64,000 nucleotides of DNA, taken from NCBI RefSeq assembly GCF_003952725.1, contig NZ_CP032509.1:2752001-2816000 (forward strand), written 5' to 3'. The notes under the pieces are model-generated. The model saw nothing but the letters and a program-made list of their open reading frames with translations, searched no databases and was not told where the DNA came from. Below are positions 1 to 64,000 of this stretch, one piece after another (the stretch's first letter is position 1; each line of letters starts with the position of its first letter). A program made the translations under genes and the position numbers. The stretch is from Georhizobium profundi. Lineage in GTDB: Bacteria > Pseudomonadota > Alphaproteobacteria > Rhizobiales > Rhizobiaceae.

Positions 1-215
1 GTCGGCAGGATCTTGGTCCCGGCCCGTTCGGCAAGAGCCGTCGGATCGTCATAGGCCGTCGTGCGGCCGCCAAGACCTTCGGCGATGACGTCGACCTCAC
101 CACCGAGATGCGCCTTCAACGAGGACGGCCAGCGATCGGCATAGCTGTGCCGACCGCCCGTGGCGGCATCGGTGCCCCAGGTGAGGGAATCGCCGAAGCA
201 GAGGATGGTTTTCAT
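1..215 (-). CDS. GDSL/SGNH-family hydrolase (arylesterase-like), N-terminal part, cut by window edge
   Basis: The first 71 codons of a minus-strand gene are present; the rest lies beyond base 1. The protein opens MKTILCFGDSLTWGTDA, which carries the block I GDSL motif with the nucleophilic serine, so it is an SGNH hydrolase acting on ester bonds; the substrate cannot be read. The ATG at 213-215 overlaps the stop of the upstream membrane-protein gene as ATGA, so the two are probably translationally coupled. In well-known rhizobial genomes a GDSL hydrolase of this kind directly follows pdhC and precedes lpdA, which fits the position here apart from the intervening AT-rich gene. Composition is GC-rich like the pdh genes, unlike that neighbour. 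Confidence 0.85.
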   Translation of the reverse strand, partial: MKTILCFGDSLTWGTDAATGGRHSYADRWPSSLKAHLGGEVDVIAEGLGGRTTAYDDPTALAERAGTKILP

Positions 216-928
216 TGAGGCTGAGCCCAGAATTTCAAGCCTTCTGGAGACGTGATATACATTGCGTTGTCGCCAGCACAAAGGACGATGCTTGAACTTA
301 TAAAATACATCGTGCAGCTTTCCGTCGAGCCACCATTAACTGTCATAAACGAATTATCTGACGTCCGTGAATTCACCGCGCCACTGGCGCGGCCAGCAAA
401 AAACACGACAGAGACGGCAGCCAGCAAACTAACTACAATTCCAAAATAAATATTATGCTCGGCTGTCCTTTTTAAAAGAACTAACGCAATGAACGTCACT
501 AGACCAACGTATACTATTATCAGCTGTGATGGGAACGTGTATACCAATATCATCAAAGGCAAAACTGGCAATAGAATTCCAAAATATCCTACCTTATTAA
601 TGGCATGGGATATAATTCTTTCCAAGATGCTCAACGATCCGTTTATTGGATCTGAGCGAAAGTCGCGAATTACATGCTCCGGTGTCCTATCCAACACTCG
701 GTCGGCATACGCGGAAACGACACCACATACTATGCCAAACAAAAATCCTCCAAAAAAAATGGAGCTTATAATTAGATCCTTCGCACCTAGCAGTAGAATG
801 TACCGATAATCTGTAGCCGAAAAATAACCTGCATAATAAATAGTTGATACGAGAAGCCCTGAGGTAGATGCGAGCCCCAAGTACTTCGCTGGATCTGCGC
901 TCAGTCTGTCCCAGACTTCTCGTATCAT
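212..928 (-). CDS. Orphan five-helix membrane protein, AT-rich, inserted in the pdh operon
   Basis: A 238-residue protein I do not recognise. Hydrophobic segments lie at about residues 17-37, 50-73, 113-132, 135-152 and 160-178, giving about five membrane helices and a C-terminal tail of about 60 residues, probably on the periplasmic side, with two cysteines (C205, C217) that could form a disulfide. The start has a good ribosome site (AGGGG) that overlaps the pdhC stop codon, only 8 bases separate the two genes, and its stop overlaps the next gene's start as ATGA. It is therefore built into the pdh transcript. Composition is strikingly foreign: three 60-base lines inside it (301-360, 421-480, 541-600) count 24, 19 and 18 G+C, about 30-40 percent, against GC-rich flanks. 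This suggests recent horizontal gain. No enzymatic motif is visible. Confidence 0.8.
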   Translation of the reverse strand: MIREVWDRLSADPAKYLGLASTSGLLVSTIYYAGYFSATDYRYILLLGAKDLIISSIFFGGFLFGIVCGVVSAYADRVLDRTPEHVIRDFRSDPINGSLSILERIISHAINKVGYFGILLPVLPLMILVYTFPSQLIIVYVGLVTFIALVLLKRTAEHNIYFGIVVSLLAAVSVVFFAGRASGAVNSRTSDNSFMTVNGGSTESCTMYFISSSIVLCAGDNAMYITSPEGLKFWAQPQ

Positions 929-936
929 TGATACCC

Positions 937-2310
937 CTAGACCAGCATTCCCATCGGGTTTTCGATGTAGCGCTTGAAGGCGCCGATCAGTTCGGCTCCG
1001 AGCGCGCCGTCGACGCAGCGATGGTCGGTCGAGAGCGTGACGGTCATGACCTCCGCAATCGCCAGCTCGCCATTCTTCACGACCGGCCGCTTCTCACCAG
1101 CGCCAACCGCAAGGATGGTGGCGTGCGGCGGGTTGATGACGGCGGAGAAGTTCTTGACGCCCATCATGCCCATGTTGGAGACCGCGGACGTTCCGCCCTG
1201 ATACTCCTCGGGCTTCAGCTTGCGGTCGCGGGCGCGCTTGCCGAGATCCTTCATCTCGTTCGAAATCGCAGACAGCGACTTCTCCTCGGCCTTGCGGATG
1301 ATCGGCGTGATCAAGCCGCCCGGGATCGACACGGCAACGCCGACATCGGCGTGCTTGTGCTTGACCATCGCGCTTTCGGTCCAGGACACATTCGCGTCCG
1401 GCACGTCCCTCAGGGCCAAGGCGAGTGCCTTAATCACCAGATCGTTGACCGAAAGCTTGTAGGCGGGCTTGTCGTCGCGCACGGGAGCGGCGTCGTTCAA
1501 CTGCTTGCGCAGCGCCAGAAGCGCGTCAAGCTCGCAATCGACCGATACATAGAAGTGCGGAACGGTCTGCTTGGACTCGACCAGCCGCTTGGCGATGGTC
1601 TTGCGCATGCCGTCATGCGGGACGAGCTCGTAGGAGCCTTCGGCGAAGTTCTTGAGAACCTGTTCGTCGCTGGCGCCTTTCGCCATCGGAGCCGGTGCTG
1701 CGGCCGATATAGACGGGGCCTGCGTCGCGCTTGCCGCTGCCTTCGGCGCGCCACCTTTGGCGGCTGCCTCGATATCGGCCTTCACGATGCGGCCTTTCGG
1801 ACCGGAGCCCGAGACAGCGGTGAGGTCGAGGCCGCTTTCCTTGGCGAGGCGACGGGCGAGCGGCGAGGCGAAAATGCGTTCGCCGTCTTTCTTCGGTGCC
1901 GGAGTAGCCGCGACGGGCGCCTGGTCGGCCACCGGCTTTGCCGCTTCTGCTGGCTTCTCCGCCTTTTCCTCGGATTTCGGTTGTTCCGGCTTTTGCTCGG
2001 GCTGTGCCGATTTCGCCTCGGTTTTCACCTCAGAACCGTCGCCCTTGGCGGCCGCAGCGGCGTCTTCGCCCTCTTCGGCCAGAATGGCGATGACGGCGTT
2101 GACCTTCACGCCTTCGGTGCCGGCCGGCACAACGAGCTTTGCGACCGTGCCTTCGTCGACGGCTTCGACTTCCATCGTCGCCTTGTCGGTCTCGATCTCA
2201 GCGATGACGTCACCGGAGGAGACCTTGTCTCCCTCCTTGACCAGCCATTTTGCGAGATTGCCCTCTTCCATCGTGGGAGAGAGCGCGGGCATCGTGATGT
2301 TGATCGGCAT
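937..2310 (-). CDS. pdhC: Pyruvate dehydrogenase complex E2, dihydrolipoamide acetyltransferase
   Basis: Cytoplasmic core of the pyruvate dehydrogenase complex; it transfers the acetyl group from lipoamide to CoA. Domains in order: one lipoyl domain (residues 1-78) with the lipoylated lysine K43 in [10 protein letters not shown]; a charged Ala/Pro/Glu/Lys linker; a peripheral-subunit binding domain at about 144-182 starting RIFASPLARRLAKE; and the catalytic domain to residue 457 with the HxxxD active site as H430 and D434 (STDHRCVDGA). The length is usual for alphaproteobacteria with a single lipoyl domain. It is third in pdhA-pdhB-pdhC, 13 bases after pdhB. The lipoyl domain is almost the same as the one on E1-beta. 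Confidence 0.97.
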   Translation of the reverse strand: MPINITMPALSPTMEEGNLAKWLVKEGDKVSSGDVIAEIETDKATMEVEAVDEGTVAKLVVPAGTEGVKVNAVIAILAEEGEDAAAAAKGDGSEVKTEAKSAQPEQKPEQPKSEEKAEKPAEAAKPVADQAPVAATPAPKKDGERIFASPLARRLAKESGLDLTAVSGSGPKGRIVKADIEAAAKGGAPKAAASATQAPSISAAAPAPMAKGASDEQVLKNFAEGSYELVPHDGMRKTIAKRLVESKQTVPHFYVSVDCELDALLALRKQLNDAAPVRDDKPAYKLSVNDLVIKALALALRDVPDANVSWTESAMVKHKHADVGVAVSIPGGLITPIIRKAEEKSLSAISNEMKDLGKRARDRKLKPEEYQGGTSAVSNMGMMGVKNFSAVINPPHATILAVGAGEKRPVVKNGELAIAEVMTVTLSTDHRCVDGALGAELIGAFKRYIENPMGMLV

Positions 2311-2323
2311 CTCTTGCCCTCCC

Positions 2324-3733
2324 TCAGGCTTTGTAAGTCACGGCTTTCACAGCATCGACGACTTCCTGGACGTTCGGCAGAGCGAGCTTTTCCAGGTTGG
2401 CGGCGTAAGGCATCGGCACGTCCTTGCCTGCTATCGTGATGATCGGCGCGTCCAGATAATCGAACGCCTGCTGCATCACGCGCGTGGCGATCTCGGTGCC
2501 GACGGACGATTGCGGGAAACCTTCTTCCACGGTGACCAAACGACCCGTCTTCTTCACCGATTCGATGACGGTCGGCAGATCCATCGGGCGGATGGTGCGC
2601 AGGTCGATCAACTCGACATCGATGCCCAGTCCGGCCAGTTCGTCCATGGCCTTGACCGCATAGGTCATGCCGATGCCGAAAGAGACGATCGTGACGTCCG
2701 TACCCTTTTTGTGGATGCGGGCCTTGCCGATCGGCAGGACGAAATCGTCCATCTTCGGGACGTCGAAGCTCTGGCCGTAGAGGATTTCGTTTTCGAGGAA
2801 GATGATCGGGTTGGGATCGCGAATAGCAGCCTTGAGCAGGCCCTTGGCGTCGGCTGCCGTATAAGGCATGACAACCTTGAGGCCCGGGATGTGGCCGTAC
2901 CATGCGGCATAGCACTGCGAGTGCTGTGCACCGACGCGAGCTGCGGCGCCATTCGGTCCACGGAAGACGATCGGCGCACCCATCTGGCCACCGGCCATGT
3001 AAAGGGTCTTGGCAGCCGAATTGACGATGTGGTCGATCGCCTGCATGGCGAAGTTGAACGTCATGAATTCGACGATCGGCTTCAGTCCAGACATGGCGGC
3101 ACCGACGCCTACGCCGGCAAAGCCGTGCTCGGTGATCGGCGTATCGACCACGCGCTTGGCGCCAAACTCGTCCAGCAGCCCCTGTGTGATCTTGTAGGCG
3201 CCCTGATATTCGGCGACTTCTTCACCCATGATGAAGACGTCCTTGTCGCGGCGCATCTCCTCGGCCATGGCGTCGCGGAGCGCTTCTCGCACCGTCGTCG
3301 ATACCATTTCGGTGCCTTCCGGAATATCCGGATCGGACTGCGCTTCGACCTTGGGCTGCGCCGGGACCTTGCCGCTTTCCTTGGCGCCTTCGGCCTCGCC
3401 TTTCGACTCCGTCTTGGGAGCTTCCGCTTCGGCAGGCGCTTCGGCTTCTGCCTTCTTGTCACCACCGGACGCAGCGGCCGATGCGTCTTCGCCCTCTTCG
3501 GCAAGGATCGCGATGACGGCATTCACCTTGACGTTCTCGGTGCCCTCCGGAACCACGATCTTGGCGATCGTACCTTCATCGACGGCTTCGACTTCCATCG
3601 TCGCCTTATCGGTCTCGATCTCGGCGATGACGTCACCGGCGGTGACCGTATCGCCTTCCTTTTTCAACCATTTCGACAGCGTGCCCTCTTCCATCGTCGG
3701 GGACAGCGCCGGCATCAGAATTTCAACAGACAT
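2324..3733 (-). CDS. pdhB: Pyruvate dehydrogenase E1 beta subunit with N-terminal lipoyl domain
   Basis: Beta half of the thiamine-diphosphate-dependent E1 component, which decarboxylates pyruvate and reductively acetylates lipoamide. At 469 residues it is longer than a plain E1-beta because residues 1-78 form a biotinyl/lipoyl domain with K43 in [10 protein letters not shown]. An acidic linker rich in Ala, Glu and Lys follows, and the transketolase-like E1-beta body begins near residue 145 ([20 protein letters not shown]). A lipoyl domain on E1-beta is typical of alphaproteobacteria. It follows pdhA by 15 bases and precedes pdhC by 13, so the three form one operon and supply E1 and E2 in fixed ratio. 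Confidence 0.97.
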
Positions 3734-3748
3734 GGGCGGCTCCCAACC

Positions 3749-4837
3749 TTAGATGAGGATGTCGGTGTAAAGCTCGGACGGATCCGGCTCTGGATTTGAC
3801 TGCGCGAAATCGGCGCTATCGGCCACGATGTCGCGGATCTTCTTATCCATCGCCTTCAGTTCGTCTTCGCTCGCCCATGCATTGTCGAGGATCCGCTTGC
3901 GCACCTGCTCGATCGGGTCCTGCTCGGAGCGCATTTTCTGCACTTCGTCCTTGGTGCGGTATTTCGCAGGGTCCGACATGGAGTGGCCGCGGTACCGGTA
4001 GGTCAGCATTTCCAGAATGATCGGGCCCTTGCCCGAACGGCAGTGCTCGGCGGCGAGGTCGCCGGCGGCCTTGACCGCGCGCACGTCCATGCCGTCCACC
4101 TGAATGCCTGGGATGTTGAACGATGCGCCGCGCTGCGAGAAATCGGTCTGGGCCGAAGCACGCGACACCGATGTGCCCATGGCGTAGCGGTTGTTTTCGA
4201 CGATGTAGACGACGGGCAGTTTCCAGAGCGCCGCCATGTTGAAGCTCTCGTAGACTTGGCCCTGGTTGGCCGCGCCATCACCGAAATAGGTTAGCGAGAT
4301 GTTGTCGTTGCCGCGGTAGCTGTTGGCAAAGGCAAGCCCGGTGCCGAGCGAGACCTGGCCACCGACGATGCCGTGACCGCCGTAGAAGCCCTTCTCCTTG
4401 GAGAACATGTGCATGGAGCCGCCCTTGCCGCGGGAATAGCCATCCCTGCGGCCGGTCAGTTCGGCCATGACGCCGCGCGGGCTCATGCCGGTGGCGAGCA
4501 TGTGGCCATGGTCACGGTAGCCCGTGATGACCTGATCGCCCTCTTTCAGCGCCATCTGCATGCCGATGACGACAGCTTCCTGACCGATGTAGAGGTGGCA
4601 GAAACCGCCGATGAAGCCCATGCCGTAGAGCTGGCCGGCCTTCTCTTCGAAACGCCGGATCAGCAGCATGTCGTTGTAGGCCTGCAGTTCACGCTCCTTG
4701 GTGAACTCCTCCGGCGCCGGAGGCGCGATGATCTGTCCGACAGGTGACGACTTCTTCGTCTGCTGGCGAACGGATGCGGATGTGCGGGCAGATGACGTAC
4801 GGCGTGCAGCCGTTGACGCGGGCTTGCGCGTGGCCAT
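3749..4837 (-). CDS. pdhA: Pyruvate dehydrogenase E1 alpha subunit
   Basis: Alpha subunit of the E1 heterotetramer; binds thiamine diphosphate with PdhB. 362 residues from the chosen start. The ThDP-binding signature is seen as FGDGAANQGQVYESFN with the closing VVYIVENN, and the conserved RRFEEKAGQLYGMG segment is near the N-terminus. The reading frame stays open for 21 more codons upstream, but the ATG at 4837 has a strong ribosome site (AGGGAGGAAATGC) and gives the usual short Ala/Thr/Lys-rich N-terminus, so I start there. First gene of the pdh operon; its promoter must lie in the 366-base gap upstream. In familiar rhizobia this gene directly follows ftsB, which here sits about 24 kb away. 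Confidence 0.97.
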   Translation of the reverse strand: MATRKPASTAARRTSSARTSASVRQQTKKSSPVGQIIAPPAPEEFTKERELQAYNDMLLIRRFEEKAGQLYGMGFIGGFCHLYIGQEAVVIGMQMALKEGDQVITGYRDHGHMLATGMSPRGVMAELTGRRDGYSRGKGGSMHMFSKEKGFYGGHGIVGGQVSLGTGLAFANSYRGNDNISLTYFGDGAANQGQVYESFNMAALWKLPVVYIVENNRYAMGTSVSRASAQTDFSQRGASFNIPGIQVDGMDVRAVKAAGDLAAEHCRSGKGPIILEMLTYRYRGHSMSDPAKYRTKDEVQKMRSEQDPIEQVRKRILDNAWASEDELKAMDKKIRDIVADSADFAQSNPEPDPSELYTDILI

Positions 4838-5203
4838 GCATTTCCTCCCTGAGACGCATTTCGTTACACCGAACCTATGCCAAAGCGAAACGACCAGCAA
4901 CAGCGCAAATGCATAGCTTCAATGCAGCGGAAGTGACTGAAAAGACGAAGATTTTTGTACGTTAACCTGTTTCGTGTTAATTGCTGCATTGCGGTCATTG
5001 CGGCGCACAAGGGAATGATGCGACGCACTATGCGGGGAGCATTCCAGGCCGTTACCCGGGCTTGCCGGTGGCCGAAAATGGTACAGACGAAAAGCACTCG
5101 TTAGCCGTCTCGCGAGGGCGTTGGGGAAGCCGGCTTTATAAGCGCTGGAGTTCTGCCATTTTAGCGAGTTCGGGGGCATAACCTCATGCCTTTGGAGATC
5201 GAC
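4838..5203. other. Intergenic region between pdhA and a divergent small gene
   Basis: 366 bases with no convincing gene. It should hold the pdhA promoter on the minus strand. Around 4950-4985 it is AT-rich and has two TTAA tetramers (4962-4965 and 4977-4980), but the 11-base spacing does not fit a CtrA box. Short frames crossing this stretch have no good ribosome sites and I do not call them. Confidence 0.6.
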
Positions 5204-5425
5204 ATGACGTCGGACAGCTTCGATAAGATGGTGCGCTTTCTGGTTGATGATCAGGCAGTGAGCAACGACGATATTCGAGCCGCGATCGATGAGCTCGACG
5301 AGGACCTTCTCACCGCACGCTATCGCAGTGCGCCGGTGCCGTTCGAGCGGTTTCGCTTGAGGAAGGTTCTACGCGCCGTGGCGCTCGAACGCGGGGTCGG
5401 CTGTCAGTCCTCAAACAGCGGCTGA
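5204..5425 (+). CDS. Small hypothetical acidic protein
   Basis: A 73-codon frame with a product I do not recognise. The N-terminal half is acidic (repeated DE/DD around IDELDEDLL) and the C-terminal part is basic, a pattern plausible for a small helical cytoplasmic protein. The frame could begin at the ATG at 5186, but the ATG at 5204 has a GGAG 7 bases upstream, so I prefer it. Its last 22 bases overlap the end of the convergent DUF1850 gene, which lowers confidence. It has no operon partner: the next plus-strand gene is more than 5 kb away. Confidence 0.4.
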   Translation: MTSDSFDKMVRFLVDDQAVSNDDIRAAIDELDEDLLTARYRSAPVPFERFRLRKVLRAVALERGVGCQSSNSG

Positions 5426-5796
5426 CCAGGTCCATTGCAGGCCTTCATTTCCAGGATTGTGCCGGAGACAGGCAGAAGCGTGCCCATCGCGCGGCAACGG
5501 TGCATGGCGCATATCTGCCAGTCGCTGCCTTGCCCTGCATCCGAGAAGATCACGGACGGCCGGGGTGAAAGGTCGGGCTCGTAGACCCATGCCCTATCGA
5601 TCAACTGCGCACCGGCTGGAATTTCCATTCCGGCACCAGTGCCCTGAACATGCGCGCGCTCGATGACCAACAGACCATCGGCGATGCGCCACTCCTCGCG
5701 CCATTCGGTCTTTTCCACCGAGTGCGTCCAGACGAGGGAAAACGCTTCAAGCGCGAGCGCGACGGTTTTGCCCGCCGCGCTCAGGCAGAGGCTCAT
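5404..5796 (-). CDS. DUF1850 protein of a TAXI-TRAP transporter operon
   Basis: A 130-residue protein of the DUF1850 family, which is found almost only beside TAXI-type TRAP transporters with fused permeases. The typical stretch FSLVWTHSVEKTEWREEW is near the N-terminus. Two cysteines near CAMHRCRAMG may pair. The frame extends further upstream, but the ATG at 5796 overlaps the permease stop as ATGA and gives the family's usual start MSLCL, so translation is probably coupled. Family function is not established; membership of the operon suggests an accessory or assembly role for the transporter. Confidence 0.85.
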   Translation of the reverse strand: MSLCLSAAGKTVALALEAFSLVWTHSVEKTEWREEWRIADGLLVIERAHVQGTGAGMEIPAGAQLIDRAWVYEPDLSPRPSVIFSDAGQGSDWQICAMHRCRAMGTLLPVSGTILEMKACNGPGQPLFED

Positions 5797-7925
5797 TCGC
5801 CGGCGACCGTGGCCTGCTCGCGGCTCCTGCGGCCGCGCCACCATTGCAGAGCCAGGAACAGGGCAGCAAGCGCGAAGCCCACTTCATCGGTGATCGGCAT
5901 AGCCAGAACGAGTGAGAAGGCAGCGGCTGTCGCCAGCAGCCGTTCCCACCAGGCAAGCGGTGCAAACATGAAGCCGATCGCGGCAGCCCCCCAGAGCGAA
6001 ATCGAGATCACGGTCTTGAAGACGATGTAGGCGACGGCCGGCCAGAAGCCGATCGCATCGGCGAGCGGGCCGCCGTCCTGCATCATGAGCGCTGGGGTAT
6101 AGACCGCCATGAAGGGGATGACGAAGCCCGCGAGCGCGATCTTTACCGCCTGCATGCCGATCTTCATGCCTGACTCCTTTGCGATCGGAGCTGCGGCGAA
6201 GGCGGCGAGTGCGACCGGCGGCGTCAGATCGGCAAGGATGCCGAAATAGAACACGAACATGTGGCTGACGAGCAGCGGTACGCCGAGCTCTAGCAGCGCC
6301 GGGCCGGCGATCGACGACGTGATGATGTAGTTCGGGATCGTCGGGATGCCCATGCCGAGGATGAGACAGGTGATCATCGTCAAAACGAGCGACAGAAAGA
6401 GGTTCGTTTCACCGATGCGGACGATGAAGGAAGCGAATGTCGAGGCCGAACCGGTCAGGGTGAGGATGCCGATGATGACGCCGACCATGGCGCAGGCGAT
6501 CGCGACCGGAAGGGCATTCTTGGCACCGTCCGCCAGGGCGTCGCGGCAATCGGCGAGCGTCTGCCGACCGCCCTTGACGAAGGCATTGACGGCGATAAGC
6601 ACCGCGATCGTGGTGATGATGACGTTGACGCCATACTGAAAGAACGCGGCGCAGAGCAGTCCGAGCAGGATCCAGAACAGAAAGCGGATCGCCTGGCCGG
6701 GCAGCCCGCGCGCGATGGCGCCGCCGAGGATGAGGACAGCCGTAAGGGCAAGACCCATCGTGCCGGCAAAGAGCGGCGTGTAGCCCGTGAACAGCAGATA
6801 GACGAGCGCCGCCAGAGGAATGATCAGGTACCAACCTGCCCGCAGCGCACCGATAGCGCTCGGCAGCTGGTCGCGGCGCATGCCGACCAGACCGCGTTTG
6901 CCGGCTTCCAGATGCACCATCCAGAAGGCCGAGAAGAAATAGAGGACCGCCGGGATGATCGCGGCGATCACCACTTCGCGGTAGGGAATGTTCAGCGTTT
7001 CGGCCATGATGAAGGCGACCGCACCCATGACCGGGGGCATGATCTGCCCGCCCATGGACGACACGGCCTCGACGCCGCCGGCGAAGGCCGGCTTGTAGCC
7101 AAAGCGTTTCATCAACGGGATGGTGAACTGGCCGGTGGTGACGACGTTCGCGACACCGGAACCCGAAATCGTGCCCATGAAGCCCGACGAGACGACGGCC
7201 ACTTTCGCCGGTCCGCCGCGCGTGTGGCCAACCATGCCGAGCGAAACATCGGTGAAAAGTTTGATCATCCCTGCCCGCTCGAGGAATGAGCCGAAGAGGA
7301 TGAACAGGAAGATGTAGGTTGCCGAGACGTAGACCGGCGTGCCGTAGATGCCTTCGGTGCCGAAGCCGAGATGGCCGATGATTTGGTCGAAGCCGTAGCC
7401 GCGATGGGCCAGCACCCCGGGGAAATATTCGCCGAACATGCCGTAAATCAGAAAGATGCCGGCAATGATCGGCAACGCGATCCCCATCAGGCGGCGCGTC
7501 GCTTCGAAGACGAGCGCAATCATGACCGAGCCGACCACGAGGTCCTGCGTGATGAGCCAGCCGCCCTCGCGCAGAATGAGATCCTCGTAGAAGACGTAGT
7601 GATAGACGCCGGTCAGAAAGCCCACGATGCCGGCACTCCACAGCGCGATGCGCAGCGGTAGTGGGCCACCCTTGAGGCTGGCAATGAGGGAGAAGCCGAG
7701 AAGCAGCACGAAGCCGACATGCAGCGCGCGAACCGTCTGGCTGGGCAGCGAATGGTAAGCGGCAAACCACAGTTGGAAGACCGAGAATGCAATGGCGATC
7801 AGGAAGACAATGCGCCCCTCCAGCCCCTGTCCGAACCCTCCAGGCAGGCCGTGTTCGGCCTCCGATGCTTCAGCCGGTGCCTGCAGTTCGGCCTGCAAAG
7901 GCAAATCGCGATCGGTGGATGTCAT
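5793..7925 (-). CDS. TRAP transporter fused permease, DctQM type (4TM/12TM)
   Basis: A 710-residue inner-membrane protein that fuses the small (DctQ-like, 4 helices) and large (DctM-like, 12 helices) TRAP permease subunits. The hydrophobic DctQ-like part covers about residues 30-170; the DctM-like part follows, with the glycine-rich segments GGPAKVAVVSSGFMGTISGS and GMGIPTIPNYI seen in this subfamily. It imports a substrate using an ion gradient together with the TAXI-family binding protein encoded upstream. The N-terminal 30 residues are polar and cytoplasmic. Gene order is binding protein, permease, DUF1850 on the minus strand. The substrate is unknown; some TAXI systems carry glutamate or other carboxylates, but nothing here decides it. 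Confidence 0.93.
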   Translation of the reverse strand: MTSTDRDLPLQAELQAPAEASEAEHGLPGGFGQGLEGRIVFLIAIAFSVFQLWFAAYHSLPSQTVRALHVGFVLLLGFSLIASLKGGPLPLRIALWSAGIVGFLTGVYHYVFYEDLILREGGWLITQDLVVGSVMIALVFEATRRLMGIALPIIAGIFLIYGMFGEYFPGVLAHRGYGFDQIIGHLGFGTEGIYGTPVYVSATYIFLFILFGSFLERAGMIKLFTDVSLGMVGHTRGGPAKVAVVSSGFMGTISGSGVANVVTTGQFTIPLMKRFGYKPAFAGGVEAVSSMGGQIMPPVMGAVAFIMAETLNIPYREVVIAAIIPAVLYFFSAFWMVHLEAGKRGLVGMRRDQLPSAIGALRAGWYLIIPLAALVYLLFTGYTPLFAGTMGLALTAVLILGGAIARGLPGQAIRFLFWILLGLLCAAFFQYGVNVIITTIAVLIAVNAFVKGGRQTLADCRDALADGAKNALPVAIACAMVGVIIGILTLTGSASTFASFIVRIGETNLFLSLVLTMITCLILGMGIPTIPNYIITSSIAGPALLELGVPLLVSHMFVFYFGILADLTPPVALAAFAAAPIAKESGMKIGMQAVKIALAGFVIPFMAVYTPALMMQDGGPLADAIGFWPAVAYIVFKTVISISLWGAAAIGFMFAPLAWWERLLATAAAFSLVLAMPITDEVGFALAALFLALQWWRGRRSREQATVAGE

Positions 7926-8005
7926 GGTCTTTCACTCGCTGAGCAACTTGCAGGCGGCAAATGTGGCGCCGCGCGCCGTTTGATTCTGTGGGGCGATACG
8001 CAATC

Positions 8006-8030
8006 AGCGCCCCGGGAAGCCCGGGACGCT
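8006..8030 (-). terminator. Stem-loop between TAXI binding-protein gene and permease gene
   Basis: An 11-position stem with one mismatch (8006-8016 against 8020-8030) and a 3-base loop lies 32 bases after the binding-protein stop and 80 bases before the permease start. No U-tract follows, so it is more likely an mRNA-stabilising or attenuating hairpin than a full terminator. It would let the abundant binding protein be made in excess of the permease. Confidence 0.55.
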
Positions 8031-8061
8031 GGATGTCAGTCATCGCTATTTGGCCGACATG

Positions 8062-9018
8062 TCAGTCGATAAGGCCCTGCTCGCGATAGTAGCGCTCGGC
8101 GCCCGGATGGAGCGGTACGGGGTTTTCATCGACGGCATTCTGAATGTCGATCTCCGCGGCTGCCGAATGCGCAGACGCCATCCGATCGAGGTTTTCGTAG
8201 AGCAGCTTGGTCATCTGGTAGACGGTCTCCTCGTCCACATCTTCGTGGGTCACGAGGTAATTGATGACCGATGCGGTCTCCACGTCCTCATCCTGGCCCT
8301 CATAGGTGCCGGCAGGAATGATCGCAGGCGCGTAAGGCGCGCCGATCGATTCCACCAGTTCCGAAGGGATTTCGACGATGGTCGTCGGGTTGGTCGTAGA
8401 AAGATCCTGGATCGATGCGACACCGAGACCAGCAGACTGCAGGGTCGCATCCAGCTGACGGTTCTTCATCAGTTCGACGGATTCGGCGAAAGGCAGATAC
8501 TGGACCTGACCGAGATCCTCGTAGGTCATGTCGGCGGCGCCAAGAATGGCGCGGGTGTTCAACTCCGTGCCTGAAGCCGGTGCGCCGACCGACAGGGTAC
8601 GGCCTTCCAGATCGGCGAGCGTCGTGATGCCGGAATCAGCCGTCGCGACGAGCTGGAGATAGTTCGGGTAGATCGCTGCAACACGGCGCAGCTTCTGCAG
8701 AGGTGCACGGAAGCCGGCCTCCTCGTTGCCTTCCCAGCCCATGACGAGGGAATCGCCGAGCGAGAAACCGATCTCGCCTCTGCCCTGTTCAAGGAGATTG
8801 AGGTTCTCGACCGATGCCTTGGTGGCCTGGACCTGGGTCCGAACGCCTTCGATGTTGTCGCCGTAGATCTCGGACATCGCAACGCCCAGGGGATAATAGA
8901 CCCCCGACGTGCCGCCGGTCAGCACGTTGATGAACTGCTGCGCGCTTGCGGCGCCCGGAAATGCACCGATTGCCAGGACCATCCCGCCAAGGACAGCCTT
9001 CTTCATCAGTTTCGACAT
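8062..9018 (-). CDS. TAXI-family TRAP transporter solute-binding protein
   Basis: Periplasmic binding protein of 318 residues. The N-terminus is a Sec signal peptide (MSKLMKKAVLGGMVLAIGAF, cleaved near ASAQQF). The mature part starts with FINVLTGGTSGVYYPLG, the hallmark of the TAXI (TRAP-associated extracytoplasmic immunogenic) family. The frame is open for 61 codons further upstream, but the ATG at 9018 has a strong ribosome site (GGAGGAGATAAAACG) and begins the signal peptide. It is the first gene of an operon with the fused permease and DUF1850 protein. A stem-loop follows the stop codon. Confidence 0.93.
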   Translation of the reverse strand: MSKLMKKAVLGGMVLAIGAFPGAASAQQFINVLTGGTSGVYYPLGVAMSEIYGDNIEGVRTQVQATKASVENLNLLEQGRGEIGFSLGDSLVMGWEGNEEAGFRAPLQKLRRVAAIYPNYLQLVATADSGITTLADLEGRTLSVGAPASGTELNTRAILGAADMTYEDLGQVQYLPFAESVELMKNRQLDATLQSAGLGVASIQDLSTTNPTTIVEIPSELVESIGAPYAPAIIPAGTYEGQDEDVETASVINYLVTHEDVDEETVYQMTKLLYENLDRMASAHSAAAEIDIQNAVDENPVPLHPGAERYYREQGLID

Positions 9019-9351
9019 CGTTTTATCTCCTCCACATGACGGGTCTCTCGCCCGCGTTTTTCTGCTGCAAACACAGGCGACGCGCCGCCGCCCGATTCCT
9101 CCATATGCCGCCGCTCTCAAGCGCGCTCCCCGCGCCGAACCGACTGCCAGCGACCGCTTGGGCCGTGATTGATCGCGCTCTCTTGAACGGGCAAGCGCCA
9201 CCCGACGGCGCGAAAGCTACACGGCACCTCCCCATCAGGCAAGTTGCACAGCGCCCAGCGGGGACGTTTCCCGGGTTGCGTCCCAAACGAAAGAAGCCGG
9301 CGGTCCATCACGAACCGCCGGCTTCGATCTTCGATCTTCCGGATGCCACGT
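9019..9351. other. Intergenic region upstream of the TAXI-TRAP operon
   Basis: 333 bases between the binding-protein start and the end of the PepSY/OB-fold gene; both flanking genes are on the minus strand. It holds the terminator of the upstream gene (9286-9325) and should hold the TRAP operon promoter. No gene or clear operator was seen. The frames that cross it are rich in Arg and Ala, as expected of non-coding high-GC DNA. Confidence 0.6.
9286..9325 (-). terminator. Intrinsic terminator of the PepSY/OB-fold gene
   Basis: A perfect 12-base inverted repeat, GAAGCCGGCGGT at 9293-9304 against ACCGCCGGCTTC at 9314-9325, with a 9-base loop. On the minus strand it is followed by TTTCGTTT. It lies 26 bases past the stop of the 9352-10332 gene and should end that transcript before the TRAP operon. 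Confidence 0.8.
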
Positions 9352-10332
9352 TCAGCGCCGAAGCTGTTCCTTGTAGATTTCGCCGTTCAGATCCACGTGC
9401 AGCATGACCGTTTCACCCTCCGGGTTCACGGCGCTCACCTCGAAATGGCGCGGCTTGCGCTCAACGTCGCCGCCCCATGCATAGCCGCCGGCCTCGACAG
9501 CCGTCCGCAGAGTGCTTTCATCGACGCTTGGTTGTGGAGCGCGCACCTGATCATCGTCGATCTCGACTTTGAGAATGCGTCCGTCGGCGGCGATCTCCAT
9601 TTCGATCTCGCGTCCTTCGGCATCATAACCATCCACTTCGGCATGGTTGCGCTTCACGTCATACTCCCGAAGGTCGACGATGCCGCGCTCGGCAACTGCG
9701 GCGCGGATGGCCTCCGGCAAGAACGTCGTCAGGTCCACGGTTGGCGCCGCCCTGTCGCTTTCGACATCGATCTTCTTGATCTGCCCGTCGAAGAAAACAT
9801 CGATGTCGACCTCCCGGCCGTCCGCGTCGCGGGTCTCGAATTCATAGTGGCGGCCTTTGCGCTCGTCGAGACGGACGTCTGTCAGACCCGCGGCCTCGAG
9901 CATGGAAACAATCTGCTGAACATCTTCCTGGCCTGCAGGCGCGCCGTCTGACGCAGGACGACGCTCAGCATTGCCCCATGGCGGCGGACCATCGGCGCTG
10001 CGTACCTCGATCTCGCTACCGTCTTCGCGCACGATTCGGAACGCGTCGAAACCATCGCCATCCGGTTCGCCAAAGACAGTAAGCCGTTCGCCGGCACGAA
10101 TGTCGTATTCCTGACCGCGCTCCGGCCCCATCTCGACGAGGACCCGTCCCGTGCCGTCATCGAGCACGAAACGATTGCCGAACACGTCGCTGACCTCGCC
10201 TTGGATGTTCATGCCAGCGGAGTTGCCGAGCTGATCGATCGACACCGTCTGCGCGAACGCGACAGTGCCAGCGAACGGGAGGGACGCGGCTGCGACGAGC
10301 ATTGGAAGAATGGGGTTCGGCATGCGTTTCAT
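9352..10332 (-). CDS. Exported PepSY-domain protein with OB-fold-like N-terminal domain
   Basis: A 326-residue exported protein. A signal peptide (MKRMPNPILPMLVAAASLPF, cleaved near AFAQT) is followed by an OB-fold-like segment at about 30-110 resembling the BOF family (GEVSDVFGNRFVLDDGTGRV). From about residue 130 come several PepSY-like units whose repeated pattern is a valine/isoleucine strand followed by DVFFDGQIKKIDVE or EIAADGRILKVEID. The frame is open further upstream, but the ATG at 10332 follows AAAGGAA and starts the signal peptide. It is divergent from a second PepSY protein encoded with a two-component system. PepSY domains are commonly protein-inhibitory or metal/stress-linked in the periplasm; the exact role is inference. 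Confidence 0.75.
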   Translation of the reverse strand: MKRMPNPILPMLVAAASLPFAGTVAFAQTVSIDQLGNSAGMNIQGEVSDVFGNRFVLDDGTGRVLVEMGPERGQEYDIRAGERLTVFGEPDGDGFDAFRIVREDGSEIEVRSADGPPPWGNAERRPASDGAPAGQEDVQQIVSMLEAAGLTDVRLDERKGRHYEFETRDADGREVDIDVFFDGQIKKIDVESDRAAPTVDLTTFLPEAIRAAVAERGIVDLREYDVKRNHAEVDGYDAEGREIEMEIAADGRILKVEIDDDQVRAPQPSVDESTLRTAVEAGGYAWGGDVERKPRHFEVSAVNPEGETVMLHVDLNGEIYKEQLRR

Positions 10333-10471
10333 GGTCAGTTCCTTTGCTGATGCCGCAAACGGTTTGAAAGACTGCGTTTCGACTTGCCCTTCTTTTAGGT
10401 CATCTGGCCTGAACGAGACCGCAACCGCATGGTTCAACTTCCATTCAAGATGCAGCGCTATACATGCGGTC

Positions 10472-10852
10472 ATGATGACCGATGTTATTCCTTCTTCTCC
10501 AAAAGGGCTCAAGCGACCTGTCTTGCTCGCACTTGTCGTTGCCTCAGGTATCGCGATCATGGGCACCACGTCCGTAGCGGCAAACCCGATCGCGCCGACG
10601 ATCCTCGCCCAGTCTCAAGGCGCGACCATATCCATCGCTGAAGCTATGGAGCGCGCCCAGGAGCGGTTCGAGGGAACGGTCATCGAAGCCGTGCTCGATA
10701 CCGGAAGGCCGCATGAGCGCACCGATATCGTCTATGCCTTGCGCATGCTGACGCCACGCGGCGACATTCTGCGGATCCGTGTCGACGGACGCGACGGTGC
10801 CATATTGGAGGCCGACGGCCGCGGTTTGGTGGATGCGAGGCGACGCCCATGA
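10472..10852 (+). CDS. Small exported PepSY-domain protein, FeuN-like
   Basis: A 126-residue protein with an N-terminal signal anchor (about residues 12-35) and one PepSY domain (about 50-120: ISIAEAMERAQERFEG through ILRIRVDGRDGAILEADGRG). The stop overlaps the response-regulator start as ATGA, so it is coupled to the two-component genes. In Sinorhizobium meliloti the small periplasmic protein FeuN is encoded just ahead of feuPQ and restrains FeuQ; this protein has the same position and general type, so a FeuN-like role is likely but not proven. Two adjacent ATGs (10472, 10475) can serve as start and the ribosome site is weak; upstream in-frame codons lack a leader-like character. Confidence 0.7.
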   Translation: MMTDVIPSSPKGLKRPVLLALVVASGIAIMGTTSVAANPIAPTILAQSQGATISIAEAMERAQERFEGTVIEAVLDTGRPHERTDIVYALRMLTPRGDILRIRVDGRDGAILEADGRGLVDARRRP

Positions 10853-11517
10853 GAGCGCTTGTGGTGGAAGACGATGAGCGCATCGCTGCCCAGCTCGCCG
10901 AGGCGCTGACCGCAGCCGGCTTTGCGGTCGATACGTCGCATGATGGCGAAGCGGCCGAATTCCTCGGTATGACCGAAACCTATGATGTGGTCGTGCTGGA
11001 TCTCGGACTGCCCAAGATGGATGGCATCTCGGTCCTGACGAGCTGGCGGCGGGGCAAGCGGTTGATGCCGGTTCTAATCCTGACGGCGCGCGACGACTGG
11101 TCGGAGAAGGTGCGCGGTTTTCGCGCCGGTGCCGACGACTACATCGTCAAACCCTTCCGCATGGAAGAGGTCGTCGTGCGCTGCCGCAGCCTTGTGCGGC
11201 GCGCGGCCGGCCATGCCACGAGCGAACTGACCTGCGGTCCGCTGGTGCTCGACACGCAGCTCGCCATCATCACGCTCGATGGCCTGCCGCTGAAGCTCAC
11301 CGCATTTGAGACGCGGATGCTGTCTTACCTGATCCACCACGCTGAACGCCCGATCACACGCACCGAACTGAGCGAACATCTCTATGAGCGCGATACGGAT
11401 CGCGACTTCAATTCGATCGAAGTGATCATCGGTCGGCTGCGGCGCAAGATCGGTCGCAACATGATCGAGACGATCCGCGGCCAGGGATATCGCCTCTCCG
11501 CACCTACGAACGCCTGA
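10849..11517 (+). CDS. feuP: OmpR-family response regulator, FeuP/PhoP-like
   Basis: A 222-residue DNA-binding response regulator. The receiver domain (1-115) has the acid pocket D8/D9, phospho-acceptor D51 in VVLDLGLPKMDG and the conserved lysine in IVKPFR. The C-terminal winged-helix domain (about 125-220) ends GRNMIETIRGQGYRL, typical of the OmpR/PhoB class. The stretch PVLILTARDDWSEKV closely resembles FeuP of rhizobia, which controls osmoadaptation and cyclic-glucan export genes; the symbol is provisional. It overlaps the PepSY gene by 4 bases and is followed one base later by the kinase. Confidence 0.85.
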   Translation: MRALVVEDDERIAAQLAEALTAAGFAVDTSHDGEAAEFLGMTETYDVVVLDLGLPKMDGISVLTSWRRGKRLMPVLILTARDDWSEKVRGFRAGADDYIVKPFRMEEVVVRCRSLVRRAAGHATSELTCGPLVLDTQLAIITLDGLPLKLTAFETRMLSYLIHHAERPITRTELSEHLYERDTDRDFNSIEVIIGRLRRKIGRNMIETIRGQGYRLSAPTNA

Positions 11518-11518
11518 T

Positions 11519-12862
11519 ATGGCGCGACGGTCGTTGAAACTTCGTCTTGTTGGCCTGGCGCTGGTCTGGACGACTGTCGCGATCCTGATCGCGGGGCTTT
11601 TCATTTCGGCACTTCTGCGCCAGTTCGTCGAACGCAATGCGGACGCGCAGTTGCAGGCGACGATGATCGCCGTCATGTCCGGCACCGAGTTCGACGAGCA
11701 GGGCAATGTGGTCATCGCCAATTCCGTCGTCGATCCGCGCTTCGATCGACCGCTTTCCGGCTGGTACTGGCAGGTCAATGACGAAAACGGTGTCCTGTCG
11801 CGCTCCCGTTCTCTCTGGGATGTCGAGCTCGGCGTCGCGGTCGCCGAACCGGATGGCACGATCACGACCCGCACGGAACCAGGGCCCAACGGGGCGATCA
11901 TCCGCAAACAGGAACGCGATTTCACGGCGCCCGGTGGCACGCGCCGGCTGAGGGTCGTGGTCGCCATGCCTGCCGACCTGATCGAGGACGAAGTGGCGAC
12001 CATCGTTCAGCCGCTCGTCCTGTCGCTTGCTTTGCTTGCCGCCGGAATCGCGATCGCGATCGGGCTCCAGGTGCACTTCGGATTGCAGCCGCTCGCCAAG
12101 CTCGGGCGCGACCTTGCGGCCGTGCGGCGTGGCGACAAGGAACGTTTGCCCGATCAGCCCTATGTCGAGATCGCGCCGGTCGCGTCCGAGATCAACGCGC
12201 TGCTCGCTCACAACAAGACGGTGATCGACCGCGCGCGCACCCATGTGGGCAATCTCGCCCATGGCCTGAAGACACCGCTGTCGGTCTTGAGCAACCGGCT
12301 CCAGACGGCAAGCAATGCCGACGGTGCACTCCTGCGCGATGCGACGGAGCAGATGAACCGGCTTATCGGCCACCATCTTCGCCGTGCGCGTTCGGCGGCG
12401 TCGCATGGCGTGCTCGGTGCGCGGGTCTCGGTCAGCGAAGCGATCTCCGATCTTTTTCCGGTATTTCGCGGCATCCACGCCGATCGTCATCTTACCCTGC
12501 AGGTGGACATCGACGGCCAACCGACCTTTGCCGGCGAGCGACAGGATCTCGACGAGATGCTCGGAAACCTGATCGACAATGCCTGCAAGTGGGCATCGAA
12601 ATCGGTTTTGGTGACGGCCAGACCGATAGATGGCGGTCGCATCACCATATCGATCCGGGATGACGGTCCGGGGCTTGCGGAAGATGCTCTTCAAGCTGCG
12701 ACGTCGCGTGGCGTGCGCTTCGACGAAAGCAAGCCCGGCAGCGGCCTCGGCCTTTCGATCGTTGACGATCTGGCACGTCTTTATGGCGGCACGCTCACGC
12801 TTGAACGCGCCGCCGGAACCGGCCTTCTGGCCACGCTGGAGCTTCCGGCCAGCGAGGCGTGA
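11519..12862 (+). CDS. feuQ: Sensor histidine kinase, FeuQ/PhoQ-like
   Basis: A 447-residue inner-membrane kinase. One helix near residues 12-34 and a second near 160-185 enclose a periplasmic sensor of about 125 residues, followed by a HAMP-like segment. The dimerisation/phospho-acceptor histidine is in NLAHGLKTPLSVL. The ATPase domain shows the N box (LDEMLGNLIDNACKWA), DDGPGL and GSGLGLSIV. It starts one base after the response-regulator stop, so the pair is cognate. The periplasmic domain could be the target of the PepSY protein encoded upstream, as FeuN acts on FeuQ; this is inferred from gene order. Confidence 0.85.
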   Translation: MARRSLKLRLVGLALVWTTVAILIAGLFISALLRQFVERNADAQLQATMIAVMSGTEFDEQGNVVIANSVVDPRFDRPLSGWYWQVNDENGVLSRSRSLWDVELGVAVAEPDGTITTRTEPGPNGAIIRKQERDFTAPGGTRRLRVVVAMPADLIEDEVATIVQPLVLSLALLAAGIAIAIGLQVHFGLQPLAKLGRDLAAVRRGDKERLPDQPYVEIAPVASEINALLAHNKTVIDRARTHVGNLAHGLKTPLSVLSNRLQTASNADGALLRDATEQMNRLIGHHLRRARSAASHGVLGARVSVSEAISDLFPVFRGIHADRHLTLQVDIDGQPTFAGERQDLDEMLGNLIDNACKWASKSVLVTARPIDGGRITISIRDDGPGLAEDALQAATSRGVRFDESKPGSGLGLSIVDDLARLYGGTLTLERAAGTGLLATLELPASEA

Positions 12863-12866
12863 GCTA

Positions 12867-13295
12867 TCAGCTGGCGATATAGGCCTTCATGTCTTCCGCC
12901 TCACGCTCGACATCCTGAATGCGCCGGCGCACCACGTCGCCGATGGATATGATGCCGGCCAGCCTGCCGTCGACTGCGACCGGCAGATGGCGGAAGCGGC
13001 CATTGGTCATGATCTCCATCACATCGTTGATGGAACTGTCTTCGCGGCATTGGACGACTTTGCGCGTCATGACGCTTGCAACGTCCTGATCCATGACGTC
13101 TCTGCCACGTTCGGCGATGGCGCGCACGATATCGCGTTCGGACAGAATGCCGAGAATGTGACGATCCGGATCGACGACGACGACCGCGCCGATCTTCTGC
13201 TGCGTCAGCACGCGCGCGGCTTCCATGAGGGTCGTTTCGCGACCGACCGTGGTCACGTTGCGTCCCTTTTCATCCAATATGATTCTGACTGTCAT
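12867..13295 (-). CDS. CBS-pair domain protein
   Basis: A 142-residue protein made of two CBS domains (about 7-62 and 72-130) and little else. CBS pairs bind adenosine nucleotides and act as energy or redox sensors. The segments GAVVVVDPDRHILGILSERD and RFRHLPVAVDGRLAGIISIG are typical. The frame continues 90 codons upstream, but the ATG at 13295 has a strong ribosome site (GGAGGAAGTG). It ends 4 bases from the end of the convergent histidine-kinase gene. Stand-alone CBS proteins of this size are common in alphaproteobacteria; the partner is unknown. Confidence 0.88.
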   Translation of the reverse strand: MTVRIILDEKGRNVTTVGRETTLMEAARVLTQQKIGAVVVVDPDRHILGILSERDIVRAIAERGRDVMDQDVASVMTRKVVQCREDSSINDVMEIMTNGRFRHLPVAVDGRLAGIISIGDVVRRRIQDVEREAEDMKAYIAS

Positions 13296-13410
13296 CACTT
13301 CCTCCAAATGCCGCGGCTCGACGCAATTTCCCCACCCGTCCGAGCACCCTCGCGGCGCATCGTGCGGCGGCGGCGGAAGTTTTTCAAGCAGGACCTTGGG
13401 GTGCCGACGG

Positions 13411-14157
13411 TCAGGCCCAGGATCGACGATCGAAGAAGGCGAAGCCGAGGAAGCCGAACAGGAATCCGCCGATATGCGCCTCCCAAGCGATCTGGGTCGT
13501 GCCGGTCGGGTCCGACCCGAAGCCGAAGGCGGCCAAGGCGTTGATGCCGAACCAGAGCCCCACATAGACGAGGACAGTCCGGTTGCTCAGCGATTCCACC
13601 ACCGACAGTCGCGGCAGGAAGTGCGCCTTTTCACGCCTGAAGCGGCCGCTCTGCGGAAAGGCAAATCGTGCGGCCGCACCCATGAGGCCGGAAACGACGC
13701 CGGACGCGCCGATGACGGGCACGTCGTCTCCCCAATGAAGGGCGAGATGCAGCGCGACGGCAGCCACAGCCGACGCGACCCAGAACAGGACGAAGCGCGT
13801 CGTGCCTATCCGGCGCGCCACGATCGCTCCGAACGCCACCAGCCAGAGAGAGTTCACGATGATATGGGCAAAGCTGCCATGGAGAAGCGAATAGGTGACG
13901 GGTGACCACAGCCATGCGGGCGACTGATCCGTCAAAGGAACGGCATAACGCAGCGGAATGAACGCCGTTTCCAGCAGCAGACCCAGATCCTGAATGCGGC
14001 CCAGAAGTCCGACGCGGATCAGATGAATTGCCCAAAGCAGGCCGAGTGCCACCACCACGACACGGGGCAGATTGAAGACCGGTTCGGAACGCCGCTCAGG
14101 CTCGGGCGCTGCGCCAAACGGTTCTCCGGGCGCCACACTGCCATTGTCGTTGGTCAT
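13411..14157 (-). CDS. Rhomboid-family intramembrane serine protease
   Basis: A 248-residue membrane protease that cleaves within or next to membrane helices. The first 30 residues are polar. The rhomboid core shows the loop/helix-2 pattern HGSFAHIIVNSLWLVAFG, the serine nucleophile in GASGVVSGLMG and the catalytic histidine in AHIGGFLFGFLG. The start at 14157 has AGGAG about 10 bases upstream. It is likely cotranscribed with the downstream CBS protein (115-base gap). The substrate cannot be predicted. Confidence 0.9.
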   Translation of the reverse strand: MTNDNGSVAPGEPFGAAPEPERRSEPVFNLPRVVVVALGLLWAIHLIRVGLLGRIQDLGLLLETAFIPLRYAVPLTDQSPAWLWSPVTYSLLHGSFAHIIVNSLWLVAFGAIVARRIGTTRFVLFWVASAVAAVALHLALHWGDDVPVIGASGVVSGLMGAAARFAFPQSGRFRREKAHFLPRLSVVESLSNRTVLVYVGLWFGINALAAFGFGSDPTGTTQIAWEAHIGGFLFGFLGFAFFDRRSWA

Positions 14158-14408
14158 GGATGAACTACTCCTGCGCCGCGTCCGGCCAGAGCCGCTTTTG
14201 CGGCATCGGCGTCGGATCAGAGGTGGGACGGTGGAGGCTCAAAGTCAATCGAATGAGGCCACGGCACCTCGCACGCACAGCGTGCACAAAGCCCGCGTCG
14301 GACGCGCAATGCGCCATTTTTACACGACGACGACTGGCGAATATTACCGGTTGTTAACAGATATGGCCTAACCTTGGGGACAAGATCCTGCTTATGCCAA
14401 GGGGCACC

Positions 14409-15020
14409 ATGTCATTCGTCCTCGAAAAGGCGCCAAGCGCCCCGACTGCATCCGGCGATCGACGCTTCCAAAGCGTGACCGTCAACCTGCCCGGTCGCCT
14501 CATGTGCGCGGATTTTTCCGAGTTCGATTGCGTTGCGGCGGAAATGTCGCCAGGTGATGTGGTGTTTCAATGCACCGCGCGTCCGAAAACCAACGAGCGG
14601 ATCGTGGCCTACCTCGATCACATCGGCCGTATCGAAGGCCGCGTCGTAGAGGCGGATGGGCGCGGATTTTCCATCACGCTCAACGCGACGCAGCGCAAGC
14701 GGGAGAAGCTGGCGGCGCAGCTGACATGGCTTGCCAACAAGCACGAGCTAGCCCTGCCGGAAGATCGTCGCCATGAGCGCTACACGCCGCGCAGCGCGCG
14801 TTCCGAAATCCTTCTGGAAGACGGCCGGCGCTATGCATGCCGCGTGATCGATTTGTCGCTTTCCGGCGCCGCAATCGAGATCGACGTGCGCCCTGCCCTC
14901 GGCACGCCGCTGACACTTGGTACGATGCGCGGCCGCGTGGTGCGCCACTTCCAGGAAGGCGTCGCCATGGAGTTCGTGCGCGTTCAACCGCCCGAAGCAT
15001 TGCGAAATTATCTCGGATAA
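14409..15020 (+). CDS. PilZ-domain protein with two PilZ-like units
   Basis: A 203-residue protein. The C-terminal half is a PilZ domain with the c-di-GMP binding elements RRHERY (arginine motif) and DLSLSGAAIEI (D/NxSxxG motif) at about 117-155. The N-terminal half (about 18-100) looks like a second, degenerate PilZ unit beginning RRFQSV and lacking the DxSxxG sequence. An ATG at 14394 is also possible; I prefer 14409, which follows AAGGGG. A terminator follows the gene. The next gene encodes a LapG-like cysteine peptidase, itself a c-di-GMP-linked family. Output of the PilZ protein is unknown. Confidence 0.82.
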   Translation: MSFVLEKAPSAPTASGDRRFQSVTVNLPGRLMCADFSEFDCVAAEMSPGDVVFQCTARPKTNERIVAYLDHIGRIEGRVVEADGRGFSITLNATQRKREKLAAQLTWLANKHELALPEDRRHERYTPRSARSEILLEDGRRYACRVIDLSLSGAAIEIDVRPALGTPLTLGTMRGRVVRHFQEGVAMEFVRVQPPEALRNYLG

Positions 15021-15310
15021 TTTTCCAGCCGCTGGCTCAAAAGAAGCCGATTTTCGGCCAAAACAGTCGCTGTACCAAATCAAGACAAGGCCGCCTCGCT
15101 CGACGCCAGGCGGCCTTTTTCGTTCTGCAAACGCGAGAACTCCGGGATTTCGATGGTTAAGAAAGTTATTCGCCAATCGATAAAATGCGGTATAGTATAG
15201 TTTCGAATTTCTTGCCGCGTAACATCGCATTTGTACTTAACTCTACTATGCTATTTTGCGTGATCTAAAATTGTTCGTGGCAATGTCTTCCCAACACGGG
15301 GAAGCAACCA
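15021..15310. promoter_or_regulatory. Terminator plus AT-rich upstream region of the LapG-like gene
   Basis: 290 bases. The first part carries the PilZ-gene terminator (15088-15121). From about 15140 to 15280 the sequence turns AT-rich, with the doubled TATAG unit near 15193 and a related CTACTATGCTA near 15242, an imperfect inverted arrangement. This may be the promoter/operator of the 15311 gene. No coding frame is supported. Confidence 0.4.
15088..15121 (+). terminator. Intrinsic terminator of the PilZ gene
   Basis: A perfect 9-base stem (AGGCCGCCT at 15088-15096 against AGGCGGCCT at 15108-15116) with an 11-base loop and a following run of T. It ends the PilZ transcript before the LapG-like gene. 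Confidence 0.85.
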
Positions 15311-15922
15311 ATGAACAAAATGCAAAAAGCAATCTTCGCGGCAATCGCTCTGACGGGCGCCATTCTGGGACAGAACAGTGCCGGCGCCGCCTCGCTCAAC
15401 ATGGTCACCACCGGCGCCACGAGCCAGCCGATCGGCCATCACGAATTCTGCCTGCGCCTGCCGCACGAATGCCAGGCGACTTCTGGCGTCACCGGCGCAC
15501 CGGCGCAGCTGACCCGCCAGGCCTGGGCCGACATGCTGCATGTCAACGCGACAGTGAACCGGACAATCATTCCGCTGACGGACCAGGAGATCTACGGCGT
15601 CGAGGAGTACTGGGACTTCCCGACCAGCGTTGGCGACTGCGAGGACTACGCCCTGCTCAAGCGCCGCATGCTGATCGAGCGCGGCTTTTCCGCCGAACAC
15701 CTGCTAATCACCGTCGTCCTGCAGCCGGACGGTTCAGGTCATGCCGTGCTGACGGTCACCACCGACCATGGCGACTTCATTCTCGACAATATGCGTGAGC
15801 GCGTCATGCTCTGGTCCGACACGGAATACACCTATCTCAAGCGCCAGGCGGGCAACCATGCCGGCCGCTGGAACAAGATCGACGACAACCGCAATCCGAT
15901 GGCTGTCGGCGCCGTGCGCTAA
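15311..15922 (+). CDS. LapG-like transglutaminase-fold cysteine peptidase (BTLCP family)
   Basis: A 203-residue periplasmic protein of the bacterial transglutaminase-like cysteine proteinase family (DUF920). A signal peptide covers about residues 1-25 (cleaved near GAAS). The catalytic Cys-His-Asp triad is visible: Cys in GDCEDYALLKRRML, His in GSGHAVLTV, Asp in DFILDNM. LapG in pseudomonads cleaves large surface adhesins and is controlled by the c-di-GMP receptor LapD; no LapD is in this window, but a PilZ protein is the immediate upstream neighbour. A good ribosome site (GGGGAAG) precedes the ATG. A strong terminator follows. Confidence 0.88.
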   Translation: MNKMQKAIFAAIALTGAILGQNSAGAASLNMVTTGATSQPIGHHEFCLRLPHECQATSGVTGAPAQLTRQAWADMLHVNATVNRTIIPLTDQEIYGVEEYWDFPTSVGDCEDYALLKRRMLIERGFSAEHLLITVVLQPDGSGHAVLTVTTDHGDFILDNMRERVMLWSDTEYTYLKRQAGNHAGRWNKIDDNRNPMAVGAVR

Positions 15923-15970
15923 TTTAAATCCCTAAGATCCGTCCCGCTTCCCCGTGGACGGGTCTCTCTG

Positions 15971-16008
15971 GCCGGCGCTCCAACAAGGAGTGCCGGCTTT
16001 TTTCTTTT
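15971..16008 (+). terminator. Intrinsic terminator of the LapG-like gene
   Basis: Stem GCCGGCGCTCC (15971-15981) pairs with GGAGTGCCGGC (15987-15997) with one mismatch, followed by TTTTTTC. It sits between convergent genes and touches the stop of the gamma-carbonic anhydrase gene. Confidence 0.85.
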
Positions 16009-16535
16009 CAGTCGATGCGCACGAGACCGGCAGCAAAGCGCTTGGCATTGTCGATATAGTGGGCAGCCGAAAGCCGAAGCATCGTGGTCGCGGTGTCATC
16101 CAGTTCGCGCACGACCTTCCCCGGCGAGCCTAGCACCATGGAATTGTCCGGGATGATCTTGCGTTCCGTCACGAGTGCCCCGGCGCCGATGAGGCAGTTC
16201 TTGCCGATTACCGCGCCGTTCAGGACCGTGGCGCCCATGCCGATCAGGCTGTTGTCGCCGATGGTGCAGCCATGCAGCATCGCCTTATGGCCGATGGTGC
16301 AACCTTCCCCGATGCTCAGGGGAAAGCCCATGTCGGTGTGGAGGACGCAATTTTCCTGAATGTTGGAGCCCCGGCCGACGCGAATGAACTCGTTGTCGCC
16401 GCGCAGAACAGCGTTGAACCATATGCCGACATCCTCACAGATCTCCACGGCGCCGATGACTTCCGCTGAAGCCGCGATCCAATGAAAGCCACCGGGCAGT
16501 TCTGGTTCTCTGTCGTCCAGTCGATAAAGCGCCAA
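16008..16535 (-). CDS. Gamma-carbonic-anhydrase-family protein (left-handed beta-helix)
   Basis: A 175-residue hexapeptide-repeat protein; trimers of this family form a left-handed beta helix with zinc or iron held by histidines between subunits. Candidate ligands are the histidines in VLHTDMG and [10 protein letters not shown]. Many such YrdA/PaaY-type members have weak or unproven carbonic anhydrase activity. The start is a TTG at 16535, with GGGAGGA about 9 bases upstream; the nearby ATGs are in another frame. A perfect CtrA-type box lies 31 bases upstream. Confidence 0.88.
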
Positions 16536-16565
16536 TCCATCATCCTCCCAAATCAGCTCTTCACG

Positions 16566-16581
16566 TTAAGAACGGGTTAAC
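16566..16581 (+). promoter_or_regulatory. Perfect CtrA-type binding box
   Basis: TTAA at 16566-16569, a 7-base spacer, TTAA at 16577-16580 and C at 16581 match the alphaproteobacterial CtrA consensus TTAA-N7-TTAAC. It lies between a TTG-started gamma-carbonic anhydrase gene (31 bases away, minus strand) and an orphan membrane-anchored protein gene (82 bases away, plus strand). Which of them it controls cannot be decided from the sequence. Confidence 0.65.
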
Positions 16582-16662
16582 CCTGTTGGCGCAAGCCTTG
16601 AAGCAGCTTCGCATCTCTCTTCGTCGATTCGTTGCGGCGATCAGATGCGCCAGAGAGGCATC

Positions 16663-17403
16663 ATGGCATACGATCAGACCAGACATGAAGGCGAACGCTT
16701 CGAGCCGATCATCACCTCGCGCCTCGTGACACGGTTGATGCTCGGCGTCGCCGCTTTTGCGGCGCTGTCGGCCGCGGCGGCTATCGGCGGGCGGTGGGTG
16801 GGCGAACGCATCGCCATGGCCGGCCACTCCACATCGACCGAGCTGTTTCGCTCAACGATCGGCGAAGACGTCTTCGATCTGCCGGCCAACGTCATCCGTT
16901 TCGAAAACCAGCGCCACGCAGGACCCAAAGCGAGCCTTGATCTCTACTTCCGCTGGCCGGACATGCAGGGCTATTCAGCAGATACGCGCGATGACTTTAA
17001 CGCCGTTGACGGAACCAGCGCGGTCATCTTCGTGTCGCTCACACCGCAGATCATGTCCAAGGACATGTCCGGCCGCTATGCGCCGATCTACAGCCACCTC
17101 GTCGAAGGAGCAGCGGAACCCGGCCCGTCGGGACTTTCCGTCCACAAGCTGACGCATGTGACGGGCTATGCCGGGGAGCTCTTGTACGTGGAGAGTGGGG
17201 CGACTGGGGACCCCTATGTCGTTCGGTGCCTGGACGACACCGATGCGTCCAGCTTCGGTCTTACCACGACGGCTTGCCAGCGCGATATCCTGATCGGCGG
17301 CGACACGTCGGTGCTCTACCGATTCCCAGCGACACTCCTGCCGGAATGGCATTCGGTGGAGGTGGCAGTGCGCCAATATCTGGATGTCGCACTGCAGGAT
17401 TGA
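16663..17403 (+). CDS. Membrane-anchored orphan protein of the Rhizobiales type
   Basis: A 246-residue protein I recognise only as a rhizobial-type hypothetical. A single helix at about residues 22-45 follows a short polar N-terminus, so most of the protein should be periplasmic; it contains two cysteines in VRCLDDT and TTACQRD. No catalytic motif is evident. The frame opens at 16645, but the ATG at 16663 follows AGAGAGG and is preferred. It stands alone on its strand behind a CtrA-type box, which suggests cell-cycle-linked expression. Confidence 0.75.
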   Translation: MAYDQTRHEGERFEPIITSRLVTRLMLGVAAFAALSAAAAIGGRWVGERIAMAGHSTSTELFRSTIGEDVFDLPANVIRFENQRHAGPKASLDLYFRWPDMQGYSADTRDDFNAVDGTSAVIFVSLTPQIMSKDMSGRYAPIYSHLVEGAAEPGPSGLSVHKLTHVTGYAGELLYVESGATGDPYVVRCLDDTDASSFGLTTTACQRDILIGGDTSVLYRFPATLLPEWHSVEVAVRQYLDVALQD

Positions 17404-17459
17404 GATCGCATCAGCCGCGCGTTCGGTCCTCAGACCGGCCGGCACGGCTCACTTCTTGA

Positions 17460-17663
17460 TCACAGATCGACGTCGAGGATCGCCATCGAGAAATTGAAGG
17501 AAAGATCGCCGTCTTCGTCGTCGCGGAAAACGACGCCCAGGAACTCGTCACCGATATAGACCTCGGCGGAGTCGTCTTTTCGTGGACGCGCCTTGACCTG
17601 CATGCGGTCGTTGAAGGTGCGCTTGAAATAGGCCTCTAGCTTGCGGATTTCGTCGGGCTTCAA
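17460..17663 (-). CDS. DUF3126 family protein with TTG start
   Basis: A 67-residue cytoplasmic protein of family DUF3126, known from alphaproteobacteria and usually encoded next to cysE, as here. The sequence begins (M)KPDEIRKLEAYFKRTF and ends NFSMAILDVDL, the family's ends. A longer frame exists to 17723, but the family length and the GGAG ribosome site 6 bases upstream point to the TTG at 17663. Function unknown. It is 186 bases downstream of cysE on the same strand. Confidence 0.88.
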   Translation of the reverse strand: MKPDEIRKLEAYFKRTFNDRMQVKARPRKDDSAEVYIGDEFLGVVFRDDEDGDLSFNFSMAILDVDL

Positions 17664-17849
17664 TGGAGGCTCCGTGGCTTGCGGTCGGTGCAATATCGTC
17701 GCCCGCAAATAAGCGCGGCGCAATACGGACCGGAGTTTACAGATGATGGAACCGGCTGCAAATCACGTCATTGCAGTGCCGGTCGTGAACCGGAGCGCTT
17801 GTCGCATGCTGCAAGCCGGGCTGTAAACCCGGATGGCCGAAAAGCATTC

Positions 17850-18671
17850 TTAGATGGAGCCGAGCAGCTGGTCCATCGCGCGCGACGGCTCGTCGCATCC
17901 AGCACTTCCAATGACGCGGGCCGGAACGCCGGCGACGGTCGAGTTTGCCGGAACCGGCTTCAACACCACCGAGCCGGCGGCGATGCGCGAGCAATGGCCG
18001 ATGACGATGTTGCCGAGGATTTTCGCGCCGGCGCCGATGAGCACGCCGTTTTCGATCTTCGGGTGGCGATCGCCGCCCTGCTTACCGGTACCGCCAAGCG
18101 TCACGCCCTGCAGGATAGAGACGTTGTCGCCGACGCGAGCCGTAGCGCCAACGACGAGACCGGTCGCATGATCCAAGAAGATGCCCTTGCCGAACGGAGC
18201 AGCCGGATTGATGTCAGTCTGGAAGACAGCGGACGAGCGGCTTTGCAGATAAAGCGCAAAATCACGGCGTCCTTTGGTCCAGAGCCAATGAGCCAGCCGG
18301 TGCGTCTGGATCGCATGGAAGCCTTTGAAGTAAAGAACGGGTTCGATGAACCGGTCGCAGGCGGGATCGCGATCATACACGGCCTGGATGTCGACCCGCA
18401 GCCAGGATTCCCACTCCCGCCAATCGTCGCGCATTTCGAGAAATGCCTGCCGGATCACGCTCGCTGGCACGTCCGCATGGTCGAGGCGCTCGGAAATCCG
18501 ATGGATCACCGCCTCCTCGAGGCTGCGGGCATTGAGGATGGTGCTGTAGAGAAAGCCCGAAAGAACGGGCTCATTGACGGAGGCCTCTTCGGCTTCCTGG
18601 CGGATCGCGTTCCAGATCGGGTCCATGACCTTGAGGTTGTCGGTCAGTTTCGCATCGCTGCGCGCAGCCAT
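17850..18671 (-). CDS. cysE: Serine O-acetyltransferase
   Basis: A 273-residue enzyme that makes O-acetylserine from serine and acetyl-CoA, the first step of cysteine synthesis; cytoplasmic hexamer. The N-terminal helical domain (1-140) precedes a hexapeptide beta-helix with the active-site histidines in FLDHATG and GGDRHPKIENG. The frame is open for 60 codons upstream, but the ATG at 18671 follows AGAGGAG at good spacing. A small stem (CCGGG 17816-17820 with CCCGG 17828-17832) follows the stop, without a U-tract. Confidence 0.96.
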   Translation of the reverse strand: MAARSDAKLTDNLKVMDPIWNAIRQEAEEASVNEPVLSGFLYSTILNARSLEEAVIHRISERLDHADVPASVIRQAFLEMRDDWREWESWLRVDIQAVYDRDPACDRFIEPVLYFKGFHAIQTHRLAHWLWTKGRRDFALYLQSRSSAVFQTDINPAAPFGKGIFLDHATGLVVGATARVGDNVSILQGVTLGGTGKQGGDRHPKIENGVLIGAGAKILGNIVIGHCSRIAAGSVVLKPVPANSTVAGVPARVIGSAGCDEPSRAMDQLLGSI

Positions 18672-18840
18672 GGACGGCTCCTCTCGCAAAGTGGCTCCAG
18701 CCGCAAACATAGTGGACTGAACGCCTGACTTAAATGGGGTGTTGGTACTATGCAGATTCAAGATGAAATTTTCGCGTTCGCTGAAAGCTGCGCACGCAGT
18801 TCGGAGATGTCGCTTATCGCATAGCCCGCTTGGATGCAGG

Positions 18841-19722
18841 TTACGACGCAACCGCCGTTTCTTCCAGCAAAAAGCCGATCACCGCGTCGGTGAACGCATC
18901 GTTTCTGTCGCCGGCAACCATGTGTCCCGCTCCCAGAACGTCGACATAGCGCGCATGCGGCACGGCCGTCAGAAACTCCGCGACCGCGTCCTCCGTGACC
19001 AGCTCCGATTGTCGGCCGCGAACGAGCAGCGTCGGCACCTTGAGCTTCGCAACGATCAAATCCAGTTCGGCCTCGACCGATGCGCGCTCGAAATTCACCG
19101 GGCGCGGACCAGCCATGAAGGCCGGGTCCCAGTGCCAGCGATATCGTCCGTCGTCGCTGCGTCGCAGGTTCTTTGCGAGCCCGGACATGGAGGCCGGTTT
19201 GCGTCGCGCGGGCAGATAAGCGCTGATGGCGGCGGCTGCCTCCTCGAGCGTCGCAAACCCTTCGCCCATGCGCTCGCCCATGAAGCCGTGGATGCGTCGA
19301 ATTCCGTCGGGATCCATGCGCGGGGTCACGTCGACGAGGACGAGGCCACCGAGCAGATCATGATCCGCCCTGCCCTCCGCCAGCAGCGAAGCAAGCCCGC
19401 CAAGCGATGCCCCGACCACGATCGGACGCCGACCAGACTGTCGTTCCATGTCCCGGCAGACGGCCGCAAGGTCGGCGGCGAAATCATAGAAGGCGTAAGC
19501 CTTGGAGCCGACCCAGGCGCTGTCGCCATGGCCGCGCTGGTCCATCGCGATAGCGGTGAAGCCGGCGTTGGCCAATGCACGCGCCGTGCCGCGCCAGGCG
19601 TGCCGCGTCTGTCCGCCGCCATGAACGAGGAGGACGGGCGGATGAGCAGATTTGGCACTGGGCTCGTAAAGGTCGGCGACGATGCGATTGCCTTCGACGC
19701 CTTCAAACGCGATCGTCTTCAA
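18841..19722 (-). CDS. Alpha/beta-fold hydrolase (first of a coupled pair)
   Basis: A 293-residue alpha/beta hydrolase. The oxyanion segment HGGG follows PVLLV, the nucleophile elbow is GASLGG, and the catalytic histidine is in GAGHMVAGD. The start is a TTG at 19722 that overlaps the TGA of the upstream hydrolase as TTGA, with AAGG six bases before it; translation is therefore probably coupled. Substrate unknown. The two proteins are similar in fold but not near duplicates. Confidence 0.88.
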   Translation of the reverse strand: MKTIAFEGVEGNRIVADLYEPSAKSAHPPVLLVHGGGQTRHAWRGTARALANAGFTAIAMDQRGHGDSAWVGSKAYAFYDFAADLAAVCRDMERQSGRRPIVVGASLGGLASLLAEGRADHDLLGGLVLVDVTPRMDPDGIRRIHGFMGERMGEGFATLEEAAAAISAYLPARRKPASMSGLAKNLRRSDDGRYRWHWDPAFMAGPRPVNFERASVEAELDLIVAKLKVPTLLVRGRQSELVTEDAVAEFLTAVPHARYVDVLGAGHMVAGDRNDAFTDAVIGFLLEETAVAS

Positions 19723-20501
19723 ACCGAGCCTTCTTCCGCGAGGAATTTCAGAACGGCGGCTTTGAACACCTTGTCGCCCACCGCGAGCATATGGTCGCGG
19801 TTCGGAATATCGACGCCGCGTGCATTGGGAAGCATGGCGACAAGCTCCTCCGGCGAGCCTGCGATATCGTCCTTGGTGCCGACGCCGACGAGCACCGGCA
19901 TCGTCAGGCGTGACAGCTGCTCGGGCTTTAGTTCCTCGCGCGACGTGATGCAGGCGGCCAGGGCCTTTCGATCGCTTTTCGTCTGTTCGGCAAACGCCCT
20001 GAACATGCGCCCGCGCGCGTGTGTCACGTCGTCGATGCTGTCGGCCAGGAGCGCGTCGGCAATCGGCGTCCAGTCGCCAACGCCCTTGACCAACCCCGCC
20101 GCAAGGCCGCCGAGAACGAGCCGTTTCACCCGCTCCGGCGCGTGGTGCGCAAAAAACGCGGAATTGCGCGCACCCATGGAATAGCCGAACACATGCGCTT
20201 TTTCGATCTCCAGGTGATCGAGCAGAGCCAGCCCATCACCCGCCATGATCGAGGCCGTATAGGCGCTTGGATCATGCGGCTTGTCGCTTTCCCCATGCCC
20301 GCGATTGTCCAGCGCAATGGCGCGATAGCCGGCCTCGGTCAGCGTCTTCACCCATCCCGGATAGACCCAATTGACATGGGCAGTCGATGCGAAACCATGA
20401 ATGAGGAGAATGGGCGCACCCTCGCGCGGCCCTTCGTCCAGATAGGCTAAGGTGAGATCGCCAGATCGAAAGCGATGCATCTGCTTCTTGTCGAGATTCA
20501 T
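19719..20501 (-). CDS. Alpha/beta-fold hydrolase (second of a coupled pair)
   Basis: A 260-residue alpha/beta hydrolase. Visible are HGFAST after ILLI, DNRGHGESDKP (a typical strand-4 turn), the nucleophile elbow GYSMGA and the histidine in NRDHMLAVG. The ATG at 20501 follows AGAGGA; the much longer open frame upstream runs through the divergent zf-CHCC gene and is not coding. First gene of the pair, with the second starting at its stop codon. It diverges from the zf-CHCC gene with a 159-base gap. Confidence 0.88.
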   Translation of the reverse strand: MNLDKKQMHRFRSGDLTLAYLDEGPREGAPILLIHGFASTAHVNWVYPGWVKTLTEAGYRAIALDNRGHGESDKPHDPSAYTASIMAGDGLALLDHLEIEKAHVFGYSMGARNSAFFAHHAPERVKRLVLGGLAAGLVKGVGDWTPIADALLADSIDDVTHARGRMFRAFAEQTKSDRKALAACITSREELKPEQLSRLTMPVLVGVGTKDDIAGSPEELVAMLPNARGVDIPNRDHMLAVGDKVFKAAVLKFLAEEGSV

Positions 20502-20660
20502 GCGGGTCCTCTTTGTTGCGCGGCACACTAGAGGTAGACCCGGCCGACCGGAAGACCTTGCGAGACGACAGCCGCGGCTTTCGCGTGAGAAACGGCTACA
20601 CTTTCGCCGCCGCCCTTTGTATGGTCCGGCGCGCGCAAGAACCGACAAACGGAGTAGAAC

Positions 20661-20906
20661 ATGGCTGGCCACGGCATTCCCCACTTTCAGAACGACGATG
20701 GACATGCCGTCGTGGAAATCGGGGTGAAGGAATTCATGTGCGTGGGCGCAACGCCGCCTTTCGACCATCCGCACGAGTTCCTGGACATGGGCGACGACAA
20801 CGAAAAGGTCTGCCCGTACTGCTCGACGCTCTACCGCTACAACCCGGCTCTCGGCGCCACCGAAACACAGCCTGCGGGCTGCAGCTACGACCGCCAGGCC
20901 GCCTGA
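20661..20906 (+). CDS. Zinc-finger CHCC protein (NDUFS6/Complex I accessory-like)
   Basis: An 81-residue protein of the zf-CHCC family, the bacterial relatives of the mitochondrial Complex I accessory subunit NDUFS6. The zinc ligands are a cysteine in FMCVGAT, the histidine in FDHPHEF and the pair VCPYC; the C-terminal CSYDR adds another cysteine. ATG is preceded by CGGAG. It is followed 15 bases later by the flavin monooxygenase gene. A structural role in NADH dehydrogenase is known for the eukaryotic and some alphaproteobacterial members; here it is inference. Confidence 0.88.
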   Translation: MAGHGIPHFQNDDGHAVVEIGVKEFMCVGATPPFDHPHEFLDMGDDNEKVCPYCSTLYRYNPALGATETQPAGCSYDRQAA

Positions 20907-20921
20907 GGCGGCCGCGGCTTC

Positions 20922-22088
20922 GTGACCCAGCGCCATGCAGCCATTGTCGGAGCCGGCATTGCCGGGCTGACCTCAGCGCTGGCGCTCGCCCGCAAAGGCT
21001 TTACCGTCTCCATCTACGAGCAGGCTGTCGAACTGGCTGAAGTTGGCGCCGGTCTTCAGCTCTCGCCGAACGCGACCAGGCTTTTGGACCGGCTCGGCCT
21101 TGTCGAAAAGCTCACTGACAAATGGCACGAGCCACCTTCGATCGACCTCGTCTCCGGCCTGTCCGGCCGCCATGTGGCGCAAGTACCGGCCGGCGCGAAG
21201 GCGCGTAAACGGTGGGGTGCGCCCTATGCGGTCATTCACCGGGCGGACCTGCAATCGGTTCTGCATCAGGCTGTTCTGGATCACCCCTCGATCGAGTTGC
21301 AGCTGGGTGTGCGGATCGAGGGTGCCGGTGTCGAGGCGGTACGTCGTGACATCGAGGCGCGAAGCGGGCGCTTGCCCGATCTGGTGGTCGGCGCCGACGG
21401 TGTCTGGTCCAGAATGCGCGCAAGTGCTGGTGGTCCAGCAAAGGCCCCGTTCACCGGGCAGATCGCCTGGCGCATGACCCTGCCGCGCGAGTCGATCGGC
21501 TCTCTCTTCGATCCGGACAGGCTCAGCGCCTTCATCGCTCCGCAGACGCATCTCGTCGCCTACCCGCTGAAGTCGCGCGGCACGGTCAATCTCGTGGCCA
21601 TCACCCACGGCGCGGCGATGGAAGCGAATTGGTCCGGCAACGACGCTGCGCGTCACGAGTTGAGCCAGGCTTTCAGCCGCTGGTCCTCACGGCTGACCGG
21701 GCTCTTCGATCGTGCCGAAATGAACGGCCGCTGGCCGATCCATGGATTGTCTGGCCAATACTGGGGCGCCGGGCGCCTGGTGCTGATCGGCGATGCCGCA
21801 CATGCGATGCCACCATATGCCGCGCAAGGGGCAGCAATGGCGATCGAGGATGCCTATGCCCTGGCCTCCCATGTGGCGGGCGATGATCTCGATGCGGGGA
21901 TCGCTGCTTTCATCGCCGCCCGGCGTCCACGCATCGACAAGGTTGCCCGACGCGCCGCCTTCAATCGCTTCGCCTACCATGCGCGAGGCCCGATCAGGCT
22001 CGGGCGAGATATCGTGCTGGCCCTGCGCAAGCCCGACGATCTGGCGGGCGATTTCGACTGGCTCTACGGCGACCGCTCCATCGAGTGA
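20922..22088 (+). CDS. FAD-dependent monooxygenase, salicylate-hydroxylase-like
   Basis: A 388-residue flavoprotein hydroxylase of the group A aromatic monooxygenases. The dinucleotide-binding GAGIAGLTSALALARKG is at the N-terminus, the DG motif appears as VVGADGVWSRMR, and the second FAD site is RLVLIGDAAHAMPPYAAQG. Start is GTG at 20922 with a weak ribosome site; it lies 15 bases after the zf-CHCC gene and is probably cotranscribed. Such enzymes often hydroxylate salicylate, hydroxybenzoates or ubiquinone precursors; the substrate is not clear. Confidence 0.88.
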   Translation: MTQRHAAIVGAGIAGLTSALALARKGFTVSIYEQAVELAEVGAGLQLSPNATRLLDRLGLVEKLTDKWHEPPSIDLVSGLSGRHVAQVPAGAKARKRWGAPYAVIHRADLQSVLHQAVLDHPSIELQLGVRIEGAGVEAVRRDIEARSGRLPDLVVGADGVWSRMRASAGGPAKAPFTGQIAWRMTLPRESIGSLFDPDRLSAFIAPQTHLVAYPLKSRGTVNLVAITHGAAMEANWSGNDAARHELSQAFSRWSSRLTGLFDRAEMNGRWPIHGLSGQYWGAGRLVLIGDAAHAMPPYAAQGAAMAIEDAYALASHVAGDDLDAGIAAFIAARRPRIDKVARRAAFNRFAYHARGPIRLGRDIVLALRKPDDLAGDFDWLYGDRSIE

Positions 22089-22114
22089 CGGCAGCGATTT
22101 TCGGCTCGGTAAGC

Positions 22115-22144
22115 GGCGCGCATCGTCGAAGGACAATGCGCGCC
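22115..22144. terminator. Convergent hairpin between flavin monooxygenase and aapP
   Basis: A perfect 9-base inverted repeat (GGCGCGCAT at 22115-22123 against ATGCGCGCC at 22136-22144) lies in the 64-base gap between convergent genes. There is no strong T-run on either side, so it is a plausible but unproven terminator for both strands. Confidence 0.55.
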
Positions 22145-22152
22145 AACTTTCA

Positions 22153-22941
22153 CTAGTGCAGGATCTGGCTCAGGAAGAGCTTGGTGCGTTCGTGCTGCGG
22201 ATTGTCGAAGAACTCCGCCGGCGCGTTCTGCTCGACGATCTGTCCCTGGTCCATGAAGATCACGCGGTTGGCGACCTGGCGGGCGAAGCCCATTTCGTGC
22301 GTGACGCAGATCATGGTCATGCCTTCTTCGGCAAGGCTCACCATCGTGTCGAGCACTTCCTTGATCATCTCCGGATCGAGCGCGGAAGTGGGCTCATCGA
22401 ACAGCATGATGCGCGGGTTCATGCAGAGTGACCGTGCGATGGCAACGCGCTGCTGCTGGCCGCCCGACAACTGGCCCGGATATTTGTTTGCCTGCTCGGG
22501 GATCTTGACGCGCTCGAGATAGTGCATCGCGATCTCCTCGGCCTTCTTCTTCGGCATCTTGCGAACCCAGATCGGCGCGAGCGTGCAGTTTTCTAGTATC
22601 GTCAGGTGCGGGAAGAGATTGAAGTGCTGGAACACCATGCCGACTTCGCGGCGAACTTCGTCGATCTTCTTCAAATCGTTCGTGAGTTCGATGCCGTCGA
22701 CGACGATCTTGCCCTTCTGGTGCTCTTCCAGACGGTTGATGCAGCGGATCATCGTAGACTTGCCCGATCCTGAAGGACCGGCGACGACGATCCGCTCGCC
22801 ACGCATGACGCGCAAATTGATATCGCGCAGGACATGGAAATCGCCGTACCACTTGTTCATGCCGACGATATCGATGGCGACATCGGTGTCGGAGACTTTC
22901 AACTTGCTCGCGTCGAATTCCTGGGTAGCTGGTTCAGCCAT
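22153..22941 (-). CDS. aapP: General L-amino acid ABC transporter, ATP-binding protein
   Basis: A 262-residue cytoplasmic ATPase of the polar amino acid transporter class. Walker A is GPSGSGKST, the signature is LSGGQQQR, and Walker B is [12 protein letters not shown] followed by the switch histidine in CVTHEMGFA. It is the last gene of aapJQMP, 18 bases after aapM. It energises uptake of a wide range of L-amino acids through the AapQ/AapM channel. Confidence 0.95.
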
Positions 22942-22959
22942 GATGAATGCCCTTCGAGG

Positions 22960-24111
22960 TTACCGGTGGCTCGTGTCGAGACGGCGCTCCATGTAGAGCG
23001 AATATTTCGACATGCCGAAACAGAAAACGAAATAGACCAGTGCGGCAAAGGCGAAGCCTGTGATCGCGGTTTGCGGTGCTGCCCAATTGGGATCGGCGAA
23101 ATTCAACTGCACGATGCCGAGCAGATCGAAGATACCGATGATCAGAACGAGGCTTGTATCCTTGAACAGGCCGATGAACGTGTTGACGATGCCTGGAATG
23201 ACCATGGTCAACGCCTGCGGCAGAATGATGAGGCGCATCTTCTGCCAATAGGACAGGCCCATTGCATCGGCCGCCTCATACTGACCCTTGGGAATTGCCT
23301 GAAGTCCGCCGCGAATGACTTCGGCCATATAGGCGGATGCGAAGAAGGCTACGCCCACCAGGGCACGCAACAGCTTATCGAATGTCACGCCATCCGGCAG
23401 GAACAGCGGTAGCATCACCGACGACATGAACAGGATGGTGATGAGCGGCACGCCGCGCCAGAACTCGATGAAGACGATCGACGCATATTTGACGAATGGC
23501 AGATGCGACCGGCGCCCAAGAGCGAGCAACACGCCGAGCGGCAGCGACACGACGATGCCGACGATGGCAACGACGAGCGTCACCAGGAGGCCGCCCCAGA
23601 GATCGGTGCGAACCGGCCGCAGACCGAACTGGCCGGTGAGCAGGATGAACGCGATGATCGGAAAGACGACCAGCAGGAAGATCGCATTGAACTTCTTGTA
23701 CGGAACGGACGGAATGGCCAACGGAACGAGCGAGACAATCAAGAGGATCGCCGTCAGGTCCACGCGCCAGCGCTCGTCGATCGGGTAGCGGCCATACATG
23801 AATTGCGCGAATTTGGCATCGACGAAGGCCCAGCAGGCGCCCCGTCCTTCGCCAAGGCAAGCCTCACGGTTCGAGCCATCCCAGACCGCGCTGAAGAAAG
23901 CCCAGTTGAGGAGCGGCGGCAGGATCCAGGCCAGGAACAGGGCCATCAGGATCGTCAGGATGGTGTCCTTCGGAGTCGCGAAGAGATTGACCTTGAGCCA
24001 GTGGCCAAGCCCGCCTTCGCGTACCGGAGGTGCCTCGCTCTTCAGAAAATCGTTGCGAACAAAAGCCAGCCTCGTGGTGGCGACATCGGTTTCTGCGTGG
24101 GTGTCAGACAT
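22960..24111 (-). CDS. aapM: General L-amino acid ABC transporter permease AapM
   Basis: A 383-residue inner-membrane permease of the His/Glu/Gln/Arg family. The N-terminal region of about 170 residues with extra hydrophobic segments precedes the core permease domain; the cytoplasmic EAA-type loop is seen as [20 protein letters not shown]. Long AapQ/AapM permeases with extended N-terminal halves are characteristic of the Aap/Bzt systems. It follows aapQ by 19 bases. Confidence 0.94.
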
Positions 24112-24130
24112 GATTTTTCCCGCTCGCCAA

Positions 24131-25330
24131 TCAGCGTTCGACCAGCGCGACGCGCGAGTTGAACCAGTTCATGAAGGCCGATGTCAGCAACGACAGCGTC
24201 AGGTAGACGATCATGGTGATCGAAATCACTTCCACCGCCTGCCCCGTCTGGTTCGCGACCGTACCCGAGAAGACCGAGACGAGGTCGGGATAGCCGACGG
24301 CAATGGCCAGCGACGAATTCTTCGTCAGGTTGAGATACTGGCTGGTCAGCGGTGGGATGATGACGCGCAGCGCCTGCGGAATGATGACGAGCCGCATCGT
24401 GGTGTTGGGACGCAGGCCCAGCGAAAACGCCGCCTCGGTCTGGCCCTTGGACACGGCGAGAATACCAGCACGCACGATTTCGGCGATAAATGCCGCCGTA
24501 TAGAGCGAGAGACCAAGAAGAAGTGCCATGAATTCCGGACGGATCGTGGTGCCGCCGCTGAAGTTGAAGCCCGACAGCTCGGGATATTCTGCCGTGAAAG
24601 GAACACCCAAGACGAAGAGCACGACGAGCGGCACACCGATGATCAGGCCCAGCGCAACGCGGATCGTCGGGAAAATCTGGCCGGTGGCCATCTGGCGCTT
24701 CTTGGCCCAGCGCGCGATCACGACTGCGACCGCAATGCCGATGGCGATCGAGGCGTAGAAGATTGAGGCGCCAGCCTCCGCGAGATAGTGCGGCATGATC
24801 AAGCCGCGATTGTTCAGGAAGACCGAGCTGTTGAACATCTCGATCGAGCCACGCGGCGCCGGCAGCGCCGACAGGACAGCCTTGTACCAGAACAACAGTT
24901 GCAACAGCAGCGGTATGTTGCGCAGCGTCTCGACATAGACTTCAGCGACCTTGCGGACGAGGAAGTTCTTGGAAAGCCGCGCAATGCCAACGATGAAACC
25001 GAGGATGGTGGCGAAGAAAATGCCGATCGCGGCGACGAAGATCGTATTCGTCAAGCCGACGAAGAAAGCCTGTCGATAGGTGGAATTTGCCGTGTAGGGA
25101 ATCAGCGACTGGCCGATATCGAAACCCGCACGATTGTTGAGAAATCCGAATCCCGTGGCGATGCCAGCCCGCGCCAGGTTGTTGGCTGCGTTGGTGACAC
25201 CAGAATAGACCAGATAAATAATGAACAGCGCCAAAAGCACCTGAAAGACGACCCCGCGAATGACAGGATCGTAGAACAGAGATGCGCGTGCAGGCTGCGA
25301 TGCGCTGGAATCAATCGTCGCAATTGTCAT
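24131..25330 (-). CDS. aapQ: General L-amino acid ABC transporter permease AapQ
   Basis: A 399-residue inner-membrane permease, partner of AapM. The EAA loop is [20 protein letters not shown], and the long periplasmic insertion between the first helices ([20 protein letters not shown]) is typical of AapQ. I start at the ATG at 25330 rather than the frame's first ATG at 25363 because it gives the usual N-terminus. It lies 225 bases after aapJ, with a strong hairpin in the gap. Confidence 0.94.
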
Positions 25331-25506
25331 TGTGTCTCGCTTCCCGCTGCTTGCCGGAGGCAACAGGTTTGTCCGAAGACCGACTCTTCAGCGTTTCGAC
25401 CTTGCTCGACGCAATCGTCGCCAGGTTGATCCACCAATACAAACACAGGACGTGAAGCAGGCTGCACTCTCATCGTACAGACCCACAACCCTATCCTGAT
25501 GCCAAA

Positions 25507-25540
25507 AGCGGTTCCGCGGCTTTGATACCGCGGAACCGCT
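25507..25540 (-). terminator. Hairpin between aapJ and aapQ
   Basis: A perfect 13-base inverted repeat (AGCGGTTCCGCGG at 25507-25519, CCGCGGAACCGCT at 25528-25540) with an 8-base loop, 15 bases past the aapJ stop. Only TTTT follows on the minus strand, so it probably stabilises the aapJ mRNA and partly terminates, giving excess binding protein. Confidence 0.75.
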
Positions 25541-25555
25541 GAGCTGGTTCCGGTC

Positions 25556-26575
25556 TTAGCGGATCGGCATGCCGTACTGCAGGCCGCCATCCGTGTAGAG
25601 CGCGTTCAGACCACGCTCGATCTGGAGCGGGGAGTCCGCACCGACGTTGCGCTCGAAGACTTCGCCGTAATTGCCGACGTGGCGGACAATCTTGACGAGC
25701 CAATCGTTCTCGAGGCCCATGTCGGCGCCGAACGTGCCGTCACCACCAAGCGCGCGACGAACGTCTGGGTTTTCCGAAGCAAGCATTTCCTCGAGATTTT
25801 CGGAGGAGATGCCGAGCTCTTCAGCGTAGACCAGGCCGTAATAGACCCACTTGGCAATACCGAACCACTGGTCGTCACCGCGACGAACGGCAGGTCCGAG
25901 CGGCTCTTTCGAGATCAGCTCTGGCAGAACGACGTGGTCATCCGGATTGTCGAGCGTCAGACGGATCGCATAGAGGCCCGAGCTGTCGGTCGTGTAGACA
26001 TCGCAACGGCCTGCATTGTAGGCGGCGTTGACCTCTTCCAGGCCTTCGAAGACAACCGGATTGTATTCCATGTTGTTGGCGCTGAAGTAGTCGGTCAGGT
26101 TGAGCTCGGTCGTGGTACCGGACTGAACGCAGACAGATGCGCCCGACAGCTGCAGGGCGGAATCGACGTTGAGTTCGGCAGGAACCATGAAGCCCTGACC
26201 ATCGTAGAAGGTCACGCCGACGAAGTTCAGGCCGAGAGCCGTGTCGCGGCTCATGGTCCAGGTCGTGTTGCGCGAAAGCACGTCGATTTCGCCCGACTGC
26301 AGCGCCGTGAAGCGCTCGACGGCGGACAGCGGCGAGAAGCGGACAGCTGCCGGGTCATCGAAAATCGCAGCGGCCATTGCGCGGCAGAAGTCGACGTCGA
26401 GGCCGGTCCATTCACCAGCGTCGTCGGTGTTGGAAAAACCAGCCAGACCCGTGGAAACGCCGCACTGGATGTAGCCCTTGGCTTTCACGGCCTCCAGCGT
26501 CTGCGCCGAAGCTGCATGCGCGCCCAAGGTCAGGGCGGCTGCGCCAGCCACGGCCGACAGAATGATCTTTGTCAT
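25556..26575 (-). CDS. aapJ: General L-amino acid ABC transporter, periplasmic binding protein
   Basis: A 339-residue periplasmic protein. Signal peptide MTKIILSAVAGAAALTLGAH with cleavage after ASA-QT. The mature protein begins LEAVKAKGYIQCGVSTGLAG and has two cysteines pairs as expected for AapJ/BztA (ASVCVQSG and GRCDVYTT). It captures many L-amino acids for AapQMP. A ribosome site AAAGG lies upstream. First gene of the operon, divergent from metC across a 299-base gap. Confidence 0.95.
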   Translation of the reverse strand: MTKIILSAVAGAAALTLGAHAASAQTLEAVKAKGYIQCGVSTGLAGFSNTDDAGEWTGLDVDFCRAMAAAIFDDPAAVRFSPLSAVERFTALQSGEIDVLSRNTTWTMSRDTALGLNFVGVTFYDGQGFMVPAELNVDSALQLSGASVCVQSGTTTELNLTDYFSANNMEYNPVVFEGLEEVNAAYNAGRCDVYTTDSSGLYAIRLTLDNPDDHVVLPELISKEPLGPAVRRGDDQWFGIAKWVYYGLVYAEELGISSENLEEMLASENPDVRRALGGDGTFGADMGLENDWLVKIVRHVGNYGEVFERNVGADSPLQIERGLNALYTDGGLQYGMPIR

Positions 26576-26874
26576 CGTTATACCTTTTGATTGTTGCCCT
26601 CTGCACTCCCCAACCCCGACTGCCGACCATTCGAAGCGCTTTGATCGCTAACCCCAGCCACAGATCGAATTTGGGAATGCCATCACATTCCGAAACAGCG
26701 GAGGGGTCAAGACCTGTTGTGCAGAAATAGGAGGCAGTGATTTTCTTTAGGCGCCTGTTTTAGGAGCAACTCGCGCGAATGTGTGCAAATGCCAGTTCGC
26801 CATTGGTTTTCCGCCACGGCCTGAATAGTGTGGCGCCCGATTTGGGCTGGCAAACCGGCGACAGGGATAAAGAC
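26576..26874. other. Divergent promoter region between aapJ and metC
   Basis: 299 bases that should hold both promoters. I looked for a SAM-II riboswitch upstream of metC, which occurs before methionine genes in alphaproteobacteria, and did not find a convincing match. No other motif stands out. Confidence 0.5.
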
Positions 26875-28056
26875 GTGACAACCAACGACAAAAGCCACGG
26901 CATCAACACCCGGCTCGCGCATATGGGCAACGACCCAAGAGACTTCTTCGGTTTCGTCAATCCACCGGTTGTTCGCGCGTCCACCGTGCTGTTCCCAAAC
27001 GCGGATCGCATGGAGCGCCGCGACCAGCAATATACCTACGGAACCAAGGGCACGCCGACCACGGACGCGTTGGCAGCTGCTATCGATGAGCTTGAAGGGT
27101 CGGCGGGTACCATTCTTGTGCCGTCCGGCCTCGCCGCGGTCAGCATTCCACTGCTCGGATTCCTTTCGGCGGGCGACCACGTTCTGATCGTCGATTCCGT
27201 CTATTTCCCGACCCGGCATTTCGCCGACACGATGCTCAGGCGGCTCGGCGTCGAGGTGGAGTATTACGATCCGGCGCTCGGCGCAGATATCGCGACCGTC
27301 ATGAAGTCGAACACCAAAGTGGTGCTGACGGAATCGCCCGGTTCGAACACCTTCGAAATGCAGGACATTCCGGCGATCGCCAAAGCGGCGCATGCGGCTG
27401 GCGCCATCGTAATGATGGACAACACATGGGCAACGCCCCTCTTCTTCCGTCCGCTGGATTTCGGCGTCGACATCTCGATCCATGCGGCGACCAAATATCC
27501 GAGCGGACATTCCGACGTGCTGCTCGGTACAGTTTCCGCCAATGAGCGCTGCTTCCCGCAACTGAAGGACACGCTGTTCGCCATGGGCGTCTGCGCCGCT
27601 CCGGACGATTGCTACACCATCCTGCGCGGCTTGCGCACGATGGGCGTGCGCCTCGAGCGTCACCAGAAAACCGCCCTTGCCCTCGCGGAAGGCCTGGAGG
27701 GCAAGGCCGGCGTCGCGCGTGTGCTCCACCCGGCGCTTCCGAGTTTTCCCGGACATGATCTCTGGAAGCGCGATTTCTGTGGGGCCAGCGGGCTCTTCTC
27801 AATTGTGCTCGATTGCCCCGACGCACATCAGCACAAAGCAAAGGCGCATGCATTTCTCGATGCGCTTCGGATCTTCGGCCTCGGCTATTCCTGGGGTGGC
27901 TATGAAAGCCTTGCCGTCATCGCCAATCTGTCCGACCGCACCGTGGCGAAGGCGCCTAAGGAGGGGCCTGTCATCCGTCTGCAGATCGGCCTAGAGGACA
28001 CCGCAGATTTGATGGCTGACATCGAGCGGGGCTTGGCGGCAGCGGCTAGCGCATGA
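26875..28056 (+). CDS. metC: Cystathionine beta-lyase
   Basis: A 393-residue PLP enzyme of the Cys/Met metabolism family, converting cystathionine to homocysteine, pyruvate and ammonia. The PLP lysine is in HAATKYPSGHSD; the phosphate/substrate region YTYGTKGTPTTDAL and the C-terminal GYSWGGYESL are family hallmarks. The frame is open to an ATG at 26779, but the GTG at 26875 follows AGGGA and gives the usual start TTNDKSHGINTRLA, so I use it. Divergent from aapJ, an arrangement known in rhizobia. Confidence 0.93.
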   Translation: MTTNDKSHGINTRLAHMGNDPRDFFGFVNPPVVRASTVLFPNADRMERRDQQYTYGTKGTPTTDALAAAIDELEGSAGTILVPSGLAAVSIPLLGFLSAGDHVLIVDSVYFPTRHFADTMLRRLGVEVEYYDPALGADIATVMKSNTKVVLTESPGSNTFEMQDIPAIAKAAHAAGAIVMMDNTWATPLFFRPLDFGVDISIHAATKYPSGHSDVLLGTVSANERCFPQLKDTLFAMGVCAAPDDCYTILRGLRTMGVRLERHQKTALALAEGLEGKAGVARVLHPALPSFPGHDLWKRDFCGASGLFSIVLDCPDAHQHKAKAHAFLDALRIFGLGYSWGGYESLAVIANLSDRTVAKAPKEGPVIRLQIGLEDTADLMADIERGLAAAASA

Positions 28057-28158
28057 TTCTGTGCGAAATTCACCGCAAATAAGCCCTCTGTTCAGCGGAA
28101 CTGCATGCGCCCTTCCTGCATTAAGCGGCGACAACCAGAGCGCTGAAGGAGCGGGCCT

Positions 28159-28245
28159 ATGAAAAAACTGATCTACGCATTCATCTTCAAGAAGGCGCTC
28201 GAGTATTTTCGGCGCAAGCGCGCGCGGCCGGGTCCCCGGTCGTAG
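28159..28245 (+). CDS. 28-residue basic micro-protein
   Basis: An ORF too short for normal prediction: MKKLIYAFIFKKALEYF followed by a basic tail (RRKRARPGPRS). It has an excellent ribosome site, AAGGAG seven bases before the ATG, and ends in TAG. The first 17 residues could form an amphipathic or membrane-associated helix and the tail is strongly positive. It lies in the 274-base gap between metC and the transglycosylase gene, with no competing gene. I do not recognise it; expression is inferred only from the ribosome site and composition. Confidence 0.5.
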   Translation: MKKLIYAFIFKKALEYFRRKRARPGPRS

Positions 28246-28330
28246 CGTGAATCGTCTTCAACAGGCATCGTTAACGGGATCCTTACAATTTTAAGCAATG
28301 ACTCGTGCTTGATTGCATGAGGTTATTGTT

Positions 28331-28909
28331 ATGCGTGCCATGCTACTCATCGCCATGCTGGTTCTTGCCGGCTGCGCGAGCCCTCCAACGCAGACGAACA
28401 ATGTTTGTGCGGTATTCGACCAGCGCGACGGTTTGGTCGGAAACTGGTATCGGCAGGCCAAGGCCGCCGAGCGGCAATATGGTGTCCCCGTCCCTATCCT
28501 GATGGCCACCATCAACACAGAATCAAGCTTCAGAGCCCGTGCTCGCCCGCCGCGCAAATGGCATCTCGGTATTATTCCAGGAAAACGCGCCTCCACCGCC
28601 TATGGCTATTCGCAGGCGCTTGACGGCACGTGGGCGGAATATCAGGCCAAGACCGGCCGCTGGTCGGCACGGCGGACGAATTTCGGCGACGCCGTGACGT
28701 TCGTTGCCTGGTACCACCATCAGAGCCACCAGCGGAACGGCATCGCGCTCAACGACATGCGTAACCTCTATCTCGCCTATTATTCCGGCCATGGCGGCTA
28801 CTCCCGCGGCTCATGGCGCAACAGTTCGATCGCTTTGCGCGGTGCGGACCGTGCAGCGGAAATGGCACAGACCTACGCCAACCAGATGCGCGCCTGCGGT
28901 CGCGCGTGA
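28331..28909 (+). CDS. Lipoprotein with SLT-type lytic transglycosylase domain
   Basis: A 192-residue lipoprotein. The signal MRAMLLIAMLVLAGC ends in a lipobox whose cysteine is residue 15. The SLT-like domain shows the catalytic glutamate in INTESSFRARARPP, the central AYGYSQALDGTW and a C-terminal YLAYYSGHGGY, typical of transglycosylases that cleave the MurNAc-GlcNAc bond. The ATG at 28331 follows GAGG; an earlier ATG at 28313 has no site. A strong bidirectional terminator lies downstream. Confidence 0.85.
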   Translation: MRAMLLIAMLVLAGCASPPTQTNNVCAVFDQRDGLVGNWYRQAKAAERQYGVPVPILMATINTESSFRARARPPRKWHLGIIPGKRASTAYGYSQALDGTWAEYQAKTGRWSARRTNFGDAVTFVAWYHHQSHQRNGIALNDMRNLYLAYYSGHGGYSRGSWRNSSIALRGADRAAEMAQTYANQMRACGRA

Positions 28910-28933
28910 CGCCATCCCAAATAACCGGCACAA

Positions 28934-28960
28934 AAAAGGGCGCTCATGGAGCGCCCTTTT
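28934..28960. terminator. Bidirectional intrinsic terminator
   Basis: A perfect 12-base stem (AAAAGGGCGCTC at 28934-28945 against GAGCGCCCTTTT at 28949-28960) with a 3-base loop and A/T runs on both sides. It serves the convergent transglycosylase and ftsB genes. Confidence 0.9.
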
Positions 28961-28986
28961 CTTTCATGCGGATGAGCCTCTGACGA

Positions 28987-29295
28987 TCAGCGGTAGATGA
29001 CGATTTCGTCCGGGCGCGCGACGTTCAGGAGATCCCGCGCGCGCTCGTCGAGCATGTCGCGCTCGAGCGTCGTGTTGTCGAGGAGTGCGACGCGCTTTTC
29101 CAGCGCCTCGCGTTCGGCAACGATCTCGGTCAACTGCGCCCGCAACTCCATGGCGCGGTGCTCCAGATGCATCTTGGCATTGAGGCCATAAGCACCATGA
29201 ACCGCATGGAAGCCGAAATAGGCAAAGAACGAGACCGCAACGGCTGGAATGATCAGCCGTGAAAGCTTCGAATTTCTCTTCTGTCGTGTCGACAT
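28987..29295 (-). CDS. ftsB: Septum formation initiator FtsB/DivIC
   Basis: A 102-residue single-pass membrane protein of the divisome. After a basic N-terminus comes one helix at about residues 14-34, then a coiled coil (about 45-85: AKMHLEHRAMELRAQLTEIV and on) and the C-terminal tail ARDLLNVARPDEIVIYR. Three ATGs are possible (29325, 29310, 29295); I chose 29295, which gives the short basic start of rhizobial homologues, though its ribosome site is weak. A CtrA-like box and a palindrome lie just upstream. In familiar rhizobia pdhA follows this gene; here a terminator and a convergent transglycosylase gene do. Confidence 0.85.
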   Translation of the reverse strand: MSTRQKRNSKLSRLIIPAVAVSFFAYFGFHAVHGAYGLNAKMHLEHRAMELRAQLTEIVAEREALEKRVALLDNTTLERDMLDERARDLLNVARPDEIVIYR

Positions 29296-29353
29296 GAACG
29301 CGCTACCCATAGCCCCGCAGGGCAACTGACGACGTTCATAGTCTTGGCACGAT

Positions 29354-29390
29354 CATGCTTAAGAGACGGTTAGCACCGCCCTTAAGCATG
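29354..29390. promoter_or_regulatory. CtrA-like box inside a palindrome upstream of ftsB
   Basis: Two 10-base arms, CATGCTTAAG (29354-29363) and CTTAAGCATG (29381-29390), form a perfect inverted repeat with a 17-base spacer. Overlapping the first arm is TTAA (29359-29362), a 7-base spacer and TTAGC, one base from the CtrA consensus. It lies 13 bases past the eno stop and 59 bases before ftsB, so it may act as an eno terminator, an ftsB operator, or both. Confidence 0.5.
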
Positions 29391-29402
29391 TGCTTCAGAG
29401 GC

Positions 29403-30689
<1,287 letters not shown>

Positions 30690-30760
30690 TCAGAGGGAAG
30701 ACCAAAGGAGGGTGTCCGCGCGCCGTCTTAATGGATGGGTTGAAAAAGGCAATGGAGACG

Positions 30761-30789
30761 GGCCTTCGCGAACAGTGCTCGCGAAGGCC
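30761..30789 (-). terminator. Stem-loop after the DUF992 gene
   Basis: A perfect 11-base inverted repeat (GGCCTTCGCGA at 30761-30771, TCGCGAAGGCC at 30779-30789) with a 7-base loop, 15 bases past the DUF992 stop. No U-run follows immediately, so termination strength is uncertain. Confidence 0.6.
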
Positions 30790-30803
30790 TATCAGTGATC
30801 TGG

Positions 30804-31340
30804 TCAGTTGACCGGGTTGAGCGTCATCGACGTGCCAGCAGCGGCGACGTTGAGGCCGAGCTGGCCGGTAACGCTGACGGTCTGCAGCTGGACGGAACCG
30901 GAGGTCCCGCCGACGAGCACGTTGGTGCCGACGCCTGCGCCGACCGTGGCCTCGGCCGTGAGACCCTTATAGAGCCCACCGAGCGAACCCTGGTGATAGC
31001 CGGCAGTCGGGGCCACGACGGCCCAGATCATGCGCTGGTTGGTCGTGAAGCCGAGATCTACGCCGAGCTTGCGGATCGTTCCTGTATAGGCATCCGTCGG
31101 GGCTGCACCGGCAGCCGGGCGGAATACGCAATCGACCGACTTGGCCGAACCGAGCACGTAGCCCACACCGCTGCCGATGCCGCAATCGAGGTAGCCGACG
31201 CGGACGCCATCACGCGGGCCGGCATCCTGATAAACGACCGGAGCTGGCTGATAGACCGGGGCGATGTCGGCCGCATGAGCGATCGAGCCGCCTGCGAGCG
31301 CGACTGATCCCAGCACTGCGCTGGCGATTATTTTTTTCAT
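30804..31340 (-). CDS. DUF992 exported protein
   Basis: A 178-residue exported protein of family DUF992, common in Rhizobiales and of unknown function. The signal peptide MKKIIASAVLGSVALAGG is cleaved near AHA-AD. The mature part has two cysteines (YLDCGIGSG, SVDCVFRP) and glycine-rich, beta-strand-prone sequence up to SMTLNPVN, suggesting a small beta-barrel or beta-sandwich. The ATG at 31340 follows AAGGAG at ideal spacing. Confidence 0.85.
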   Translation of the reverse strand: MKKIIASAVLGSVALAGGSIAHAADIAPVYQPAPVVYQDAGPRDGVRVGYLDCGIGSGVGYVLGSAKSVDCVFRPAAGAAPTDAYTGTIRKLGVDLGFTTNQRMIWAVVAPTAGYHQGSLGGLYKGLTAEATVGAGVGTNVLVGGTSGSVQLQTVSVTGQLGLNVAAAGTSMTLNPVN

Positions 31341-31505
31341 TGACGTCTCCTTTATGGGAAGCGCCGGCCAAGGGAATGGGAAGTTCCCGGCCGGCACCTG
31401 ACCACGAAACGCACAATTAACGATTATGATCCCGGCAATATTTTGATCGTCTAAAGTGATTTCGCTTATCTGCGACGCTCAATCCGTTCAGGTTTTTGAT
31501 TGGTG

Positions 31506-31549
31506 GCGTTTCCGAACGGTGAACCGGTATCCACTTCACCTGGAAACGC
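31506..31549. repeat. Rhizobial intergenic palindrome-like element after kdsA
   Basis: Nested inverted repeat: outer arms GCGTTTCC (31506-31513) and GGAAACGC (31542-31549), inner arms GGTGAA (31519-31524) and TTCACC (31535-31540), with an ACCGGT centre nearby. It begins one base after the kdsA stop. The form resembles the small palindromic intergenic repeats of rhizobia (RIME type), but I cannot confirm family identity and see no second copy in this window. It may double as the kdsA terminator. Confidence 0.5.
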
Positions 31550-31550
31550 T

Positions 31551-32390
31551 CTAATGCTGTGCCCGTTTGGCCACGGCATCGAAGGCCATCAAGGTTTCAA
31601 GAAGGCGCCGCATGTCCTTGATCGGCACCATGTTCGGGCCGTCAGACGGAGCGTTGTCCGGGTCCTCATGCGTCTCGATGAAGACGCCGGCGACGCCGAC
31701 TGCGACGGCGGCGCGTGCCAGCGTTTCCACGAATTCGCGCTGGCCACCCGATGAGCCACCCTGCCCGCCCGGCTGCTGCACCGAATGCGTTGCGTCAAAG
31801 ACGACCGGCGCGCCGAGCGAGGCCATGATGGGCAATGAACGCATATCGGAAACAAGCGTGTTGTAGCCGAAGGAAGCGCCGCGCTCGGTCAATAGGACGT
31901 TCGGATTGCCGCTCTCCGTCACCTTGGCGAGCACATTCTTCATGTCCCAGGGCGCGAGGAACTGGCCCTTCTTGATGTTGACGACACGGCCGGTGTTGGC
32001 AGCCGCGATTAGCAGGTCCGTCTGGCGGCACAGGAAGGCCGGGATCTGCAGGATATCGACCACTTCGCCGACGACGGCGCACTGCTCTTCGGTGTGAACG
32101 TCGGTCAAAACGGGAAGATCGAATTCACGCTTGATGTCGGCAAACACTTCGAGGCTCTTTTCCAGCCCGATGCCGCGCTTGCCGCTGAGCGACGTGCGGT
32201 TGGCCTTGTCGAAGGATGACTTATAGACGAGGCCGATGCCCAGTTCCGTGCAGAGCGTCTTCAGCTGCCCAGCCAGTTCGAAGGCATGGTCGCGGCTTTC
32301 CATCTGGCATGGGCCTGCGATAAGGCTGAGCGGGCCAGCATTGTCGAACGCGACCTTGCCGGCGTTCACGATGTTCGCGGGACTTGCCAT
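31551..32390 (-). CDS. kdsA: 3-deoxy-8-phosphooctulonate synthase (KDO-8-P synthase)
   Basis: A 279-residue cytoplasmic TIM-barrel enzyme that condenses phosphoenolpyruvate with arabinose 5-phosphate, an early step in making the KDO of lipopolysaccharide. Recognised by [46 protein letters not shown] and [13 protein letters not shown]. It starts 3 bases before the VOC-protein stop is reached upstream and is likely in a pyrG-VOC-kdsA operon. Its presence shows a KDO-containing outer membrane. Confidence 0.97.
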
Positions 32391-32393
32391 GGC

Positions 32394-33287
32394 TTACGCC
32401 TCCTCGAAGATGAAGATCGCACCCTGCCCGGCCGCGCGGTCGACGATCAGCCGGTTGCCGGATGTGCGGGTTGCGATGCCGGACCGGGCGACATGCGCCT
32501 GGCATGCGGAGAGATCCGCAACGGTGAAAATGATCGCGGTGAGGTGGATGCCGCGCTCGCGGCCTTCGACTTTTGCGCCGAAATAGGCTTCGAGCCCCGC
32601 CGGCGTCAGAATGGTAAGCCGTGCATTGGCGGCATCGGCGGAAATTCCAAAGGAATGCGCATCGACGTCGCGCGTGCCGGCGATTTCCTGCAGCAGATAC
32701 TGAAAATCGGAGGGATTTTCCTCGACCGCGATAATCTCGCGTATGCCGACCACGCCGTTGGCATGGGTCTCCAGCGCCGTGCGGTCCACAGCTGGCACGT
32801 TGATGCGCTGGCAGGTGAAGAAATAGGCATCCGGCGCACGCGGATCGGCCGCGAAGGCAAGCTTGAACGCCGCCTCGCCTTCCTCACCGGCCGGTGTCTT
32901 GAACTTGCGCGAGAAGCTGAGCATCCGCCCGGCAGACAGCCCGGCTTCGGCAAACGCGGCATCGTCGCGATCGGCGTCTTCGCTGCCCATCACGATGGCG
33001 GAGAAGCCGTCCTGTCCGCGGCGGAACCTGTAGGCCTGGTCGCGGCCGACAAAGACGTTGCCGACGCGCGCCTCACGCTCGGCGATCTCGCGGTCGGCGA
33101 CGCCCAGAGGCTCGAGGAATGTGCCGCCCTTGAAAAAGACGCAGGCGTTTTCGGTGCCGAAAGGGTGCTCACCACGCGGCGCGACCGTGAAGCCAAGCGC
33201 CTCGTAGCGGCTGCGCGCCGTTGCGAGATCGGAAACGGGAAGGACCAGATGGTCGAGCGGACGGGTGGTTTGCGAAGATGCGATCAT
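32394..33287 (-). CDS. VOC-superfamily (glyoxalase-like) protein
   Basis: A 297-residue protein with glyoxalase/VOC fold: strands and helices around LDHLVLPVSDLATARSRYEA at the N-terminus, then a second half from about residue 175. Candidate metal ligand is the histidine of LDHLVLP; other ligands are not certain. The family includes dioxygenases and lactoylglutathione lyases; the reaction is unknown. I prefer the ATG at 33287 over 33323 because it starts close to the domain, though its ribosome site is weak. It lies between pyrG and kdsA, 3 bases from kdsA. Confidence 0.8.
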   Translation of the reverse strand: MIASSQTTRPLDHLVLPVSDLATARSRYEALGFTVAPRGEHPFGTENACVFFKGGTFLEPLGVADREIAEREARVGNVFVGRDQAYRFRRGQDGFSAIVMGSEDADRDDAAFAEAGLSAGRMLSFSRKFKTPAGEEGEAAFKLAFAADPRAPDAYFFTCQRINVPAVDRTALETHANGVVGIREIIAVEENPSDFQYLLQEIAGTRDVDAHSFGISADAANARLTILTPAGLEAYFGAKVEGRERGIHLTAIIFTVADLSACQAHVARSGIATRTSGNRLIVDRAAGQGAIFIFEEA

Positions 33288-33361
33288 GGCCGGGCTTCTA
33301 GCGCCCGGACCCGATCGTGGCAACGGTCAAGACAGCGCGTCCCGCCGTCGCCCACACGCGT

Positions 33362-35002
<1,641 letters not shown>

Positions 35003-35093
35003 TTAGTCTCTCACCTGCGATTCCACCAGCCGAAAGTGCAGACCGGGAACCAATTTCTGTGGACTGCTGCCTGCGTCGGGCACCATTCCGCAC

Positions 35094-35125
35094 AAAAAAA
35101 TGCGGCGCCAGACCGGGCGCCGCAT
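35094..35125 (-). terminator. Intrinsic terminator of secG
   Basis: A perfect 10-base stem (ATGCGGCGCC at 35100-35109 against GGCGCCGCAT at 35116-35125) followed on the minus strand by seven T. It ends the tpiA/secG transcript before pyrG. Confidence 0.88.
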
Positions 35126-35145
35126 CCTGCATATCGTGGCCGTTC

Positions 35146-35718
35146 TTACTGGCCGGTCGGGACCGAATTTGGTGCCGGTGCGTCTCCTGCGGCTGGCGCA
35201 GCGTCGGTGTTTGACGGCGCAGCCGGGGCGTCTTCGCCTGTTGTGGGCGCGTCGTCGATCGCGGCAGGTGCGTCAACATCCGGTGCATCGGACGACGGTG
35301 CGTCGTCAACCGGCGCATCCGCCGCGGGCACGTCGGTCTGCGGTGCGGGCTCGCTCGACGGCAAGGACGGGATATCGCTCTCGCCATCCGGCGCGGTTTC
35401 AGTTTCAGGAGCCGGGCCGCCCAATTGGTCCAGGATGCCGGCGCCGGCGCCTTCCGTCTGGCCTTCGATTCGATCGAGAATGCTCGAGGGTCCCTGCTCG
35501 TAGCGGGCAAGGATGCCGAGCGTCAGCGACGTGACGAAGAAAGCCAAAGCAAGGATGCCGGTGATCCGCGTCAGCGCATTGCCCGAAGACCGCGACGCCA
35601 TCATGTTGCCGCCACCGCCGCCAATCCCCAGGCCGCCCCCTTCGGAACGTTGGACAAGCACGACCGCGACGAGCGCGAGCACGATCATGAGATGGATGAC
35701 GATCAAGACGGTCTGCAT
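35146..35718 (-). CDS. secG: Preprotein translocase subunit SecG with long acidic tail
   Basis: A 190-residue membrane protein of the SecYEG channel. The SecG core is residues 1-75: helix 1 (MQTVLIVIHLMIVLALVAVV), the conserved QRSEGGGLGIGGGGG loop and helix 2 (ITGILALAFFVTSLTLGIL). The remaining 115 residues are a low-complexity tail of Ala, Pro, Asp, Glu and Thr. Tailed SecG proteins are common in alphaproteobacteria. I start at the ATG at 35718, which begins the first helix. Confidence 0.92.
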   Translation of the reverse strand: MQTVLIVIHLMIVLALVAVVLVQRSEGGGLGIGGGGGNMMASRSSGNALTRITGILALAFFVTSLTLGILARYEQGPSSILDRIEGQTEGAGAGILDQLGGPAPETETAPDGESDIPSLPSSEPAPQTDVPAADAPVDDAPSSDAPDVDAPAAIDDAPTTGEDAPAAPSNTDAAPAAGDAPAPNSVPTGQ

Positions 35719-35835
35719 ATTGGGGGTCCTGCCAAAAGGCGGCAATGGTCGGAAAATCAGCGGCCCCTCTACACGAGAGCTGCTGCATTTCCAACCCCGA
35801 AGCCATCATTTCGAGCGCATGGGAATGATGCGCGG

Positions 35836-36600
35836 TCAGATATCGTTGTACGCGGCACAGATGGCGAGGAAATCATCGGCTTTCAAGCTCGCGCCGCCGA
35901 CCAGCGCGCCATCGACATTGTGAACGGCCATCAGTTCACGCGCATTCGATGGCTTGACCGAGCCGCCATAGAGAATGCGCATCGCGGCGCCCTCGTCGTC
36001 GAAGCGGCCGACGAGCGTCTCACGAATGAAAGCGTGCGCCTCGGCCACATCATCGGCCGTCGGCGTCAGGCCGGTTCCGATGGCCCAGACGGGCTCATAG
36101 GCGATGATCGTCATCTCCGCCTCGGCCCCATCCGGCACCGAACCGACCAGTTGACGGCCAAGCACGGCCAGCGTCTCGCCCGACTTCCGCTCCGCTTCCG
36201 TCTCACCGATGCAGATGATGGCCACCAGGCCGGCGTCCCAAGCGGCTTCTGCCTTGCGCGCCACCGTTGCATCGTCCTCGCCGTGGTCCGCACGGCGTTC
36301 CGAATGGCCGACGATCACATGCGTCGCCAGGCAATCGGCAATCATTTCGGCGGAGATGTCGCCGGTGTGCGCACCGGCAGCATTCCAGTGGCAATCCTGT
36401 GCGCCGATGGCAAGTTCGCTGTCTTCGGCAAGCGCAGTGGCCACGTAGACGAGCGTCGCCGGCGGGCAGATGAGGGTATCGATCATCTCCAGCGAAGGGG
36501 TAACCACGCCGTCGATGATCGCCTTCAGCTCGCCGAGATTGTCGCGAAGGCCGTTCATCTTCCAATTGCCGGCCACGAGTGGCCTGATGCCGGGTGTCAT
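35836..36600 (-). CDS. tpiA: Triosephosphate isomerase
   Basis: A 254-residue TIM-barrel enzyme interconverting dihydroxyacetone phosphate and glyceraldehyde 3-phosphate. Catalytic lysine in GNWKMNGLR, histidine in VIVGHSERR, glutamate in [11 protein letters not shown], and phosphate loop [11 protein letters not shown]. Standard length. It lies upstream of secG on the same strand and diverges from ppiD with a 172-base gap. Confidence 0.98.
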
Positions 36601-36772
36601 TGTGCGCGTCCACCTTCTTCAACTTTATTCGGTGGCCGTAGCTACCAGACTGGCCTCGAAAATCAAACGAAGGCATGGGCAGAAGCGCCCACGATCCGGC
36701 ATTTACGTGCCGCATCAACGCGGTTAGAACAGCGCGCATCCGCGTGAAAGCAAGAGGACGAACGGGTAAGAC

Positions 36773-38653
36773 ATGCTGACAATGCTGCGAAGGGGCGCCC
36801 AGACCTGGGTCGCCAAAGGCCTGTTCTTCCTGCTCGTCGCGTCCTTCGCGGTCTGGGGCGTCAGCGGATCGATGTTCTCGGGCGGTGGCGACACCGTCGT
36901 TTCGGTCGGCGAAACCGAAGTGTCGGCGCTTGAATTCCGGCTTGCCTATGATCGCCAGCTCTCCCTGCTCTCGCAGCAGTTCGGCACCCGCATCACGACG
37001 GAACAGGCACGCGCCTTCGGCATCGAGAATCAGGTCTATTCGCAGCTGGTCGCCGGCGCCGCGCTCGACGAGCAGGCGCGCAACATGCAGCTCGGGCTGT
37101 CGGAGGACCGACTGGCTGGTCTCATCGCGGCGGATCCGGCCTTTCAGGGCATCAATGGTCAGTTCAGCCGCCAGAACTTTGCCGCCGTGCTGCGCAATGT
37201 CGGCATGAGCGAGGACGACTATATCCGCAATCGACAGCAGGTCGCCGTCCGCACGCAGGTCGTTGAAGCCCTGGCGGACGGTTTCGAACTGCCCGATACA
37301 TTGCTCGACGCCTTCGGCCGCCATCGCGCCGAGACTCGTACCGTCGATTACCTGATCGTCGACGAGAGCATGATCGATCCGATCGGTGAACCGTCGGATG
37401 AAGAGCTTGCCGCCTATTTCGAAGACAATGGCAGCCGGTTTACCGCGCCGGAATATCGCAGCATTGCCTATGTGACGCTGACGGCGAGCGACATCGCCGA
37501 CCCGGACGGCATCGATGCCGAAGTGGTCCGTGCCGAGTTCGACAACAATGCCGACCGCTACACGAGCGTTGAGCGGCGCACGCTGGATCAGCTCGTCTTC
37601 CCGAACCGCGAGGCAGCGGAAGCCGCAGCCGTGGCGCTGGCAGAAGGGACTTCATTCGATGACGTGGTCGCCGAAGCCGGCCGCACTGCTGCCGATGTGC
37701 GCATCGGCACGTTCGCGCGGAACCAGATGACGAACGCGGCGCTGGCGGAAGCGGCATTCGCCGTGGACGAAGCGGGTGGTGTTACCGACGTCGTGGACGG
37801 TCCCTTTGGCCCGGTCATTATGCGCGTTGCCGCGATCGAGGGTGGCGAGGAGACGGCATTCGAAGACGTCGAAGCGCAGATCCGCGAGGATCTCGCCATG
37901 GCGGAAGCGGCGCAGACGCTGTTCGATGTCTTCAACGCCTATGAAGACGCCCGCGCCGGCGGCCTGTCGGTGCAGGATGCCGCGCGCGAGCAACAGCTGA
38001 CACCGGTTGTGATCGAAGCGGTCGACCGCTCGGGTCGCACACCCGAAGGCGACGTGCTGAGCGACCTGCCACAGTCGCGCGATCTTTTGGCCCAGGCCTT
38101 CGACACCGACATCGGTATCGAGACACAGCCGATCAATCTCGGCTCCGACGGCTATCTCTTCTTCGAGGTCCTGGACATCGAAGAGGCACGCGACCGCACG
38201 CTGGACGAAGTGCGTGACGACGTGGTCGCCGACTGGCAAGCGGATCAACGCGCCGCAGCGCTCGCTGCACGCGCCGAAGAGCTTCGCGCTTCTGCAGCCG
38301 ACGGCACGCCTCTTGCCGAGATCGCAACGGAACTTGGGGCGACTGTGCGCACCGAATACAATCTGCAGCGCGACAGCGAGAACGCCACCTTCGGGCCAGA
38401 GGCCATCGCGGCAGCCTTTGCGGGCCCCGGTGGGCACGTGGCAACCGCGCCGGCCGCGAATGGCGCCGGCGAGATCGTCATGCGCGTCAACGAAGTGGCG
38501 ATCTCCGCATCGAACGCGATCTCCGATCAGGAGCGCGCCGCCATCGCCCGCAGCGGCGGCGATGACCTGCTCGATCAGCTCGTGACCCGCCTGCAGGCGG
38601 AATATCCGGTGCGGATCAACCAGCAGCTCGGCACGCAGGCGCTCGGTTTCTAA
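36773..38653 (+). CDS. ppiD: Periplasmic folding chaperone PpiD-like (SurA/parvulin type)
   Basis: A 626-residue membrane-anchored protein. A single helix at about residues 14-34 anchors it; the SurA-like N-terminal chaperone region (about 40-230) is followed by a parvulin peptidyl-prolyl isomerase domain (about 240-370) and a long C-terminal part. Alphaproteobacterial PpiD proteins have this layout. It helps fold exported proteins leaving the Sec channel, fitting the nearby secG. It begins the plus-strand run ending at moeA; trpD follows 24 bases after its stop. Confidence 0.88.
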   Translation: MLTMLRRGAQTWVAKGLFFLLVASFAVWGVSGSMFSGGGDTVVSVGETEVSALEFRLAYDRQLSLLSQQFGTRITTEQARAFGIENQVYSQLVAGAALDEQARNMQLGLSEDRLAGLIAADPAFQGINGQFSRQNFAAVLRNVGMSEDDYIRNRQQVAVRTQVVEALADGFELPDTLLDAFGRHRAETRTVDYLIVDESMIDPIGEPSDEELAAYFEDNGSRFTAPEYRSIAYVTLTASDIADPDGIDAEVVRAEFDNNADRYTSVERRTLDQLVFPNREAAEAAAVALAEGTSFDDVVAEAGRTAADVRIGTFARNQMTNAALAEAAFAVDEAGGVTDVVDGPFGPVIMRVAAIEGGEETAFEDVEAQIREDLAMAEAAQTLFDVFNAYEDARAGGLSVQDAAREQQLTPVVIEAVDRSGRTPEGDVLSDLPQSRDLLAQAFDTDIGIETQPINLGSDGYLFFEVLDIEEARDRTLDEVRDDVVADWQADQRAAALAARAEELRASAADGTPLAEIATELGATVRTEYNLQRDSENATFGPEAIAAAFAGPGGHVATAPAANGAGEIVMRVNEVAISASNAISDQERAAIARSGGDDLLDQLVTRLQAEYPVRINQQLGTQALGF

Positions 38654-38677
38654 AGACGGGACATCGGGGGTGCCGTA

Positions 38678-39703
38678 ATGGCAGACATGAAGAGCTACCT
38701 CGCCAAGGCCGCGTCCGGTGTCCCGCTGTCGCGTGAGGACGCAAAGGCCGCGTTCGACATCATGATGTCGGGCGATGCCACGCCGAGCCAGATCGGTGGT
38801 TTCCTGATGGCACTCAGAGTGCGCGGCGAAACGGTGGACGAGATCGTCGGCGCCGTGACGACCATGCGCAGCAAGATGGTGACCGTCGAGGCGCCGGCCG
38901 ATGCGATCGATATCGTCGGCACCGGGGGTGACGGCACCGGCACCTACAATGTCTCCACCTGCGCGGCCTTCATCGTCGCGGGATGCGGAGTGCCGGTCGC
39001 CAAGCACGGCAACCGCGCGCTCTCGTCGAAATCCGGCGCTGCGGACGCGCTGATGGCGCTCGGCGTAGCGATCGATCTCAAGTCGCCGGCCATTGCTGCC
39101 TGTATCGATGAAGCCGGCATCGGCTTCATGTTCGCCCCTGCCCACCATTCAGCGATGCGTCACGTGGGCCCGACGCGCGTGGAGCTTGGAACCCGCACGA
39201 TCTTCAATCTGCTCGGCCCGCTCTCCAATCCCGCTGGCGCCAAGCGTCAGTTGCTCGGCGTCTTCGCCCCGGAATGGCTGGAGCCGCTTGCCGAGGTGCT
39301 GAAGGATCTCGGCTCGGAGCGAGTCTGGGTCGTCCATGGCGCCGGTCTCGACGAGATGACGACGACTGGACGAACGGATATCGTTGCGCTGGAGGACGGT
39401 TCGATCCGGCGTTTCTCGATCGAGCCCGAGGAGCTCGGCCTGAAGCGCGTAGCCATCGACGAGTTGAAAGGTGCTGACGGCGCCCACAATGCAAAAGCCT
39501 TGCAGGCGGTGCTTCGCGGCTCGAAAGATGCCTATCGCGAGATCGCGCTTCTGAATGCCGGCGCCTCGCTGGTGGTGGCCGGCCGCGCCGAGACGGTGGC
39601 AGAAGGACTGGAGCTTGCGGCGAGATCGATCGACGACGGTGCGGCACTTGCAGTGCTGGAGCGCCTCGTGGCGGTTTCACAGCGGCACGCGGCCGCGGCA
39701 TGA
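38678..39703 (+). CDS. trpD: Anthranilate phosphoribosyltransferase
   Basis: A 341-residue cytoplasmic enzyme adding phosphoribose to anthranilate in tryptophan synthesis. The PRPP-binding [14 protein letters not shown] and the anthranilate-binding [17 protein letters not shown] are intact, as is [17 protein letters not shown]. It lies 24 bases after ppiD and 34 bases before trpC, in the usual rhizobial order. Confidence 0.97.
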
Positions 39704-39737
39704 TGATGAACTGGCAAGACATGAAGGAATCGGGGCG

Positions 39738-40547
39738 TTGAGCGATATTCTGACCCGCATCGAAGCCTATAAGCGCGAGGAGATCGCCGCCGCCAAGGCC
39801 GCTCGGCCGCTCGCTGAGGTGAAGGCAGCGGCTTCGGACGCAGACGCGCCGCGCGGATTCCGGGCCGCGCTCGAGGCGAAACGTGCCCGTGGGCACTTCG
39901 CTCTGATCGCCGAGATCAAGAAGGCCAGCCCGTCCAAGGGGCTCATTCGTGCCGATTTCGACCCGCCGGCACTGGCGCGCGCCTATGAGGCAGGCGGCGC
40001 CGCTTGCCTCTCGATCCTGACAGACACGCCCTCATTCATGGGTGCACCGGAATTTCTCGTCGCTGCGCGTTCCGCAACGGCGCTGCCAGTCATCCGCAAG
40101 GACTTTCTGTTCGATCCGTACCAGGTGTACGAAGCCCGCGCGATGGGCGCCGATGCCATCCTCGTCATCATGGCCTGCCTCGATGATGCGATGGCGCTGG
40201 AGCTTCACGATACGGCGGTCGATCTCGGGATGGACGTGCTGGTCGAAGCGCATGACGAGGCGGAAATGGAGCGCGCGCTTTCGCTGAGTTCCCCGCTCAT
40301 CGGCGTCAACAATCGGAATCTGCGCACCTTCGAGGTGTCGCTGGATAACAGCGAGCGGCTTGCACCCATGGCAGCTGGCCGCCACCTTGTCGGCGAAAGC
40401 GGCATCTTTACCCATGAGGATTGCCTGCGGCTCGAGCGCGCCGGCATCGGCACGTTCCTTGTCGGCGAAAGCCTGATGCGCATCGACGATGTCACCAGCG
40501 CGACAGAGACGCTGCTCACGGGCAAGCATCAGGCAGCAGCGCAATGA
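39738..40547 (+). CDS. trpC: Indole-3-glycerol-phosphate synthase, TTG start
   Basis: A 269-residue TIM-barrel enzyme closing the indole ring in tryptophan synthesis. Visible are [11 protein letters not shown] with the catalytic lysines, [20 protein letters not shown] and [12 protein letters not shown], then [12 protein letters not shown]. The long open frame extends to 39555 through trpD, but that part is not coding. The conserved N-terminus [15 protein letters not shown] begins at a TTG (39738), with AAGGAA 8 bases upstream; no in-frame ATG exists nearby. The stop overlaps the moaC start. Confidence 0.95.
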
Positions 40548-41047
40548 GCGACGAAGCGCGACTCACGCATCTCGACGAACAGGGTCGCGCCACGATGGTG
40601 GATGTCGGCGGCAAGGTAGAGACCGAGCGCGTCGCGATCGCCGAAGGCTTTGTGAAGATGGCTCCGGAAACGCTCGCGCTCATCCAGTCCGGCGGCGCAG
40701 CGAAAGGCGACGTGGTCGCCACGGCGCGCATCGCCGGCATTATGGCGGCAAAGCGGACGTCCGACCTCATTCCGCTTTGCCATCCGCTGATGCTGACCAA
40801 GGTTGCGGTCACCATCGAGGCGGTCGACACCCTACCCGGCCTGCGCGTCGAGGCCATGGCGCGCCTCAAGGGTCAAACGGGGGTCGAGATGGAAGCGCTG
40901 ACGGCGGTCTCAATCGCCTGCCTCACCCTCTACGACATGGCAAAAGCCGTCGACAAGGCGATGGAAATAACCAGCGTCCGGCTGCTCTCCAAGACCGGTG
41001 GCAAATCTGGCGACTGGAACCATCCGGGCAGCGACGGGGCCCGCTGA
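40544..41047 (+). CDS. moaC: Cyclic pyranopterin monophosphate synthase
   Basis: A 167-residue enzyme of molybdenum cofactor synthesis that forms cyclic pyranopterin monophosphate. Conserved [14 protein letters not shown] near the start, IPLCHPLML in the middle and [20 protein letters not shown] with KAVDKAMEI. The ATG overlaps the trpC stop as ATGA, so the two are coupled; moeA follows two bases after the stop. Tryptophan and molybdopterin genes share this order in many rhizobia. Confidence 0.97.
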
Positions 41048-41049
41048 TC

Positions 41050-42267
41050 ATGGCGCTGCTTCCCGTCGACGATGCGCTCCAACTGATCCTCGCCGATGCC
41101 CGTCCGATTGCCGATATCGAACACGTCCCGCTCCATGAAGCATGGGGCCGGATCGTTGCCGAGCCGCTGATCGCCATGCGCGACCAGCCTCCGTTTGCTG
41201 CCTCGGCCATGGATGGGTACGCCGTGGTCGCGGCGGATACGGCAGAGCCAGGTGCGACGCTGAGGGTCGTCGGCGAATCGGCTGCCGGGCACGGGTTCAC
41301 GGGCGCCATTGGACGCGGCGAGACCGTCCGTATCTTCACCGGCGCGCCGGTTCCGCAAGGGGCCGACGCGATTCTCATTCAGGAAAACGCGCGGCCGCTT
41401 GAAACGACCATGATCGGGGTTGTCGAGCCGGTGCAGGCCGGGCGGTTCGTGCGGCGTGCAGGTCTCGACTTCCATCGTGGCGAGACGGTGATCGCCAAGG
41501 GCGCGATGCTCGATGCCGGCCGGCTGACGCTGGCAGCAGCCATGAACCTCCCCGCCCTGCCCATGCATCGGCGCCCGCGCGTCGCCATTCTGGCGACCGG
41601 CGACGAGCTCGTGCCGCCGGGTGCCGATCCACGCGACGATCAAATCATCGCGTCGAACAGTTTTGGCGTCGCCGCCATCGTCAAGGAAGCCGGCGGAGAA
41701 CCGATCGACCTCGGCATTGCCGCCGATACGCTTGCTGCCCTGAACCGATCGATCGACGCCGCTCAGGCGGCAGGCGCCGATATCTTGGTGACACTTGGTG
41801 GCGCCTCGGTTGGTGATCACGACCTGGTTCGCAAAGTGCTGGAATCGCGCGGTCTCGAGCTTGCCTTCTGGAAGATCGCCATGCGGCCGGGCAAGCCGCT
41901 GATGAGCGGCCGCATCGGCCCGATGCATGTTCTCGGGCTTCCGGGCAACCCTGTCTCAAGCCTTGTCTGCTCGCACGTCTTCCTGACGCCTCTGATCGCA
42001 AAGCTCGTCGGCCGCACCCATCATGTGCAGGCGGTCGACGCGATCCTCGACGTAGACCTGGCCGAAAACGACTTGCGCCAGGATTATCTGCGCGCGGCGA
42101 TGCACCGGCGGCCCGACGGAACGCTCGTCGCCACGCCTGCCACCCGACAGGACTCGTCCATGATGCGCGTGTTTGCCGAGGCCGATGGCCTCGTCGTCCG
42201 ACCGCCATTCGCGCCAGAAGCCAAAGCGGGCGACGCGGTGCGGGCAATCCTATTGAGGCATATTTAG
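41050..42267 (+). CDS. moeA: Molybdopterin molybdenumtransferase MoeA
   Basis: A 405-residue enzyme that inserts molybdenum into adenylylated molybdopterin. Conserved segments: FAASAMDGYAV, RIFTGAPVPQGADAI, RVAILATGDELV, TLGGASVGDHDLV and LGLPGNPVSSLVC. It starts two bases past moaC. The lexA gene lies 95 bases beyond, with its own SOS box, so moeA ends the trp-moa run. Confidence 0.97.
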   Translation: MALLPVDDALQLILADARPIADIEHVPLHEAWGRIVAEPLIAMRDQPPFAASAMDGYAVVAADTAEPGATLRVVGESAAGHGFTGAIGRGETVRIFTGAPVPQGADAILIQENARPLETTMIGVVEPVQAGRFVRRAGLDFHRGETVIAKGAMLDAGRLTLAAAMNLPALPMHRRPRVAILATGDELVPPGADPRDDQIIASNSFGVAAIVKEAGGEPIDLGIAADTLAALNRSIDAAQAAGADILVTLGGASVGDHDLVRKVLESRGLELAFWKIAMRPGKPLMSGRIGPMHVLGLPGNPVSSLVCSHVFLTPLIAKLVGRTHHVQAVDAILDVDLAENDLRQDYLRAAMHRRPDGTLVATPATRQDSSMMRVFAEADGLVVRPPFAPEAKAGDAVRAILLRHI

Positions 42268-42290
42268 CCTCGCTTCCTGATGGACTTGCG

Positions 42291-42331
42291 GAACACAAAA
42301 GGAACAGATAAAGTGTGTTCCACATTTGTTT
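42291..42331 (+). promoter_or_regulatory. LexA (SOS) boxes upstream of lexA
   Basis: GAAC (42291-42294), 7 bases, GAAC (42302-42305) is the exact alphaproteobacterial SOS box GTTC-N7-GTTC read on the other strand. A second, weaker box follows: GTTC (42317-42320), 7 bases, GTTT (42328-42331). Both lie 58-20 bases before the lexA ATG and imply autorepression. Confidence 0.85.
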
Positions 42332-42362
42332 CCATCCGATCAAGCGGGGGCCTAAGCAGCCG

Positions 42363-43094
42363 ATGTTGACGCGTAAGCAGCAGGAACTGCTTCTTTTCAT
42401 CCATGAGCGCCTGAAGGAAAGCGGCGTGCCGCCATCCTTCGACGAGATGAAAGAAGCCCTCGATCTCGCGTCCAAGTCGGGGATCCATCGCCTTATCATC
42501 GCGCTGGAGGAACGCGGCTTCATTCGCCGCCTGCCGAACCGTGCGCGTGCGCTGGAAGTCATCAAGCTGCCGGATAGCTACAACGCGGCAGTGCCTCAGC
42601 GTCGCGGCTTTTCGCCGAGTGTCATCGAAGGATCGCTAGGCAAGACGCCGAAGCCCGAGATTGCAGCCGAGCGCCGCCAGAGCGAGATGCCGCGCGACAA
42701 CGACAATCGCGCCATCAGCGTGCCCGTCATGGGTCGCATCGCGGCGGGCGTGCCGATCTCTGCCATCCAGAACAACACTCATTCGATTGCCGTGCCACCG
42801 GATATGCTGGGCGGCGGCGAGCATTACGCGCTCGAGGTCAAGGGCGACTCGATGATCGAAGCCGGCATCTTCGACGGCGACACGGTCATCATCAAGAATT
42901 CGTCGACGGCCAATCCCGGCGACATCGTCGTGGCTCTGGTCGACGACGAGGAAGCGACATTGAAGCGTTTCCGTCGCAAAGGTGCGTCGGTGGCGCTCGA
43001 GGCCGCCAACCCGGCCTATGAAACGCGGATTTTCGGACCGGATCGCGTCAAGATCCAGGGCAAGCTCGTCGGGCTCATCCGGCGCTATCACTGA
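42363..43094 (+). CDS. lexA: SOS repressor LexA
   Basis: A 243-residue DNA-binding repressor that self-cleaves with RecA filaments. The winged helix-turn-helix (1-75) opens [20 protein letters not shown]. The Ala-Gly cleavage site is in [10 protein letters not shown], the catalytic serine in KGDSMIEAG and the lysine in EEATLKRF. The frame runs to 42315, but the ATG at 42363 is the family start. Its upstream gap carries one perfect and one near-perfect SOS box. The last 7 bases overlap the 3' end of the convergent comEC-like gene. Confidence 0.97.
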
Positions 43095-45637
43095 TCGATG
43101 CTGTCGGCAGCTCTTCTGTCTTCGCTCATGTGTGTGTTGACGGAAGAGGCATCCCCGCCAGGCTCGGTAAAACTGCCAGTTCTCCAGTCATAATAACGGT
43201 GCCGCGTCCAGGCGCGCATTCGGCCGGCAGACTGCTCGAAGCGGAACGTCGGCTGCGGGTCGAATTGTGCACCCGACCCCGTGCCCGCCGCTCGCGCCTC
43301 GTTCGCCGCGAAGCCTTCTCCCGTCGACGCCGCGTAGACGGCGATCGCGCCGGTTTCACGCAGTGTACGGGCGGTGAAGAGCTTCGCGCCGGAGCGGCAT
43401 TGGCGCATCGACAGCGGTATCGGAATGATGGCGATATCGGTCATGTCGCATGCGGGACCGACATAGGCCGGCTCCTCCAGCCACGCGACGATGGTTCCGT
43501 TCCCGAGACGGGCGATGCAGAACGCGCCGCGGCGGCATCGGAACACGCCTTCCATTTGCCCGTCTTCCAATTCGAGGACAGCCCGGCGCATCGTCCCATA
43601 GGCGATGGCGGGGTCTATCTCGGCATCTGGCAGAACCGGCTCGGTCGTCGTTTCCTCTGCCGGAAGCTCAGTCTGCTCATCTAAGACGACGGCTGGCGGA
43701 ATGTGGGTCGCAAGCCGGGTTGCCGTTGCCCATTGATCGAAGATGAAGCTGCTCGGACGCGCTCGGTTGGTTGCCAGGCCGTCCTCGCGCAGGATCGCGG
43801 CCAGCCGAGCGTCCTCGGCAATCAGCAGCAAGGGTGGATCGGCGCGCAGGTCGGCCGCCATAATGAGGGCAGCGGCCAGCACGGGTATCAAAGCGGTGCT
43901 CCGCAGCCATGTTCGTGTGAAGACCAGGATGAGCAGCGCCAGCGACAGAAGCGCCGTAACGGCTCCGGGGATCTTCCCCGTGGCGAAACCATCGCCATAG
44001 GCGGCAACATGATGGCCGATGGCGATGACGGCCTCCAGGCCAAGTCCCATGATCATCAGGAAAATCGCGTCGAGACCGAGTGGCATCGTCAGCAGCGCAA
44101 GAGTACCGAATGGCATGACGATGACCGAGATGACCGGCATCGCGACCACATTGGCGATCATTCCGTAGCTCGACATGCGGTGGAAATGATGCGCCGAGAA
44201 GATCCCCGTCGCCGCGCCGGCAATCAGCGACGTCACGGCCAGACCGAGGATCAGCAGCGTCCAGCGCCAGACGAAGCTGGGTTTCGAGGTCGTGAAATCA
44301 GGCGTCTTGTTCCTGTTGCGCGCGGCCCAGCCGCCATAGGCGGCAATGAGTGCGGCAGTTGCCGCAAAAGACATCTGGAAGCCGGGCGATGTCACCGCCG
44401 ACGGTGTGATCAGGAGGATGAGAAATGCGGCGATCGCGACATTGCGCATGGTCAGCGCAGCCCGGTCGAGCAATATCGCGACCAGCATGACGACGACCAT
44501 GATCCAGGCGCGCTGTGCGGATATGACGGCTCCGGAAATCAGCAGGTAGAAGGTGGAGGTGCCAATGGCGCCGAGCGCTGCGAATTTCTTCACCGGCCAG
44601 GTCTGGGCGACGCCCGGCACGAGTGCGAAGCCGAGCCGCAACCCGGTGAACATCAGGGCTGCGGCCAGCGACATGTGCAGGCCGGAAATGGACAGGATGT
44701 GGGCAAGCCCGGTGATGCGGAAGGCTTCGTTGGTCTCCTCGGAGATCGCCCGACGGTCGGATACGGTCATTGCGGCTGCAACGGCGCCCGCGTCTCCCGG
44801 GATCACCTCCTTGATCCGAAACGCGATCGTTTCGCGGAGTTCGGTCGTCCATCGGGCGATCCGGTCGGCGTAGCCTTCTTCGACCTGATCACCGGGCATG
44901 ATCCCGGGCGGGCCGTAGAAAAAGCCGAAAGCACCGATGCCGGCGAAATAGGAGTTGAAGGCAAAATCGAACGTGCCGGGCATCGCGGGACCGGACGGTG
45001 GCGCAAGTCGCGCCAGGCCGATGATCGACGCACCGATTTCGATATCGGGATGGTCGCTGCGCGCCAAAAGTCGCACCCGTTCGGGCGGCCGGCGTAGCGT
45101 GGGGTCATGCGTGGACTTGACTTCGACCAGGTAACGCCAGCGACCCTCTTCATCGATTTCCCGCGACAGCACCCGGCCGGAGATCGTGGTGACCACGGGA
45201 CTATCCAGAACGGTGATGGAGCGGCGATCCGCCTCCGCTGCTGCGGAGGCCAACCCCGCCAGGATCATGCACAGCGCGGCGAGCACGTTCCTCAGTCGGC
45301 TGGCCGTGAGTGCCGCGGCCAATCCCACAGCGATGGTGAGCCCAAGCGTTGCAACAAACGGCGGATCGCTTGGCAGAATGCGCCAGAGCGCGGCACCTGT
45401 CGCGAAGAAGGCGGAGGCCCAGAGAAACAGCGCGCCGTGGCCTCGCTCCTCATCAAGTGCCTGCCTGACACTCAAATGCGACCAGCGTCGGCGCCACGAT
45501 CGAGACGCGGTCGGGATCAGGCGAGGATCTTTGTTCGGATCATGATCGGCATGAGGATCGGCGGGGTCGAACGTAAACGCAGTCCGCTCGCAAGCGGAGC
45601 CATTCACTGGCTCGCGTTCAGCATCGGCATGCGCCAT
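43088..45637 (-). CDS. ComEC/Rec2-family membrane protein
   Basis: An 849-residue membrane protein of the DNA-uptake channel family. Residues 1-60 are polar; the DUF4131-like OB region is about 100-290, the multi-helix Competence domain about 290-600 (start marked by [20 protein letters not shown]), and the C-terminal 220 residues take the place of the metallo-beta-lactamase-like part. I see no HxHxDH zinc motif there, so that domain seems degenerate. The frame starts at 45673; the ATG at 45637 is a reasonable start but not proven. It convergently overlaps lexA by 7 bases. Natural transformation is not implied by this gene alone. Confidence 0.85.
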
Positions 45638-45783
45638 CCTGGTCGGGCCCCCTCGCCCGGCCCCAGGATACACCGCAAGCCTTGCGCTGTCGCCCTCGTG
45701 TGTTAGATCACCGCCAACAGGACGATGCGGCCTTCAAGGGGCCCGATCGTCACTCAATTAGCATCACTCACAGGTTCAAGATC

Positions 45784-47202
45784 ATGTCCGAAGGGATTGT
45801 CACCCGCTTCGCGCCTTCGCCCACTGGATACCTCCACATCGGCGGTGCGCGCACGGCGCTGTTCAACTGGCTCTATGCCCAGAACCGGGGCGGCAAGATG
45901 CTGCTGCGCATCGAGGACACCGATCGCGCACGCTCGACCGATGCTGCCGTCGACGCCATTCTGGATGGGCTGAGCTGGCTGGGGCTCTCCTGGGACGGCG
46001 AGCCGATCTCGCAATTCGAACGGGCCGAGCGCCACCGTGAGATTGCCGAGGAACTGGTGAAGCGTGGAGAGGCCTATTATTGCTATGCCTCGGCTGAGGA
46101 ACTGGATGCCATGCGCGAGGCGCAGCGGGCTGCAGGCAAGCCGCCCCGCTACGACGGGCGCTGGCGCGACCGCGATGCCTCCGAAGCACCGAAAGGCGTG
46201 AAGCCGGCCATCCGCATCAAGGCACCGCGCGACGGCGAAACGCTTGTTCGCGACAAGGTTCAAGGCGATGTGCGCTTCCCGAATGCCGATCTGGACGATT
46301 TCATCATCCTGCGCTCCGACGGCAATCCGACCTATATGCTTGCCGTCGTCGTCGACGACCACGACATGGGCGTGACCGACATCATCCGCGGCGACGACCA
46401 CCTGACGAATGCCGCGCGCCAGTCGATCATTTATAAGGCGATGGACTGGGACATTCCCTCCATGGCCCATATTCCGCTGATCCACGGCGCCGATGGCGCG
46501 AAGCTCTCCAAGCGCCACGGCGCTCTCGGTGCCGAAGCCTACCGCGCGATGGGTTTCCTGCCCGAAGCGCTCACCAACTATCTCGTGCGCCTCGGCTGGA
46601 GCCATGGCGATGACGAGATCATGTCGACCGAGCAGATGATCGAATGGTTCGACGTCTCCGATATCAACAAGGGTGCGGCCCGCTTCGACATCAAGAAGCT
46701 GGAAGCCTTGAACGGGCACTATATCCGCCAGGCCGATGACGCGCGGCTCGTCGACAGCCTTATCGCCATCCTTCCCGAGATGGAAGGCGGCGCCTATTTC
46801 ATTGACCGCATGACGGACGAGCGCCGCGCTCAACTGCTAGCGGCGATGCCGGGGCTAAAGGAGCGCGCAAAGACTCTCGTCGAGCTCGCCGATGGCGCGC
46901 GCTTCCTGTTCGACGAGCGCCCGCTGCAGAACGACGAGAAGGCGGCGACGATTCTCGCCGAAGGTCGCCCGGTTCTCGAGGGTCTTCTTCCTGAGCTGCA
47001 GGCGCTTCAGTCCTGGGAAATCGAGTCGCTGGATCCGATCGTCCGCGCCTATGCGGAGCGCGAAGGACTCAAGCTCGGCAAGGTCGCCCAGCCTCTTCGC
47101 GCTGCACTCACGGGGCGGGCCGTTTCGCCCGGCGTGTTCGATGTTCTGAAGGTTTTGGGCCGCGAAGAGTCACTCGGTCGAATTGCCGATCAGCTCGGCT
47201 AA
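45784..47202 (+). CDS. gltX: Glutamyl-tRNA synthetase
   Basis: A 472-residue class I aminoacyl-tRNA synthetase. The HIGH motif is in [19 protein letters not shown] and KMSKS appears as AKLSKRHGA. Standard discriminating length; many alphaproteobacteria use one or two GltX enzymes and form Gln-tRNA by transamidation. The frame is open to 45682, but the ATG at 45784 starts the family N-terminus ([15 protein letters not shown]). It diverges from the comEC-like gene with 146 bases between. Confidence 0.97.
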
Positions 47203-47395
47203 CCGATTGAAACGTCTTGCTTGATCGACAAGAGCATTGTCATCGCCGGTGCTGGCCTAAGCACAGATTGCGGCGCTGCACAATTCGATTGTCGACAACT
47301 TGGCAGGTGCAGCGAAATCATATAGCAATTCGCCAGCCATGGGCGCCTTTCTGACGAATGCGCTCATGTTTCGGAGAGATTGGGAAGGGTTCGAC

Positions 47396-48685
47396 ATGAC
47401 TGAAAGCGCCAAACTGACCGTGGATGGCAAGGAAGTGGATTTTCCGGTCCGCAAGGGGACGATCGGCCCTGAAGTCTACGATATCGCCGCGCTCTACAAG
47501 CACACCGGCGCCTTTACCTACGATCCGGGCTTCACCTCGACCGCCTCTTGCGAATCCAAGATCACCTATATCGACGGCGACGAAGGTGTCCTGCTGCACC
47601 GCGGTTACCCGATCGAGCAGCTTGCCGAGCATGGCGACTTCCTCGAAGTCTGCTACCTGCTTCTCTACGGGGAACTGCCGACGAAGGCGCAAAAGGAAGA
47701 CTTCGATTATCGCGTGACCCATCACACGATGATCCATGAGCAGATGTCGCGCTTCTTCACCGGCTTCCGCCGCGACGCGCATCCCATGGCCATCATGTGC
47801 GGCGTCGTTGGTGCTCTGTCCGCCTTCTACCACGACTCCACCGACATCACCGATCCGCACCAGCGCATGGTCGCGAGCCTCCGCATGATCGCGAAGATGC
47901 CGACGATCGCTGCGATGGCGTTCAAGTATCACGTCGGCCAGCCCTTCGTGTATCCGAAGAACGACCTCGACTACACGTCGAACTTCCTGCGCATGTGCTT
48001 TGCCGTTCCCTGCGAGGAATATGTGGTCAATCCAGTGCTGTCGCGCGCCATGGACCGCATCTTCATCCTGCATGCCGATCACGAGCAGAACGCATCGACC
48101 TCCACGGTTCGCCTCGCCGGCTCGTCGGGTGCAAATCCATTCGCCTGCATCGCGGCTGGCATTGCCTGCCTCTGGGGCCCCGCACATGGCGGCGCGAACG
48201 AAGCTGCGCTCAACATGCTCGGCGAAATCGGCTCGGTCGATCGCATTCCGGAATTCATCGCCCGCGCCAAGGACAAGAACGATCCGTTCCGTTTGATGGG
48301 CTTTGGCCACCGCGTCTACAAGAACTATGACCCGCGTGCCAAGATCATGCAGAAGACGACGCATGAGGTTCTCGGCGAGCTTGGCATCAAGGACGATCCG
48401 CTGCTCGACGTTGCCATGGAGCTGGAGCGCATCGCGCTCACCGACGACTATTTTGTCGAGAAGAAGCTCTATCCGAACATCGACTTCTATTCGGGCATCA
48501 CCCTGAAGGCGCTCGGCTTCCCCACCACCATGTTCACGGTGCTGTTCGCACTGGCGCGCACCGTCGGCTGGATCGCCCAGTGGAACGAGATGATCGAGGA
48601 TCCGTCCCAGCGCATCGGTCGTCCGCGTCAGCTCTATACGGGCGAGCCGCAGCGCGAGTACGTGCCGGTTTCCAAGCGCAACTAA
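47396..48685 (+). CDS. gltA: Citrate synthase
   Basis: A 429-residue type II citrate synthase condensing oxaloacetate and acetyl-CoA. Catalytic parts: [50 protein letters not shown] and the aspartate region [13 protein letters not shown]. It starts with [21 protein letters not shown] at 47396 follows GAAGGG, which outweighs the longer open frame from 47300. A strong terminator follows. The 193-base gap after gltX suggests its own promoter. Confidence 0.98.
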
Positions 48686-48706
48686 GTCGTCCAAGATACT
48701 GCCATT

Positions 48707-48748
48707 GGCGGCGGGAGCGCATCCAGCGCTTCCGCCGTCTTCTTTTTT
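48707..48748 (+). terminator. Intrinsic terminator of gltA
   Basis: A 14-base-pair stem with two G-T pairs (48707-48720 against 48726-48739), a 5-base loop and a TTCTTTTTT tail. Confidence 0.9.
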
Positions 48749-48763
48749 CCTGAGAGCCACGCG

Positions 48764-49399
48764 ATGAACTACGATCTTCTCCTCAATGCGCTGGCGACCA
48801 TCATCGTCCTCATCGATCCGCCAGGGCTCGCGCCGATCTTTCTTGGCCTGACCAACGGCATGAACAGGGCGCAGCGCTTTCAGGTTGCTCTGCGTGGCTG
48901 CATCATCGCTGCGGTCCTCCTCAGCCTGTTCGCCGTCACCGGTTCCGCCATTCTCTCGCTGCTCGGCATCACGCTTGGGGCATTCCGGATCGCTGGCGGG
49001 CTGCTTCTTTTCTGGATCGCGTTCGAGATGATTTTCGAGAAGCGGCAGGAGCGGCACGAGACAACCGCGGAACGCGCCATCACGCAGGACCATATCTCCA
49101 ACATCGCCGTCTTTCCGCTGGCGATTCCACTCGTCGCGGGACCAGGAGCAATTTCAGCGATCATACTGCTTTCAGGCTCTTTCCAGGGACCGATCGAGCG
49201 CGCAGAACTCGTGGGCGTGATCCTCTTCTGCATTTTGATCCTATTCGGAACGCTGGTCGTCGCCGAAAGGCTGGATCGCTTTCTGGGCGCCACGGGCCGC
49301 ATGATCCTGACACGGCTGCTGGGCGTCATTCTCGCAGCGCTGGCGGTGCAGTTTGTGATCGACGGGGTGGGCTCGATCGACATCCCGCTTCGATCATAA
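48764..49399 (+). CDS. MarC family membrane protein
   Basis: A 211-residue inner-membrane protein of the MarC/UPF0056 family with about six helices: MNYDLLLNALATIIVLIDPP at the N-terminus, ending VQFVIDGVGSIDIPLRS. The family was named from E. coli but its role in drug resistance is not supported; some relatives move amino acids. It stands alone after the gltA terminator and its ribosome site is weak. Confidence 0.9.
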   Translation: MNYDLLLNALATIIVLIDPPGLAPIFLGLTNGMNRAQRFQVALRGCIIAAVLLSLFAVTGSAILSLLGITLGAFRIAGGLLLFWIAFEMIFEKRQERHETTAERAITQDHISNIAVFPLAIPLVAGPGAISAIILLSGSFQGPIERAELVGVILFCILILFGTLVVAERLDRFLGATGRMILTRLLGVILAALAVQFVIDGVGSIDIPLRS

Positions 49400-49429
49400 A
49401 AAACGGCCGCCGGACGTGTCCGGCAGCCG
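49398..49429 (-). terminator. Terminator of the DUF4168 gene
   Basis: A 12-position stem with one mismatch (49404-49415 against 49418-49429) followed on the minus strand by TTTTTT. It overlaps the end of marC on the other strand, and serves the convergent DUF4168 gene. Confidence 0.75.
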
Positions 49430-49491
49430 CTCGACGACCCGAGTGGGAGAAGTCCTCGGACCGAAACCCGACCTGTTTGAGGCCGGCCTTG

Positions 49492-49905
49492 TTATTGCGC
49501 CGGTGCCGGGGCGCCGCCCGATGCTTCGCCGATATACTGGGTAAGCTTTTCTGCCAATGCCGGATCAGCCTGCGCTGCCTGCATGATGGACGTGTATTCC
49601 TGCACCGTGACGTCTGACTCCTCGACGATGCTCACCATCTGCTGGCTGGCTTCCGCCTGGATCTGCTCCTGCTCCTCGGGCGTCGTCGCCTCCTGCAGAC
49701 GCGGGGTGTATTCGCGATTGACCTCGTCAACCTGCAGGAACGCCGTGGCGAAGGAACGAAGCGTGTCGTCGGAATATTGCTCCGCCATGGGCTGCTCGGC
49801 CTGAGGCTGCGCTGGGGCCGCTTCTTGTGCGACGGCTAGGCCCGTGGCCGGCAATGCTAAGCTCACGGCCGCGAGCGCCATGATCGAATATTTTTTGATC
49901 ATCAT
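49492..49905 (-). CDS. DUF4168 exported protein
   Basis: A 137-residue exported protein of family DUF4168. The signal peptide MMIKKYSIMALAAVSLALPA is cleaved near AVAQE; a Gln/Ala/Pro linker follows, then a helical domain with FATAFLQVDEVNREYTPRLQ and a Pro/Ala tail. Function unknown. Start at 49905 (ATGATG doublet; GGGAACG about nine bases upstream). It diverges from the 50231 secreted orphan with a 325-base gap. Confidence 0.85.
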   Translation of the reverse strand: MMIKKYSIMALAAVSLALPATGLAVAQEAAPAQPQAEQPMAEQYSDDTLRSFATAFLQVDEVNREYTPRLQEATTPEEQEQIQAEASQQMVSIVEESDVTVQEYTSIMQAAQADPALAEKLTQYIGEASGGAPAPAQ

Positions 49906-50230
49906 AAGGTCGTTCCCTTTCATCTCGTCGCGTATCAGCAACTTGATAGAATTGTGCCGCACGCACAAAGCGCGAAGCGACAGCGACACTGAACAATCTA
50001 TTGATCGGAGGGTGGCTTAACCACCCGTTGGCTTCCACAAATAGTGCCCAGAACGTCACGTTCAGCCAAATCGAGAAACAATTATTGCCCAGACCTCAGC
50101 GAAGATGCGACCCCGATTTAACAGTATTTTGGAAATACGTTTGATGGCTGCTGACGACGTGCGACTTGAGAACTGTCATCATTGCAGCATATCTTCCGGA
50201 AACTGGATGCTTCAGGAGATGCCAGCAGTG
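49906..50230. other. Divergent promoter region between two secreted-protein genes
   Basis: 325 bases between the DUF4168 gene and the 50231 gene. It includes moderately AT-rich DNA around 50090-50150 where the plus-strand promoter probably lies. I saw no clear operator; TTAA tetramers near 50128 lack a matching partner at 7 bases. Confidence 0.55.
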
Positions 50231-50749
50231 ATGTTGAAACGACCAATCCATGCTCTGGCACTGGCAGTTGCTCTTGCAGTTGCCGCACCCACCGCTGCGT
50301 ATGCGCAGGAACCCTCGGATCTGGCGGAAGGTCTTTCACCTCGCCTCCTGTTCGTGGTCAGCGGTGGATTCTGGCAGACAATTGAAGCAGCAGGGGAAAC
50401 GACTGAAGGAGAGGCCGAAGACCCGGCAGACGCCGAACCGGATCAGCGCGGCTATTATCGGGCTTTGGCAATCCGCAGTGAAGACAACAGCTCGCGCCTC
50501 TATCTCCAGCGTGTTGCATTGACCGAAAACGGTCCCGAGCTTCTGGAAACCACCGAAATCACTGAAGTCACCGAGCGCTCGGGCTACATCACCGACATCC
50601 GACCGGAAAATTCGGCAGGCGTCTCTGCATCGCAGGGATTTGCCGCCTTCATCTATATCAAGGACGCGCCGGATGCGCCGGAGCCGGATATGCTCGAACT
50701 TTTCGTCGACGAGTTTGGCGAGTTGACGCTGAACGGCGCCAGCAACTGA
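50231..50749 (+). CDS. Secreted orphan protein
   Basis: A 172-residue protein I do not recognise. A signal peptide of about 25 residues (MLKRPIHALALAVALAVAAP, cleaved near AYAQE) precedes an acidic domain rich in Glu, Asp and Thr with likely beta strands (LYLQRVALTENGPELLETTE; GFAAFIYIKD). No cysteine in the mature part. The frame opens at 50105, but the ATG at 50231 starts the signal peptide; AGGAG is about 12 bases upstream and a GTG at 50228 is an alternative start. Confidence 0.7.
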   Translation: MLKRPIHALALAVALAVAAPTAAYAQEPSDLAEGLSPRLLFVVSGGFWQTIEAAGETTEGEAEDPADAEPDQRGYYRALAIRSEDNSSRLYLQRVALTENGPELLETTEITEVTERSGYITDIRPENSAGVSASQGFAAFIYIKDAPDAPEPDMLELFVDEFGELTLNGASN

Positions 50750-50770
50750 CGCCGTTCAAGTAGAATATAT

Positions 50771-51899
50771 TCAGTCGACGTCTTCGATCGTCTCGTCGCC
50801 GCCATGGACCCGGTGCGCGAGCGCGGCTTCCATGAAAGCGTCGACGGAGCCGTCTAGCACTTCCTGCGGGTTGGTGCTCTCCACGCCGGTCCGCAGATCC
50901 TTGACCAGCTGATAGGGCTGCAGCACGTAAGAACGGATCTGGTGGCCCCAGCCGATCTCCGTCTTCGTCGCTTCGGTGGCGCTTGCCGCTTCTTCCCGAC
51001 GCTTTAATTCAGCTTCGTAAAGACGAGCGCGCAGCATGTTCCATGCTTTTTCACGGTTCTTGTGCTGCGAGCGCTCCTGCTGGCACTGTACCACGATGCC
51101 ACTCGGTATATGGGTGATACGCACAGCCGAGTCGGTCGTGTTGACGTGCTGGCCGCCGGCGCCCGACGAGCGATAGGTGTCGATGCGACAGTCGCTTTCG
51201 TTGATCTCGATCTGGATCGTATCGTCGATGACGGGATAGACCCAGACGCTCGAAAACGACGTGTGACGGCGTGCCTGGCTGTCGAACGGCGATATGCGGA
51301 CGAGGCGATGCACGCCAGACTCGGTCTTCAGCCAGCCATAGGCATTGTGGCCCTTGATCAGCAGCGTCGCGGACTTGATGCCCGCTTCTTCGCCGTCATG
51401 CACTTCCATGACCTCGACCTTGAACTTCCGTCGCTCGGCCCAGCGCGTGTACATGCGCAAAAGCATGTTCGCCCAGTCCTGGCTCTCCGTGCCGCCGGCG
51501 CCGGAGTGAATTTCAAGATAGCTATCGTTGCTGTCGGCCTCGCCGGCGAGAAGCGCTTCGATCTGGCGTCGATCGAGTTCGGCACGCATCTCCTTCAGGA
51601 GTTGCTCGGCCTCGCGCACGACGCCATCGTCGCCCTCTTCCTCACCGAGTTCGATGAGGCCGAGATTGTCTTCCAGCGACGTTTCGAGTGCCCGGATGCC
51701 GGTGATGGAATCTTCGAGAGACTGACGCTCGCGCATCAGCTTCTGGGCTTCCATCGGGTCGTTCCAGAGGGCCGCGTCTTCGGATTTGTGATTGAGGTAG
51801 TCTAGGCGTTTGACGGATTGATCCCAGTCAAAGATGCCTCCTCAGCAGGGCCAACCCCTGCTTGATGTCGTCGACGACGGATGCGGTTTCGGAGCGCAT
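50771..51899 (-). CDS. prfB: Peptide chain release factor 2, with programmed +1 frameshift
   Basis: Release factor 2, which ends translation at UGA and UAA. The gene is in two frames: 23 codons from the ATG at 51899 to CTT (51833-51831), then an in-frame TGA (51830-51828), and reading resumes one base later at GAC (51829). The total is 375 residues, of which the first frame gives [20 protein letters not shown] plus RHL. The stop-recognition SPF motif is in RISPFDSQ and the catalytic GGQ in [16 protein letters not shown] ribosome site AGGAAGAAG precedes the start. It follows the PBP1A gene on the same strand. Confidence 0.96.
51827..51842 (-). promoter_or_regulatory. prfB programmed +1 frameshift site
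   Basis: On the minus strand the sequence GAGGAGGCATCTTTGAC has an internal Shine-Dalgarno-like AGGAGG a few bases before CTT-TGA-C. This is the classic RF2 autoregulatory frameshift site: low RF2 lets ribosomes slip +1 from CTT into TTT and read through. Confidence 0.95.
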
Positions 51900-52020
51900 T
51901 GGCGTGCTTCTTCCTGCGTGTCGATTGGGATTTGTCGTTTCGTGGCCGGAACCTAGTCACGAGGCTCCGGCCTGTAAAGGTCTTCAGGTCAACAGTCTGA
52001 CCCGGACTGCGTGTCACGGA

Positions 52021-54480
52021 TCAGTAGAGGCCGCCGGCACCGGAGGTGACGGCACGATTGGCCTGTGGCGAGGACTGGATGATTTCCTCGCTCGACTGAT
52101 AGCTGTCCAGATTGCCGATGACGAAGAAGTCCTGAGCAGGGCCAGTGCCCGGCTTGAAGGCTTCCATGATCACGTCGCCGCCCTGCCCGTTCGATGCCAT
52201 GCCAGTGCGGCGATCGATGGCAATGAGGTTCAAGCCTTCGGGGATACGGAAGTCAGCCGGTGGGACGCCTTCGAGCACGTCGTTCATGAAAGCGTTGAAG
52301 ATGGGAGCAGCAAGCCCACCCCCTGTCGACCCACGGCCCATCGGACGCGGATTGTCGAAGCCCATGTAGACGCCGGTCACGAGGTCGGGCGTGTAGCCTA
52401 CGAACCACGCATCGCGCTCTTCGTTGGTCGTGCCTGTCTTGCCGGCGGTCGGACGGCCGAGATTGACGGCGCTCGCCGCTGTTCCGCGGGTCACGACGCC
52501 TTCCAGCATCGAGGTCATCTGATAGGCCGTCATCGGGTCGAGCACCTGCTGGCGGTTATCGGCGATCACCGGCTCTTCCTGGCCCTGCCATTCGTTGGCA
52601 GCGCAGGTTTCACAAACGCGCTCCTCGTGACGGAACACGGTCCGACCGTAGCGATCCTGCACGCGGTCGATCAGCGAAGGCTCGATGGCCTTGCCGCCAT
52701 TCGCGATGACCGAATAGGCGCTGACGAGCCTCAGAACCGTGGTTTCGCCGGCGCCAAGCGACATCGGCAGATAGGGCATGAGGTTGTCATAGATGCCGAA
52801 GCGCTCCGAATACTCGGCAACAAGGTCCATGCCCATATCCTGGGCAAGACGCACGGTCATCAGATTGCGAGAGCGCTCGATCCCGAGGCGGAGTGTCGAC
52901 GGTCCGGCCGCATCGCCACCGTAGTTCTTCGGACGCCAGACTTCGTTGCCGGACACCACTTCGATCGGCGCATCCATCACCACCGACGCCGGCGTGTAGC
53001 CATTGTCGAGCGCTGCAGCGTATACGAACGGCTTGAAGGCCGAGCCGGGCTGGCGCATCGCCTGCGTGGCGCGGTTGAACTCCGACTGGGCGTAGGAAAA
53101 GCCACCGGCGAGAGCCAGCACGCGGCCGGTATGCGGGTCCATCGCGACGAGCGCGCCCTGCACTTCCGGCGGCTGACGCAGACGCCAGCCAGCATTCTCG
53201 CCACCCATCTCCTCGACGAACACCACGTCGCCGGGATTGAGGACGCCTGCCGGGCTGCGCGCGGTGGACGACTGTCCGTCGATGTTCATGCGGTAGGCCC
53301 ACTCCATGCCAGCAGCTGGCAGCGTGATCGTCTCGCGATCCTCACCGACTTCGCCGGAGCCCGTGGGGCGCGGCTTGAGACCGATCGTGGCACCCGCGTC
53401 ATTCGCTTCGAGCACGACGCCGAGCTTCCATTCCGGAACATCGCTCAGCTCGTTGATTTCCGCCATGGCGACGCCCCAGTCGGCCGAGATATCGACCGTA
53501 TCGACCGGGCCGCGGAAGCCGCGGCTTTCGTCATAGGCAATCAGGCCGTCGTGCAGCGCCTGGCGGGCGGCAATGTGCATCTGCGGGTTGAGCGTCGTGC
53601 GGACCGAAAGACCACCTTCGTAAAGGGCATTCTGACCATAGCGTGAGATGATCTGGCGACGGACTTCCTCGGCGAAGTAATCGGACGCAAAGAGCGTAGA
53701 GTTGCCGGTAGACGGCTCGACGCCCAGTGGAGATGCCTTCGCCTCGCGCGCCTCCTCCACGCTGATATAGCCGTTCTCGAGCATCCGATCGACGACCCAA
53801 TCGCGGCGCTCGATGGCGCGCTCGGTCTGGCGGAAGGGATGATAGTTGGAGGGCGCCTTCGGAAGTGCCGCGAGGTAGGCAGCTTCGGCGATGGTCAGCT
53901 CATTCACGGATTTGTCGAAATAGGACAGCGCGGCACCGGCGATGCCGTAGGCGCCGTAGCCGAAGAAGATCTCGTTCAGATAGAGTTCGAGGATGCGGTC
54001 CTTCGAATAGGCCTGCTCGATGCGAAACGAGAGAATCGCTTCCTTCACCTTGCGGTCGATCGTCTGATCGGCGCTCAGGAGGAAGTTCTTGGCGACCTGC
54101 TGCGTGATCGTGGATGCACCCACCGGGCGCCGACCGGAACCGAGGTTCTGCACGTTGACCACGATGGCGCGGGCAAGACCGATGGGGTCGATGCCGGGAT
54201 GCGAGTAGAAATTCTTGTCTTCTGCGGACAAAAACGCTGCCTTTACCCGATCCGGAATGGCCTGAATCGGCAGGAAGAGCCGACGTTCACGCGCATATTC
54301 TGCCATGAGCTCGCCCGAAGCGGCATGAAACCGCGTCGTCACGGGCGGCTCGTAGTTCGCCAGAACTTCGTAGTCCGGAAGGTCCTCGGTCACGTTGACG
54401 ACGTACCAGGCGACGGCGGCTGCGGCGATAAGGGCGAAGATGGTGCCGATCCCGAAGAAATAGCCAATCAGTCTGATCAT
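52021..54480 (-). CDS. mrcA: Penicillin-binding protein 1A (bifunctional)
   Basis: An 819-residue inner-membrane enzyme with a membrane anchor at 5-25. The transglycosylase domain (about 55-230) has SAEDKNFYSHPGIDP, GASTITQQVAKNFLL and RILELYLNEIFFG. The transpeptidase domain (about 420-740) has the SxxK serine in GSAFKPFVYAA, the SxN-type ERSRNLMTV and KTGT in AGKTGTTNEE. A Pro/Gln/Ser-rich tail ends the protein. Builds and cross-links peptidoglycan glycan strands in the periplasm. Upstream is amiC; downstream is prfB. Confidence 0.95.
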   Translation of the reverse strand: MIRLIGYFFGIGTIFALIAAAAVAWYVVNVTEDLPDYEVLANYEPPVTTRFHAASGELMAEYARERRLFLPIQAIPDRVKAAFLSAEDKNFYSHPGIDPIGLARAIVVNVQNLGSGRRPVGASTITQQVAKNFLLSADQTIDRKVKEAILSFRIEQAYSKDRILELYLNEIFFGYGAYGIAGAALSYFDKSVNELTIAEAAYLAALPKAPSNYHPFRQTERAIERRDWVVDRMLENGYISVEEAREAKASPLGVEPSTGNSTLFASDYFAEEVRRQIISRYGQNALYEGGLSVRTTLNPQMHIAARQALHDGLIAYDESRGFRGPVDTVDISADWGVAMAEINELSDVPEWKLGVVLEANDAGATIGLKPRPTGSGEVGEDRETITLPAAGMEWAYRMNIDGQSSTARSPAGVLNPGDVVFVEEMGGENAGWRLRQPPEVQGALVAMDPHTGRVLALAGGFSYAQSEFNRATQAMRQPGSAFKPFVYAAALDNGYTPASVVMDAPIEVVSGNEVWRPKNYGGDAAGPSTLRLGIERSRNLMTVRLAQDMGMDLVAEYSERFGIYDNLMPYLPMSLGAGETTVLRLVSAYSVIANGGKAIEPSLIDRVQDRYGRTVFRHEERVCETCAANEWQGQEEPVIADNRQQVLDPMTAYQMTSMLEGVVTRGTAASAVNLGRPTAGKTGTTNEERDAWFVGYTPDLVTGVYMGFDNPRPMGRGSTGGGLAAPIFNAFMNDVLEGVPPADFRIPEGLNLIAIDRRTGMASNGQGGDVIMEAFKPGTGPAQDFFVIGNLDSYQSSEEIIQSSPQANRAVTSGAGGLY

Positions 54481-54666
54481 ATCGCGTCTGCCGAGCCTGT
54501 TCGTTTCTCATTCGACTGCTGCCATTCGAACGGCGCATGTCGTTGTCCCGACCTACCCCGCGGAATGTGCGCAAAATAGGGCTCATGGCCCCTCAGACGT
54601 CGCTATCGAACCGAATGGATGGAACGTGTTTCCAGTTGGCCACAGCATATCGCGGCCTAGTCTCAT

Positions 54667-55920
54667 TCACAAATCTTTTGCGGCCGCGAACACCTGCGCT
54701 CGAAAGGATTTGATCGCATCTGCCAGAAGGCCCGCTGTTTTGGCGCGCCACTCCTCGTCGATCAGCAGTTTCTCGTCCTCTGCATTGGACAGATAGCCAA
54801 GTTCGACCAACAGCGATGGCACATCAGGGGCTCTCAGGACGGAGAAACCCGCGAATCGATGGGGATTGTTGATCAACCGGATTTCCCCGCGCATCCTGTC
54901 GAGGACCGATCGGGCAAGACCGACCGAGAAGACCTGGGTTTCGCGCCGGGTCAGATCGAGCAGGATATCCACCACGTCTTCATCTTCGCTGCCGGTCGCG
55001 ACACCGGCGAGTTCGTCCACGCGGTTTTCGCGACGGGCGAGATCGGCCGCCATGGCGTCGGAGGCGCGGTCAGACAGGGTGTAGACTGTCGCGCCGCGGA
55101 TTTCGGGCAGCCTGATCGAATCGGCGTGGATCGACATCATCAGGTCCGCACTGTGCTGGCGCGCGATGCGCACACGTTCACCAAGCGCGATGAAGCGGTC
55201 GTCGTCACGGGTCAGCACCACCCGAATGTCATCGCTCGTCTCCAGAGCGGCCGCGACCGCCTTGGCAAATGCAAGCGTGACGTCCTTTTCGTCCGTACCG
55301 GCTCGGCCCTTCGCACCGGCATCGATGCCGCCATGTCCGGGATCGAGAACGATAGTGAACGGGCGCGCCTCACCGGCGCCCTCGCCGACTGTCACACCCT
55401 GCATGCCTGACTGTGCTCCGGTTGGGCCACCTGCCTGGCGCCATTGCTGGCCGCGCACATTCGACGCGAATGCCTCATCGCTGGTAGCGACGGCGTCGAA
55501 CACGAAACGATGGCCGCGGCCATCCTCGCGCGGTTCGACCATCGCGTTCTCCAGCTCCACGGGGCCGATGGCCGTGAACACCATGCGCGACCGGCCAGGC
55601 CCCATGGCGCCATAGCGAATCATTTCGAAGAGGCCGCGCGGCGGCAGAGCATCCTCGTCGAACGCGAAGACCGTCTCAGGCAGATCGATGATCACCCGCT
55701 TCGGATCGTTCAGGTAATGCACCTCGAACTGAGGCTCGGTCTCGAAATCCACGACGACGCGGGTGCGCAACTCGTCGCCGGCGATACGCGCGCCGAAAGC
55801 CAGATGACGGCTCCCTGCGGCGCGCTCTTGAGCAGCGGCTGGCAGCGACAGGATGGTCAGACACGCCAAAATCGCGGCCATCACACGCAAGAAAGACCGG
55901 GTCATTCGGGTCCTGTCCAT
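54667..55920 (-). CDS. amiC: N-acetylmuramoyl-L-alanine amidase, AmiC type
   Basis: A 417-residue exported zinc amidase that cuts the bond between glycan and stem peptide and helps separate daughter cells. A signal peptide (after MDRTRMTRSFLRVM, cleaved near AAAQ) is followed by an AMIN domain (about 40-140) and the amidase_3 domain (about 185-410). Zinc ligands appear in LDPGHGGIDAG, SIHADS, with the catalytic glutamate in VELGYLSNAED. ATG at 55920 follows AGGAGG; an in-frame ATG at 55905 is possible. A CtrA-like half-symmetric box lies about 140 bases upstream. Confidence 0.94.
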   Translation of the reverse strand: MDRTRMTRSFLRVMAAILACLTILSLPAAAQERAAGSRHLAFGARIAGDELRTRVVVDFETEPQFEVHYLNDPKRVIIDLPETVFAFDEDALPPRGLFEMIRYGAMGPGRSRMVFTAIGPVELENAMVEPREDGRGHRFVFDAVATSDEAFASNVRGQQWRQAGGPTGAQSGMQGVTVGEGAGEARPFTIVLDPGHGGIDAGAKGRAGTDEKDVTLAFAKAVAAALETSDDIRVVLTRDDDRFIALGERVRIARQHSADLMMSIHADSIRLPEIRGATVYTLSDRASDAMAADLARRENRVDELAGVATGSEDEDVVDILLDLTRRETQVFSVGLARSVLDRMRGEIRLINNPHRFAGFSVLRAPDVPSLLVELGYLSNAEDEKLLIDEEWRAKTAGLLADAIKSFRAQVFAAAKDL

Positions 55921-56660
55921 CTCGGTCTGCCTCCTCAGGTCATGGCGTAGACGATGCCGTGTCGCGGATGTCAGTGGCTTCAATGGGGCTAGCAGGATGC
56001 GAGCCTGGACCACAAGTCCGGAACGTCTGCCCAGATGCGCTGCGACACTGCGCCGACATGGTTAATGAAGGGTTGACGGCCCGTTTCTGCCGCTCTGCTC
56101 CCACCGCCGAACCTTTGCTGTTCGGGGTAGCCGACGCTTCAACCCGTCCTGCCGCCCATTTTTATTTCCTTGCCTAATCAACTTTGAATTCATAAAAGCA
56201 AAGAGAGGAATTGGGACGATGACGGGATAGTGACCGGCGTGACAGCGGCTGACACTGTGGCGAAAACGCAGTAGCGCCGACCCGGGTACATCCGACGTCC
56301 TTCCGCCCCGATTTCCCTCACCATGAATCGCGTTCGCCCGGCTGCGCCGGGTCTCGTTAATGGCCATCGGCCACCCCATCGCCCGTGCATCGGGCATTTT
56401 CATCGGCCTCGACGAGGCCTTTCAGGAAACAATTATTCTCGTGGTTTCTTTATGACATTCGGGTTCGGAACGGTGGAGCGGACAGGCAGGCGGTCATTGA
56501 CCGGCGCTTTGGCCGACACCCAATCTTCCGCCCCGCGTCATCGATCGAGAATATCGACATCCGGCACCCTGCAATCTGTCGCCCCGCCTCTTCGTCGGAC
56601 CTTGTGTCCTGACGGTGCGGCGGGCGCGCGGCTGCGCGGCTGCCGAGGAGCAGAAGTTCA
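55921..56660. other. Long leader/intergenic region between amiC and rne
   Basis: 740 bases without a called gene. It should hold the amiC promoter on the minus strand and the rne promoter and long 5' leader on the plus strand. Seen inside: a CtrA-like box (56062-56077), a small hairpin (CCGAAC 56107-56112 with GTTCGG 56120-56125), a strong ribosome site AGAGAGGAA before a four-codon ATG-ACG-GGA-TAG frame at 56219-56230, and a short stem at 56405-56419. Long leaders are expected for rne, whose product regulates its own mRNA. Confidence 0.5.
56062..56077 (-). promoter_or_regulatory. CtrA-like box upstream of amiC
   Basis: On the minus strand: TCAA, a 7-base spacer, then TTAACCAT; one mismatch from TTAA-N7-TTAACCAT, the extended Caulobacter consensus. 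On the plus strand it reads TTAA-N7-TTGAC. It lies between amiC (142 bases) and rne. Confidence 0.5.
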
Positions 56661-59600
56661 ATGGCAGACAAAATGCTTATCGACGCGTCTCACAAGGAAG
56701 AGACGCGCGTCGTTGTCGTTCGCGGCAGCCGCATAGAAGAATTCGATTTTGAATCGCAGCATAAGAAGCAGCTGCGGGGCAATATCTACCTCGCGAAGGT
56801 CACCCGCGTAGAGCCGTCACTCCAGGCCGCCTTCGTCGACTACGGCGGCAACCGCCACGGCTTCCTCGCCTTCTCCGAAATTCATCCCGACTACTACCAG
56901 ATCCCGCTCGCCGACCGGCAGGCCCTGCTTGCTGCCGAGGCCGAAGCCGAAGCCGAGCGTGCTCGGCATGAGAACGAAGCCGACGAGGCAGCCGACCGCG
57001 CAGCAGCATCGGCGACGGCCGACGACGCGAGCGAAGACATCGGCGACAGCGACGGCGACGACGATGCCGCACCGGCGCGCAAGTCGAAGCGTGGACGCCG
57101 CCGCGGTCGCAAGGCGGATGCCGAGACAGACGCCGTGGAAGACGCGGTCGAGGATCTGGATGGCGGCTCGTCTGCCATTTCCGGTGATGACGACAGCGAT
57201 GACGGCGAGAGCGACGGTCGCTCGATGGCTGCGATCGTTGAAACCGAATCGGTTTCCGAGGCTGTCGAAAACGACGACGACGGTGAGCGCGACCCGGGCG
57301 AGGTGGATTTCGAAGCCGCAAAGTTCGTCGAGGGCAAGGCTGCCGACAGCAACCTCGATCTCCGCAACGCCGTCACCGAGAGCGACGACGACGAGGATGA
57401 AGAGGACGACCAGGCAGGCAGCGACGACGAAAGCGAAGGCGATGGCAATGGCGAGCGGGACGGCAAGCGCCGCCGCGGACGCCGCAACCAGGCCCGACGC
57501 GGCGGCGACGATCAAGAAGAAGAAGCCGGCGGCCGTGTCGAATCGGTCGGTGCGGAAGATGCGCTCGAAGAGCTGCCGGATCGCTCCGTGCGCAAGCCGC
57601 GCAAGCAGTACCGCATCCAGGAAGTCATCAAGCGCCGTCAGATCCTTCTCGTTCAGGTGGTCAAGGAAGAGCGCGGCAACAAGGGCGCCGCTCTCACGAC
57701 CTATCTGTCGCTGGCCGGCCGCTATTCGGTCCTGATGCCGAACACGGCGCGCGGTGGCGGCATTTCGCGCAAGATCACCAATGCGCAGGACCGCAAGCGC
57801 CTGAAGGAAGTGGCCCGCGGCCTCGAAGTGCCTCAGGGCATGGGCGTCATTCTGCGCACAGCTGGTGCCAACCGCACCAAGGCCGAAGTGAAGCGCGATT
57901 TCGAATACCTGATGCGTCTGTGGGAGAACGTGCGCAATCTGACGCTTGCTTCCACGGCCCCCTGCCTCGTCTACGAGGAAGGTAGCTTGATCAAGCGTTC
58001 GATCCGCGATCTCTACAACAAGGACATCAGCGAGATCATCGTCTCGGGCGAGGACGGCTATCGTGAAGCGAAAGACTTCATGAAGATGCTGATGCCGAGC
58101 CACGCAAAGGTGGTTCAGCCCTACCGCGAAGTGCACCCGATTTTCTCGCGCTCCGGCATCGAAGCGCAGCTCGATCGCATGCTGCAGCCGCAGGTGACGC
58201 TGAAGTCTGGCGGCTACATCATCATCAACCAGACCGAAGCGCTGGTTGCGATCGACGTGAACTCGGGCCGCTCCACACGCGAGCATTCCATCGAGGACAC
58301 TGCACTCCAGACGAACCTGGAAGCAGCCGATGAAGTGGCCCGCCAACTCCGACTGCGCGACCTCGCCGGCCTGATCGTCGTCGACTTCATCGACATGGAA
58401 GAGAAGCGCAACAACCGGTCGGTGGAAAAGCGCCTCAAGGATGCGCTCAAGAACGATCGCGCACGCATCCAGGTCGGCCGCATTTCGCATTTCGGCCTTC
58501 TGGAAATGTCGCGCCAGCGCATCCGCGCCTCGGTTCTGGAATCGACCACGCAGGTCTGCGATCATTGCGGCGGCACGGGCCATGTTCGCTCGCAGTCGTC
58601 GGTCGCGCTCCATGTCATCCGCTCCATCGAGGAGTTCCTGCTGAAGAGCACGACGCACGACCTGATCGTGCGCACCATGCCAGCGACGGCGATCTACGTG
58701 CTCAACCAGAAGCGCCAGAGCATTGTGGAGATGGAACGCCGCTTCGGCGTTTCGATCACCATCGATGCGGATGCTTCCATCGGTTCGGCACATCTCGCCA
58801 TCGATCGCGGCGCCCCCGTCGAGAACCCGGTGCGCATCGAAACGATCATGCCTCTGGCCAATTACGACGATGACGACGATGGCGTCGCCGGTCCTGTCTG
58901 GGACGAGGAAGAGGAAGACGCAGACGTTGTCGAAGCGCCTGTCGAGGCACGCGCGGAGACGCGCAGCGAGACACGAGTGGAGAACGGCGAAAACGGAGAC
59001 CGGAAGAAGCGTCGTCGCAGGCGCCGTCGTGGCGGCCGTGACCGCGACGACGAAAACGGTGCCGTCGCAGCCGAAACCGGTTCGACCGAAACCGACGAAG
59101 ACGACGACGATGCAGCGGATAACGTGGAATCGGGTTCCGAAGTCCAGGCGACGGACGATGACGGACGGCCGCGCAAGCGCCGCCGCCGCGGCAAGCGTGG
59201 CGGTCGTCGCAACCGTCAGGGCGAGGATGGCCAGGAGCTAAATGCTTCCGAAGGCGATGCGTCCGGCGAAGAGACATCGGCTGGGCACGAAGTCGGCGAC
59301 AACGAGCCGGCGCAGGCCGATCAGGACGCAGCAGACGCCGTCGAGGGTGCAGTGGTGGAAACGGTGGAGCTTACTGCTGCGAAGGCTGACGCGGAGCCTG
59401 CACCTGTCGTTTCCGAAGAGGCCGTAGCGGCGCCGGCAGAAGACGAGGCAGCGGCGTCAGAAGAGAAGCCGAAGCGGCGCCGGGCCACGCGCAAAAAGGC
59501 CGATGCCGTCGAGGCCGACGCTGACGCGGAGCCGGCCAAGCCTGCGCGTAAGCCGCGTGCGAAGAAAGCTGCCAAGGCCGAGCCGGCCGAGGATGTGAGC

Positions 59601-59834
59601 GCTGTCGCTGCTGAGCCGGAAACGCAGGAAGCTGCACCGGCCGTCGCCGAGGAGGTCGCTGCGGAGGCCGTCCAGGAGAGCGCGCCCGTCGTCGCCGAAC
59701 CGGAAGCGGAAGCACCCGTCGAGCCAACGAAGCCTGCCGAGCCGCAACTTGTGTCCAATGGACAGAAGGCCGAGCCGGAAGGGGAAGCCAAGCCCAAAAA
59801 GGGCGGCTGGTGGCAGCGCCGCGGTTTCTTTTGA
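56661..59834 (+). CDS. rne: Ribonuclease E
   Basis: A 1057-residue endoribonuclease that starts decay of most mRNAs and processes rRNA. The S1 domain (about 35-100 and on after an insertion of roughly 200 acidic residues at 100-310) precedes the RNase H-like and DNase I-like parts; the catalytic region is in VAIDVNSGRS and VVDFIDMEE. The zinc-link cysteines are VCDHCGG. The C-terminal 320 residues are disordered with Glu/Ala and basic runs (KKRRRRRR), the degradosome scaffold. The start ATG is at 56661. A terminator follows. Confidence 0.95.
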   Translation: MADKMLIDASHKEETRVVVVRGSRIEEFDFESQHKKQLRGNIYLAKVTRVEPSLQAAFVDYGGNRHGFLAFSEIHPDYYQIPLADRQALLAAEAEAEAERARHENEADEAADRAAASATADDASEDIGDSDGDDDAAPARKSKRGRRRGRKADAETDAVEDAVEDLDGGSSAISGDDDSDDGESDGRSMAAIVETESVSEAVENDDDGERDPGEVDFEAAKFVEGKAADSNLDLRNAVTESDDDEDEEDDQAGSDDESEGDGNGERDGKRRRGRRNQARRGGDDQEEEAGGRVESVGAEDALEELPDRSVRKPRKQYRIQEVIKRRQILLVQVVKEERGNKGAALTTYLSLAGRYSVLMPNTARGGGISRKITNAQDRKRLKEVARGLEVPQGMGVILRTAGANRTKAEVKRDFEYLMRLWENVRNLTLASTAPCLVYEEGSLIKRSIRDLYNKDISEIIVSGEDGYREAKDFMKMLMPSHAKVVQPYREVHPIFSRSGIEAQLDRMLQPQVTLKSGGYIIINQTEALVAIDVNSGRSTREHSIEDTALQTNLEAADEVARQLRLRDLAGLIVVDFIDMEEKRNNRSVEKRLKDALKNDRARIQVGRISHFGLLEMSRQRIRASVLESTTQVCDHCGGTGHVRSQSSVALHVIRSIEEFLLKSTTHDLIVRTMPATAIYVLNQKRQSIVEMERRFGVSITIDADASIGSAHLAIDRGAPVENPVRIETIMPLANYDDDDDGVAGPVWDEEEEDADVVEAPVEARAETRSETRVENGENGDRKKRRRRRRRGGRDRDDENGAVAAETGSTETDEDDDDAADNVESGSEVQATDDDGRPRKRRRRGKRGGRRNRQGEDGQELNASEGDASGEETSAGHEVGDNEPAQADQDAADAVEGAVVETVELTAAKADAEPAPVVSEEAVAAPAEDEAAASEEKPKRRRATRKKADAVEADADAEPAKPARKPRAKKAAKAEPAEDVSAVAAEPETQEAAPAVAEEVAAEAVQESAPVVAEPEAEAPVEPTKPAEPQLVSNGQKAEPEGEAKPKKGGWWQRRGFF

Positions 59835-59866
59835 CCGCGCGGGCACCCACCCCTTCTGAATAATCA

Positions 59867-59898
59867 AAGACCCGCCTCTTCATCGAGGCGGGTCTTTT
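59867..59898. terminator. Bidirectional intrinsic terminator
   Basis: A 12-base stem (AAGACCCGCCTC against GAGGCGGGTCTT) with a 7-base loop followed by TT on the plus strand; A-rich before it on the other. It lies between convergent rne and the aminotransferase gene. Confidence 0.88.
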
Positions 59899-59907
59899 CG
59901 TTTCTGC

Positions 59908-61059
59908 TCAGACCCAGGCCGCGATACGGTCCAGTGCCTCGACAATGTCTTCCGTCGCGCCCGCATAGGACAGTCGAACGGTGCGGTGACCGTTGACCGG
60001 ATCGAAATCGATCCCAGGAGTGATCGCCACGTCGATCTCGCGCAGCATCTTCCAGGCGAAATCCATCGTGTCGTTGGTCATGCGCGAGACGTCGGCATAC
60101 GCGTAGAAGGCGCCATCCATGGGCGATGCGATCTGAAAGCCGAGGCCCGGGAGACGATCCGCCAAAATCTGACGGTTCGTGCGATAATGCTCGCGCACCC
60201 CGTCAAGCTCCGCCTTCCCACGAAATGCAGCCGTGGCGGCGATCTGCGACAGTTCGGGTGCCGAGATATAGAGGCTCTGCGTGACCCGCTCGACCGCGCG
60301 CACCAGATGCTGCGGCAGAACCATCCAGCCGATGCGCCAGCCCGTCATGCAGTAGTACTTCGAGAAGGAGTTGATCACGATCGCCTCATCGCTGAACGCA
60401 ATCGCGGTGGTCTCCTCTCCCGAGAATGTGAGGCCGTGATAGATCTCGTCGGAGATGAACGCCGTTCCGGTTCGGGCGCAATGGTCGGCGAGCGCCGACA
60501 ACGCGGCGCGCCCCGTCACGGTGCCGGTCGGATTGGCCGGACTTGCGAGCAAGACGCCCTTGATCGGGCCGAATTCCGCTTCCGCGGCCTTCAGGGCGTC
60601 GGGTGTCAGTGTGTGGCCCGTCTCCTCACCGACGGCAATCTCCACCGGCTGCAGGCCAAGCGCTGCGAGAATGTTGCGGTATGCAGGATATCCGGGGCGC
60701 GTGATCGCGACCCGGTCCCCGGCATCGAAGAGCGTGAGAAACGCAACATTGAACGCCGCAGACGAGCCGGTCATCACTGCGATTCGCTCCGGCGCGATGG
60801 TCGTTCCGTAATATTCCGCATAGTGCTGGGCAATCGCCTGGCGCAGTGATTGCGTTCCAAGAGCGTCGGTATAGCCGAGCCGGCCGGTCTCGAGTGCCTG
60901 TCGTGCCGCTTCGAGCGCGACGGCCGGTGCCGGATGGGATGGTTGGCCGACGGCAAGCGAAACGACACTGCGGCCGGCAGCGCGGCGGCGGTTGGCTTCG
61001 GCCAACACATCCATTGCGTGAAATGGTTCTACGGCGCTGCGCGTGGAAACTTCGAACAC
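59908..61059 (-). CDS. Class I/II pyridoxal-phosphate aminotransferase
   Basis: A 383-residue PLP enzyme of fold type I. The Schiff-base lysine is in INSFSKYYCMTGWRIGW; cofactor segments are SPANPTGTV and FISDEIYHGL. Likely substrates are aspartate, aromatic or branched amino acids, but specificity cannot be read. The start is a GTG at 61059 with GAGG 6 bases upstream. The terminator with rne lies just past its end. Confidence 0.88.
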   Translation of the reverse strand: MFEVSTRSAVEPFHAMDVLAEANRRRAAGRSVVSLAVGQPSHPAPAVALEAARQALETGRLGYTDALGTQSLRQAIAQHYAEYYGTTIAPERIAVMTGSSAAFNVAFLTLFDAGDRVAITRPGYPAYRNILAALGLQPVEIAVGEETGHTLTPDALKAAEAEFGPIKGVLLASPANPTGTVTGRAALSALADHCARTGTAFISDEIYHGLTFSGEETTAIAFSDEAIVINSFSKYYCMTGWRIGWMVLPQHLVRAVERVTQSLYISAPELSQIAATAAFRGKAELDGVREHYRTNRQILADRLPGLGFQIASPMDGAFYAYADVSRMTNDTMDFAWKMLREIDVAITPGIDFDPVNGHRTVRLSYAGATEDIVEALDRIAAWV

Positions 61060-61217
61060 GATTACCTCATCATCGGGGGTCTGGCGTTACGGCCTCACAA
61101 ATGCCGGATTGGTGCGGCGATCACAATGGCGCGATGGCCGGCAAGCGCCAAATGCCGCGGGTTCAATTCTGCTCAGGAACCCGCTAGGCTTTGGCGTTCG
61201 GTGGGATAGGAGACGTC

Positions 61218-62585
61218 ATGCACAAGCTCGTGCGCAAGGCACTGACCTTCGCGGCTACGGCCGCCATCGCCTGTTCGTCCATTCTGACAAATGTGCCAAC
61301 GGCGAGCGCGCAATCGATTGCCATCGTTCGCGACGCCGAGATCGAAGCATTGCTGAAGGATTATGCCCGCCCGATCTTCGGTGCGGCGGGACTTACGCAG
61401 CGCAACATCGAGATCGTTCTGGTCAACAACCGCTCCTTCAACGCTTTCGTCGATGGACGCCGCATCTTCATCAACACGGGCGCGCTGTTGCTGGCCGAAT
61501 CGCCGGGCGAAATTATCGGCGTTCTTGCTCACGAGGCCGGCCATATCGCAGGCGGTCACCAGGCACGGCTTCGGGAGCAGATTGCACGCTCCCAGATTTT
61601 CGGCGTGGTCGGCAGTCTGCTCGGCGTCGGCGCTGTCGCTGCCGGATCACTCTCGGGCAATGACGGCACGGCCTCTGCCGGCATGGGCGTTGCGGCAGCA
61701 TCGGGCGGCATCGCGCAGCGCAGCCTGCTCAGTTATCGCCGCACCGAGGAGATCAACGCCGACCAGTCGGCGATCACCTATCTCAATGCGACTGGCCAGT
61801 CGGCGGCCGGCATGCTCGCGACCTTCAACCGCTTCTCGCAGGGCTTGGCGCTCGCAGGCGTGCAGGTCGATCCCTACCAGCAGAGCCACCCTCTTCCGCG
61901 CGAGCGCATCGCGCTTCTCGAAGACCTCGCCCGTTCCAGCCCCTATTTCAACAGCCCGGTCGATGCCTCGCTGCAGCGGCGCCACGACCTCATGCGTGGA
62001 AAGATCGCTGCCAATGTCGGCGGCCATCCGGCTCTCCAGCGCGCCTTCAACGGAAATACGGCCAATGTCGGCTATCGCTACGGCGACGCGATCGCGACGC
62101 GGTTGTCGGGCAATGTCGGCTTGGCGTTGCAGAAGATCGACGCTCTTCTCGCGGAGCAGCCGAACAATCCGTATTTCCATGAGGCCAAGGGCGAGATCCT
62201 GCTCAGCGGCAACCAGGCTGAAGCAGCCGCCAGTTCATTCCAGCGCGCGGCTCAGCTCGACCCGAACAATTCCGGCCTGATCCGTGCGCAGCGCGGTTTC
62301 GCACTGATGCGGACCGGCCAGCCGGCGCTCATCGAGCAGGCGATCAGCGATCTGCGTGAGGCGATCGGCGCCGACCCCACCAATCTCAGCGCTTATCGCC
62401 AGCTTTCGCAGGCCTATGGCCAGCGCGGCGATGTTGCCAATGCCGAACTGACCATGGCAGAGGGCTATTTCCGCGCCGGCAACGTGCAGGAAGCGCGCAT
62501 TTTCGCAGCCCGGGCGCAGCAGAAGCTGCAGCCGGGCACTCCGGCATGGACACGTGCCAATGACATCGTCACCGTCGGCCAATAA
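61218..62585 (+). CDS. M48-family metalloprotease with TPR repeats (BepA-like)
   Basis: A 455-residue exported protein. The signal peptide begins MHKLVRKALTFAATAAIACS and is cut near ASAQS. The peptidase M48 domain (about 35-230) has the zinc motif HEAGHIAGGH and the third ligand region (RRTEEINADQ). TPR-like helices fill 280-440. In enterobacteria the like-built BepA works in outer-membrane protein assembly; the same role here is inference. ATG at 61218 follows TAGGAG. The next gene, a DsbA-family protein, starts 43 bases later. Confidence 0.9.
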   Translation: MHKLVRKALTFAATAAIACSSILTNVPTASAQSIAIVRDAEIEALLKDYARPIFGAAGLTQRNIEIVLVNNRSFNAFVDGRRIFINTGALLLAESPGEIIGVLAHEAGHIAGGHQARLREQIARSQIFGVVGSLLGVGAVAAGSLSGNDGTASAGMGVAAASGGIAQRSLLSYRRTEEINADQSAITYLNATGQSAAGMLATFNRFSQGLALAGVQVDPYQQSHPLPRERIALLEDLARSSPYFNSPVDASLQRRHDLMRGKIAANVGGHPALQRAFNGNTANVGYRYGDAIATRLSGNVGLALQKIDALLAEQPNNPYFHEAKGEILLSGNQAEAAASSFQRAAQLDPNNSGLIRAQRGFALMRTGQPALIEQAISDLREAIGADPTNLSAYRQLSQAYGQRGDVANAELTMAEGYFRAGNVQEARIFAARAQQKLQPGTPAWTRANDIVTVGQ

Positions 62586-62628
62586 GCTCGGCGAAACCGT
62601 GACACTGCCGAGAAAGAACAGGATCCAG

Positions 62629-63396
62629 ATGAACAGCCTGCTCCGCACCCTGCGTCGCCATAGCGGCGCTATTTTCCTCGGTGCCGCTCTCACCGTCGCA
62701 AGCCCTGCCCTGGCGCTTGACGATGCGGAGAAGGAAGAGATGGGCGCGTTCATTCGCGAATATCTGATCGCCAACCCGGAGATCATGATCGAAGTGCAGC
62801 AGGCGCTGGAAACGCGTCAGCAGGCCAGCCTACAGGAGCGCGCCGGCGCGGCGATCGCAGCTTCGGCGTCAGCGCTGTTCGAAGCGCCGGGCGATGTCGC
62901 ACTCGGCAATCCCGACGGCGACGTCACCATCGTCGAGTTCTTCGATTACAATTGCGGGTACTGCAAGCGCGCACATGCGGACATGAAGGCGATCATCGCG
63001 AGCGACGACAATGTGCGCGTGATCCTGAAGGAGTTCCCGATCCTCGGTCCGGACTCCATAGGCGCGCACCGCATCAGCATGGCATTTCGCGCGGTGTCGC
63101 CCGAGCAATACGGGGAGTTCCAGGATGCGCTGATGACCGGCGAGCGCGCCGACGAAGCGTCGGCCATTGCTGTTGCGGCTGAGTTGGGTGTCGAGGAAGC
63201 GGCTCTTCGCGAGAAGCTGGCCGATCCCCAGATCGATGCCCAGATCCGGCAATCCTATGAGCTTGCCGATGCGCTCGGCATCTCGGGAACGCCCTCCTAT
63301 GTCATCGGCGACGAGGCGGTTTACGGTGCGATGGGAGCCGATTTCCTGATCCAGAAGATCGAGAACGTGCGCAGCTGCGACAGCGCGACCTGCTGA
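62629..63396 (+). CDS. DsbA-family thiol:disulfide oxidoreductase
   Basis: A 255-residue exported protein. Signal peptide near residues 1-30 (cleaved after ALA-LDD), an N-terminal helical region (AFIREYLIANPEIMIEVQQA), then the thioredoxin fold with the active site CGYC and the cis-proline in GTPSYVI. Of the DsbA/ScsC-like type with an N-terminal helical extension that may cause oligomerisation. CAGGA precedes the ATG. It follows the M48 gene in one likely operon. Confidence 0.92.
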   Translation: MNSLLRTLRRHSGAIFLGAALTVASPALALDDAEKEEMGAFIREYLIANPEIMIEVQQALETRQQASLQERAGAAIAASASALFEAPGDVALGNPDGDVTIVEFFDYNCGYCKRAHADMKAIIASDDNVRVILKEFPILGPDSIGAHRISMAFRAVSPEQYGEFQDALMTGERADEASAIAVAAELGVEEAALREKLADPQIDAQIRQSYELADALGISGTPSYVIGDEAVYGAMGADFLIQKIENVRSCDSATC

Positions 63397-63601
63397 AGCG
63401 CACCACGAGCGCCGATTGACTATCCGAAACCGTGCAAATGGTGGCTTTGTCTGTGTCAAAAGCCTTCCGTTGCGTCACTTGGACCGTTATACCACCCGCA
63501 CAAATTTGATTGCGCGCCGATGGACGACCCCACCGACGATGACAGAAGTCTCGCCGGATGCGTGACACACATCGGCCTGCCCATCGTGAGTGAAGCTGAA
63601 C

Positions 63602-64000
63602 GTGCCAGGTACCCTGTTCGTCCTCAACGGCCCCAATCTCAATGCGCTCGGTAAGCGCGAGCCTGGCATTTATGGCGCCGTAACGCTGGCCGATATCGAG
63701 ACGACCTGCCGGCAGCAGGCCGACGAGCTTGGCTGTGTGCTCGAGTTCCGACAGACGAACCATGAAGGCGTGCTGGTCGACTGGCTGCATGAGGCCGGTG
63801 AAAAGGCTGAAGGCGTCGTCATCAATCCCGGAGCCTACGGCCACACGTCGATCGCGCTCCACGACGCGATCCGTGCGATCGGCATTCCCGTCGTCGAACT
63901 GCATCTTTCCAACATCCACGCCCGCGAGGCCTTCCGCCACCGCACGATGATTGCGCCTGTCGTCAAAGGCGTCATCTGTGGCTTCGGGCCCGCAGGCTAC
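63602..64000 (+). CDS. aroQ: 3-dehydroquinate dehydratase type II, cut by window edge
   Basis: The first 133 codons of AroQ, an enzyme of the shikimate pathway. Present are FVLNGPNLNALGKREPGIYG with the catalytic arginine and tyrosine, NPGAYGHTSIALHDA with the histidine and ELHLSNIHAREAFRH. The start is taken as GTG at 63602, which gives the usual spacing to FVLNGPN; a GTG at 63590 is an alternative just after an in-frame stop. The rest lies beyond the window. Confidence 0.94.
   Translation, partial: MPGTLFVLNGPNLNALGKREPGIYGAVTLADIETTCRQQADELGCVLEFRQTNHEGVLVDWLHEAGEKAEGVVINPGAYGHTSIALHDAIRAIGIPVVELHLSNIHAREAFRHRTMIAPVVKGVICGFGPAGY

Follow-up and report, generated by a model that had tools for sequence, protein, structure and literature searches.

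The orphan gene near the start of the window (the whole 64,000-nucleotide stretch of Georhizobium profundi DNA analyzed here) is probably a single foreign gene that replaced the short spacer between pdhC and a GDSL-type hydrolase gene after the split of this lineage from its two sequenced congeners; we consider an account combining a permissive slot with coupling to the neighboring genes to fit the evidence better than the alternatives weighed below. The reading of this gene as a captured foreign gene is well supported, and its product is most probably an accessory membrane protein acquired recently. Because no donor or relative is known, its horizontal origin is read from composition and from absence in relatives. 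Direct adjacency of pdhC and the hydrolase gene is just one common state of this junction, with the orphan gene as one filling of a variable operon slot, and new genes seem to have settled there repeatedly.

Table 1. Features at the junction of pdhC and the hydrolase gene; positions are those of the window.
Feature	Position	Strand	Basis
GDSL-type hydrolase gene, 5' part, host flank	1..215	(-)	full protein; congener Pfam
ATGA overlap of the orphan TGA stop (214-212) and the hydrolase ATG (215-213)	212..215	(-)	sequence; congener comparison
Orphan membrane protein gene, 238 aa, 43.7% G+C	212..928	(-)	ORF list; composition; homology negatives
Inverted repeat, 3' arm, within codons 25-28	845..856	(-)	repeat scan; fold
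Inverted repeat, 5' arm, perfect 12 nt, including U and G of the orphan start codon	916..927	(-)	repeat scan; fold
pdhC stop TAG (939-937) with the 8-nt spacer GGGTATCA	929..939	(-)	congener comparison
pdhC, dihydrolipoyl acetyltransferase (E2 of pyruvate dehydrogenase), host flank	937..2310	(-)	ORF list

The initial annotation placed an ORF between pdhC and the hydrolase gene, and we recovered the same frame (Table 1). None of 5000 random sequences with the same first-order composition contained an ORF of this length (the longest had 178 codons); hence, it is not a chance frame. The gene is co-directional with its neighbors, closely spaced, and flanked on either side by conserved operon. Relatives of pdhC are present in 61 of 61 genomes. 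The hydrolase, which has 212 residues in the genome and extends past the window edge, is assigned to the GDSL type by its congener copy (Pfam PF13472, E 9.2e-20, and PF00657), and the gene after it is, from the look of its sequence, presumably lpdA. The tight coupling geometry proposed for both ends of the orphan also holds. Its start codon lies 8 nt past the pdhC TAG, with TAGGGG as a plausible Shine–Dalgarno site overlapping that stop, and its own stop overlaps the hydrolase start as ATGA.

The claim of a foreign composition was likewise borne out. The G+C content at the three codon positions of the orphan is 46, 42 and 43%, compared to 66, 45 and 80% in pdhC (63.5% overall) and 64, 41 and 76% in pdhB (60.4% overall), with third-position values of 0.43 versus 0.76–0.80. 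In a sliding profile of the window, G+C falls below 50% in only two 500-base bins (0.434 and 0.446), both over this gene. The line counts first reported (24, 19 and 18 G+C per 60) are exact for lines 301, 421 and 541, but these are among its lowest lines, and the accompanying figure of 30–40% is too low for the gene as a whole. By itself, such a composition can also be seen in a gene that evolves fast or has only just emerged.

The comparison with the congeners captures the state before the arrival of the gene. In both of them (G001 and G002), pdhC and the hydrolase gene are separated by an identical, empty 10-nt spacer, reading TAG-GGACGGTTTG-ATGAAAACC (TAG-GGACGGTTTG-ATG up to the hydrolase start codon), and the matching flanks in the window genome read TAG-GGGTATCA-ATG...CCTCA-ATGAAAACC. 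Identity to G001 in successive 100-nt blocks outward from the insert is 0.97, 0.97, 0.95 and 0.95 on the left and 0.97, 0.93, 0.97 and 0.99 on the right; for G002, the first two blocks give 0.97 and 0.89 on the left and 0.92 and 0.90 on the right. Given the identical empty spacers and host identity right up to the insert, the orphan must have arrived in this lineage. Further, homology with the empty site restarts at the hydrolase ATG; thus, the stop codon of the orphan sits in host-derived sequence.

The protein was found in one of the three genus members, its own genome alone, and a protein search of 100 genomes likewise returned only that genome, with the other 99 negative. The initial annotation had expected absence from close relatives, and this is what we observed; it had also held that an old operon member would be found at this place in every close relative, with codon use to match, and we found neither. 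An old member of the operon lost in all relatives is thereby nearly refuted: both congeners and the 99 other genomes lack the gene, and the empty spacer of the congeners is identical.

Homologs of the orphan were sought widely. A search of ~5.8 billion proteins returned no match at E ≤ 0.001, nor at E ≤ 10 among 1350 word-sharing candidates, and in the same collection residues 150–238 had no match at E ≤ 1 among 57 candidates; this word-based search requires shared 5-residue words, and remote relatives can therefore be missed. The comparison with public proteins that had been recommended thus yielded no relative. Genome contigs, viral contigs, plasmids and phages contained no relative of the orphan, and the 721-nt stretch had no match in plasmids at the DNA level. 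Pfam gave nothing above its cut-off of 30 bits (the best match reached 13.8 bits, E 0.055), PHROGs and PADLOC profiles gave 0 families each at E ≤ 1, and NCBIfam and PDB sequences gave no match. The patchy distribution of homologs foreseen in the initial annotation was not seen, as none was detected in any collection searched.

Weak matches were recovered in two of 397 genomes of the order besides its own, both partial (E 7.7e-5 and 2.2e-4), and in one of 385 genomes of the class besides its own (E 8.2e-4); all three look chance-like. The two from the order are, judging by their sequences, presumably an ABC permease and a phosphatidate cytidylyltransferase. We considered homology to LivM-like and CdsA-like proteins and rejected it, the matched ORFs looking like ordinary membrane proteins and the E-values being chance-like over 397 genomes.

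The absence of homologs from every collection searched would also be expected if the gene had emerged de novo from non-coding DNA at the locus. However, the ancestral spacer comprises just 10 nt, and a DNA search with the 721-nt stretch found no other match better than E 0.76 in the three genus genomes; hence, there is no local non-coding source, and we regard such a birth as very improbable.

As for the manner of insertion, the insert contains no integrase ORF in the ORF list, a repeat scan found no terminal repeats at it, and a tRNA scan found no tRNA gene in its own or the congener loci. The heptamer TCAATGA at both ends of the insert was rejected as a target-site duplication, as the empty site reads TTTGATGA; the two ATGA contexts largely dictate its occurrence at both ends, and it has no match to the ancestral spacer.

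We also weighed whether the insert is a neutral passenger, brought in by illegitimate recombination, non-polar on the hydrolase gene and lpdA, lacking a selected role and bound to decay. The youth of the insertion and the lack of detected relatives are compatible with this, as are the short pieces found at other junctions, such as coiled-coil ORFs of 42–51 aa and DUF559-cluster ORFs of 83 aa; the intact 238-codon frame, the hydrophobic segments and the precise junctions speak against it, and we hold it to be rather unlikely. The initial annotation went too far in calling the capture selected, since a passenger merely avoiding polarity would look alike.

To place the captured gene in context, we compared the junction across relatives, as had been suggested, and found the congeners empty and other genomes variously filled. 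The survey comprised 224 loci (30 + 4 + 30 + 80 + 80 by source). Removing 4 that lacked a pdhC end and 16 duplicates of identical junctions left 204, with 182 having the hydrolase gene downstream. One source was a DNA pattern for a single C-terminal motif, which matched 179 of 394 genomes, with 80 of at least 120 places lacking the locus being fetched; another consisted of the best 80 of 571 matches. With hydrolase starts extrapolated from tblastn, the gap between the two genes is less than 30 nt in 72 of the 182 junctions, 30–149 nt in 43 and at least 150 nt in 67; the last figure counts junctions and not events, because related species are not independent. The earlier statement that the hydrolase gene comes immediately after pdhC in familiar rhizobia thus describes the 72 short gaps but not the 67 long ones.

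We clustered the occupant ORFs of the 67 long junctions by all-against-all blastp (E ≤ 1e-4) and compared one ORF per family to Pfam. This revealed at least ten families without mutual similarity at that threshold, with several clusters including short or shifted-frame pieces and some loci holding two occupant types. The largest is formed by HdeD-like proteins (21 loci; DUF308, E 9.8e-21 for one), followed by DUF559 proteins (12 loci; E 5.5e-31 for one) and short coiled-coil proteins (12 loci). Smaller groups comprise a 171–175 aa protein with a probable signal peptide (6 loci), a 151–155 aa four-helix protein (5 loci, the L004 group), a 67–68 aa CxxC protein (5 loci) and an 86-aa membrane protein (2 loci). 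Singletons include the orphan itself, a pYEATS protein (L015; PF20305, E 2.2e-11), an NYN protein (L214; E 4.6e-13) and the occupants of L103 and L188. Since the junction holds unrelated genes in other genera, the capture in the window is not unique. Even within one genus (g54) its states differ: a gene of the four-helix group in L004, a 513-nt gap in L182, a 212-nt insert coding for the CxxC protein in L183 and a 15-nt gap in L184. The gap in L182 has the same size as that in L079, which lies on a contig of equal length and whose ORF is a DUF559 member.

Some minor features of this set are recorded here. Genes or fragments of the DUF559 cluster lie at this junction in L071, L079, L092, L096, L098, L107, L112, L117, L123, L125, L179 and L193; at least two of these loci (L071 and L079) show a repeat-like PSPSPQGGG tail, as if spread by a repeat element. 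For 22 of the 204 pdhC ends, the hydrolase gene was not found within the fetched stretch (L018, L029, L047, L048, L147–L152, L167, L174, L175, L189–L191, L207, L219, L222 and L224–L226), and in L018 and L029 a membrane ORF directly follows pdhC.

The closest parallel to the orphan is L015, from another genus of the family (G013), where a pYEATS gene (2832–3488 of that locus, 219 aa) lies at the junction. Like the orphan, it is a single AT-rich gene (43%) ending as ATGA at the hydrolase gene, and it overlaps the pdhC stop as TAATG; unlike the orphan, to which it is unrelated by blastp, its product is without a strong membrane segment at the strict cut-off. These two loci show the largest drops in G+C among the 67 (−0.22 in L015 and −0.19 for the window insert), with L080 next at −0.15. 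The HdeD-like occupants resemble the orphan in being multi-pass membrane proteins between pdhC and the hydrolase, but they have host-like G+C, overlap the hydrolase start as ATGA in only 1 of 21 loci (L042) and show no blastp similarity to the orphan protein. ATGA endings are so often possible because 145 of the 182 junctions have ATGA at the hydrolase start.

The small membrane proteins of the L004 group, all five of which are also ATGA-ended, raise the alternative that the orphan is a very fast-evolving member of such a group, inherited vertically. This is improbable, as the all-against-all comparison leaves the orphan protein alone, the two congeners share the same empty spacer, and its composition lies 19 points off that of pdhC.

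Two other junctions of the operon served as controls. Across 80 named loci, gaps of at least 150 nt were found in 8 of 78 pdhB–pdhC junctions, 27 of 79 pdhC–hydrolase junctions and 50 of 79 hydrolase–lpdA junctions. The last of these is occupied more often, so the pdhC–hydrolase junction is not alone in accepting added genes. Clustering the longest ORF on either strand per occupied junction, some of them spurious antisense frames, gave 6 clusters in 48 hydrolase–lpdA junctions, 11 in 26 pdhC–hydrolase junctions and 4 in 8 pdhB–pdhC junctions. At hydrolase–lpdA, the three largest clusters hold 43 of the 48, and pdhB–pdhC is, on few cases, as varied per occupied junction as pdhC–hydrolase. Our conclusion is that this end of the operon can accommodate additional genes, with pdhC–hydrolase holding the most clusters of the three junctions; we claim no rate. 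Short membrane ORFs occur in L080 at both pdhB–pdhC (100 aa, in a gap of 50% G+C) and pdhC–hydrolase (86 aa, 43%), and L142 has an 85-aa ORF between pdhB and pdhC in a gap of 39% G+C.

In kind, the orphan is an ORFan in an operon, an already known type. Price and colleagues reportedly treated ORFan and 'alien' genes in operons in 2006, in the setting of operon evolution. The window matches that description in having a gene without relatives in an otherwise conserved operon; it differs in that unrelated genes fill the same junction elsewhere and in that the stop codon lies in host sequence. ORFan genes inside operons also appear as a known kind in PMC10138114, which cites that work. Hot spots of integration located between core genes, reported for E. 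coli among others (PMC2617782), likewise combine one locus with many alternative contents; the present case differs in that no integrase ORF, tRNA gene or terminal repeats were found and in that a core operon with all genes in one direction has mostly received just one or two small genes. The literature covered, mostly listings and the opening lines of abstracts, contained nothing on the pdhC–hydrolase junction as an insertion site.

More broadly, the junction probably tolerates gene insertion across the family, with insertions persisting if the downstream hydrolase and lpdA genes stay expressed. A more ambitious version of this, possible in our view though doubtful as a whole, is that in Rhizobiaceae it forms a translationally coupled slot in which unrelated, sometimes AT-rich orphans are repeatedly captured, with the breakpoint at the hydrolase ATGA. 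The host start would then supply the stop of the newcomer and the core operon would keep running, providing a steady promoter for foreign membrane or conflict genes without an island or an integrase. An arylesterase study from 2001 (cited in PMC12542648) reportedly points to a cost of blocking the operon in this region, and such a cost would limit successful inserts to non-polar ones; the arylesterase is probably the counterpart of the hydrolase here, and the cost would act through lpdA. What merits further attention is that unrelated genes have repeatedly filled one junction of a core operon in a way that preserves coupling. How brand-new genes are fitted into working operons without breakage is an open question in genome evolution, and here the state before (two congeners), the state after and parallel fillings elsewhere can be compared side by side. 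If the proposal is true, a core metabolic operon offers a ready-made promoter for foreign genes.

The orphan product would span the membrane several times and carry a small domain at its C-terminus. Of the five helices initially annotated, four are strong in a strict hydropathy scan (starts at residues 53, 113, 134 and 160), and the first, near 16–36, is weaker and recognized only by eye. A single-sequence AlphaFold2 model (mean pLDDT 49.8, too weak to trust) has helices followed by about five strands at 193–235, so the tail, as modeled, may be a small β domain. The translation contains three cysteines (C68, C205 and C217). The latter two confirm the cysteine pair attributed earlier to a periplasmic tail, but the periplasmic side is unproven and hinges on the helix count, four or five: if the count is even and the N-terminus cytoplasmic, the tail would lie in the cytoplasm. 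Most likely, the product is an accessory membrane or conflict (immunity or defense-like) protein rather than a part of pyruvate dehydrogenase, although the function is a guess. The pYEATS domain is linked to conflict systems; our literature search for this link found no paper. Since small AT-rich membrane orphans and a pYEATS gene occupy the slot, a role in conflict or surface protection is, by analogy, the leading idea, albeit a speculative one that we hold with low confidence.

With respect to expression, the scans for promoters and terminators were at chance level in positions 1–2400 (1 promoter-like site versus 0.8 expected; 4 terminator-like sites versus 2.8 expected), and the orphan is therefore expected on the pdh transcript. 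On its coding strand, it contains one sigma-70-like match (543–516) and one weak terminator-like stem (764–748). The gene, its composition, the empty sites of the congeners, the overlaps at its ends and the variety of occupants at the junction are directly observed, whereas we infer a horizontal origin, co-transcription with the pdh operon and coupling through a predicted stem at the start codon. This stem would be formed by a perfect 12-nt inverted repeat (Table 1), the like of which arose in 44 of 3000 random sequences of like composition. In the predicted fold, the U and G of the start codon lie inside the stem, which has 14 contiguous and 4 further pairs; the fold of the 150-nt start region is only modestly stable (z −1.78, with 11 of 200 shuffles as good). 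The start regions of L015, L004 and L080 gave z-scores of −3.05, −1.88 and −4.12, and by eye none of them repeats the arrangement in the window; strong folding close to starts is, thus, not special to the orphan. Ribosomes that finish pdhC, 8 nt before the orphan start, would sit over the base of the stem and could open it, such that initiation at the orphan could depend on the translation of pdhC, and ribosomes completing the orphan could move on to the hydrolase at the ATGA. The inverted repeat could be regulatory or, instead, a scar of snap-back synthesis at the insertion.
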